Shown in pieces: positions 1-37,612 of a stretch of 37,612 nucleotides of DNA. Each line of letters starts with the position of its first letter. The first letter of the stretch is position 1. Below the pieces are notes generated by a model, which worked only from the letters and a program-made list of their open reading frames with translations, did no database searches and was not told the DNA's origin. Source of the DNA: Gammaproteobacteria bacterium (GTDB taxonomy: Bacteria > Pseudomonadota > Gammaproteobacteria > Ga0077536); NCBI GenBank assembly GCA_023257255.1, contig JALRCR010000010.1:1-37612 (forward strand), in the 5' to 3' direction. The position numbers and the translations under genes are program-made.

Positions 1-1641
1 ACCTTTGAATTCCACGTTTTGATCCATGTGAACTGGTAGAGACGCCGGGTCAAACCCAAGCCCCGTGTGGGCCACGCGGATGCGTAACACGCCACCCGCC
101 GCGTCGCGCAGATGCTGGCAGTCGATCGTCAACTCGGCTTCTTTAAGCGCCTCAAGGCGTTGCTGTCTGGCCTCGTAGTAGTCGGCGAAGCCGTTGGGGC
201 CTTGTTTGATTTCCGAACTCAAACCCAGCAAGCCGTGCTCCAGCGCATTCGAGAATAATTCTGTCAGCACCATAAACAGCGGCGTGCGGAGTGCCCCTAA
301 ACCCTGCGCGGTATCCATCACCTGCATCACCGTTGCGACGGGTTCGGATTTCTTGAGGGCGGTTGCGTCCAGATTGATCAGGAAACCCCAGTGACCCGGC
401 GGCTTACTGACCGGCTTGGGCGCCGACTCTTTCTTGCCGCGGGTGTTGAGCTCGGGTTCGCAGCGGAAACTCAGAATGGAAATGTCGTCGCTTTGCGGGG
501 CGGTTTGCACATGCGCCGCGAGGCTCTCCAGCAAGGCATCAAAGCGCTCGTCCATTGAACCCGGACCGGCAATCGCGCCTTCGAGCCGTTGATTGCCAAA
601 CAGTTCGGCGTTCGGCGCATGGGCCTCAACCAGACCGTCTGAGTAGGCAATCACCTGATCACCAGGCTGCAAGGCCATGGTGACCGAGCGGCTGCTGTAG
701 CGCTCCGGCGCCACAATGCCCAGCGGGAGGTTGACCGACCGGAAGCGGCTGATGATCTCGCCCTCGGCCGAACGTACGAGCACGTCCGGCAGTCCACCGT
801 TCCACACCTTCAGCATGCCGGTTTCGTTTTCCAGCTCCAGAATCGCGGCCGACAGGAAACGATCTACCGGCAGCAGCGCGCACATCTTGCGGTTGAGCTC
901 GACCACGATTTCATCCAGCGCGAAGCCTTTGTTGACCATCGAGATGAACACCCCGTGGACGGTCATCGCGCCGATAGCAGCCGGTAACCCGTGCCCGGTA
1001 AAGTCGCCGACCAGAAAGCACTGCTCGCCGGTCGGCCGGGTGGCGGCCAGGATAATGTCGCCGTTCAGCAGCTCCATCGGCTGCAAGACGTAACGGATGT
1101 TTGGCAGCGCCAGATCTTCGCGGGTGCCAACGTTATCCAGAATTCGCTTGGCCACTTCCAGATCGCGCTGCTGGCGATTGCGATAACTCGCCAGTTCATC
1201 CCGCTGTCTGGCCAGATCGAGATGCATCGCGCGAACCCGCATGGCGGCGTCGATTTTGGCCTGCAACAGCATTCGGCTGTAAGGTTTGGTCAGGAAGTCG
1301 TTGCCGCCAACTTCAATGCAACGTCGAAGCTGGACTTCGTCGGAGATGGCGGTGAGGAAAATGACCGGCACGAACACATCGCCCAGCATTTCCTTGATCC
1401 GCGAGGTGGCCTCGAAGCCGTCCATCGCCGGCATCATGATGTCCATGAAAATCAGATCGGGGACCTGGGTGCGGCAGATTTCGCAGCCGCGCTCTCCGTC
1501 TTCGGCCTCAATGATTTCGAAGCCCTGGCCGCGCAACATGGCGGCCAGCACCATGCGATTGACCGCCTCGTCGTCAACGACCAGACAGCGCAGAGGTCGT
1601 TGCGCGTTGTCCTCGCCAAGGTCTTTTTCGAGCGCGGCCAT
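1..1641 (-). CDS. Response regulator fused to PP2C (SpoIIE-type) phosphatase and HATPase-like domain (3' end outside window)
   Basis: This is probably the output switch of a partner-switching module that acts on the STAS proteins of the same operon. The 547 residues in view run REC, linker, PP2C, HATPase. The REC domain (about 18-135) has the acidic pair D23/D24, phospho-acceptor D67, T97 and K119. A helical linker (about 136-175) leads to a SpoIIE/RsbU-type PP2C domain with metal-binding aspartates at D195 (NGDII), D213 (GDFTGHG), D335 (YSDGL) and D385/D386 (SDDIS). The C-terminal part has an N-box (ELFSNALEHG), but its G1 box reads AHTGLGFD, with H525 where Asp is usual. The frame runs open off base 1, so the C-terminus is missing. 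I chose the ATG at 1641 because AGGAGGT lies 11 bases upstream and the reading starts just before the REC domain. Domain calls are firm; the partner is inferred from gene order. Confidence 0.9.
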   Translation of the reverse strand, partial: MAALEKDLGEDNAQRPLRCLVVDDEAVNRMVLAAMLRGQGFEIIEAEDGERGCEICRTQVPDLIFMDIMMPAMDGFEATSRIKEMLGDVFVPVIFLTAISDEVQLRRCIEVGGNDFLTKPYSRMLLQAKIDAAMRVRAMHLDLARQRDELASYRNRQQRDLEVAKRILDNVGTREDLALPNIRYVLQPMELLNGDIILAATRPTGEQCFLVGDFTGHGLPAAIGAMTVHGVFISMVNKGFALDEIVVELNRKMCALLPVDRFLSAAILELENETGMLKVWNGGLPDVLVRSAEGEIISRFRSVNLPLGIVAPERYSSRSVTMALQPGDQVIAYSDGLVEAHAPNAELFGNQRLEGAIAGPGSMDERFDALLESLAAHVQTAPQSDDISILSFRCEPELNTRGKKESAPKPVSKPPGHWGFLINLDATALKKSEPVATVMQVMDTAQGLGALRTPLFMVLTELFSNALEHGLLGLSSEIKQGPNGFADYYEARQQRLEALKEAELTIDCQHLRDAAGGVLRIRVAHTGLGFDPASLPVHMDQNVEFKG

Positions 1642-1688
1642 CAGCTTTTCAGACCTCCTGTATCGCGGATCAGGTGCAATTTGAGCGC

Positions 1689-1994
1689 TCAGTCAATCTG
1701 CATGAGCTGGTCGAAATTGGCAACGCCGAGGATGTCCTTGATTGCCGGATTTGCGTTCTTGATCTGCAGCGACCGCTGGCTACCACCCGCGTGTTCCTTG
1801 AGCTGCAACAACATGCCGAGCGCGGAACTGTCCATGTAGGTCGTTTCCCGCAGGTCGATGATGTAAGTCTCGAAGCGCGGACGGTCGCCCGCATAGGCGG
1901 CACGCAGGGCCGAGTGGGCCGAAAAATCGAAGCGCTCGCCCATGCGGATATGCAGCGTTTTGCCGTCGACCGAGGCAGAAGAAGTAATGGCCAT
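1689..1994 (-). CDS. STAS-domain anti-sigma factor antagonist (SpoIIAA/RsbV-like)
   Basis: A single-domain STAS protein of 101 residues, the usual size for SpoIIAA/RsbV-type antagonists. Such proteins are switched by phosphorylation of a serine and bind an anti-sigma or kinase-like partner when unphosphorylated. The conserved site appears as YMDSSALGMLL, with D55 and candidate phospho-serines S56/S57. The preceding strand (YIIDLRETTY) fits the fold. It lies between the MCP gene and the REC-PP2C-HATPase gene, 47 bases from the latter, so the pair probably forms a substrate/phosphatase couple. A GGGAG ribosome site sits about 10 bases before the ATG. Whether its target is a sigma factor or another output cannot be told here. 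Confidence 0.88.
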   Translation of the reverse strand: MAITSSASVDGKTLHIRMGERFDFSAHSALRAAYAGDRPRFETYIIDLRETTYMDSSALGMLLQLKEHAGGSQRSLQIKNANPAIKDILGVANFDQLMQID

Positions 1995-2016
1995 GAGTAG
2001 CGTCTCCCTTGAAGGG

Positions 2017-3231
2017 CTAGAAGAGTTCGATATCGCCGCCGTCCATGTCCTGCTGTACGGCAGGCTTGCGCGGAAGCGAGTTTTTCATTGTGACCGAGGC
2101 CTGTGCGAGTGCATCTACCACGACATCATGGTCTTTCACCTGGTAGCGCGAAATCAGCTGCCCGCACTGAACCATGTAGTGGTCGATGCCTAACGCGGTC
2201 TGTGCGGAGTGCTCGCTGATCTGCCGCACGATGTCTTCAAACTGCAGCGAGCGTACGGCGTCGCCGGTGCGGCGACCGATCGCGACCGACAGTTCGGTGG
2301 CTTCATTGAGGCGGTCGTGCAGGAAGCGCTCGAAAAGCTGCAGGCGGCTCATCATCAGGTCAACCCGCCGCTTGCTCTTCAGCAGCACGCTGACGTCCAG
2401 CGACGCGGCCGCCCCTACCGACACCCTGGCGCGTTCGATCGAGTTACGTGCCTCTTCAACCTGCTCACGAATCAGGTCGTTGAACTGGTTGGAGTTATGC
2501 GAAAGATTTCGCACTTCGTCGGCCACGACTGCGAAGCCGCGACCCGCCTCGCCAGCGCGCGCAGCTTCAATCGCCGCATTGAGCGCGAGCAGATTGGTCT
2601 GCTCCGCAATGCCACGAACGTTGGCAAGCAGCGAGAAAATATGGTCCATCTTGGCGGTCATTTCATCGATCAGCGACACGCTGTCCATGTTGTGCTTACT
2701 CGACGTGACACACATGGAAACGAAGTGCCGCATTAGCTCCGAGGTGCTATCGACCAGCGATCCGATAGTGAGCCCGGTCGCGTCTTCGGCTTCAAGTTCT
2801 TCCTCGCGACCTAGACCAGCGGTAAGTGCGCCAATCACCTGCTCCATCAAGCGGGTCTGCTTTTGCGAATCGCCGTCCAGCCCGTGAAAGGCTTGGCTCA
2901 GGGTATAGATGGCGTCTGCCGTGATACTTCTGACCTGGTCGGCATTGTCACGCAGGTCGGTAACGCTATTGCGAACCGTCTCGTTGACCTCGCTATAGAG
3001 GTGGCGTAGCTGGCTGCGCTCGTCCGGCGCGGACGAAAACGCCACCATCGATTCCGATTGGGCTGATTCAGCGCCCTTCGTTTTCAAGGCATAGGCCCAG
3101 GCTGCGGCCGTGGCTGCCACCGCCAGAATGGCGACCACTGCGTGCGCGTGGCCCCACACCGACACCACAATCAGCGCCGCCGCAGTCACGGCGATCTGGG
3201 GCCATTGTGGGTTGGATTTCATCGTCGTCAT
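2017..3231 (-). CDS. Methyl-accepting chemotaxis protein without periplasmic sensor domain
   Basis: A chemoreceptor of 404 residues that would signal to CheA through CheW. The N-terminus has two hydrophobic stretches (about 11-27 and 30-48) separated by only a few residues, so it is a membrane hairpin with no room for a periplasmic ligand-binding domain. The rest is cytoplasmic coiled coil. The signalling tip is clear around residues 205-243 ([19 protein letters not shown], then [15 protein letters not shown]). The C-terminus ends in DIELF rather than the NWxxF pentapeptide that tethers CheR in some receptors. GAGGAAAG sits 3 bases before the ATG. Lying inside the che operon, it is presumably the cognate receptor, sensing membrane or cytoplasmic state or acting through partner proteins (inference). 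Confidence 0.92.
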
Positions 3232-3275
3232 GAGCTTTCCTCAAGCGGTCAGTTGCGGCAATCGGCACTGATGGT

Positions 3276-3303
3276 TAATCGGACGCCGGTGTCCGATTCT
3301 TTA
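3276..3303 (-). promoter_or_regulatory. Candidate sigma-28 (FliA) promoter upstream of the MCP gene
   Basis: On the minus strand TAAAG (3303-3299) is followed 15 bases later by TCCGATTA (3283-3276). Compared with the FliA consensus TAAAG-N14-GCCGATAA, the -35 core is perfect and the -10 matches 6 of 8, but the spacer is one base too long. It lies about 45 bases upstream of the MCP start in the 95-base gap after cheB, where a receptor-specific promoter would make sense. It overlaps an inverted repeat, so it is a weaker case than the cheY promoter. Confidence 0.35.
3277..3298. repeat. Inverted repeat (8-bp arms, 6-base loop) in the cheB-MCP gap
   Basis: AATCGGAC (3277-3284) and its exact complement GTCCGATT (3291-3298) flank GCCGGT. 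There is no T-run after the hairpin on the minus strand, so it does not look like an intrinsic terminator of the operon. It could be an mRNA stability or processing hairpin, an operator, or simply coincide with the candidate -10 box. Confidence 0.6.
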
Positions 3304-3326
3304 GTACTCCGCGCAAAATATTTTGC

Positions 3327-4394
3327 TTAGCGGGCGGCAAAAATCAGACTCTGCGCGGCAATCAGGTGGAGCGGCAGCACGATATCGGCCGCACCGATTT
3401 TCACGGCCTGCGCCGGCATGCCCCAAACCACGCAGCTTTTCTCGTCCTGGGCCACCGTTCCTGCCCCCGCGTCTTTCATCGCTTTCAGGCCCACCGCGCC
3501 ATCGGCCCCCATGCCTGTCAGCAGCACTCCGGTGGCGCTGGCGCCGGCATATTTCGCGAGCGAATTGAACAGCACGTCGACCGAGGGCTTGTGTCGATTG
3601 ACCAGCGGTCCGTCGTCGAGGCGGCAGATGTAGCGGCTATCAACCCGTTCGACCCGCATGTGCAGATGACCGGGGGCGACATAGGCATGCCCCTGCAAAA
3701 CCGGTTGGCCGTCCTCGGGAATGCAGACTTTCAAGGCGGTGCTGCTATCGAGTCGCCGCACGAAAGGCGGGCAGAACGATTCCGGGATGTGTTGCACGAT
3801 CACAATGCCCGGGGCGTCTTCGGGCATGCCCTCCAGCACCTGGCGGATCGCTTCGGTGCCGCCGGTAGACGCCCCAATCCCGATAATACGGTCGGATGCA
3901 CGACTGCCACGCAGCGCACTCGCCACCGCCAGCGCCCGGTCGGCCGGCTTCTGTACCGAACCTGTACGATCGAGATCCTGCGGCGGGCGCGGCCGCGCTT
4001 TGGCCGCCGCACGAACCTTGGTCACGATTTCCTCGGCATATTCCCGCAGGCCGTTTTCAAGGTTGAGCTTCGGTTTGGTCACAAAGTCGATGGCGCCAAG
4101 TTCCAGCGCACGCAACGTAACCTCGGCGCCGCTCTCGGTCAGGGACGAGATCATGACCACGGGCAACGGATGCAAGCGCATCAGATTCTTCAGAAAGGTC
4201 ACGCCGTCCATCCGCGGCATTTCCACGTCCAGCGTCAGCACATCCGGCTTCAAACGCTTGATTTCCTCGCGTGCGATGTACGGGTCGGTCGCCGTACCCA
4301 CTACTTCCAGGTCCGGCACATTGCGGAAAATCTCGGTGAGCACCTTTTGGACCACAGCGGAGTCGTCGACAATGAGGACTCGGGCTTTTTTCAC
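3327..4394 (-). CDS. cheB: Chemotaxis response regulator protein-glutamate methylesterase CheB
   Basis: CheB removes methyl groups from receptor glutamates (and deamidates glutamines) when phosphorylated by CheA, giving adaptation. Its 355 residues match the family. The REC domain (about 4-122) has D10/D11, phospho-acceptor D56, S84 and K107. A charged, proline-rich linker follows (about 130-165), then the esterase domain with the complete catalytic triad: S176 (GIGASTGG), H202 (VQHIPESF) and D298 (TGMGADGA). The start codon overlaps the stop of cheD (ATGA), indicating translational coupling. No key residue is missing. Confidence 0.97.
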   Translation of the reverse strand: MKKARVLIVDDSAVVQKVLTEIFRNVPDLEVVGTATDPYIAREEIKRLKPDVLTLDVEMPRMDGVTFLKNLMRLHPLPVVMISSLTESGAEVTLRALELGAIDFVTKPKLNLENGLREYAEEIVTKVRAAAKARPRPPQDLDRTGSVQKPADRALAVASALRGSRASDRIIGIGASTGGTEAIRQVLEGMPEDAPGIVIVQHIPESFCPPFVRRLDSSTALKVCIPEDGQPVLQGHAYVAPGHLHMRVERVDSRYICRLDDGPLVNRHKPSVDVLFNSLAKYAGASATGVLLTGMGADGAVGLKAMKDAGAGTVAQDEKSCVVWGMPAQAVKIGAADIVLPLHLIAAQSLIFAAR

Positions 4395-5041
4395 GATGGG
4401 GCTCCTTCATTAAACATGGTGACCGGGCGCGCGCGTGGCTCACCTTTCAAGGTGTCAAGATAATCACGCTCGCGCGTCACAATGGTGTCGTTTGCCATAC
4501 TGCGCAGCACCTTGATCTGCGCGTTGCCGCTCAGCGGGTTGAAGCAGATTTTGACGGGCCAGTCGCCGCCTACGTGCTGCCCCATCATTTTCAGGCGCTC
4601 GGTACGGATGTATTCCAGGGCGAACGCGATATTGCGGGCACCCACATCGGCCGTGTTCTTGAGTACCCGTCCGCCGCCCGCAATTTTGATGTGGAGTCGG
4701 TCGCGCTTGCCGCCGTTCTGCAGCAAGCCGTTGATTAAGTGTTCCATCGCATAGCTGCCGTAGCGGGTGGCATCGTTTGGCTTGGAGAAATCGATGTCGC
4801 TGGGGTCGCCGCCGCCCGGCAACATGAAATGATTGGCGCCGCCCACCTTGGCGACCGGGTCCCAGACGCAGGCCGCCACGCAGGACCCCAGCGTGGTGAG
4901 GATGTTTTCATCCATACCGGTCACGTAAAGCTCGCCAGGCAGAATCTTTGCGCAAGACATCTGGCGATGAGGGTCCCAATAGCGATTGATGTGCTCAAAC
5001 CCGCGAAATGCTCGCGGTAGGTTCGAGCGCTCATACATCAC
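4391..5041 (-). CDS. cheD: Chemoreceptor glutamine deamidase CheD
   Basis: CheD deamidates specific glutamines in chemoreceptors and in some systems interacts with CheC or receptors to tune adaptation. The protein has 216 residues, longer than the roughly 160 of minimal CheD because of a N-terminal extension of about 30 residues and a C-terminal tail. The catalytic cysteine is C54 in TLGSCVAAC and the histidine is H71 in GGANHFMLP. Its start overlaps the cheR stop, and its stop overlaps the cheB start, both as ATGA. A second ATG at codon 2 is possible but does not change the interpretation. Confidence 0.96.
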   Translation of the reverse strand: MMYERSNLPRAFRGFEHINRYWDPHRQMSCAKILPGELYVTGMDENILTTLGSCVAACVWDPVAKVGGANHFMLPGGGDPSDIDFSKPNDATRYGSYAMEHLINGLLQNGGKRDRLHIKIAGGGRVLKNTADVGARNIAFALEYIRTERLKMMGQHVGGDWPVKICFNPLSGNAQIKVLRSMANDTIVTRERDYLDTLKGEPRARPVTMFNEGAPS

Positions 5042-5931
5042 TTCTTGGCCTCAGCCTGCGATTGCTTTTTGTAGATCGTGCGACCGACCAGTTCAAAATC
5101 ACTGGAGACCGAATACAGACTTTCGGAGTGCCCGATGATCAGGTATCCGTCCGGCGCCAGCACTTCGGCGAAACGCTGAAACAATTTCCGCTGCGTCGGC
5201 TTATCGAAATAAATAACGACGTTACGACAGAAGATCAGATCCAGCGGCCCTTGTACCGGCCAGGCCGACATCAGATTCAGATGCCGGAACTCGATGTTGG
5301 TCTGCAGCTCTGGCACGACCCGGACCTTGCTTTCGTTCGGGCCTCGACCGCGCTTGAAAAAGCGCTTGAGCCGCGAGGGCTCCATGTGCTGAACCCGCTC
5401 GAAGTCGTACACGCCGGTGGCGCCGTGTTCCAGCACGTTGGTATCAATGTCGGTGGCCAGAATGCTCGCCTCGCGCGCCGCGCTGGCAGGCAAGGATTCG
5501 TGCAGCGTCATGGCGATGCTGTAGGGCTCCTCGCCGGTCGAGCATCCGGCCGACCAGATCCGGATCTTGGGCTTCGGGCCCCGGGTCCGCATCCAATAAG
5601 GGACCAGCGTGTCGCTCAGAAAGTCAAAATGATGGTCTTCACGAAAAAATGCCGTGAGGTTGGTGGTAATCGCGTTGATGAAGTAGCCGAGTTCCTGTTC
5701 CGGATGCTTCTCCAGCAGGGTGCAGTAGGCGTCGAAGCCCGGCAATTTCAGCGCCCGGATGCGTCTGGCGATACGGCCATAAACGAGCTCGCGCTTTGCA
5801 TTACTCAGGCTGATGCCAGCCAGCGCCCCTGCCCGCTCACGTAGAAACTGGAAATGCTTGTCTTCGAACGGAAATTCGCGGTCGCTCGACAGCGACGCGG
5901 TGAAGGCGGCCAGGTCGCTGAATTGGCTCAT
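5038..5931 (-). CDS. cheR: Chemotaxis protein methyltransferase CheR
   Basis: CheR methylates receptor glutamates using S-adenosylmethionine. The 297 residues comprise the N-terminal helical domain (about 20-95) and the Rossmann-like methyltransferase domain. The SAM-binding loop is WSAGCSTGEEPYS (126-138), the acidic residue after strand 2 is D161 (ILATDIDTNV), and the signature FCRNVVIYF lies at 234-242. It lies 11 bases after the STAS gene and overlaps cheD. The local receptor lacks an NWxxF tail, so CheR probably docks by its N-terminal domain alone (inference). Confidence 0.97.
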   Translation of the reverse strand: MSQFSDLAAFTASLSSDREFPFEDKHFQFLRERAGALAGISLSNAKRELVYGRIARRIRALKLPGFDAYCTLLEKHPEQELGYFINAITTNLTAFFREDHHFDFLSDTLVPYWMRTRGPKPKIRIWSAGCSTGEEPYSIAMTLHESLPASAAREASILATDIDTNVLEHGATGVYDFERVQHMEPSRLKRFFKRGRGPNESKVRVVPELQTNIEFRHLNLMSAWPVQGPLDLIFCRNVVIYFDKPTQRKLFQRFAEVLAPDGYLIIGHSESLYSVSSDFELVGRTIYKKQSQAEAKK

Positions 5932-5942
5932 ATCAACGGCGC

Positions 5943-6221
5943 TCAGCTAAGAAGATGAGCACGCAGACCAACGTAGTCCACGTAGCGCTCGAAATCTTCG
6001 CTGACCTGCCTTAGCTCCAGTCCACCACCGGCTTTTTCAGCCCGCCTTCTGGCCATAAGCAGGCACTGCAGGCTTGCCGCGTCAATCGTGCGTACTGCAC
6101 TGCAGTCGACCACCAGGGCCGCGCCATCGGCGGCCTCCAGGCGCTCGCTGAGGGCAGCATGCAAGTCGGCCACGCCAGCGATATTGGTAATTTCCGACAA
6201 GGTCAGGGCTTCAGTGGCCAT
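5943..6221 (-). CDS. STAS-domain protein between cheW and cheR
   Basis: A 92-residue single STAS domain. The phosphorylation loop reads TIDAASLQCLL, with S50 as the serine equivalent to the SpoIIAA site. The preceding strand is ALVVDCSAV. AAGGAG lies 9 bases before the ATG. Small STAS proteins of this sort are found inside some chemotaxis operons, where their role is poorly defined. Here it could be a second substrate of the REC-PP2C-HATPase protein, giving two antagonists for one phosphatase, or a scaffold for the receptor array. Only about a quarter of its residues appear to match the other STAS protein, so it does not look like a recent copy. Confidence 0.85.
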   Translation of the reverse strand: MATEALTLSEITNIAGVADLHAALSERLEAADGAALVVDCSAVRTIDAASLQCLLMARRRAEKAGGGLELRQVSEDFERYVDYVGLRAHLLS

Positions 6222-6262
6222 CGCGGTGTTCTCCTTGCGATTCCGAAGGTCGAATGTCGAGG

Positions 6263-6799
6263 CTATTCGGCCAGACTTTCCGCGAGTTCGGCGGGCTCTT
6301 CAGCGTCAATCATCGCCACATCGCTCGCGACCAAATAATCAACGTCCAGCAGGATCACCATTTTTTCGTCGACCATCGCCAGCCCACGGACGTAATCGGT
6401 GCGAATCGTCCCGCCGAAATCCGGCGGCGGCTGCAGATTGCCAACCGGGATGTTGTAGACGTCGGATACCGCGTCGACCACGAAGCCCATCGTCCGCTCC
6501 TGGCCGTTTTCGTTCCGCACGCGAAGCACGATGACGACGGTGGCAGCGGTGTACTCCACCGACGGAAAGCCGAAGCGAAGGCGCATGTCGATCACGGGCA
6601 TGATCGCGCCGCGCAGGTTAATCACACCCAGCACGTAGGGCGGGGTGTTGGGAATTTCAGTCGCGTTTTCCCAACCCTTGATTTCCTGTACGCGCAGAAT
6701 GTCGACCCCGTACTCTTCGCCGTTCAGCATGAAGGTCAGAAATTGCTCACCGACTGCGGTGTCGCCGCCAAAGTTCATTACCGCCATGTTTGCGCTCAT
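6263..6799 (-). CDS. cheW: Chemotaxis coupling protein CheW
   Basis: CheW bridges CheA and chemoreceptors in the signalling array. Its 178 residues hold one CheW/SH3-like domain: FLTFMLNGEEYGVDILRVQE near the start, then YVLGVINLRGAIMPVIDM, and the FVVDAVSDVYNI segment. The conserved NLRG loop is intact. The C-terminus has an acidic tail (about 165-178) beyond the core. Its start overlaps the cheA stop (ATGA), so CheA and CheW are probably made in a fixed ratio. Confidence 0.97.
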   Translation of the reverse strand: MSANMAVMNFGGDTAVGEQFLTFMLNGEEYGVDILRVQEIKGWENATEIPNTPPYVLGVINLRGAIMPVIDMRLRFGFPSVEYTAATVVIVLRVRNENGQERTMGFVVDAVSDVYNIPVGNLQPPPDFGGTIRTDYVRGLAMVDEKMVILLDVDYLVASDVAMIDAEEPAELAESLAE

Positions 6800-8889
6800 T
6801 GAATGGTCTCCTGTTGGGCCATGCGGAAAGAATTGGGTACCAGCGGCAGGTCGGCATAGCGCTCGCGACTCAGCCGCACCAGTCCGTTGACGTCGAGAAT
6901 CATCGCTACCGAACCAGTGCCTAGAATGGTCGCGCCCGAAATGCCGTCGACATTCCGGAAATTGGTTTGCAGGCTCTTCACGACCACCTGCTGCTGGGCA
7001 AGCAGTTCGTCCACCAGCAGCGCGACTTTCTTGCCCATTGCCTCGACGACGACGAGCAGTCCTTCGGACAGTTCGGTGGAATCGGGCTGGACGTCGAACA
7101 GGTCGTACAAGCGCAGGACGGGGATGTATTCCGAGCGCAGCGAGTAGAGCTCGGTAGAACCCGACACGGTCTGGACGTTGGCCGATTCGACCTGCAGGGA
7201 TTCGATGATCGACACCAGCGAAATGATGTAGACGTTGGCACCCACACGCACGAGCTGGCCGTCGAGAATCGCCAGCGTCAGCGGCAGGCGAATGCGAAAG
7301 GTCGCACCCTGACCAGCCGTTGAGTGCACGTCCACCGTACCGCCGAGGTCACGGATATTCCGGCGCACCACATCCATCCCGACGCCGCGACCGGAGACAT
7401 CGCTCACCACGGCGGCAGTCGAGAATCCGGGGGCGAAAATGCAGTCATACACCTGCGAATCGGTGGGGTGGACGTGCGCGTCGATGATGCCCCGCTCGCG
7501 CGCCTTGGCGAGAATACGCTCGCGATTGAGACCGGCGCCGTCATCGCTGATGTCGATGACCACGCTGCCGCCTTCGTGGTAGGCATTTAGCGAGAGCGTA
7601 CCCACCGGTGACTTGCCGCAAGCTTCGCGCACTTCCGGCGTTTCCAGCCCGTGGTCCAGCGCGTTCCGGACCAGGTGGACCAAGGGGTCGCCGATTTTTT
7701 CGAGCACCGTCTTGTCGACTTCGGTTTCTTCGCCAGCAAGCTTGAGCTGCACCTCTTTGCCCAGCTTGCTGGAGAGGTCGCGCACCAGGCGAGGGAAGCG
7801 GTTGAACGAGAAGCTAATCGGCATCATGCGGATGTTCATGATGCTTTCCTGGAGGTCGCGGGTGTTGCGCTCCAGTTGGGCCAGACCTTCGCGCAGCTTG
7901 ATGGTCTTATCCGGCGTGATCTCCTGGCCCAGATCCAGCAGCATCGACTGGGTGATGACCAGCTGGCCAATCATGTTGATTAGCGCATCCACCTTGCCGA
8001 TGTCGACGCGGATAGAAGAGCTGGACGACGCACCCGCCGTCCCTTCGCGGCGGTCATTCTGGCGTCGGTCTCCTGCACGCCTGTCGCCGGCGCGTCGGTC
8101 GCTTTGGCGCCGGTCTTCCGCCAGTTGTTCAGCCTCGGCTTGCGCAGCGCTGGCGGCGGCCAGGGCAGCAGCCGACGGCATCACCGACTGGATGAGGATT
8201 TCAGCGTCGCCATCGACCCACTCGAACACCTCGCGGACGGCGGACTCTTCAACCGATGCGGTGAGTTCAATGTCCCACGCGAAGTAGCAGGCTTCCGGAT
8301 CGAACTCGGCGCCGGCTTCGGGCAACTGCGAGAGGTCGCAGTTGATGGCGCAGGACCCCAGCGCGGTCAGTTCGCGGAGCAGGCGCGCCGGGTCGTTGCC
8401 GGTCATGAAAAGATGGGCTTGCGGCGCAAAGCGGATCCGCCAGCCCACCGGCGCTGCAGCGGGCGTCGTCGGGACTGCCGGAGCAGGGGCGTCCGGCTGC
8501 GCCTCGTTCAGCATGGCCTGCAGTTCGGTGAGCGCCTCGGCGATGGCCTCGGCGTCGGGTTCGACCTTGTCCCGCGCGGCGGTCAGTAAGCCGCCCAACT
8601 GGTCGGTGCTGCGCAACAGCAAATCTACCGCGGCGGGCGTGACCAGACGTTTGCCGGAGCGCATCTCGTCCAGCAGGGTTTCCATCACATGGGTGAAATC
8701 CGAGATATCGCGGAACCCGAAGGTGCCCGCGCCGCCCTTGATCGAATGGGCAGCCCGAAAGATAACGTTGATGGTCTCCATGTCAGGCTCGCCGCTGGAG
8801 AGGGCCAGCAGGCCGGACTCCATGGCATCAAGTCCCTCGAAGGACTCTTCAAAGTAGACCTGATGAAACTGGCTGATATCGACAGACAT
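6796..8889 (-). CDS. cheA: Chemotaxis histidine kinase CheA
   Basis: CheA autophosphorylates and passes phosphate to CheY and CheB. Its 697 residues show an HPt domain with H48 in AAHSIKGGAGTFGF, a P2-like region (about 149-235), a linker of five DRRxx pentads (259-283), the dimerisation helices (about 295-355), the ATPase domain with N-box RNALDHG (408-414), G1 DDGAG (449-453) and G2 GRGVGMD (500-506), and a C-terminal CheW-like domain (about 543-680). All catalytic motifs are intact. GGAGAG lies just before the ATG. It overlaps cheW and follows cheY by 54 bases. The region between 8890 and 8943 shows no hairpin that I would call. Confidence 0.97.
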   Translation of the reverse strand: MSVDISQFHQVYFEESFEGLDAMESGLLALSSGEPDMETINVIFRAAHSIKGGAGTFGFRDISDFTHVMETLLDEMRSGKRLVTPAAVDLLLRSTDQLGGLLTAARDKVEPDAEAIAEALTELQAMLNEAQPDAPAPAVPTTPAAAPVGWRIRFAPQAHLFMTGNDPARLLRELTALGSCAINCDLSQLPEAGAEFDPEACYFAWDIELTASVEESAVREVFEWVDGDAEILIQSVMPSAAALAAASAAQAEAEQLAEDRRQSDRRAGDRRAGDRRQNDRREGTAGASSSSSIRVDIGKVDALINMIGQLVITQSMLLDLGQEITPDKTIKLREGLAQLERNTRDLQESIMNIRMMPISFSFNRFPRLVRDLSSKLGKEVQLKLAGEETEVDKTVLEKIGDPLVHLVRNALDHGLETPEVREACGKSPVGTLSLNAYHEGGSVVIDISDDGAGLNRERILAKARERGIIDAHVHPTDSQVYDCIFAPGFSTAAVVSDVSGRGVGMDVVRRNIRDLGGTVDVHSTAGQGATFRIRLPLTLAILDGQLVRVGANVYIISLVSIIESLQVESANVQTVSGSTELYSLRSEYIPVLRLYDLFDVQPDSTELSEGLLVVVEAMGKKVALLVDELLAQQQVVVKSLQTNFRNVDGISGATILGTGSVAMILDVNGLVRLSRERYADLPLVPNSFRMAQQETIQ

Positions 8890-8943
8890 AAGTCTCTCCG
8901 CAGATTGCTCAAGGCGCCGGGCGCCAAATCATTGTCGGAGACG

Positions 8944-9306
8944 CTAGCCCAGCACTTTTTTGAGCGTGGCGAGCAGCTGGTCCGGATTGAAGGGCTTGAC
9001 CAGCCAACCGGTTGCTCCGGCCGCCTTGCCCTCGGTTTTTTTGTCGCCAGCGGATTCCGTGGTCAGCAACAGCATGGGCGTGAACTTGTACTGGGGAAGC
9101 TTGCGCAGTTCCCGAATCAACTGAATGCCGTCCATGTTTGGCATATTCAGGTCGGTCAGTACCACGTCGGCCTGCTTGGCCCGGGCCTTGCCGAGCGCAT
9201 CCTGCCCGTCAACTGCCTCAATTACGTCATAACCGGCGCCTTTTAGTGTGAACGCCACCATTTGGCGCATCGAGGCCGAATCGTCTACTGCAAGAATGCT
9301 CGCCAT
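8944..9306 (-). CDS. cheY: Single-domain response regulator CheY
   Basis: A stand-alone 120-residue receiver domain, first gene of the chemotaxis operon. It carries the acidic pair D8/D9, phospho-acceptor D52 (LTDLNMPNMDG), T82 and K104 (LVKPFNP), so it should accept phosphate from CheA. CheY proteins of this type bind the flagellar switch; in operons with an additional output branch they may instead act as phosphate sink or adaptor, so flagellar-motor binding is likely but not shown. GGGAG lies about 8 bases before the ATG. Confidence 0.93.
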   Translation of the reverse strand: MASILAVDDSASMRQMVAFTLKGAGYDVIEAVDGQDALGKARAKQADVVLTDLNMPNMDGIQLIRELRKLPQYKFTPMLLLTTESAGDKKTEGKAAGATGWLVKPFNPDQLLATLKKVLG

Positions 9307-9359
9307 CCGTTTTCTCCCGTGGTGTTACACCTTGGTTCGGTGCATTAGGTCTACGGTCA

Positions 9360-9386
9360 GTATCGTCCGCAGGGCTGGAATCTTTA
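9360..9386 (-). promoter_or_regulatory. Sigma-28 (FliA)-type promoter of the chemotaxis operon
   Basis: On the minus strand TAAAGATT (9386-9379) and GACGATAC (9367-9360) are separated by exactly 11 bases. The flagellar sigma-28 consensus is TAAAGTTT-N11-GCCGATAA; the match is 7 of 8 and 6 of 8 with the correct spacing. It ends about 53 bases before the cheY start codon, leaving a leader of about 45 bases. This places the operon under late flagellar control (inference from consensus). Confidence 0.75.
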
Positions 9387-9446
9387 CTGCCTTGTTTGAG
9401 CCCGCCGACGGGTCGTTCCGTGAGGGGTCCGCATGTACACTACAAA

Positions 9447-9466
9447 GGCGCTCGCCAGCGGGCGCC
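9447..9466 (+). other. Leader hairpin upstream of the MetE-like gene
   Basis: GGCGCTCG (9447-9454) can pair with CGGGCGCC (9459-9466) around a CCAG loop, with one T-G wobble. It lies about 40 bases before the MetE-like start codon, in the gap between the divergent cheY and MetE-like genes. No T-run follows. It may be a leader structure or a protein-binding site. It is too short to be a known riboswitch. Confidence 0.35.
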
Positions 9467-9507
9467 AGTCCGCAAAATAATCAGTCGGTCGCCGAGGGGA
9501 GAGCAGC

Positions 9508-10668
9508 ATGAAACAGAGTGAACAACGAATCCTGACCACGCACGTCGGTAGCCTGCCCCGCGCCCGGGAGCTGAGCGACCTGCTCATTGCCGACGAGGCT
9601 CGCCAGCCCGTCGACCATGCCCGCCTTGAGGCGTTGGCGGCCGAAGGCGTCCAAAGCGTAGTCGCCCGTCAGGTCGGCGCCGGGCTGGACGTGATCAACG
9701 ATGGCGAGCAGCCGCGGGTTGGCTTCCAGACCTATGTCAGCCAACGGCTGGAGGGCTTTGGTGGCTCCAGCATTCGCGAACCTTTCAAAGACTTCGCCGA
9801 CTATCCCGACTTCGCCGATATCTGGGTCAAACGCGGCATGGTGATGTCCAAGGTCTTCGACGCCCCGACCGCCCAGCAAGAGGTGGTGTACAAGGATCTG
9901 GCCCCGGCGACCCGCGAATGCGACCTGTTCGATGCCGCACTGGCCCAGCAGTCCGGCAAATATGTAGAGCCCTTCATGACCGCCGCCTCGCCCGGCATCG
10001 TCTGCACCACGCTGCGTAACGCCTGGTATGACAGCCATGAGGCCTATGTCCGGGCGGTCGCCCGCGAGCTCCGCAAGGAATACGAACTTATCGTCAGCCG
10101 CGGCTATGTGCTGCAGCTCGACTGCCCCGACTTGGCGATGGAATGGCACGGCATGTTCCAGAACGGCAGCCTGAGGCAGTTTCAGGACGCCGTGGCCATC
10201 CACATCGACGCGATCAACGAGGCGCTGGTGAACATTCCGCGCGATCGGGTGCGCTTGCACCTGTGCTGGGGTAACTACGACGGCCCGCACGACTGCGACG
10301 TGCCGTTGGAAGACATCCTGCCGATCGTTTACGGCGCCAAAGTTGCGGCCTTTTCGGTGGAATTTGCCAACCCGCGCCACCAGCACGAATACGCCGCCAT
10401 CAAGAAAAATCCCTTGCCGAAGGACGTCATCCTGATCCCCGGCGTCATCGATTCCACCGTCAACTACATCGAGCACCCGCAGGTGGTATGCAACCGCATC
10501 CTCGAAGCCGTGGCCGTCACCGGCGACCGCGAGCGCGTGATTGCAGGCTGCGACTGCGGATTTGGCACCTTTGCCGGCTGGGAAATGGTCGCCGCGTCGG
10601 TGGTGTACAAGAAATTCGAGGCACTGGCCGAAGGCGCTCGCCTCGCTTCCCGTCAACTTTGGGGCTGA
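9508..10668 (+). CDS. Short MetE-like methyltransferase (C-terminal catalytic domain only)
   Basis: A 386-residue relative of the catalytic half of cobalamin-independent methionine synthase. Full MetE is about 750 residues, so the N-terminal half is absent. The zinc ligands of the family can be placed at H251 and C253 (HLCWGN), E285 (FSVEFAN) and C348 (AGCDCGFGT). The start QRILTTHVGSLPR is typical of the short family. Relatives include folate-independent methionine synthases, epoxyalkane:coenzyme M transferases and uncharacterised methyl- or thiol-transferases, so the substrate is open. GAGGGGAG precedes the ATG. The stop is 17 bases before a DUF485 gene, making it the first gene of a symporter operon, which suggests a catabolic rather than a housekeeping role (inference). 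Confidence 0.85.
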   Translation: MKQSEQRILTTHVGSLPRARELSDLLIADEARQPVDHARLEALAAEGVQSVVARQVGAGLDVINDGEQPRVGFQTYVSQRLEGFGGSSIREPFKDFADYPDFADIWVKRGMVMSKVFDAPTAQQEVVYKDLAPATRECDLFDAALAQQSGKYVEPFMTAASPGIVCTTLRNAWYDSHEAYVRAVARELRKEYELIVSRGYVLQLDCPDLAMEWHGMFQNGSLRQFQDAVAIHIDAINEALVNIPRDRVRLHLCWGNYDGPHDCDVPLEDILPIVYGAKVAAFSVEFANPRHQHEYAAIKKNPLPKDVILIPGVIDSTVNYIEHPQVVCNRILEAVAVTGDRERVIAGCDCGFGTFAGWEMVAASVVYKKFEALAEGARLASRQLWG

Positions 10669-10685
10669 AGGCCCGGAGAATCCCG

Positions 10686-11027
10686 ATGCAACATCTCTAC
10701 AAGCTCATTCACGCCAACCCCCGGTTCCACGAACTGGAGCGCAAGCGCTCACGCCTCAGCTGGACGCTGGCCGTCATCGTGCTGGCGAACGCCTTCTGGT
10801 ACATCGGCGCCACCGCGTTCTACCCCGAGGCCGGCTTCGCGCGCTTCTGGGGCGAGCCGGTGGGTGAAGGTCAGGCGCTGACCTGGGGCATTGTCATCGG
10901 GCTCATTCAGACCGTGCTGTTCATCGGATTGGTGGTCTACTACATCAGCCGGGCGAACGGCGAGCTTGATGCGCTGAAAGACGCGGTTATTGCCGATGCC
11001 CTCCGCGCTGCAGGAGAGCAGAAATGA
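10686..11027 (+). CDS. DUF485 small membrane protein (YjcH-like), partner of symporter 1
   Basis: A 113-residue inner-membrane protein of the DUF485/YjcH family, which is found next to ActP-type symporters; its biochemical role is unsettled. Two hydrophobic segments are visible, about residues 22-43 (WTLAVIVLANAFWYIGATAF) and 68-92 (GIVIGLIQTVLFIGLVVYYI). The open frame extends upstream into the MetE-like gene, but I chose the ATG at 10686 because it gives the family N-terminus (LYKLIHANPRFHELERKRSR) and clears the preceding stop. It overlaps the symporter start as ATGA. Confidence 0.88.
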   Translation: MQHLYKLIHANPRFHELERKRSRLSWTLAVIVLANAFWYIGATAFYPEAGFARFWGEPVGEGQALTWGIVIGLIQTVLFIGLVVYYISRANGELDALKDAVIADALRAAGEQK

Positions 11028-12712
11028 ACCGCCAAAATACCTTTTTCACCATCGCCACGCTGGCGTTGCTGGGCTTCGCCGGCACGGCAAGCGCCAGCAT
11101 CGGCGACGCGATCCACAACATGTTCACGCTGCCGGCCAATACCGGCGCCATCAACACCAAAGCGGTGAGCATGTTCTTCGGCTTCGTGCTGATTTCGCTC
11201 AGCATTACCGTGTGGGCGGCCAAACGCACCAAGTCGACCAGCGATTTCTACACGGCAGGCGGCAACATCGGGGGTTTCCAGAACGGGCTCGCGATCTGCG
11301 GCGACTGGTGTTCTTCCGCCGCGCTGATGGGCGTCGCGGCGCTGATCTACAGCACCGGCTTCGACGGTCTCATCTACTCCGTCGTGCCCTTCGGCGCCTG
11401 GCCGCTCATGATGTTCCTGCTGGCAGACCGCCTGCGCAATCTGGGCAAATACACGCTGGCCGACATCGTTTCCCTGCGTCTGGCCCGGGTCCCCATCCGG
11501 ACACTGGTGGCGGGCGCAAGTCTGGCCTTCGTGGTCGGCTACCTCATCGTGCAGATGGTGGGCGCAGGCACCCTGATCTCCAACCTGTTCGGACTGAACT
11601 ACGAGATGGCGCAGGTCATAATCGGCGTGCTGATCGTGCTCTACGTGGCCTTCGGCGGCATGATCGCGACGACCTACGTCCAGTTGATCAAAGCGGTCCT
11701 GCTGCTCTCCGGCGCCACCTTCATCGTGGTGGCGGTACTCGCCAAGTTTGGCTTCTCGCTGAACGGCCTGTATCAGGCGGCGGTCGATAACCACCCGCTC
11801 AAGACGGGCGTCATGCAGCCCGGCGGACTGCTGCCCGACCCGGTGAACGCCATTTCCTGCGGCGTGATGCTGATTTTTGGCGGCGCCGCGATGCCGCACG
11901 TGCTGATGCGCTTCTTCACCGTGCCGGACGCCAAGGAAGCACGCCGCTCGGTCGCCTGGGCCGCCACCTTCATCGGCTACTTCTACCTGCTGACTTTCGT
12001 CATCGGCTATGGCGCGATTGCCTTCGTGATGAAGAACCCCGACTTCCTCGATGCCAACGGCATCATCATCGGCGGTCCCAATATGGCGGCTATCCACCTT
12101 TCCGAGGCGATGGGTGGGGATCTGTTACTCGGCTTCATCTCGGCGGTGGCGTTTGCGACGATCGTGGCCGTTGTTGCCGGCCTGACGATTGCCGGCGCCT
12201 CGGCTATCTCGCACGACATCTACGCCAATATCTTCCGCCACGGCAAAGCGACCGACGCCGAAGTCGTGAAGGTGTCGCGCATCGCCGCGCTGGGCCTGGG
12301 CGTTCTGGGCATCGTGCTGGGCATCGCGTTCAAGGGTCAGAACATCGCCTATCTGATCGTGCTGCCTTTCACCATTTCCGCCACCGTGTTCTTTCCGGTG
12401 CTGTTCCTGACCATGTACTGGCGGCGACTGACCACGACCGGCGTGGTGGTGGGCGGCTGGCTGGGGCTTGCCACCGGCATCCTCTTGCTGGTGGTGGGTC
12501 CGACCATCTGGAAAGACATTCTTGGCAATGCGGCCCCGCTGTTCCCGTACAAGTATCCGGCGCTGTTCTCCATGACGGTCACGTTTGTGACCATGATCGT
12601 GGTGTCCTTGCTGGATAAGAGCGAGCGGGCCAAGGCGGAACTCGCGAGCTTTGACGACCAGTTTGTACGCTCCCAGACGGGGTTGGGCGCCGAAGGCGCG
12701 GTCCAGCACTAG
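11024..12712 (+). CDS. ActP-like sodium:solute symporter 1
   Basis: A 562-residue transporter of the SSS family, closest in layout to acetate permease ActP. It begins with a likely signal peptide (ATLALLGFAGTASAS), followed by about 13 membrane segments. Family landmarks include [67 protein letters not shown] and [12 protein letters not shown]. In the early core, where ActP and copies 2 and 3 read AGD-[FY]-MSAASFLG, this copy reads CGDWCSSAALMG, so its substrate or ion site may differ. ActP proteins import short carboxylates such as acetate and glycolate; the actual substrate here is unknown. It is coupled to DUF485 on both sides. Confidence 0.93.
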   Translation: MNRQNTFFTIATLALLGFAGTASASIGDAIHNMFTLPANTGAINTKAVSMFFGFVLISLSITVWAAKRTKSTSDFYTAGGNIGGFQNGLAICGDWCSSAALMGVAALIYSTGFDGLIYSVVPFGAWPLMMFLLADRLRNLGKYTLADIVSLRLARVPIRTLVAGASLAFVVGYLIVQMVGAGTLISNLFGLNYEMAQVIIGVLIVLYVAFGGMIATTYVQLIKAVLLLSGATFIVVAVLAKFGFSLNGLYQAAVDNHPLKTGVMQPGGLLPDPVNAISCGVMLIFGGAAMPHVLMRFFTVPDAKEARRSVAWAATFIGYFYLLTFVIGYGAIAFVMKNPDFLDANGIIIGGPNMAAIHLSEAMGGDLLLGFISAVAFATIVAVVAGLTIAGASAISHDIYANIFRHGKATDAEVVKVSRIAALGLGVLGIVLGIAFKGQNIAYLIVLPFTISATVFFPVLFLTMYWRRLTTTGVVVGGWLGLATGILLLVVGPTIWKDILGNAAPLFPYKYPALFSMTVTFVTMIVVSLLDKSERAKAELASFDDQFVRSQTGLGAEGAVQH

Positions 12713-12715
12713 GCC

Positions 12716-13030
12716 ATGGAAGACATCTACCGCCGCATTGATGCGGACCCGCGCTTCCACGCGCTGGCCCGCGCGCGAAGTCGCCTCGGCTGGACGCTCA
12801 GTGCGACGGTGCTGCTAGCCTACTTCGCGTTTATTTTTGCGATCGCGTTTGCGCCAGACTGGCTGGCGCAACCGCTGCACGCGGGCACGGTTGTGACGAC
12901 CGGTATCCTCGCCGGCGTGCTGGTGATTGTGCTGTGCGTGTCGCTGACCGGGGTCTATATCTGGCAGGCGAACCGCCGTTATGACGGACAGAACCGGGCA
13001 ATCGTCGACGATGCCAGCCGTGCGCCCTAG
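12716..13030 (+). CDS. DUF485 small membrane protein, partner of symporter 2
   Basis: A 104-residue paralogue of the first DUF485 protein. The N-terminus [20 protein letters not shown] aligns with that of the first copy. Two hydrophobic segments, about 24-47 ([20 protein letters not shown]) and 60-85 ([20 protein letters not shown]), fit the family. It begins 3 bases after the stop of symporter 1 and runs into the start of symporter 2, so the pair DUF485-symporter has been duplicated as a unit. A role as an accessory subunit or chaperone of the symporter is an inference from this constant pairing. Confidence 0.88.
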
Positions 13031-14651
13031 GCTGCTTGTTGGTCTGGCGGCGCTGGCCACCGCTCCCGCCTTCGCGGCGGACGGCGTCAGCCGCAGCCCC
13101 ACGGCGATCCTGTTTTTTCTCGGCTTCGTGTGCTCAACGCTGCTCATCACCTGGTGGGCGGCCCGTCGCACGCGTACCACCCGCGATTTCTACGCTGCCG
13201 GCGGCAATATCAGCGGCCTGCAAAACGGTCTGGCGATCGCCGGCGACTTCATGTCCGCCGCATCGTTTCTGGGCGTATCGGGCCTGATTTTCGGCTTCGG
13301 CTTCGACGGCCTCATCTACGCCGTGGGCGGTTTGGCCGGGTGGCCGCTGGTGCTGTTCCTGTTAAGCGAGCGGCTGAAGAATCTGGGCAAATACACGTTC
13401 GCCGACGCCGTCTCGCTGCGGCTTGCCGCAACCCCCATTCGCAGTCTCGCGGCCTGCGGCTCGCTGGTGGCGGTCGTGCTGTATCTCATTGGCCAGATGG
13501 TTGGCGCGGGCAAGCTCATCGAGGTGCTGTTTGGCCTCGACTACACCATCGCGGTGGTCACGGTGGGCGCCCTGATGATCGTTTACGTCTGCTTCGGCGG
13601 CATGATCGCGACCACCTGGGTACAAATCATCAAGGCCGTGCTCTTGCTGAGTGGCGCGACGCTGGTCACGTTTCTGGTGTTACGCCAGTTCAACTTCTCG
13701 TTCGACCAACTGTTCCGCGCCGCCATCGAACACCATCCCCACGGCCTACGGGTGATGCAACCCGGCGAGATGGTGCACGACCCGCTGTCGATCATCTCGC
13801 TGGGCGTGGCGCTGGCCTTTGGCACGTCCGGGCTGCCACATATCCTGATGCGCTTCTTCACGGTTCCGGATGCCCGCGAAGCCCGTCGCTCGGTCTTTTT
13901 TGCCGCCGGCTTCATCGGGTATTTTTACACCCTGACTTTCGTGATTGGCTTTGGCGCCATCGCGCTCGTTGCCGGCCGGGAAGGCTTTCTGGACGGTGCG
14001 GGCAAGCTGCTGGGCGGCGACAACATGGCCGCCATTCATCTGGCCCGCGCCGCCGGCGGCGAGTTGTTACTGGGCTTCATGTCGGCGGTCTGCTTCGCGA
14101 CGATTCTCGCCGTGGTCTCAGGGCTCACGCTGTCCGGCGCGTCTGCCATTTCACACGACCTCTACGCCAACGTCTGGCGCAAGGAAGCATCCGAACGTGA
14201 GGTGGTGACGCTCTCCCGCTACGCCACCATCGGGCTCGGCGTGCTGGCGGTGTCGCTGGCGCTGCTGTTCGAGAGCCAGAACGTCGCCTATATGGTGCTG
14301 CTGGCGTTCACGGTCGGCGCCAGCGTGAACTTCCCGCTGCTGTTCCTCGCCATGTACTGGCGCAATCTCACCACGACCGGCGCGGTCACCGGCGGCATCA
14401 TGGGCCTCGTCACCGCCATTGGCTGCATCGTGCTGGGCCCAACCGTCTGGGTCGAAGTGCTTGGTAACGCGGCGCCGGTTGTGCCCTACAAGTATCCCGC
14501 CGTCTTCGCCATGCTCGCCTCGTTCAGCGGCAGCATCGTGGTCTCGTTGCTGGACCGCTCCCCGCGCGCCGCGCAGGAACGCGCCGACTTTCGCCATCAA
14601 TACATTCGGTCCCAGACTGGCGTTGGGGCCGAAGGCGCCAGCGGCCACTAG
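12981..14651 (+). CDS. ActP-like sodium:solute symporter 2
   Basis: A 556-residue SSS-family symporter. It carries [20 protein letters not shown] followed by [61 protein letters not shown] and [12 protein letters not shown], and ends [12 protein letters not shown], close to the usual ActP tail. A signal peptide-like stretch ([17 protein letters not shown]) is present. Two starts are possible: 12981, overlapping DUF485 by 50 bases, or ATG at 13011, overlapping by 20 and beginning just before the signal peptide. I give the longer form, but 13011 fits the signal peptide better. The substrate is probably a short carboxylate. Confidence 0.92.
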
Positions 14652-14701
14652 GTTGGCGGCGTCTGGCGGGCCTGCCCCCTGTCGTACAGCGGAATCCAAG
14701 C

Positions 14702-16270
14702 ATGAAGCCAAACCTGCTCGCCATCGCCATGTTCCTGCTCTTTGCGCTGGTCACGCTGGGTATCACCTGGTGGGCCGCGCGGCGCACGCGTAACGCCAGC
14801 GATTTCTACGCCGCCGGTGGCGGCATTACGGGCCTGCAGAACGGCTTGGCGATTGCCGGCGACTATATGTCTGCCGCCTCGTTCCTTGGCATCGCAGGTC
14901 TGGTGTTTTCCACCGGCTTCGACGGCCTGATCTACTCCATCGGTTTTCTGGTCGGCTGGCCGCTCATCATGTTTCTGCTTGCCGAGCGGCTGCGCAATCT
15001 GGGCCGTTACACCTTCGCCGACGCGGTGAGCATTCGCCTGCAGGCTGGCCCCGTTCGCACCCTATCTGCCTGCGGCACGCTGGTGGTGGTGGCCTTTTAT
15101 CTCATCGCGCAGATGGTGGGCGCGGGCAAGCTCATCGAGGTGCTGTTCGGCCTTGATTACAGCCTGGCGGTGGTCGTGGTCGGCGCGCTGATGATCGTCT
15201 ACGTCAGTCTGGGCGGCATGATTGCGACCACCTGGGTGCAGTTGATCAAAGCGGTGTTACTGCTGGGCGGGGCGAGCGTGATGGCGCTGCTGGTGCTCTG
15301 GCTAACCGGCTTCGACTTTGGCGAGCTCGTGCAGCGGGCGGTCGAAACGCACCCCAAGGGGCTTGCGATACTGCGACCCGGCCCGCTTGTAGCCGATCCG
15401 GTCTCGGCGGTGTCGCTGGGCATGGCGCTGATGTTTGGCACCGCCGGCCTGCCCCACATCCTGATGCGCTTCTTCACCGTCCCTAACGCGATTGAAGCCC
15501 GTCGCTCGGTGCTCTACGCGACAATCTTCATCGGCTACTTCTACGCGCTGATTTTTATCATCGGCCTTGGCGCCATCCTCACCCTGACCGGCAACCCCGG
15601 CTATGTCGATGCCGCCGGCGCGCTGCGCGGTGGCACCAATATGGCGGCCATTCACCTGGCCCATGTTTTGGGCGGCGACGTCTTCCTGGGCTTCATCTCG
15701 GCGGTTGCCTTCGCCACCATTCTGGCGGTGGTCTCGGGACTGACGCTGTCCGGCGCGTCCGCCATTTCGCACGACCTTTACGCCAGCCTGTTCCGTGCAG
15801 GGCGCCCGAATCCGCAGGCGGAACTGCGGGTCTCGCGCATCGCGACCGTGGCGCTCGGCGTGATCGCCATGCTGCTCGGCATCGCCTTCGAGCAGCAAAA
15901 CGTGGCCTACATGGTAGGTCTCGCCTTCGCCATTGCGGCCAGCGTTAACTTTCCCATCCTGTTCCTGTCGATGTACTGGCGCGGCCTGACCACACGCGGC
16001 GCGACGCTGGGCGGCGGTCTGGGGCTACTCAGCGCGATCACGCTGATGGTGCTGGGGCCGACGGTGTGGGTCGACGTGCTGGGTCACACCAGCGCGGTGT
16101 TTCCCTACAAACACCCGGCACTGTTCTCCATGAGCCTGGCGTTTTTGGGGATCTGGGGCTTCTCGGTCACCGACCGCTCGGCGGCGGCCGAGCAAGAGCG
16201 CGCGGCGTTTCGCGCGGTGTTTGTCCGCGCCCAGACGGGTCTGGGCGCCGACGGCGCCGCGTCGCACTGA
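14702..16270 (+). CDS. ActP-like sodium:solute symporter 3 (no DUF485 partner)
   Basis: A 522-residue SSS-family symporter, third in tandem. Its core segments are the closest of the three to what I recall of E. coli Act[61 protein letters not shown] and [16 protein letters not shown]. It ends [12 protein letters not shown]. It lacks the cleavable signal peptide of copies 1 and 2; the protein starts directly with the first membrane segment ([20 protein letters not shown]). There is a 50-base gap after symporter 2 and no DUF485 gene. It converges on the ybhB-like gene, 14 bases away, with no visible terminator between them. Confidence 0.93.
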
Positions 16271-16284
16271 GCGGCAAGGACCCG

Positions 16285-16785
16285 CTAGCGGCGGAACAAG
16301 CCAATCAGGCTCGCCTTGGCGAGCGTATTGAAGTGCAGATAGAAGCCGACGATAGCCGCTGAGGTCTCTGAGGTCACCGGCAGCTCGGCCATACTGACCG
16401 CATGCACCGTGAAGATATACCGATGCACATGCGCACCCGGCGGCGGGCAAGGGCCGCCGTAGCCCGGCTTGCTAAAGTCCGTGCGGACTTCAAGCGCACC
16501 GGCCGGCATCTTGCCGCTGGCCGGATCGCCGGCCCCCAGCGGCAAGGCGTTCACCGTCGCCGGAATGTTCGCCACCACCCAGTGCCAGAAGCCGCTGCCG
16601 GTGGGCGCATCCGGGTCGAAGCAGGTCACCGCAAAGCTTTTGGTGTCCGGCGGCGCACCCGTCCACGACAACTGCGGGGAAAGGTTATCGCCCGCACAGC
16701 CAAAGCCGTAGGCCGCCGACAGCAGGTGCTTGTGGTCGAGGTAATCCCCCTCGGCAAAACTTTCGCTGGTCAGAATCAAGGACAT
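16285..16785 (-). CDS. YbhB/YbcL-family Raf-kinase-inhibitor-like (PEBP) protein
   Basis: A 166-residue phosphatidylethanolamine-binding-protein fold. The family signature is visible as AGDNLSPQLSWTGAPPDTKS, then FAVTCFDPDAPTGSGFWHWV and the GYGGPCPPPGAHVHRYIFTV loop, which form the anion-binding pocket. Bacterial members are small, often cytoplasmic, and their function is unknown. It lies 17 bases downstream of pntB on the same strand, so it is probably co-transcribed with the transhydrogenase genes. GGAG precedes the ATG. There is no sign of a signal peptide. A link to NADPH metabolism is suggested only by position. Confidence 0.92.
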   Translation of the reverse strand: MSLILTSESFAEGDYLDHKHLLSAAYGFGCAGDNLSPQLSWTGAPPDTKSFAVTCFDPDAPTGSGFWHWVVANIPATVNALPLGAGDPASGKMPAGALEVRTDFSKPGYGGPCPPPGAHVHRYIFTVHAVSMAELPVTSETSAAIVGFYLHFNTLAKASLIGLFRR

Positions 16786-16802
16786 TGCGCGCGCTCCAGC
16801 AC

Positions 16803-18203
16803 TTAGCCCGCGCGCAGCACGGTCAGTACTTCATCCAGCATTTTCTTGGCATCACCAAACAGCATCCGGTTGTTCTCTTTGTAGAACAGCGGATTGTCGA
16901 CGCCCGCATAACCCGAGGCCATCGAGCGCTTCATGACGATCGAGGTCTTCGCTTTCCAGACTTCCAGCACCGGCATGCCGGCGATCGGGCTGCCCGGGTC
17001 GTCCTGCGCGGCCGGATTCACGATGTCGTTCGCGCCGATCACCATCGAGAGATCGGTGTTCGGGAACTCGTCGTTGATTTCGTCCATTTCCGCCACGATG
17101 TCGTAAGGCACCTTGGCTTCGGCCAGCAGCACGTTCATGTGCCCTGGCATGCGACCCGCCACCGGGTGGATGGCAAAGTGCACGTCCACGCCGCGCTCGC
17201 GCAGCAGCTTGGTGATTTCAAACACCGTGTGCTGGGCCTGCGCCACCGCCATGCCGTAGCCAGGCACGATGATGACCTTGCTGGCGTTGCGCAGCAGTTC
17301 GGCGGTTTCTTCGGCCGACACCGGCTGCACTTCGCCCTGCGGCGCTTCACTGGAGGCCGTGGTGCCGCCCGCCGTGCCGAAACCGCCGGCGATCACGCTG
17401 AAGAAGTTGCGGTTCATCGCCCGGCACATGATGTAGGACAGGATGGCGCCCGAAGAGCCCACCAGCGCGCCGGTCACGATCAGCAGGTCGTTGCTCAACA
17501 TGAAGCCGGTGGCCGACGCGGCCCAGCCGGAATAGCTGTTCAGCATCGACACCACCACCGGCATATCCGCGCCACCAATGGCCATCACCATGTGGATGCC
17601 AAAGGCCAGCGCGAGGCCGGTCATTACCAGCAGGAACAGCATGCCGCTGCCGCTCGATTCCACATTCAGGAAAAGATTGCAGAACCAGAGCACCGCCAGC
17701 AGGCCGACCAGATTGATGACGTGACGCCCCGGCAGCATCAAGGGCTTGCCAGAGATCCGGCCCGAGAGCTTGCCGAAGGCCATCACCGAGCCGGAGAACG
17801 TCACCGCGCCGATGAAGATGCCAATGTAGATCTCGACTTCGTGGATGGTCTTCTCGACCCCAACGAACTCAATCGAGCTGTCGAGATAACTGGTGTAGCC
17901 AATCAGCACCGCGGCGAGGCCGACCAGGCTGTGCATCAGCGCGACCAGCTCCGGCATCTGGGTCATCTGCACGCGCTGGGCGGCAATGATGCCGACGCTG
18001 CCGCCAATGGCCATCGCCATGATCACGGGCACCACGCTGGACACCTTCGGCCCGAGCAGCGTCGCCAGAATGGCGATGGCCATGCCAGCCACGCCATAGG
18101 CATTGCCCCGTCGGGAAGTCTCCGGATTGGACAGCCCGCCCAGACTCAGAATGAAGAGAATCGTCGAGGCGATATAAGAAACGGTAACCAGACCTTCACT
18201 CAT
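16803..18203 (-). CDS. pntB: NAD(P) transhydrogenase subunit beta PntB
   Basis: PntB is the NADP(H)-binding and proton-channel subunit of the inner-membrane transhydrogenase, which uses the proton gradient to make NADPH from NADH. The 466 residues match the family. The first 280 or so form membrane helices. The C-terminal dIII domain shows [15 protein letters not shown], the [18 protein letters not shown] stretch, [18 protein letters not shown] and [10 protein letters not shown] followed by [17 protein letters not shown], which bind NADP. It begins 4 bases after the pntA stop with GGAG in the pntA tail, so the two are translationally linked. Confidence 0.97.
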
Positions 18204-18207
18204 GGCC

Positions 18208-19761
18208 TTACTCCGAACGACGGAACATGCGGAGCATGCGCTGGGTTACCCAGAAGCCGCCCGTCATGTTGATAGTGGTGAGAATAAGCGCCGCGCCGCC
18301 CAGCAGGGTCATCAGCGCGCCAGGCGCTGAAATCTGCAGGATCGCGCCGATGGCGATGATGCTGCTAATGGCGTTGGTCACGCTCATCAAGGGCGTATGC
18401 AGGGCTGGCGTTACGTTCCAGATCACCATGTACCCCACGAAGCAGGCCAGCACGAACACCATCAGATGCGCCATGAACGCCGGCGGGGCCACGCTGCCCA
18501 GCCAGGCCAGCGCCAAACCGCCGATGCCAAGCACCAGCAGGCTCTTGGTCGCCGCCGACAGCTTGGGCTTGGGCGGTTCGACCGGCGCAGCGGCCGCCTT
18601 GGGCGCGGCTTTCGGCGCGGCCGACAGGGTTGGCGGCGGCGGCGGCCAGGTGATGGCGCCGTCCTTGATCACGGTCGCGCCGCGAATCATTTCGTCATCC
18701 ATGTTGACCACCAGCTGGCCGTCCTTACCGGGCGTCATTTCTTCCAGCAGACGCAGCAGGTTGGTGGCGTAGAGCTGGCTCGACTGGCGGGCCATGCGGC
18801 TGGGGAGATCGGTGTAACCGACGATGCGCACGCCGTGGCGTTCCACCACCTGACCGGGCACCGTCAGTTCGCAGTTACCGCCCTGCTCGGCGGCAAGGTC
18901 CACAATCACGCTGCCGGGCTGCATGGAGGCCACCATCTCGGCGGTGATCAGCCGGGGCGCGGGCTTGCCGGGGATCAGCGCAGTGGTCACCACCACGTCT
19001 ACTTCCTTGCACTGTTTGGCGATCATCTCGCCCTGCGCGCGCAGATAGCCTTCGCTCATCACTTTCGCGTAGCCGCCGACGCCGGTGCCCTCTTCTACGT
19101 ATTCGACCGGCACAAACTCGGCACCCAGGGATTTAATCTGGTCGCCCACTTCCGGCCGCGTATCGGTGGCGCGCACGATGGCGCCAAGGCCGTTGGCGGC
19201 GCCAATGGCCGCAAGACCCGCCACGCCGGCACCAATGATGAACACCTTGGCCGGCGGGACTTTACCGGCCGCCGTCACCTGGCCGGTGAAGAAGCGCCCG
19301 AAGTTCTGGGCGGCTTCGATAATCGCGCGATAGCCGGCGATATTCGCCATGGAAGACAGGGCGTCGGCCTTCTGCGCGCGGGAAATGCGCGGCACGCTGT
19401 CCATCGCCAGCACGGTGCCCTTGCGGGCGGCGAGCCCTTCGAGCAACGCGGGGTTTTGCGCCGGCCAGAGGAAGCTGGCCAGGGTGCCGCCTTCGCGCAG
19501 CAGGGCCACTTCGTTAGGGCCTTCGGCCGCCGGACCACGCACTTTCAGCACGATGTCGGCACTCGCCCAGAGGCTGGCAGCATCCGGCAGGATCTCCACC
19601 CCAACCGCCTGATAGGCCTCGTCCGACAGATCGGCGCCGGCACCGGCGCCCTGCTCGATCGCCACGCTGTAACCGAGCTTGATCAGCTTGGTCGCCACCT
19701 CCGGGGTGGTCGCCACGCGTTTCTCGCCGGCGTAGGTTTCTTTGGGAATGCCTATGCGCAT
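18208..19761 (-). CDS. pntA: NAD(P) transhydrogenase subunit alpha PntA (fused alpha1-alpha2)
   Basis: PntA binds NAD(H) and supplies part of the membrane domain. The 517 residues correspond to the E. coli-type fused subunit, not the split alpha1/alpha2 form found in many alphaproteobacteria. The dI domain has the RQD-type loop [12 protein letters not shown] (about 128-139), the nucleotide-binding motif GAGVAG (177-182) and D200 in [13 protein letters not shown] proline/alanine-rich linker (about 370-405) leads to four hydrophobic segments (about 407-505). AAGGAGG lies 7 bases before the ATG, an unusually strong ribosome site. A 22-bp palindrome lies 45 bases upstream of the start. Confidence 0.97.
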
Positions 19762-19805
19762 TCGACGCCTCCTTAGATGCTTCCCGAGGGATGATTACAG
19801 CGCCC

Positions 19806-19827
19806 TTCCATACGCATGCGTATGGAA
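19806..19827. promoter_or_regulatory. Perfect 22-bp palindrome upstream of pntA (operator candidate)
   Basis: The sequence is a perfect palindrome with half-site TTCCATACGCA and no spacer. It lies 45 bases upstream of the pntA start in the 276-base divergent gap with the MFS gene. On the plus strand it is followed by a run of A, and on the minus strand it is preceded by T, so it is not an intrinsic terminator in either direction. A dimeric regulator binding site is the likeliest reading. The rest of the gap (19828-20037) shows nothing else I would call. Confidence 0.6.
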
Positions 19828-20037
19828 AAAAACGATGACTTGGTTGAACCTTAGAGACTGATCCCCTGTTTGGCAACCAAAGCCCCCGCGACCGCTGCGG
19901 CCCGCACGCGGCGAGGGACAAAGCGGGCCCCGACGGGTTAGCCTCACCGCAGATCTGATCAGAAGCCGCTGCATGTCCCGCGCCCGTCCGTCGTCTGAAC
20001 TCACCGTGCGCCGGCTGCGCGTCAGGGAACTGGCCGC

Positions 20038-21180
20038 ATGACGCCTTCCACCCGCCGTCAGGCGCAAATCGCCATCACGCTCTGCGCCTCGGTCTACGGC
20101 TTTACCGTTGGTCTGGTCACGCCGCTGATTGCGCTGTTCTTCGAGCATCGCGGCTTCGACGCCGCGTTTATCGGCTTGAATGCCGCCATGACGGCCTTCG
20201 GCATGATTGGCGTCACGCCGCTGGTGCCCCGCCTGGCGCTGGCCCTCGGGATCAAGCGGCTCATCATTGGCTGCTTTGCACTCGACGCCATTTGTCTGCT
20301 TATCTTTCCCTTTACCAACTTGCCGTGGCTGTGGTTCACGCTGCGGTTTTTGATTGGCGCGGCGAATAACGTGGTGTTTATTGCCGCCGAGACCTGGGTC
20401 AACGAAATCGCCGAAGACGGCAGTCGGGGGCGCCTGCTGGCGGTGTTCAACGCCGTGCTGATTATGGCGCTGTCGCTGGGCCCACTGGTCATTCCGCTGG
20501 CCGGTGTGGCCGGCCCCTGGGCGTTTGTCGTGGGTGCCGTGGTGATTGCCACCGCCGCCCTGCCGCTGGCTTTTACCGGCGACAGCGCGCCCAGTCTGCA
20601 TGGCGGCGGCTCGTTAAAGCTGCTGTCGTTTATCTGGATGGCGCCGGTGCTGTGCTGTGGCGTGCTGCTCTATACCTGGCGGGAAACCGCGATTGCCTCG
20701 TTTCTGCCGCTCTACGACCTGCATAGCGGCCTAAGCCTGGAGGCCGCCACGGTCAATCTGTCGGCGATGGGCGTGGGCGGCGTGACGCTGGCCTATGGCT
20801 TTGGTTGGCTGGCGGATAGGTATCCGCCCATGCGGCTGGTGGGTTTATGCAGCGCCGGTATCGGACTCTGCGCGCTGGCGCTGCCGTGGCTGATCCACGA
20901 TCAGGTCGGGCGCATCTTGCTAATGTTCCTGTGGGGCGGGCTTTTCACCGGGCTTTATACGGTGGCGCTCGCCCACGTCGGACAGCGCTACAAGGGCATG
21001 GATCTGGCGGTGGCAAACATCGCCATCGGGCTCCTGTGGGGTATCGGCGCGCTGACCGGATCCTCGCTGGCCGGCTTTGCCATGACGCTGTGGGATCCGC
21101 AGGGCCTGCCCGCGCTGTTCGCCTGCGCGGGGCTGGCGGTGGCGCTGCTGGTATGGCGACGCGGCGCAACGGCGGCCTGA
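20038..21180 (+). CDS. Major facilitator superfamily transporter (YcaD-like)
   Basis: A 380-residue protein of almost continuous membrane segments, consistent with a 12-helix MFS transporter. The early segment ITLCASVYGFTVGLVTPLIA and the central AAETWVNEIAEDGSRGRLLA, together with the repeated GxLxxxxG-type helices in the second half, resemble the small YcaD/YfkF-type MFS proteins, whose substrates are unknown. AGGGAA lies about 10 bases before the ATG. It is divergent from pntA and convergent with the phosphoribosyltransferase gene. The 254-base stretch after its stop holds no gene or terminator that I can support. Confidence 0.88.
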   Translation: MTPSTRRQAQIAITLCASVYGFTVGLVTPLIALFFEHRGFDAAFIGLNAAMTAFGMIGVTPLVPRLALALGIKRLIIGCFALDAICLLIFPFTNLPWLWFTLRFLIGAANNVVFIAAETWVNEIAEDGSRGRLLAVFNAVLIMALSLGPLVIPLAGVAGPWAFVVGAVVIATAALPLAFTGDSAPSLHGGGSLKLLSFIWMAPVLCCGVLLYTWRETAIASFLPLYDLHSGLSLEAATVNLSAMGVGGVTLAYGFGWLADRYPPMRLVGLCSAGIGLCALALPWLIHDQVGRILLMFLWGGLFTGLYTVALAHVGQRYKGMDLAVANIAIGLLWGIGALTGSSLAGFAMTLWDPQGLPALFACAGLAVALLVWRRGATAA

Positions 21181-21434
21181 GGGCTAGCGTGCGTCCTGAA
21201 ATCCGCTGCACCTCACACCGCGGCGGTCAGGCCTTTCAGCCTGCACCCCATACCTGGCGCCATCGACGTCCTGAAGGCTCCGGCTGATCGGGCGACCGAC
21301 AGCGCGACGGACGGCATCGAGAGCGCCCGCGACACCGGCCACACGACGTTCGCCCGGTAGGTGTTTCGTCGCCACGTCAGCTTTAAGGCGCGCGTTTTGG
21401 CCTCGAGCAGCGCGGACGCCTGGTGTTTTGACTG

Positions 21435-22004
21435 TCAGCCGCCCGGTTCGGGGAAGAGCGCTTCCAGCCCCTGAAGATCGGATTTGCCCGCCAGCAGTTC
21501 GGCCCTCGGCAACCCCGCAAGCTCGTGGGGAAACACCAGCCATGCCGCAGTCTCGCGCAGATAGAAATCAGGCGTCAGATCCACCTTGCGATTGTCGGGT
21601 TTGTACCAAGGCGCAGCGAACCTGATGTCCCGCGGCAAACTGGGTCCAAGCTGGGCCGTCAGCGCATCCAGTAGCGCCTTGAAGCTGCGCCCCGAATCAA
21701 ATACGTCATCCACCAGCAGCAGCGCGCTGTCGGCGCGTGCATGGTCAATCACGTAGTGCAGGCCGTGCACCTGCACCAGACTGGCCTGCTCCCCAATGCC
21801 TGTATAGCTGGCGGTGCGCACGGCAATATGGTCGGTACTCGCGCCCCGGTATTCAAAGTATTCCTGAACGGCAATACCCACTGGCGTACCGCCGCGCCAG
21901 ACCCCGATGATGAAATCAGGACGAAAGCCGGCGTCATAAATTCGCGCCGCCAGTAGAAAGGAGTCGCGCAGCAAATCGCCGGCAGTAATAAAGATTTTTT
22001 CCAT
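21435..22004 (-). CDS. Phosphoribosyltransferase-family protein (predicted purine-type)
   Basis: A 189-residue type I phosphoribosyltransferase fold. The PRPP-binding loop LLLVDDVFDSGRS lies at about 96-108, and an early FIIGVWRGGTPVG forms the second phosphate-contact loop. A YKPDNRKVDLTPDFYL segment near the C-terminus resembles the hood of xanthine/hypoxanthine-type enzymes. It matches the general predicted-phosphoribosyltransferase group rather than a clear Hpt, Gpt or Apt, so the base is not assigned. It may salvage purines in the cytoplasm. It is transcribed away from the tRNA gene. Confidence 0.85.
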   Translation of the reverse strand: MEKIFITAGDLLRDSFLLAARIYDAGFRPDFIIGVWRGGTPVGIAVQEYFEYRGASTDHIAVRTASYTGIGEQASLVQVHGLHYVIDHARADSALLLVDDVFDSGRSFKALLDALTAQLGPSLPRDIRFAAPWYKPDNRKVDLTPDFYLRETAAWLVFPHELAGLPRAELLAGKSDLQGLEALFPEPGG

Positions 22005-22136
22005 GCTGGCCTGCGCTGGAACGCGTGATGAATATAGGCCGCCACTATTGCCGCATCACCGCGCCGCATCAAGGGCAGTGGTAACGAGCCCTTGGTGTCG
22101 CGTCGCGAGCGTCAAGCGGGCACAATGCAGCCGCAC

Positions 22137-22213
22137 GCGCCTATAGCTCAGTTGGATAGAGTACCTGGCTTCGAACCAGGTGGTCGGGAGTTCGAGTCTC
22201 TCTGGGCGCGCCA
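22137..22213 (+). tRNA. tRNA-Arg (anticodon UCG)
   Basis: A 77-base cloverleaf. The acceptor stem pairs GCGCCTA (22137-22143) with TGGGCGC (22203-22209), discriminator G, then an encoded CCA. The anticodon stem CCTGG/CCAGG encloses CTTCGAA, giving anticodon TCG, which reads CGA (arginine). The T-arm is GGGAG-TTCGAGT-CTCTC with one wobble pair. It is intact. Its 3' side opens onto a small patch of repeats and accessory genes, a position often used by integrating elements, but I found no integrase and no copied tRNA 3' end downstream. Confidence 0.96.
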
Positions 22214-22565
22214 AATTCTTGTTCAAATTCAACGCGCTGGCATGGCGCTCGAACCGGGGTTCTGTTTCAGCACCACCAGTGCCGGCGTTTTACCGGACAT
22301 TTACGGTCAGCGTAAAAATTGTTCGGTCTTACGCTACGCCCAAGCGATTCTTCGAATCTTTACGCTGACTCCAAACTGCTGAGATCGGCTTCGAGCGATG
22401 CGCCGGGCGGCAGGGCTGCCAGCGCAAAACACCCGCAGCATCGGGCACCGATCACTGCAGGGGTGTTGCGAGAAACGCGAGCAACCCTGCCGGCAGCAGT
22501 CGAAGCGAGCTATTCTTGGGCACAGACTTCATCTGACTAAAGCGCTTACGCGAGCGCTGAACCAC
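22214..22565. other. 352-base gap after tRNA-Arg
   Basis: Apart from the 78-bp inverted-repeat element at 22299-22376 I see no gene, RNA or terminator here. An open frame extends upstream from the 172-aa gene (from 22398), but its composition is not protein-like. The stretch just before that gene (22381-22560) is GC-rich and has no obvious ribosome site. Confidence 0.6.
22299..22376. repeat. Inverted-repeat element, copy 1 (78 bp)
   Basis: This copy aligns without gaps to the element at 23131-23208; I count about 63 of 78 positions identical by hand. Its outer arms, ATTTACGGTCAGCGTAAAAA and the complement of the right end, share the exact core GTCAGCGTAAA. The pattern (a GGxCAGxGTAAAAA motif facing its own complement) is reminiscent of short non-coding repeats spread by transposases acting in trans; that assignment is an inference. 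It lies 85 bases past the tRNA. Confidence 0.8.
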
Positions 22566-23084
22566 ATGCCTCGATCACTCGACATTGCACAGCTCTCGCA
22601 GCTGCTCACGCAGGGTATCGGCGTCGCACCCGACTATCGTCATGTTGCCAAGGACGTCGCGCCCGGAGACATGGTGCAAACGCGCGCAGCGTTGCTTAAG
22701 TGGTACGACATCCATCCTCGCGCGCGACCCATCCCGCTTGCGGTCAGCGCGCTCGCGCGCGCAGCCGTTGAATCCGGGCGGCTGGCGATGCACGGCCTCG
22801 GGTTCGTCGTGCTACATCGCTGTGATGCAGATTTCTATTTCCTGATTGCCTGCACCTGGCGCAACCAAAACGAGCTCTGGGAAACGGTCTGGTACAAGAA
22901 CGGCGATGGGATGGACGACTTCACCGTGTTTCCGCGGGATCCCGCGCATCTTCCCACCTACTGCGTCTGGGAGCTGGTACCCATCTGGCATGAACAGCAG
23001 GCCTGGAGCCGCTTTCTGAGCACCGACCGAAGCCTCAGCAACATCGTCGAGTGGTCAGAACAGCTGTATCGCGGCAGCGCCTGA
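22566..23084 (+). CDS. Hypothetical protein, 172 aa (not recognised)
   Basis: I do not recognise this protein. It has 172 residues, no signal peptide and no membrane segment, and is rich in Trp (for example TWRNQNELWETVWYKN), acidic and histidine residues. Features that could help a search are the helical N-terminus DIAQLSQLLTQGIGVAPDYR, the HGLGFVVLHRCDADFYFLIA strand-like stretch and CVWELVPIWHEQQAWSRFL. Composition and codon use look like a real protein. I start it at ATG 22566, where protein-like sequence begins, although no strong ribosome site is visible. It lies between two copies of the same inverted-repeat element, so it may have arrived with or near them. Confidence 0.7.
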   Translation: MPRSLDIAQLSQLLTQGIGVAPDYRHVAKDVAPGDMVQTRAALLKWYDIHPRARPIPLAVSALARAAVESGRLAMHGLGFVVLHRCDADFYFLIACTWRNQNELWETVWYKNGDGMDDFTVFPRDPAHLPTYCVWELVPIWHEQQAWSRFLSTDRSLSNIVEWSEQLYRGSA

Positions 23085-23130
23085 TTCGGCTCGCCGAAGG
23101 GCGGCCGGCAATTTGGGGTAGGAGCATCAC

Positions 23131-23208
23131 ATTTAGGGCCAGCGTAAAAATTATTCAGTCTTACGCTGGCCCCAAGCGGTTCCTCGAGTTTTTACTCTGG
23201 CCCCAAAT
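23131..23208. repeat. Inverted-repeat element, copy 2 (78 bp)
   Basis: The left arm ATTTAGGGCCAGCGTAAAAA (23131-23150) matches the complement of the right arm (23189-23208) at 18 of 20 positions. An inner, perfect 12-bp pairing also exists: GGGCCAGCGTAA (23136-23147) with TTACGCTGGCCC (23161-23172). So the left arm can fold with either of two partners. It is about 81% identical to copy 1, in the same orientation. A gene fragment begins directly inside its right arm. Confidence 0.85.
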
Positions 23209-23362
23209 TCCTGCGCATGGCGCTGATAAACGCTTCCTGCAGGGTCGCGATGGTATTGATCGAGGCCACATCAATGCCAAGTTCAACAATGGTCCGGGGA
23301 ATGACCAGGAACAGGCCAGAGATAACGGTCTCGCAGCCCATGAGGTTTGCGGCCTTCGGGAG
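23192..23362 (-). pseudogene. Fragment of an RsbR/RsbS-type STAS-domain gene
   Basis: On the minus strand 57 codons read open from 23362 to a TAA at 23194-23192. The translation (PKAANLMGCETVISGLFL, then IPRTIVELGIDVASINTIAT and LQEAFISAM) looks like the C-terminal half of a stressosome-type STAS protein, where an AxxLxGxxVxxxGIxP segment precedes a TxxxLGxD turn. The domain's N-terminal half, including the phosphorylated Ser/Thr loop, is absent, and a TAA lies immediately before the open stretch. Both ends fall within or beside inverted-repeat elements. A 50-residue product could start at the internal ATG (23341), but it would be an incomplete domain. I read it as a relic. Confidence 0.6.
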
Positions 23363-23365
23363 TTA

Positions 23366-23416
23366 GGGGTCAGGGTAAAAATTCTGAGAAAGGATTTGTA
23401 TTTTTACTCTGACCCC
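23366..23416. repeat. Inverted-repeat element, copy 3 (51 bp)
   Basis: GGGGTCAGGGTAAAAAT (23366-23382) faces ATTTTTACTCTGACCCC (23400-23416) across a 17-base loop; 16 of 17 arm positions pair, and the odd one is a G-T wobble. The arms share the GG(T/C)CAGxGTAAAAA core with copies 1 and 2, but the middle differs and is shorter. It lies between the STAS fragment and the end of the GDP-mannose-dehydratase-like gene, and its RNA hairpin might slow transcription leaving the polysaccharide cluster. Confidence 0.8.
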
Positions 23417-23435
23417 AGATGTAGGCGCGTTTGCG

Positions 23436-24398
23436 CTAGGTCCGCTGCCTGCTTGCGAGCTCAACGCGCACCATTTCCCGCGCCACATCGCGCATCCGGA
23501 AGGCGGCTTGCCAGCTCAGCGTTCGCTCGGCGCGCGCCGGATTACCCTGACTCCATTTCAGGTCGGACGGACGTAGCAGCCTGGTGTCGATGTCCACATG
23601 CCCACGCCAGTCCAGATCCAGACTGGAAAACACTGCCTCGACAAAGGCCTCGAGCGAATTGGCTTCGCCGGTGGCAATGACGAAATCTTGCGGCTCGTCG
23701 GTTTGCAGCATCCGCCACATGGCCTCGACGTACTCTGGCGCCCAGCCCCAATCGCGCACGATATCCAGACGCCCCAGGGCGAGCCGTTGGGTGCTGCCCA
23801 GCGCGATGTCGCAGGCGGCGGCAATGATTTTGCGGGTTACGAAACGGGACGGACGCAAGGGTGATTCGTGATTAAACAAAATACCGTTGCAGGCAAAGAG
23901 CCCATAGGCTTCGCGGTAGTTAGCCACCAGCCAATGCGCAGAGGCCTTGGCCACCGCATAGGGACTCCGCGGTGCAAACGAGGTGCTCTCGTCAGCGGGC
24001 AGGCTCATTTCGCCAAAGCATTCGCTGGAGCTTGCGTGATACAGCCGAGTCGGGCGCTTCAGTAGACGAATGGCCTCCATCAAGTTGAGCGCGCCCAACA
24101 GCATGCTTTCCAGCGTTTCGGCCGGTTGGTCGAAAGACAGACCGACCGAACTCTGTCCAGCAAGAAAGTAGATCTCGTCGGGCTGGCAGTCGTTGACGAC
24201 CGAGAACACGCTGCGGAAATCGTTGGGCGCCATCGAGCGCAGCGTCACTTGCGCGTGGATGCCCAGCTGGTGAAGACCGCTGAAGCTTGCGATCTGGGCA
24301 TCGCGGGAGGTGCCCCAAACTTCATAGCCCTTTTGCAGCAGCAGGCGCGCCAGATAGGTGCCATCCTGTCCGGAAACGCCACAGACCAGCGCTTTCAT
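23436..24398 (-). CDS. GDP-mannose 4,6-dehydratase-like NAD-dependent sugar dehydratase
   Basis: A short-chain dehydrogenase-fold sugar-nucleotide enzyme of 320 residues, somewhat shorter than typical Gmd (about 345-370). The NADP-binding start is KALVCGVSGQDGTYLARLLL, as in Gmd. The SSSECFGE segment and the SPYAVAKASAHW stretch carry the Ser/Tyr-xxx-Lys catalytic set, and NHESPLRPSRFVTRKI corresponds to the Gmd NHESPxRGxxFVTRKI motif with the RGE part changed. It would convert GDP-mannose, or a related NDP-hexose, to a 4-keto-6-deoxy sugar. The true start is the ATG at 24398, overlapping the preceding gene as ATGA, not a further upstream one. No reductase for a GDP-4-keto sugar is obvious beside it. 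Confidence 0.82.
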   Translation of the reverse strand: MKALVCGVSGQDGTYLARLLLQKGYEVWGTSRDAQIASFSGLHQLGIHAQVTLRSMAPNDFRSVFSVVNDCQPDEIYFLAGQSSVGLSFDQPAETLESMLLGALNLMEAIRLLKRPTRLYHASSSECFGEMSLPADESTSFAPRSPYAVAKASAHWLVANYREAYGLFACNGILFNHESPLRPSRFVTRKIIAAACDIALGSTQRLALGRLDIVRDWGWAPEYVEAMWRMLQTDEPQDFVIATGEANSLEAFVEAVFSSLDLDWRGHVDIDTRLLRPSDLKWSQGNPARAERTLSWQAAFRMRDVAREMVRVELASRQRT

Positions 24399-25519
24399 TG
24401 CCGTAACATCGCGTGATAACCCTTTAACGTCTCTTCCGCACACCGCCGCCAGGAGAACTCAGCGCAACGCGCCAGGCCGCGTCGCGTGAGCTCGCGACGC
24501 TCGTCGTCCGAATTGAGCACCCGCTCCAGCGTCTCGCGCAGCGCCTCATCGAAGGCCGGGTCGAAAGAGGCTGCCGCGTAACCCACCACCTCAGGGATCG
24601 AGCTCGTGTTGCTGGCGACTACCGGGCAGGCTACCGACATCGCTTCCAGCGGGGGAATCCCAAAACCTTCGTACATCGACGGAAACACGAAGACCGCTGC
24701 GTGGCGGTAGCATTCCGCCAGCGCCGCATCGCTTCCGTCCAGTTGGCGCACAGCGTCCGCAACCCCCAGTTCCTGGAGGTGCGCAATCTCGTCAGCGCTG
24801 AACTTGCCGCCCCCAAAACAAAGCACCCCGAAATGTTCGCGCAGCCAAGGGGAGGCGGCATAGGCCTTGATCATGCCCCCGAAATTCTTGTAGCCCGGCC
24901 GGCGTCCGACGAACAACAGATACGGCCGGTCACCGCCGAAAAGCCGGCGCCGGAAGTCGACTGGACCCGCAGTCGCCGGCAGGTCCTGCATGGAATCGAA
25001 GCCCAGCAGCGTGACGGATACCCGACTTTCGTCCACCGGGTAGGTCGCGAGAAGGTCCCGTTTAGTGTGCTCGGAAATACAGAAGATGTGGTCGGCTTTC
25101 TGCACCGCCAGACGCTTCATTTTCGCAATGAAGTTGCCGGGCGGAAAATCCTGTGGAAACCGTTCCTGAATCAGGTCGTAAACCGTCACGGCCACCTTGG
25201 CCCGCGCCGGCGACCGAGGAAAGGCGTGGTAGTAGGTCTTGTGGACGATGTCTGGCGCGAGTCGCCGCTGGCTCCGGTCAGCTAGCGCGGCACCTAACAG
25301 ACGGCGCACCAGCGACATGCCGCGCGGGTCGGCCACCCGCTGCCCGATCACCATGCCTGCCGGTAGTTGGTCGAGATAGGCATTGATATGCAGCGGTGCG
25401 GCGACCCTGATTTCTAAATCGCCAAGACGCGGCAGTTCTGCCGCTATCCCGGCGAAGTAACGGGAGATGCCGCCGTAGGCCTGCACGCCGAAAATCTGGC
25501 TGTCGAAACAAATACGCAT
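24395..25519 (-). CDS. Glycosyltransferase family 4 (GT-B fold)
   Basis: A retaining glycosyltransferase of 374 residues that would add one sugar to the O-unit at the cytoplasmic face. The N-terminal Rossmann domain begins MRICFDSQIFGVQAYGGISR. The C-terminal donor-binding domain has LLFVGRRPGYKNF and the GT4 EX7E motif within FPSMYEGFGIPPLEAMS. An upstream in-frame start (25534) is possible, but the ATG at 25519 has GAAGAGAG just before it and the family N-terminus right after. The product's sugar donor cannot be read from the sequence. It ends overlapping the Gmd-like start. Confidence 0.9.
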   Translation of the reverse strand: MRICFDSQIFGVQAYGGISRYFAGIAAELPRLGDLEIRVAAPLHINAYLDQLPAGMVIGQRVADPRGMSLVRRLLGAALADRSQRRLAPDIVHKTYYHAFPRSPARAKVAVTVYDLIQERFPQDFPPGNFIAKMKRLAVQKADHIFCISEHTKRDLLATYPVDESRVSVTLLGFDSMQDLPATAGPVDFRRRLFGGDRPYLLFVGRRPGYKNFGGMIKAYAASPWLREHFGVLCFGGGKFSADEIAHLQELGVADAVRQLDGSDAALAECYRHAAVFVFPSMYEGFGIPPLEAMSVACPVVASNTSSIPEVVGYAAASFDPAFDEALRETLERVLNSDDERRELTRRGLARCAEFSWRRCAEETLKGYHAMLRQ

Positions 25520-25658
25520 CGTCTCTCTTCCCATTGAACATGGGTGTTTACGCCGGCCCTAATTGTGCCCATCAAAGCGGCAAGCGTCTCAATCTGCGCC
25601 CTTGAGTGTTGTGCTTATACCGACGCCCTGGGGTTAATTGGACCCAACCGACGGCCAA

Positions 25659-25675
25659 GAGCCCCCTTAGGGCTC
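25659..25675 (-). other. Hairpin across the stop codon of the GT2 gene
   Basis: GAGCCC and GGGCTC pair around a 5-base loop that holds the TAA stop of the glycosyltransferase 2 gene. No T-run follows, so it is at best a weak attenuator or mRNA-end structure. The rest of the gap before the GT4 gene (25535-25658) shows no gene. Confidence 0.4.
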
Positions 25676-26587
25676 AACCCGCCGAAGATGGCACCAGAGA
25701 GCGTGAAAACTTTTTATCAGGCGCCGCCATAACGTCAGAGCAAGCAGTCGCCCGCAAACTGCGACGAAAAGCAAACTCCCCCAGAACATCCTTTCCGTCT
25801 TTCGGCACGCCGCGAAAACGTCCCCTCTCACCATCACATCCCGCGCCACATTCAGCGCCACCGTCAACTCCGGCACAAATGCGTGACGTCTGGGCAAACC
25901 CAGCGTGCGGCAAATTTTTGCGTAACTGGCCGAAGCGCCACCGAGTGCCCGATGCACCGTTACCTCATTCAGGGTTTCTATGTTGCCCTGATAGGCCAAA
26001 CCGCCGACCAGCAGCCAGTCGCCGGCAATTTCGCGCCGGAGAGGGACCTTCCGCAGCTGCGATGTTCGCGTCAACCCGTAGAAAATGCCGTTGTCGGCGA
26101 CCTGCATGTAGTAGGAGAAAACCCGTTGCCACGGCCGGACTGCGCACACCCGAACCGTGCTTCCTACGTCAACCGGGCGCCCGTTTCGGATGTACTGTGG
26201 CCGCCCACCCACCAGACTGGTGTCAGGCGACGCTCTCAGCCGGGACAAGCACTCAGCAACATAGTCAGCGTCTAACCAGTCATCGTCGGAAAGCCACATG
26301 AAGTATTCGCCAGAAGCCAGACGCAGCACTTCGCGAAAATTAGAGATGGGGCCCTGGTTCTGCTGCACACGCTGGAAACGCAGGCGGGGATCCCGCTGCA
26401 TGGCTTGGCGACAAACCAGCTCTGTATCGTCGTTAGAGGCATTATCGGACACGATGACTTCGATTGACCGATAGGATTGGTTCAGCGCAGAGGCAATCGC
26501 GCGCGCCAGCGAGTCGGCCCGGTTGTACGTCGGAATGCCGATCGACACGAGGGGCTGTTGGTCGTCCTTAGCCGTTTCAGTTGTCAT
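25667..26587 (-). CDS. Glycosyltransferase family 2 (GT-A fold)
   Basis: An inverting glycosyltransferase of 306 residues. The N-terminal nucleotide-binding start is PLVSIGIPTYNRADSLARAI, followed by the acidic EVIVSDNASNDDT, and the metal-binding triplet sits in EYFMWLSDDDWLDADYV. No membrane segment is clear at the N-terminus; a hydrophobic stretch near the C-terminus (FVAVCGRLLALTLW) could anchor it at the membrane. It would add a sugar during repeat-unit assembly; the donor is unknown. It lies downstream of the flippase gene with a gap of 106 bases. Confidence 0.9.
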   Translation of the reverse strand: MTTETAKDDQQPLVSIGIPTYNRADSLARAIASALNQSYRSIEVIVSDNASNDDTELVCRQAMQRDPRLRFQRVQQNQGPISNFREVLRLASGEYFMWLSDDDWLDADYVAECLSRLRASPDTSLVGGRPQYIRNGRPVDVGSTVRVCAVRPWQRVFSYYMQVADNGIFYGLTRTSQLRKVPLRREIAGDWLLVGGLAYQGNIETLNEVTVHRALGGASASYAKICRTLGLPRRHAFVPELTVALNVARDVMVRGDVFAACRKTERMFWGSLLFVAVCGRLLALTLWRRLIKSFHALWCHLRRVEP

Positions 26588-26693
26588 CAGAGCACTCCGT
26601 GGACGGTTTTAAACCCGCAGCTTCGGCGCGTGCGGCCTGCACTTCCCAGTGCGGCCTCTGCGCGCAGCGCGCCGGGACAAAGCAAATCGACGT

Positions 26694-28211
26694 TCAGCGA
26701 GGGCTCGCCAAGCGCCCTGTTTTCATCGCCCCTCGCACCATTTCCCTGCCGACAGCTGTGGACCAGACCGTTGCCAGCGTACAGAGCGTGCCCGCGACCA
26801 CCACAAGGGCAAGACTTTCGCCGCGGGGTTCCAGCGCCGTGCCGCGCACCCAAAAGAAAGCTGCGCACATGACCAAGGACCCGGCAAGTAAGGGCAGACC
26901 GATATCAAGCTGATACCAGCGTGCGAGTTCCCCCCTCAGCAGACGTCGATGCATCAATGGGACGCCCACCACGAGGTAGCCCAAATTGAGCACCATCCAC
27001 ACCCATGCCGCGGCCATTGAGCCATGCTGGGAAACGCCCCAATAGGTTGCGGGCACGAGCACCAGGACGGAAATCAGATTCATGTGGACAGCGAAGCGCG
27101 TCCAGCCATACGCCAGCTGCAACGAGTAGGGCAGGTGCATCATGGCGTTGAACAGCGAGCCCAGCGCCAGGATTGACAGCAGCGGCGCGACCTCGGTGGT
27201 CAGCTTGTGATCCCCGGTCCACACGAAAACCACGCGGTCAGCGAAAAAGGCGAGCACCAGCGCGGGGGGAATCGTGACCATGCTCAGTAACTGCGCGTAC
27301 TGATGGTAGTGCGCAGCGACGGTGGATTCGTCCACCTGCGTAACGAGACCCGTAAGGCGGGGGTAAACTGCGGTGAACACCAAACCCGCCAGCGCACACA
27401 GGGTCATGGCGAGAGCGCTGGCTAAGGCGTAACCACCAAACGCGCCCAGAGTGAGCATGCGGGACAACATGAGTTTGTCCACCTGGGTTAGCAGCGTCGC
27501 CAGCGCGGTGATGAGCAGCATGCCGCCGGCGAATTTCCAGATCTTGGCTAGCGCCGCCAGACTGGGTCTGGCGGGTGGGACCACCGTCGGCAAATAAGAG
27601 ATCAAGCGTCCCCGCAACACCGCCGCCTCGACCAGGGTCATCAGGCACTGGTAGAGAAAAAACGCTTCAATGCTTCGTGATATCCAGTGCAGCACGGCCA
27701 GCACCCCGACCGCGCGCACCGTCGCAAAGCCTGCCATGCAGACGTTCAGCCAGACCTGATGTTGCAGGCCATTGATCGCACCTTTGTACAAGCCCGCCAG
27801 CCACCGGAATGCGATCAACCAGGCGATGGTCGTCAAGGCCGTGGTAATCGACGACAGGTTGAGTTGACTTGCTTGCAACCATGAGCCGGCGATCACGCCA
27901 GCGAGCGCCATGAGGCCCAGAGCTATCAGGCCGGCTATCACCAAAAAAACGGTTTCGATCGACGTAAAGATTTCGACGACGTCCCGCGCCTGATGCTGGC
28001 CGGCCGCATAGCGCGCCATTTCTCTGGACAAGGTCGGGGTGAGCCCCATATCGAGCGCCGCCAGCCAGCCCTGCAGGAGCGCGAAAAACCCGATCAGGCC
28101 GTAGGCCTCCATGCCCAAATACTCGATATAGATCGGAATAAAGGCGAGCGAAACAACGGCGACCCAGCCTTGGCCCGCAAAATTGGCGATGAGGTTGTGC
28201 CGCGTACTCAT
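26694..28211 (-). CDS. Oligosaccharide flippase (Wzx/polysaccharide-biosynthesis membrane protein)
   Basis: A 505-residue membrane protein with about 12-14 predicted helices, the layout of Wzx-type flippases that move undecaprenyl-linked repeat units across the inner membrane. It begins STRHNLIANFAGQGWVAVVS and has the GLIGFFALLQGWLAALDMGL segment typical of the MATE-like superfamily. An in-frame TTG at 28307 would lengthen it with sequence that does not look protein-like, so I chose the ATG at 28211. The gene lies between the CmcI-type methyltransferase and GT2 genes. No Wzy polymerase or WaaL-type ligase is recognisable in the window. Confidence 0.9.
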   Translation of the reverse strand: MSTRHNLIANFAGQGWVAVVSLAFIPIYIEYLGMEAYGLIGFFALLQGWLAALDMGLTPTLSREMARYAAGQHQARDVVEIFTSIETVFLVIAGLIALGLMALAGVIAGSWLQASQLNLSSITTALTTIAWLIAFRWLAGLYKGAINGLQHQVWLNVCMAGFATVRAVGVLAVLHWISRSIEAFFLYQCLMTLVEAAVLRGRLISYLPTVVPPARPSLAALAKIWKFAGGMLLITALATLLTQVDKLMLSRMLTLGAFGGYALASALAMTLCALAGLVFTAVYPRLTGLVTQVDESTVAAHYHQYAQLLSMVTIPPALVLAFFADRVVFVWTGDHKLTTEVAPLLSILALGSLFNAMMHLPYSLQLAYGWTRFAVHMNLISVLVLVPATYWGVSQHGSMAAAWVWMVLNLGYLVVGVPLMHRRLLRGELARWYQLDIGLPLLAGSLVMCAAFFWVRGTALEPRGESLALVVVAGTLCTLATVWSTAVGREMVRGAMKTGRLASPR

Positions 28212-28313
28212 GGGCGTTTTGGCGATTGAGCCGGACGAATTTTCAGCGGCACCGCGCAAGGGGCGGGCCGGCAAGGCTCGAGGGCCCCGTCTGGTAAGAC
28301 GCAGCAAAAGAGA

Positions 28314-29066
28314 CTAACGCACACGTTTTAGAAAGCCGTCTGGCGCCACGGTGACCAGCAATTTCTGCGGGATGGCCTGTTCTATTTCGAATTGGGGGTT
28401 CGCGTCCAGAAACTCCCGGACCGCACTCTTAGGGCTATTGCCCGGGCCCCATGGCCGGTCGGGGTAAAGCGTAGCCGGCAGGTCCTCGACAACCGTGTCA
28501 AACACGACGCAGTAGCTCTGTGGGCTGACAAATGGCGCGTAGGCGATGAGTTCTGCCAGCACATGATCGTGCGTGTGATTGCTGTCGAGACAGACCATGA
28601 CGGACTTTTTATGACGGACCACGTCGGCAATCTGACGGACAATTTCCGGGTCGATGCTGGAGCCCTGAATCATGCGAACCCGTCGCGCCATCGGATGGGC
28701 TTCGATCGCAACCCGGTTGTGCTCGCGAATATCGATATCGATTCCGATAACTTCGGCGTCTGCCGGGCCACCGCAGAGCGCGTTCAATTCGAGCATCGAA
28801 GCCGAAAAGATCAGCGATCCCCCGTGGGCGATGCCGGTTTCGATTATCAGATCGGGCTGAACTTTCCACAGCAGTTCCTGCATTGCCACGATGTCCTGCG
28901 GGTACTGGATAATCGGGCGTCCCAACCAGGAGAAATTGTAGGAATACTTGTGGCGGATAGTGTCGGCCATCCAGTCTCTGGAACGTTGCCTGAGTTGGTC
29001 GTCTTCTGCCTGCTTCGCAAGGTTCTGTGCAACTTCTTCAGCGAATTTCCGCGACTGCTCAGTCAT
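28314..29066 (-). CDS. CmcI-type (cephalosporin hydroxylase family) SAM-dependent methyltransferase
   Basis: A 250-residue protein of the family that includes CmcI and rhamnosyl O-methyltransferases. It has an N-terminal helical stretch (1-55), the SAM-binding DLIIETGIAHGGSLIFSAS, the acidic EVIGIDIDIREHNR, and the SVMVCLDSNHTHDHVLAEL segment with putative metal/catalytic residues. Family members methylate sugar hydroxyls; here it probably O-methylates a residue of the surface glycan (inference). It is preceded by a 220-base gap (29067-29286), which contains a GACGCCGGCGTC palindrome but no gene. The flippase start lies 102 bases beyond its stop. Confidence 0.87.
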   Translation of the reverse strand: MTEQSRKFAEEVAQNLAKQAEDDQLRQRSRDWMADTIRHKYSYNFSWLGRPIIQYPQDIVAMQELLWKVQPDLIIETGIAHGGSLIFSASMLELNALCGGPADAEVIGIDIDIREHNRVAIEAHPMARRVRMIQGSSIDPEIVRQIADVVRHKKSVMVCLDSNHTHDHVLAELIAYAPFVSPQSYCVVFDTVVEDLPATLYPDRPWGPGNSPKSAVREFLDANPQFEIEQAIPQKLLVTVAPDGFLKRVR

Positions 29067-29286
29067 GATGCTTGTTCCGAAATAGGGTGATGCACCAGCA
29101 CGGCAACCGCTGCGGCTTGCCCGCTTGCCAAACTGGATGGAGGAAAGTGTTCGGCGCGCGCACTGGTGGGACGGATAGACGGCCGGACGCCGGCGTCTGG
29201 CTCAGTCACCTCGGCCCAGCGTCGCCGTCCAGAGCCGGCGAGCTTGCGCGCCACCTTCGGCCTACAAGGTCCGGACAAGACCAGCG

Positions 29287-30513
29287 TCACAGCACTTCCA
29301 ATGCCGGTACAAACCTCACCAGTCGTCCGCCCCACTCGGCAATGTAGGCAATTTCTACCGCAACTTCCTCTCGCAGGTTCCACGGCAAAATCGCAACATA
29401 GTCTGGTCTTCGCTGACGCAGCCAGACCGGATCACCAACCGGAATCCTGCTTCCGGGCAGGTAGCGTCCCTGCTTCTGGGGGTTCTTGTCGACGACAAAC
29501 TGCAAGAGGTCGGGCTTTACGCCCGCATAGTTCAGCAAGGTGTTGCCCTTGGCTGCCGCGCCATAGCCGGCGACCGTCTTACCAGCCTTGCTGGCCGCCA
29601 GCAGAAACCCGAGGCAAGCGTTTTTAATGCTGTTTGAAAGCGCCTGGAATTGCGCATAAAACGCGCTGCTCTCCAGCCCAAGTGCGCGCTCCCGCGACAG
29701 CATGGCAGCCACCGCTGGCCGCACCGACTGACGGCCGCTCCCGGCGCGCTGCGCGAAGACGCGTAGACTGCCACCATGGGTCATTAGCTCCTCGATATCG
29801 AACACCTGCAGTCCGTTGCGCTCCAGGATGCGCGTTACCGCGAGTGCCGAGAGGTAGGAGAAATGCTCGTGGTACACGGTATCGAACTGACGCTGCGCGA
29901 CGAGTTGTACGAGATGGGGAAACTCGAACGTTACGACGCCCTGTGGTTTCAGCAGCGCGGCGATGCCGGCCACGAAATCGTTGATGTCTGGCACATGCGC
30001 CAGCACGTTGTTGGCGGTAATCAGATCCGCCGAGCCGCCGTTGGCCGCCAGCTGCTCGCCGAGCGCACGGCCCAGAAACTCCTCGATAACCTCGATGCCT
30101 CGGTCACGTGCCGCGCGGGCCGTACTGGCCGTGGGTTCAATGCCCACACAGGGAATTCCACGCTCGCGTACGAACTGCAGCAGATAGCCATCATTGGCAG
30201 CCACCTCGACCACCATCGCGTTGGCGGTCAGGCTGAAACGCTCGACCATGGCCTCGACATAGCGTGCCGCGTGACGCACCCAGGAGCTCGAATACGAGCT
30301 GAAATACACGTAATCCTCGGCGAACAACTCGGCGCGGTCGGCGTAATCGATTGTCTGCACCAGCCAACAGGTCGTACACACCTTGACCTGTAGCGGGTAC
30401 CACTTCTCGGGTCGCCCCAAGGACTCGCTAGTGAGCAAGGCATTGGATGGCGGCGCGCTCCCCAGGTCGAGAAAATCCAGCGCGAGCGGCGTTTTACAGT
30501 GGCGACAGTTCAC
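29287..30513 (-). CDS. NDP-sugar C-methyltransferase (TylC3/TcaB9-like)
   Basis: A three-part C-methyltransferase of 408 residues. The N-terminal zinc-binding part has C3, C6, C46 and C49. The SAM domain has VVEVAANDGYLLQFV (101-115). The catalytic region YHEHFSYL (214-221) provides Tyr/His/Glu residues matching TcaB9-type enzymes. The C-terminal domain has the VAGYGAAAKGNTLL and VVDKNPQKQGRYLPG motifs. These enzymes add a methyl to C3 of a 4-keto-6-deoxy NDP-sugar. It overlaps the RmlC-like gene (ATGA) and is the fourth gene of the CDP-sugar cassette, so CDP-4-keto-6-deoxyglucose, or its epimer, is the likely acceptor. Confidence 0.9.
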   Translation of the reverse strand: MNCRHCKTPLALDFLDLGSAPPSNALLTSESLGRPEKWYPLQVKVCTTCWLVQTIDYADRAELFAEDYVYFSSYSSSWVRHAARYVEAMVERFSLTANAMVVEVAANDGYLLQFVRERGIPCVGIEPTASTARAARDRGIEVIEEFLGRALGEQLAANGGSADLITANNVLAHVPDINDFVAGIAALLKPQGVVTFEFPHLVQLVAQRQFDTVYHEHFSYLSALAVTRILERNGLQVFDIEELMTHGGSLRVFAQRAGSGRQSVRPAVAAMLSRERALGLESSAFYAQFQALSNSIKNACLGFLLAASKAGKTVAGYGAAAKGNTLLNYAGVKPDLLQFVVDKNPQKQGRYLPGSRIPVGDPVWLRQRRPDYVAILPWNLREEVAVEIAYIAEWGGRLVRFVPALEVL

Positions 30514-31070
30514 AATTCAATCCCGACGAAGTCTGGCGTCAGCAACAAGAAGGAGTCGTCTCTTGCCGATCGCTCGGTGATAGCCAGCGGCCACGGTATG
30601 GCGAGGCGCGGGTCGGTTGCGGCCAGCCCGCCTTCAGCGTGCGCCGCATAGGGCGCGCTGTGCAGATAGAGCAGCTCGCACTCCGCGCTGAGCGTCTGAA
30701 AGCCGTGCGCAAAGCCGGCGGGGATTAGCAAAGCCCGCAGATTGTCTGCCGACAGCCGCTCGGCATGCCATTGCAGGAAAGTGGGCGAGCCCCGCCGCAA
30801 ATCGACCGCCACGTCGAAAATCTCGCCCTTCAGGCAACTCACCAGCTTGTACTCCGCGTGCGGTGGCTGCTGAAAGTGCAGGCCCCGCACTGCGCCGCGG
30901 GCGGCGGTAAAAGTATGGTTAATCTGGGCCACGGGCCCGGGCCAGCCGAAGGCGCGCATGTCCTCAGCGCAGAACAATCTGGACAGAAACCCGCGACTGT
31001 CACTGTAGCGCTGCCGCTGAAGGGTGATCAGGCCAGACAACGGCGTAACACCCGGCGCGAAGCGGCTCAT
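30510..31070 (-). CDS. rfbC: RmlC-like NDP-4-keto-6-deoxyhexose epimerase
   Basis: A cupin-fold epimerase of 186 residues, the usual RmlC size. H65 in RGLHFQQPP and K75 in EYKLVSCLKG are in place, as are the substrate loop GEIFDVAVDLRRGSP and the FAHGFQTLS turn. The C-terminal motif is divergent: it reads HSAPYAAHAEGG, then TDPRLAIPW, lacking the usual W-x-DP start. It lies in a CDP-glucose cassette with no dTDP-sugar genes (rmlA, rmlB, rmlD) nearby, so it probably epimerises C3, C5 or both of CDP-4-keto-6-deoxyglucose, not dTDP-rhamnose precursor. The gene symbol indicates family only. It overlaps its neighbours on both sides. Confidence 0.85.
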   Translation of the reverse strand: MSRFAPGVTPLSGLITLQRQRYSDSRGFLSRLFCAEDMRAFGWPGPVAQINHTFTAARGAVRGLHFQQPPHAEYKLVSCLKGEIFDVAVDLRRGSPTFLQWHAERLSADNLRALLIPAGFAHGFQTLSAECELLYLHSAPYAAHAEGGLAATDPRLAIPWPLAITERSARDDSFLLLTPDFVGIEL

Positions 31071-32125
31071 TTGACTGCGCCGTAGGCGTGAAGGTCAGCC
31101 TCGCACAAGGCGCGCGCGCAGGCGCCCTCCGCAAAAGCCCGGTACCAGCGAATAGTTCTGCCAATCGCCTGCTCCAGACTCCATCGGCTTTCAAGCCCTA
31201 GTTCGCGGCGGGCGCGGGTAGGGTCCAGCGCGAGCCACTGTGCCTCGTGCGGGTCGCTGGCGCTCGGGGCGTAGACGACGTCGGCTTTTCCATAGGTCTC
31301 AGCGCACAGGTCGACCACCGTGCGCACCGATGCCGCCTGATCCGCTGCAGGTCCAAAATTGTAGGCGTCGGCAAGGCTTGGGCGGGCGGCCATTTGCTCG
31401 GCGAGCAGCAGGTAGCCGCGCACCGGCTCCAGCACGTGCTGCCAGGGACGCAGTGCCTCCGGCTTGCGGATTTTCAGCGCTTCGCCCGCGACCCAGGCTT
31501 TGATGGCATCAGGGATCAGGCGGTCCTCGGCCCAGTCGCCGCCGCCAATTACGTTCCCAGCCCGCGCGGTAGCGACGGCCATTCCCTGCTCGCGCAGAAA
31601 CGAATCCCGATAGCAGGCAACCACAATTTCGCACGCGGCTTTGCTCGCGCTGTAGGGATCATGGCCGCCCAGTGGGTCGATTTCCCTGAAGGGCGCGTGA
31701 GGCGCTTCGTCGTTGCGATAGACCTTGTCGCTGGTCACCACCACCACAGCTCGCGCCGAGGGCGTCCGACGCAGCGCCTCCAGCAGATGCACCGTGCCCA
31801 TGACGTTGGTATCAAAGGTCTGGACCGGCTCGCGATAACTCGACCGCACCAGGGCCTGCGCGGCCAGATGAAACACGATTTCCGGCTCATTCGCCGCTAC
31901 CATCTCGCTGAGGGCGGCAGCGTCGCGAATGTCGCAGATATGACTTGCAAGCAGTTCCTGAAGCCGGGCCGCCCCGAACAGGCTGGGCGTCGTAACCGGC
32001 GGCAGCGCGATACCGGTGACCCTTGCGCCCAGCATCCGGAGCCACTGAACGAGCCATGCGCCCTTGAAGCCGGTATGGCCGGTCACCAGCACACGCCGCC
32101 CGCGCCAAAACGCGGCGGTGGGCAT
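31067..32125 (-). CDS. rfbG: CDP-glucose 4,6-dehydratase
   Basis: An NAD-dependent sugar-nucleotide dehydratase of 352 residues that converts CDP-glucose to CDP-4-keto-6-deoxyglucose. The NAD-binding start is RVLVTGHTGFKGAWLVQWL, the wording typical of RfbG. VVVTSDKVYRN and the DPYSASKAACE segment carry the catalytic Thr/Tyr-xxx-Lys set, and ARAGNVIGGGDWAEDRLIPD follows, also a hallmark. I chose the ATG at 32125, which shares one base with the rfbF stop (TGATG), over a start 13 codons upstream inside rfbF. It overlaps the RmlC-like gene by ATGA. Confidence 0.95.
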   Translation of the reverse strand: MPTAAFWRGRRVLVTGHTGFKGAWLVQWLRMLGARVTGIALPPVTTPSLFGAARLQELLASHICDIRDAAALSEMVAANEPEIVFHLAAQALVRSSYREPVQTFDTNVMGTVHLLEALRRTPSARAVVVVTSDKVYRNDEAPHAPFREIDPLGGHDPYSASKAACEIVVACYRDSFLREQGMAVATARAGNVIGGGDWAEDRLIPDAIKAWVAGEALKIRKPEALRPWQHVLEPVRGYLLLAEQMAARPSLADAYNFGPAADQAASVRTVVDLCAETYGKADVVYAPSASDPHEAQWLALDPTRARRELGLESRWSLEQAIGRTIRWYRAFAEGACARALCEADLHAYGAVK

Positions 32126-32898
32126 CAAGTCCAGATCTTCCACGGGGCCTTGCCGGACTGCCACAGATCTTCCAGCAGATTTTTGTCGCGCAGCGTATCC
32201 ATGGCTTGCCAGAAGCCGTCATGGCTGTAGGCCACCAGTTCGCCCACGGTCGCCAAGCGCGGCAGCGCTTCGGCTTCCCAACTGCTCGCATCGCCCTCAA
32301 TAAACTCAATGCAGCGCGATGACAGCACAAAAAAGCCACCGTTGATCGACCCGCCGTCGCCGCGGGGTTTCTCGGCAAAGCCGGTCACTACGCTGTCCTC
32401 CAACTGCAAGGCGCCGTATCTGCCCGGCGGCTGCACCGCAGTCACGGTGGCCATCCGGCCATGCGCTTGATGGAAAGCAAGTTGCGCAGAGAAGTCGACG
32501 TCGGCCACGCCGTCGCCGTAGGTGAAAAAGAAAGTTTCATCACCCTCCAGGAAACTCGCCACCCGCTTAAGACGGCCGCCCGTCAGGGTCTGCTCGCCGG
32601 TATCGATCAGCGTGACGCGCCAGGGCTCTGCCTTTTGCTCGTGCACATCCATGCGGTTACGCGCCATATCAAAGGTGACGTCCGACATGTGCAGAAAGTA
32701 ATTGGCGAAGTACTCCTTGATGACGTAACCCTTGTAGCCACAGCAGATGATGAATTCGTTCACGCCGTGCGCCGCGTACATCTTCATGATGTGCCACAAA
32801 ACAGGCTTGCCGCCGATTTCAATCATCGGCTTCGGCTTGAGGTGGGTCTCTTCGGAGATGCGGGTACCAAGGCCGCCGGCGAGGATTACCGCTTTCAT
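32125..32898 (-). CDS. rfbF: Glucose-1-phosphate cytidylyltransferase
   Basis: A nucleotidyltransferase of 257 residues that makes CDP-glucose from CTP and glucose 1-phosphate. The signature is at the N-terminus: KAVILAGGLGTRISEETHLK followed by PKPMIEIGGKPVLWHIMK. Other family stretches are EFIICCGYKGYVIKEYF and FFFTYGDGVADVD. The ATG at 32898 gives the canonical MKAVILAGG start; the frame opens further upstream without a better start. It is the first gene of the CDP-sugar cassette. The ribosome site is weak. Confidence 0.96.
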   Translation of the reverse strand: MKAVILAGGLGTRISEETHLKPKPMIEIGGKPVLWHIMKMYAAHGVNEFIICCGYKGYVIKEYFANYFLHMSDVTFDMARNRMDVHEQKAEPWRVTLIDTGEQTLTGGRLKRVASFLEGDETFFFTYGDGVADVDFSAQLAFHQAHGRMATVTAVQPPGRYGALQLEDSVVTGFAEKPRGDGGSINGGFFVLSSRCIEFIEGDASSWEAEALPRLATVGELVAYSHDGFWQAMDTLRDKNLLEDLWQSGKAPWKIWT

Positions 32899-33198
32899 GA
32901 AGCAATCCGCCGAACGCAAATCGTGCTGGCGGAAGCCTGCGCTACCGGTAGCTTAGGTCTCATGAAAGATTCCCTCACAAAAGTACTTCGTTGCGAATGT
33001 CTTGTGCACAGTCTCGTCGCCAACGTCCCGGGGTCCAGACTCCCGTGCGTCCGCGGCGGCAAAAGACACCACCGCTTTCGTCACGCCGGATAGAAGCCGT
33101 TCTTGATTTAGTGCGGGATCGCGGCTTTTTACGCTGGCCGAGGGTCCGCCAACAAGCGCCCCTTAAACGCGGCGCACACTGGGCAGGGGTTTGGGTAA
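32899..33198. other. 300-base gap between the methyltransferase and rfbF
   Basis: The gap holds a 14-base half-element (33126-33139) and a weak 75-codon open frame (32975-33202, minus) that overlaps the methyltransferase stop as ATGA. The predicted peptide is Arg-rich with no recognisable domain, so I do not call it a gene. This gap probably contains the promoter of rfbF, but I could not pick one with confidence. Confidence 0.5.
33126..33139. repeat. Partial copy of the inverted-repeat arm
   Basis: The 14 bases TTTTTACGCTGGCC are the exact complement of the left-arm core of copy 2 (23137-23150). No partner arm is visible within 100 bases, so it may be a decayed copy. It lies in the polysaccharide cluster, about 10 kb from the others. 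Confidence 0.5.
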
Positions 33199-34281
33199 TC
33201 ATGGCTCATGGACTCCGACGCAACAGACACGGGGACCGGCTAGCGCGCTAATTTCTGCCAGATACATCGGATTCATCACGTAGACGACGCTGCTATTGGG
33301 CAGGCTTGGCAGGGCCTCTGCCGGCGATTGAACGCGCAATCCGGTGCCGGGCAGATAACGCCCCTGCTTGGCCGGGTTGATATCGATCACCACGTCTATC
33401 GGATGGCCCGCGCGCTGGCTCAACAGCGAAAAAATGACGCCTTTTGAGGCCCCTCCCCAGATCGCAGTCACCGCGCCGTGCTGCTTGGGACCGAGCAAAA
33501 TCCTGCCAAAATCAGCCGGCAACGCAAGGCGCTCGTCTGCCGTTTTACGCGGCGGACGCAGACTCGCCAAATCAACCACCACGCCCAGATACTGTCCGCC
33601 GAACAGGCGTTCGGCATGCAGCACCGTGCCGAACATGGCCTTAAGATCCGTTAAGCGGAAGTAGTTCACATGCTCGTAAAACACGTCAAACCAGGCCCGT
33701 TGATCGAGGATCCAGTCGAAGCATGGCACCTCGATATAGAGCAGACCGCCACCACCATTAGCCTGCTGAATGGTTTGCAGGAAAGCGTAGGGGTCGCGCA
33801 CATGTTCGAGCACGTGCCTCATTATCAGGCCGTCTGCCCGAATGTTTTCTGCGTCGCTGAAGTAGCGACGGTTAATCAGAGGATTGTCGCCCTCGTAGCT
33901 AGGGTCGAAACCTGCGACCTCGCTTCCCCGCGCCGCCAACATTTCGAGAAAGAAGCCTTTTCCGCAGCCAATTTCGATCAGGCCGGCCGGACCCAACCGG
34001 CTTTCGACGATTTCGGCAACCGCCCGCAGATGGTCGCGAAATGCGAGGCTCAAGCCCTGCTCGTTCTGATACTCGCGGTCATAGATGACCAGAGCGGGGT
34101 CGAACGCTGCGTTGTGAACGAGGCCCGTGAGCTCGTCTTCGACCAATTCGATATCGCCGCGAGGACAGGCGATGGCGTCGGCCGCAGTGGCATACATCCG
34201 GTTCTGGAACACCGGAAAATCGCGCTGGCGATACAGCACCTGCTGCTCCCCTTCGCGGTCCGGGGTCGTTGATTCACTCAC
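33199..34281 (-). CDS. Second SAM-dependent methyltransferase with C-methyltransferase-type C-terminal domain
   Basis: A 360-residue protein with the SAM motif LIEIGCGKGFFLEMLA (about 101-116), HVLEHVRDPYAF, and YEHVNYF (202-208), which matches the catalytic YHEHFSY of the TylC3-like enzyme at 29287. The C-terminal IWGGASKGVIFSLL and VVIDINPAKQGRYLPG are shared with that protein. The N-terminus lacks the four zinc cysteines (only C39 is in the first 100 residues). It is therefore a distant paralogue; whether it methylates carbon, oxygen or nothing is unclear. It overlaps the epimerase gene by ATGA. Confidence 0.82.
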   Translation of the reverse strand: MSESTTPDREGEQQVLYRQRDFPVFQNRMYATAADAIACPRGDIELVEDELTGLVHNAAFDPALVIYDREYQNEQGLSLAFRDHLRAVAEIVESRLGPAGLIEIGCGKGFFLEMLAARGSEVAGFDPSYEGDNPLINRRYFSDAENIRADGLIMRHVLEHVRDPYAFLQTIQQANGGGGLLYIEVPCFDWILDQRAWFDVFYEHVNYFRLTDLKAMFGTVLHAERLFGGQYLGVVVDLASLRPPRKTADERLALPADFGRILLGPKQHGAVTAIWGGASKGVIFSLLSQRAGHPIDVVIDINPAKQGRYLPGTGLRVQSPAEALPSLPNSSVVYVMNPMYLAEISALAGPRVCCVGVHEP

Positions 34282-35234
34282 GCCGACGCCCTTACCCCTA
34301 CCACACAGGGTGGGTCGAAACGGTTGTCTGGGCGCGCGCCAAATCGTAGGAGTTCACGCCCGTTGTAGTGGTCCGCGATGCGCTCGGCCAGTGCGCGCAC
34401 CGTGATGCCTTCGCCCGAACAGATGTTCAGTGGTCCCTGTCGCGAGCTTAAGGTCACCGCCACGAGTTGTTCGGCCGCCGCGCTGACGTCGAGAAAATCA
34501 CGAATCTGGGCACCGCTGGTCAACTCTGCTGGTTCACCGGCACGCAATCTAGCGTGCAGATAGGGCACCAGACGCTGCGGGTTTTCGCCCTCGCCGTACA
34601 GATAGAAAAGTCGCGCCCAAAGGAACTCTACAGACTGCGTCGCCAGCCACTGCGCAAGCGTCACGAAGGCGGCGACCTTGCATGCAGCGTAGGTGGTCGC
34701 CGGCCGCAGGGGCGTGTCGGTGCTCAGATAGCCTGCGGGCTGACCAAGAGTCAGGTCGTATTCGAAACAGGTTCCAACGCCAACGAAACGTCTGACCCCG
34801 GCAGCGACGGCCCCGCGCGCCAAGCTCAGCGTGCCCTGCAGACAGTCCAGATTGCGCGGCGACTGAAGGTACTTGCCGGGCGCCGCATACCAGGCCACGT
34901 GGAGGATCGTGTCGATACCCTCGCATGCTCGCTGCCACCACGCGGCGTTTTCCTGAAACAGGTCCTGGGTGGTGATCAGATCTACCAGTCCGGCCAGCTC
35001 GCCAAGACGGTCCGAACTGCCGGGCCGGACTACCGCCGTCACAGGTACCCCGAAAGCGAGCAGCTGGCGCAGGACATGGCGACCGACAAAGCCCGTCGCA
35101 CCGGTCAGCAAGACGCGCTTTACGACGCCGCTGGTCACCGGCAGCCGCAACTTGCGCACAATGCCAATGCTCGAGGCGCCGGCGGTGTCAGCGGCCACAG
35201 CACCAGCGGCACCAAGAACTGGATCCACCCGCAC
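34278..35234 (-). CDS. NAD-dependent sugar epimerase/dehydratase/reductase
   Basis: An extended short-chain dehydrogenase, 318 residues from the GTG at 35234. The NAD-binding motif RVLLTGATGFVGRHVLRQLL begins at residue 39. YAACKVAAFVTLA is the YxxxK catalytic segment (TTYAACK), preceded by RFVGVGTCFEYD. Because the first 38 residues are outside the fold, a later GTG or TTG (codons 26-33) may be the true start; no ATG is available. It might reduce the 4-keto group to finish the branched CDP-sugar, a step otherwise missing from the cassette (inference). It precedes the second methyltransferase, overlapping by ATGA. Confidence 0.82.
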   Translation of the reverse strand: MRVDPVLGAAGAVAADTAGASSIGIVRKLRLPVTSGVVKRVLLTGATGFVGRHVLRQLLAFGVPVTAVVRPGSSDRLGELAGLVDLITTQDLFQENAAWWQRACEGIDTILHVAWYAAPGKYLQSPRNLDCLQGTLSLARGAVAAGVRRFVGVGTCFEYDLTLGQPAGYLSTDTPLRPATTYAACKVAAFVTLAQWLATQSVEFLWARLFYLYGEGENPQRLVPYLHARLRAGEPAELTSGAQIRDFLDVSAAAEQLVAVTLSSRQGPLNICSGEGITVRALAERIADHYNGRELLRFGARPDNRFDPPCVVGVRASA

Positions 35235-35360
35235 ATACGCTCGTCTCCAATCGCTGACACATGGGCCTGCATCACACTACTCCGCTTGATTCGCGCCGCG
35301 AGCCGGTCGCGCCGGGCGGCACGGGCAAAAAGTACTTTCCTGCTATTTGCGCTGAGGCGC

Positions 35361-36557
35361 CTAAGCTTTCCGGACCGCCGTCAGCGCTACCCCGCTCGCC
35401 ACCAAGGCCTCAATCTCTGCCGCCGAGTACCCAAGCTCCGCCAGCACCGCCGCCGTATCTGCCCCAAAAGTCTTCGGCTTGCTGCGCGGGCTGGCTGGCG
35501 TCCGCGACAATTTCACCGGATTCCCGACGTTTCGCCAGCCGTCTTTCTCCCACACCATGCCGCGATGCCGGGTGTGCGGGTGCTCCATCACGTCAGGCAC
35601 TTCCAGCACCGCGCCGGAGGGCACGCCGTTTTCCATCAGCTCGACCGAAAACGGCTCGCCGTCGCGGTCCTTGGTCAGTTCGCGCAGTTCGGCTTCCAGT
35701 GCGGGTTTGTTGGCGACGCGGTCGGCATTGGTCTTGAAACGCGCGTCGTCCGCCAGTTCGGGCTTGCCGAGCAGCTGACAGAGCTTGCGGAACTGCCCGT
35801 CGTTACCGGCGCCGATCACGATGTTGCGGCCCTTGGTGGGGAAGTTGGCATAGGGCGCGAGATTGCCGTGACTGTTGCCATGGAGCTTTGGCTTCACGCC
35901 ACCCACGAAATAGTTGGGCGCGTGCGGCTGATGCAGCGCGATCGCGCTGTCGTAGAGCGTGGCATCCACGAACTGGCCCTTGCCGGAGCGGGTGCGCTCG
36001 TACAGCGCCATCAGAATGCCGATGCAGGCGTTCATGCCGGTAGAGAGATCGACCACCGGTACGCCGATGCGCACCGGGCCGCTGTCCGGCGAGCCGTTGA
36101 CCGATACGAGCCCCGTGGACGCCTGAATCATCGCATCGTAGCCGGGGAAACCGCCCAGCGGACCGTCGGCGCCAAAGCCGGAAACTCGGGCGTGAATGAG
36201 CCGCGGAAACTGCTGTGACAGCGTGTCGGCGTAGCCAATGCCCCACTTCTCCATCGTGCCCGTCTTGAAGTTGTCGATCAGCACGTCGGCCTCAGCCAGC
36301 AGTTTGAGCAACACCTCCCGCCCGGCCGGCACCGACAAATCCAGCGCAATCGTGCGCTTGTTGCGATTGATGCCGGAGAAATAGGCCGAGATGCCTTCGC
36401 CATCAAACGGCGGTCCCCAGCCGCGGGTTTCGTCGCCCTGCGGCGGCTCTACCTTGATCACTTCGGCGCCGTGGTCCGCCAGCATCTGTCCGCAGTAAGG
36501 CCCGCCCAATACGCGCGAGAGGTCAACGACCTTGATGCCTTCCAATGCTCCACTCAT
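35361..36557 (-). CDS. Class III CoA transferase (CaiB/BaiF family)
   Basis: A 398-residue CoA transferase of the formyl-CoA transferase type, moving CoA between acyl groups. It begins LEGIKVVDLSRVLGGPYCGQ, has NRNKRTIALDLSVPAGR and GFPGYDAMIQASTGLVSVNG, and the catalytic aspartate is D170 in VPVVDLSTGMNACIG, equivalent to D169 of Frc. The C-terminus is intact. The CoA donor and acceptor cannot be told. AGGAGT precedes the ATG. It lies 37 bases after the acyl-CoA-dehydrogenase-like gene, forming a likely catabolic operon separate from the glycan genes, though on the same strand. Confidence 0.93.
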   Translation of the reverse strand: MSGALEGIKVVDLSRVLGGPYCGQMLADHGAEVIKVEPPQGDETRGWGPPFDGEGISAYFSGINRNKRTIALDLSVPAGREVLLKLLAEADVLIDNFKTGTMEKWGIGYADTLSQQFPRLIHARVSGFGADGPLGGFPGYDAMIQASTGLVSVNGSPDSGPVRIGVPVVDLSTGMNACIGILMALYERTRSGKGQFVDATLYDSAIALHQPHAPNYFVGGVKPKLHGNSHGNLAPYANFPTKGRNIVIGAGNDGQFRKLCQLLGKPELADDARFKTNADRVANKPALEAELRELTKDRDGEPFSVELMENGVPSGAVLEVPDVMEHPHTRHRGMVWEKDGWRNVGNPVKLSRTPASPRSKPKTFGADTAAVLAELGYSAAEIEALVASGVALTAVRKA

Positions 36558-36594
36558 CGGTCAAAACTCCTGCCCGGCGGCGCGCCGGCTAAAA

Positions 36595-37612
36595 TCAAAT
36601 CAAAGGCGAGTTCTGTGGCAAGCGCAGCAGAATGCGCCCGTACATTTCCAGATTGGTGCTGTGAGTCAGAATGCCGTGCAGGGCGGCGGTGTTCACATCA
36701 CGCCAGATTCGCTGCAAGGGATTGGACTCGGCGAAAGCCGAGCCGCCGCTGGCATGCAGCAGCGTATCGACCGCCTGTTTGGACAGATGGGCCGCGCGGC
36801 TGCAGTCCATGCGGATCCGCGCCCGCGCCGCTAAATCGAGCGCCGTACCGCTGTACATGGCGCGGTCAATGTCGTCGGCCGCGCGCCCGGCGTGCATGTG
36901 CGCGGCGTCGATCAGCATGGCGGCCTCGGCCATCTGCATATGCGTGACCGGGGCGTCGCTCTGGCGCTCGTAAGTGGTGTACTGAATGCCGCGCGTCGGC
37001 AGCGTCTCGGCTACCGCCTCCAGCGCCGCGCGCGCCAGCCCCAGCGGCGGCCCAATCAGAATAATCACCAGCACCGGCATGAAGGACGCGCGATACAGCG
37101 GCTCGATGCCGCCGTGCTCGGTCGGATAAATGCCCTCAATGGCCTGCGTCAGCGACATCACGCGATACGCCGGCACGAACACCTCGTTCGCGACCAGCGT
37201 GTTGCTGCCGCTGCCGCGCATGCCGGTGGAATGCCAGGTGTCGTCGATCGATAAATCCTGCATGGGAAACAGCGCGAGGCCCTGATCGACCATATTGCCC
37301 GCCTCGTCCACCACCGGGATGCCCAGCGTCGCCCACTGCGCGTGCAGACAACCCGAGGCCCAGGGCCAGCGGCCGCTGACCACAAAACCGCCCTCGACCT
37401 TGCGCGCCGTGGATCGCGGCGCCACGACCGCCGCCACCCGGGCGTCCGGATTGGCGCCGAACACTTCCTGCTGTACCCGCTCCGGATAGAGCCCGATGAC
37501 CCACGAGCACATATTGGTCAGTGCGGTCACCCAGCCCGTCGAGCCACAGGCGCGCGCAATTTCACCCGATACTGCTATCGCCGTGCGCAAGCCGGCTTCA
37601 TGTCCCCCGAAG
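36595..37612 (-). CDS. Acyl-CoA dehydrogenase-fold flavoprotein (partial; 5' end outside window)
   Basis: About 339 C-terminal residues of an acyl-CoA-dehydrogenase-fold protein, read open to the window edge (FGGHEAGLRTAIAVSGEIAR in the first visible part). Segments VSGRWPWASGCLHAQWATLG and WHSTGMRGSGSNTLVANEVF, and a C-terminal helical domain ending ASGGSAFAESNPLQRIWRDV, fit the subgroup of flavin-dependent monooxygenases/hydroxylases (HpaB/HsaA-like) more than true fatty acyl-CoA dehydrogenases. The N-terminus is missing, so which flavin it uses and its substrate are open. It heads the pair with the CaiB-type gene. Confidence 0.85.
   Translation of the reverse strand, partial: FGGHEAGLRTAIAVSGEIARACGSTGWVTALTNMCSWVIGLYPERVQQEVFGANPDARVAAVVAPRSTARKVEGGFVVSGRWPWASGCLHAQWATLGIPVVDEAGNMVDQGLALFPMQDLSIDDTWHSTGMRGSGSNTLVANEVFVPAYRVMSLTQAIEGIYPTEHGGIEPLYRASFMPVLVIILIGPPLGLARAALEAVAETLPTRGIQYTTYERQSDAPVTHMQMAEAAMLIDAAHMHAGRAADDIDRAMYSGTALDLAARARIRMDCSRAAHLSKQAVDTLLHASGGSAFAESNPLQRIWRDVNTAALHGILTHSTNLEMYGRILLRLPQNSPLI

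What the first reader, a model, noticed from the sequence alone, without database searches (positions are those of the whole stretch)
22299..23208. Two 78-bp copies of a repeat element flank an unknown gene next to tRNA-Arg
The copies at 22299-22376 and 23131-23208 align without gaps at about 81% and point the same way. Between them is only a 172-residue gene that I cannot assign. This resembles a small mobile cassette at a tRNA border. Each copy is an inverted repeat, and copy 2 can fold in two alternative ways.
Basis: partly seen in the sequence, partly recalled or inferred. Interest (0 to 1): 0.6.

Follow-up and report, generated by a model that had tools for sequence, protein, structure and literature searches.

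The report
Transposon-end repeats bracketing a relocated gene
The two repeats are members of a genome-wide family of small hairpin elements whose ends match those flanking a single resident HUH (RAYT/TIRYT-type) transposase gene; the gene between them sits in a different, also element-bracketed place in a sister species, which suggests that such elements can carry single genes around.

Summary
In detail: 22299-22376 and 23131-23208 are same-direction palindromic copies (81%) flanking a real 172-aa gene (22566-23084) next to tRNA-Arg. A third, shorter copy was missed (23362-23420). All belong to a dispersed family of ~70-bp elements with ends GGGGTCAGAGTAAAAATT (68 end sites in this genome at up to 3 mismatches, control 3). 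The same ends flank the genome's only detected IS200-like/REP-associated tyrosine transposase gene (contig C504). This is the published TIRYT/TIRtron kind (end consensus GGGGWSAS). In sister genome G005 the tRNA-Arg site carries a tyrosine-integrase gene instead, and the 172-aa gene lies at another site, between a flavin-reductase and a CitMHS/ArsB-type transporter gene, again between element ends. That second site holds a deleted TIRtron in G000 and elements only in G001. An independent case: in G001 a DUF1810 gene sits between two same-direction elements, with homology to the G000/G005 copies confined to the inter-element stretch; there the gene sits elsewhere without elements. Best reading: transposase-less passenger-gene cassettes built from TIRYT ends, comparable to mobile insertion cassettes. 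The repeat identity is firm; that the elements moved the genes is inferred. The tRNA is probably incidental.

The parts
22137..22213 (+). tRNA-Arg (TCG); in sister genomes G005 and G003 followed by a tyrosine-integrase gene
   Evidence: ARAGORN
22299..22376 (+). copy 1 of the palindromic element (70-bp core 22303-22372, ATTT/AAAC outside), degenerate ends
22566..23084 (+). 172-aa passenger gene of unknown function; homology to the G005 copy covers 22466-23094
   Evidence: AlphaFold2 pLDDT 82.6, no PDB match at E<=0.001
23131..23208 (+). copy 2 of the element (70-bp core 23135-23204), same orientation as copy 1, with an internal third end giving an alternative hairpin
23362..23420 (.). third, shorter element (51-bp core 23366-23416), conserved at the orthologous place in G005; synteny with G005 to the right begins at its edge
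21435..22004 (-). left flank: phosphoribosyltransferase gene, syntenic with tRNA-Arg in G005 and G003
23436..24443 (-). right flank: GDP-mannose dehydratase-like gene, 98% identical in G005

Best explanation
The repeats are MITE-like derivatives (about 70 bp, terminal inverted repeats GGGGTCAGnGTAAAAATT) of a TIRYT-type element, a RAYT-like HUH (Y1) transposase gene flanked by the same inverted ends. [Shown: family, ends, resident transposase.] Where a gene lies between two such elements, the outer L end and outer R end together form a larger element with the same terminal repeats and a passenger gene in place of the transposase, about 0.8-0.9 kb like the TIRtron itself. [Shown: anatomy.] The 172-aa gene arrived beside tRNA-Arg in this lineage, and between a flavin-reductase and a transporter gene in the sister, as such a bracketed cassette. 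[Inferred from non-syntenic placement.] The most likely mover is the transposase acting in trans on the L...R ends, presumably through single-stranded hairpin ends. [Inferred, untested.] Recombination between element copies is the alternative mover.
For: Dispersed family, 68/39/56/81 end sites in G000/G005/G003/G001 against 3-4 control hits; most elements are exactly 70 bp with a conserved interior. One Y1_Tnp gene in G000 (E 1.6e-14; 233 aa; SNHVH, LWEGRF, YIELNP) between the same ends, an 823-bp unit, also present in G001 (826 bp, 87% aa). The 172-aa gene is non-syntenic in G005 yet bracketed by a complete element and a degenerate end; that site holds a ~300-bp deleted TIRtron in G000 and elements only in G001. 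Independent case: the DUF1810 gene of G001 C54 between same-direction elements, homology confined to the inter-element stretch (L182:1451-1890; elements end about 1434 and start 1894), at a site with one element in G000, elements only in G005 and half an element in G003, while G000 and G005 hold the gene elsewhere without elements.
Against: Only two gene cases and four MAGs. Both elements at the window are degenerate (ACGGTCAG..., AGGGCCAG...), so the unit may no longer be mobile. The 172-aa homology stops about 90 bp short of copy 1 and 37 bp short of copy 2. No clean pre-integration site at base resolution for the cassette: at tRNA-Arg the sister has an integrase gene instead. Copies 1 and 2 are no closer to each other than to other family members, so they need not have moved together. 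The transposase of the TIRtron type was not found in G005. No movement has been observed.
Confidence: 0.6

Rival explanations
1. Bystander repeats: TIRYT elements accumulate in permissive gaps, often at gene 3' ends, and simply landed on both sides of genes that had moved by other means (horizontal transfer, island exchange). The elements did not move the gene.
For: Elements cluster and recur at the same gaps in several species; some element-flanked blocks appear syntenic (G000 C173 and G005 C735 show the same element spacing); REPs are known to sit close to gene 3' ends (PMC3733652). Copies 1 and 2 are not closest relatives.
Against: Two unrelated genes are bracketed by elements at their non-syntenic positions, one with borders within about 17 and 4 bp, and the 172-aa gene is bracketed at both of its places.
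Confidence: 0.3
2. Homologous recombination between element copies (cassette exchange) relocates or swaps what lies between ends, without transposase action.
For: At the flavin-reductase/transporter site the same two outer ends hold different contents in G000, G005 and G001; flanking elements lie in direct orientation.
Against: Longest identical runs are only 13 bp (copy 1/copy 2) and 16 bp (G001 pair), short for RecA-dependent recombination, though copies may have been identical when it happened.
Confidence: 0.25
3. A tRNA-integrated mini-island left by a tyrosine integrase at tRNA-Arg.
For: The same tRNA-Arg is followed by a Phage_integrase gene in G005 and the homologous stretch in G003.
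Against: No integrase and no second copy of the tRNA 3' end in the window; the elements are a genome-wide family unrelated to the tRNA.
Confidence: 0.05
4. Assembly or binning artefact: contig misjoined at the repeats.
For: G000 is a fragmented MAG (549 contigs, 87% complete, 6% contamination).
Against: Copies share at most 13 identical bases in register, far below an assembly k-mer; both flanks match the same sister genome at 92-94% nt; the G005 contig shows an analogous arrangement independently.
Confidence: 0.05

Closest known systems
TIRYT / TIRtron (Di Nocera et al. 2013, PMC3733652; subclass 2.1 of Quentin et al. 2018, PMC6006769)
   Same: RAYT-like HUH tyrosine transposase of ~235 aa with NHVH/YIELNP motifs, flanked by long terminal inverted repeats containing GGGGWSAS (here GGGGTCAG), with a dispersed family of repeats in the same genome, singly, as dimers and in clusters.
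   Different: Here some elements bracket a passenger gene found at different loci in related species; the passages read do not describe passenger genes.
Mobile insertion cassettes (MIC; e.g. MIC231 with IS231A; mic-qnrD, PMC3913671)
   Same: Passenger gene between IS-type inverted ends, no transposase inside, a possible source of transposase in trans elsewhere in the genome.
   Different: The IS231A family uses a DDE transposase (own knowledge) and mic elements show target duplications; here the ends belong to an HUH/Y1 element, each border is a whole 70-bp element rather than a single end, and no target duplication was seen.
REP/REPIN-RAYT systems (e.g. PMC3116915, PMC2817692)
   Same: Non-autonomous short palindromes, single-copy vertically kept RAYT-like gene.
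   Different: No GT[AG]G foot on a short hairpin; the palindrome is formed by the two ends of a 51-78-bp element.

Membership tests
TIRYT/TIRtron element family | RAYT-like Y1 HUH transposase gene in the genome | tested here: met
   PF01797 E 1.6e-14, 233 aa, motifs NHVH, LWEGRF, YIELNP; NCBIfam REP_Tyr_transpos 76.3 bits, just under its cut-off of 80
TIRYT/TIRtron element family | transposase gene flanked by terminal inverted repeats with GGGGWSAS | tested here: met
   ends at C504:9689-9706 and 10494-10511; G001 C353 likewise
TIRYT/TIRtron element family | the repeats in question carry the same ends as the transposase gene | tested here: met
   window copies have 2 mismatches to the end consensus on each side
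TIRYT/TIRtron element family | C-terminal helix-turn-helix extension of the transposase | tested here: inconclusive
   Pfam scan at E<=5 lists Y1_Tnp only; the C-terminus was not modelled
canonical REP/REPIN | GT[AG]G foot at a short hairpin | tested here: not met
   consensus starts GGGGTCAG; hairpin formed by element ends
mobile insertion cassette (MIC) | passenger gene bracketed by ends of an autonomous element, no transposase inside | tested here: met
   22303-23204 holds the 172-aa gene only; same ends as the C504 transposase unit
mobile insertion cassette (MIC) | found inserted at more than one site | tested here: met
   tRNA-Arg site in G000, flavin-reductase/transporter site in G005
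mobile insertion cassette (MIC) | target-site duplication | tested here: inconclusive
   no clean empty site for the cassette; none necessarily expected for HUH transposition
mobile insertion cassette (MIC) | mobilised in trans by the matching transposase | not testable with these tools
   needs an assay
tRNA-integrated island | integrase gene and duplicated tRNA 3' end | tested here: not met
   no integrase in the window stretch, but present in G005 at the same tRNA

The most novel reading that the evidence does not exclude
A TIRYT/RAYT-type transposase, of a group usually regarded as moving only tiny repeats, mobilises single host genes as cassettes bracketed by pairs of its 70-bp palindromes, reshuffling genes such as the 172-aa gene and a DUF1810 gene among sites in this genus.
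Probability: 0.35. Interest if true: 0.75.

Novelty: new variant of a known kind. Interest (0 to 1): 0.5.

Why it matters
RAYT/TIRYT enzymes and their repeats are widespread, but direct evidence for what they move is scarce. If their ends can carry passenger genes, they become gene-shuffling agents, and comparing gene positions bracketed by their ends in related genomes offers a direct test of their activity.

Tried and rejected
Looked for a tRNA-type att duplication in the window: none. Looked for the gene on plasmids and for the 22299-23208 stretch in phages: no match. Searched for the exact end sequence in papers: only unrelated primer-type hits among those listed. A fold search of the passenger protein gave no significant PDB match, so its function stays open. 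I first thought the TIRtron had moved as a unit between G000 and G001; the right flank (flavin reductase) is the same in both, so it looks vertically inherited. A synonymous-divergence comparison (passenger dS 0.37; neighbours 0.09-0.79) is too scattered to date the move.

Full report
Observation. The two copies (22299-22376, 23131-23208) are real, ungapped at 81%, in the same direction, with only the 172-aa gene 22566-23084 between them, downstream of tRNA-Arg at 22137-22213. Both are palindromic; copy 2 has two competing hairpins because an extra end-like motif (CTTACGCTGGCCCCAAG) lies inside it. A third, shorter element with near-perfect ends lies at 23362-23420 (core 23366-23416).

What the repeats are. 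Genome-wide the end motif GGGGTCAGnGTAAAAATT occurs 68 times at up to 3 mismatches in this MAG (control 3), 39 times in G005, 56 in G003 and 81 in G001. In a search of 58 relatives the exact motif was found only in four genomes of the genus, this one included. Most complete elements are exactly 70 bp with a conserved interior, framed by ATTT...AAA. The genome has one detected Y1_Tnp (PF01797) gene, on contig C504, 233 aa with NHVH, LWEGRF and YIELNP, and the same ends flank it (9689-9706 and 10494-10511). G001 has the same unit (87% aa identity). This fits published TIRYT/TIRtrons: RAYT-like genes flanked by long terminal inverted repeats with consensus GGGGWSAS and moderately abundant repeat families (PMC3733652; subclass 2.1 in PMC6006769). 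Canonical REP features (GT[AG]G foot) are absent.

The gene is elsewhere in the sister. In G005 (same genus; orthologues on both sides of the window site are 98-99% identical in protein) synteny from the left stops 13 bp after tRNA-Arg, where a tyrosine-integrase gene follows; G003 shows the homologous integrase stretch. Synteny from the right starts at element 3. The 172-aa gene (81% identity, dN/dS 0.24) lies on G005 contig C531 between a flavin-reductase and a CitMHS/ArsB-type transporter gene. There it is followed by a complete element in the same relative orientation as copy 2 and preceded by a degenerate end. At that same site G000 has a ~300-bp internally deleted transposase unit between orthologous outer ends, and G001 has elements only.

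An independent case. Tracing other G000 elements into relatives showed that G001 contig C54 holds element - DUF1810 gene - element - GGDEF/PAS gene - element, all three elements in the same direction. At this site G000 has one 70-bp element, G005 elements only, and G003 half an element. G000 and G005 carry the DUF1810 gene at another, mutually syntenic place with no element in the fetched flanks. Homology between the G000 and G001 copies covers L182:1451-1890, the elements ending at about 1434 and starting at 1894; in G001 the element supplies the gene's last codons and stop.

Interpretation. Shown: family, ends, resident transposase, anatomy, and non-syntenic placement of two genes bracketed by elements. 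Inferred: that the bracketing elements were the vehicle. As a rough expectation from about 25-35 element loci per ~3,500 genes (an assumed gene number), a given gene would have elements in both adjacent gaps with a probability near 1e-4; clustering and hot spots raise this, so chance accretion remains a serious rival. Transposase action in trans is preferred over recombination because element copies share only 13-16 identical bases in register, but this is weak evidence.

Function of the passenger. Homologues are rare: hits in 3 of 369 genomes of the class (including this one), plus an Acidobacteriota MAG and Plantactinospora. The model is confident (pLDDT 82.6) but has no significant solved-structure match. 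The two class homologues examined lie next to an msrA-like gene (named by own reading) without these elements, so the family is not tied to them.

Distant homologues (20-22% over the alignment) in G001 and G003 are flanked by a different repeated motif, CTGGGACAGnCATCGAATT, in one orientation only; unexplained, noted as a lead.

Noticed in passing
L062:1-100 and 750-810; L063:2001-2062 and 2709-2727: A second repeat motif, CTGGGACAGnCATCGAATT, flanks a distant relative of the 172-aa gene on both sides in G003 and G001; similar motifs occur in G000 contig C503. Possibly another transposase-associated repeat family.
   Followed up: partly
L078:2476-3348: Tyrosine integrase gene directly downstream of the orthologous tRNA-Arg in G005 (homologous stretch in G003), absent in G000: this tRNA is an integration site for an unrelated element.
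   Followed up: partly
window 23213-23362: Stretch between copy 2 and element 3 encodes on the minus strand a fragment (...VIPRTIVELGIDVASINTIATLQEAF...) that looks like the remnant of a STAS-domain protein (own reading); no Pfam match.
   Followed up: partly
window 23110-23124: AATTTGGGGTAGGAG just upstream of copy 2 looks like a further degenerate element end.
   Followed up: no
window 33128-33139: Isolated half-site TTTACGCTGGCC resembling one element end, without a partner.
   Followed up: no
L149 (G003 C48:2600-5000): At another element site G003 carries ~1.7 kb with a DUF4177 gene, an unassigned gene and an IS fragment near element ends; G000 has only elements there. Possible third cassette-like case, but the ends are degenerate.
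   Followed up: partly
L163:603-1557 (G001 C61): A gene on the minus strand lies between a complete element and a further single end; placement in relatives not checked.
   Followed up: no
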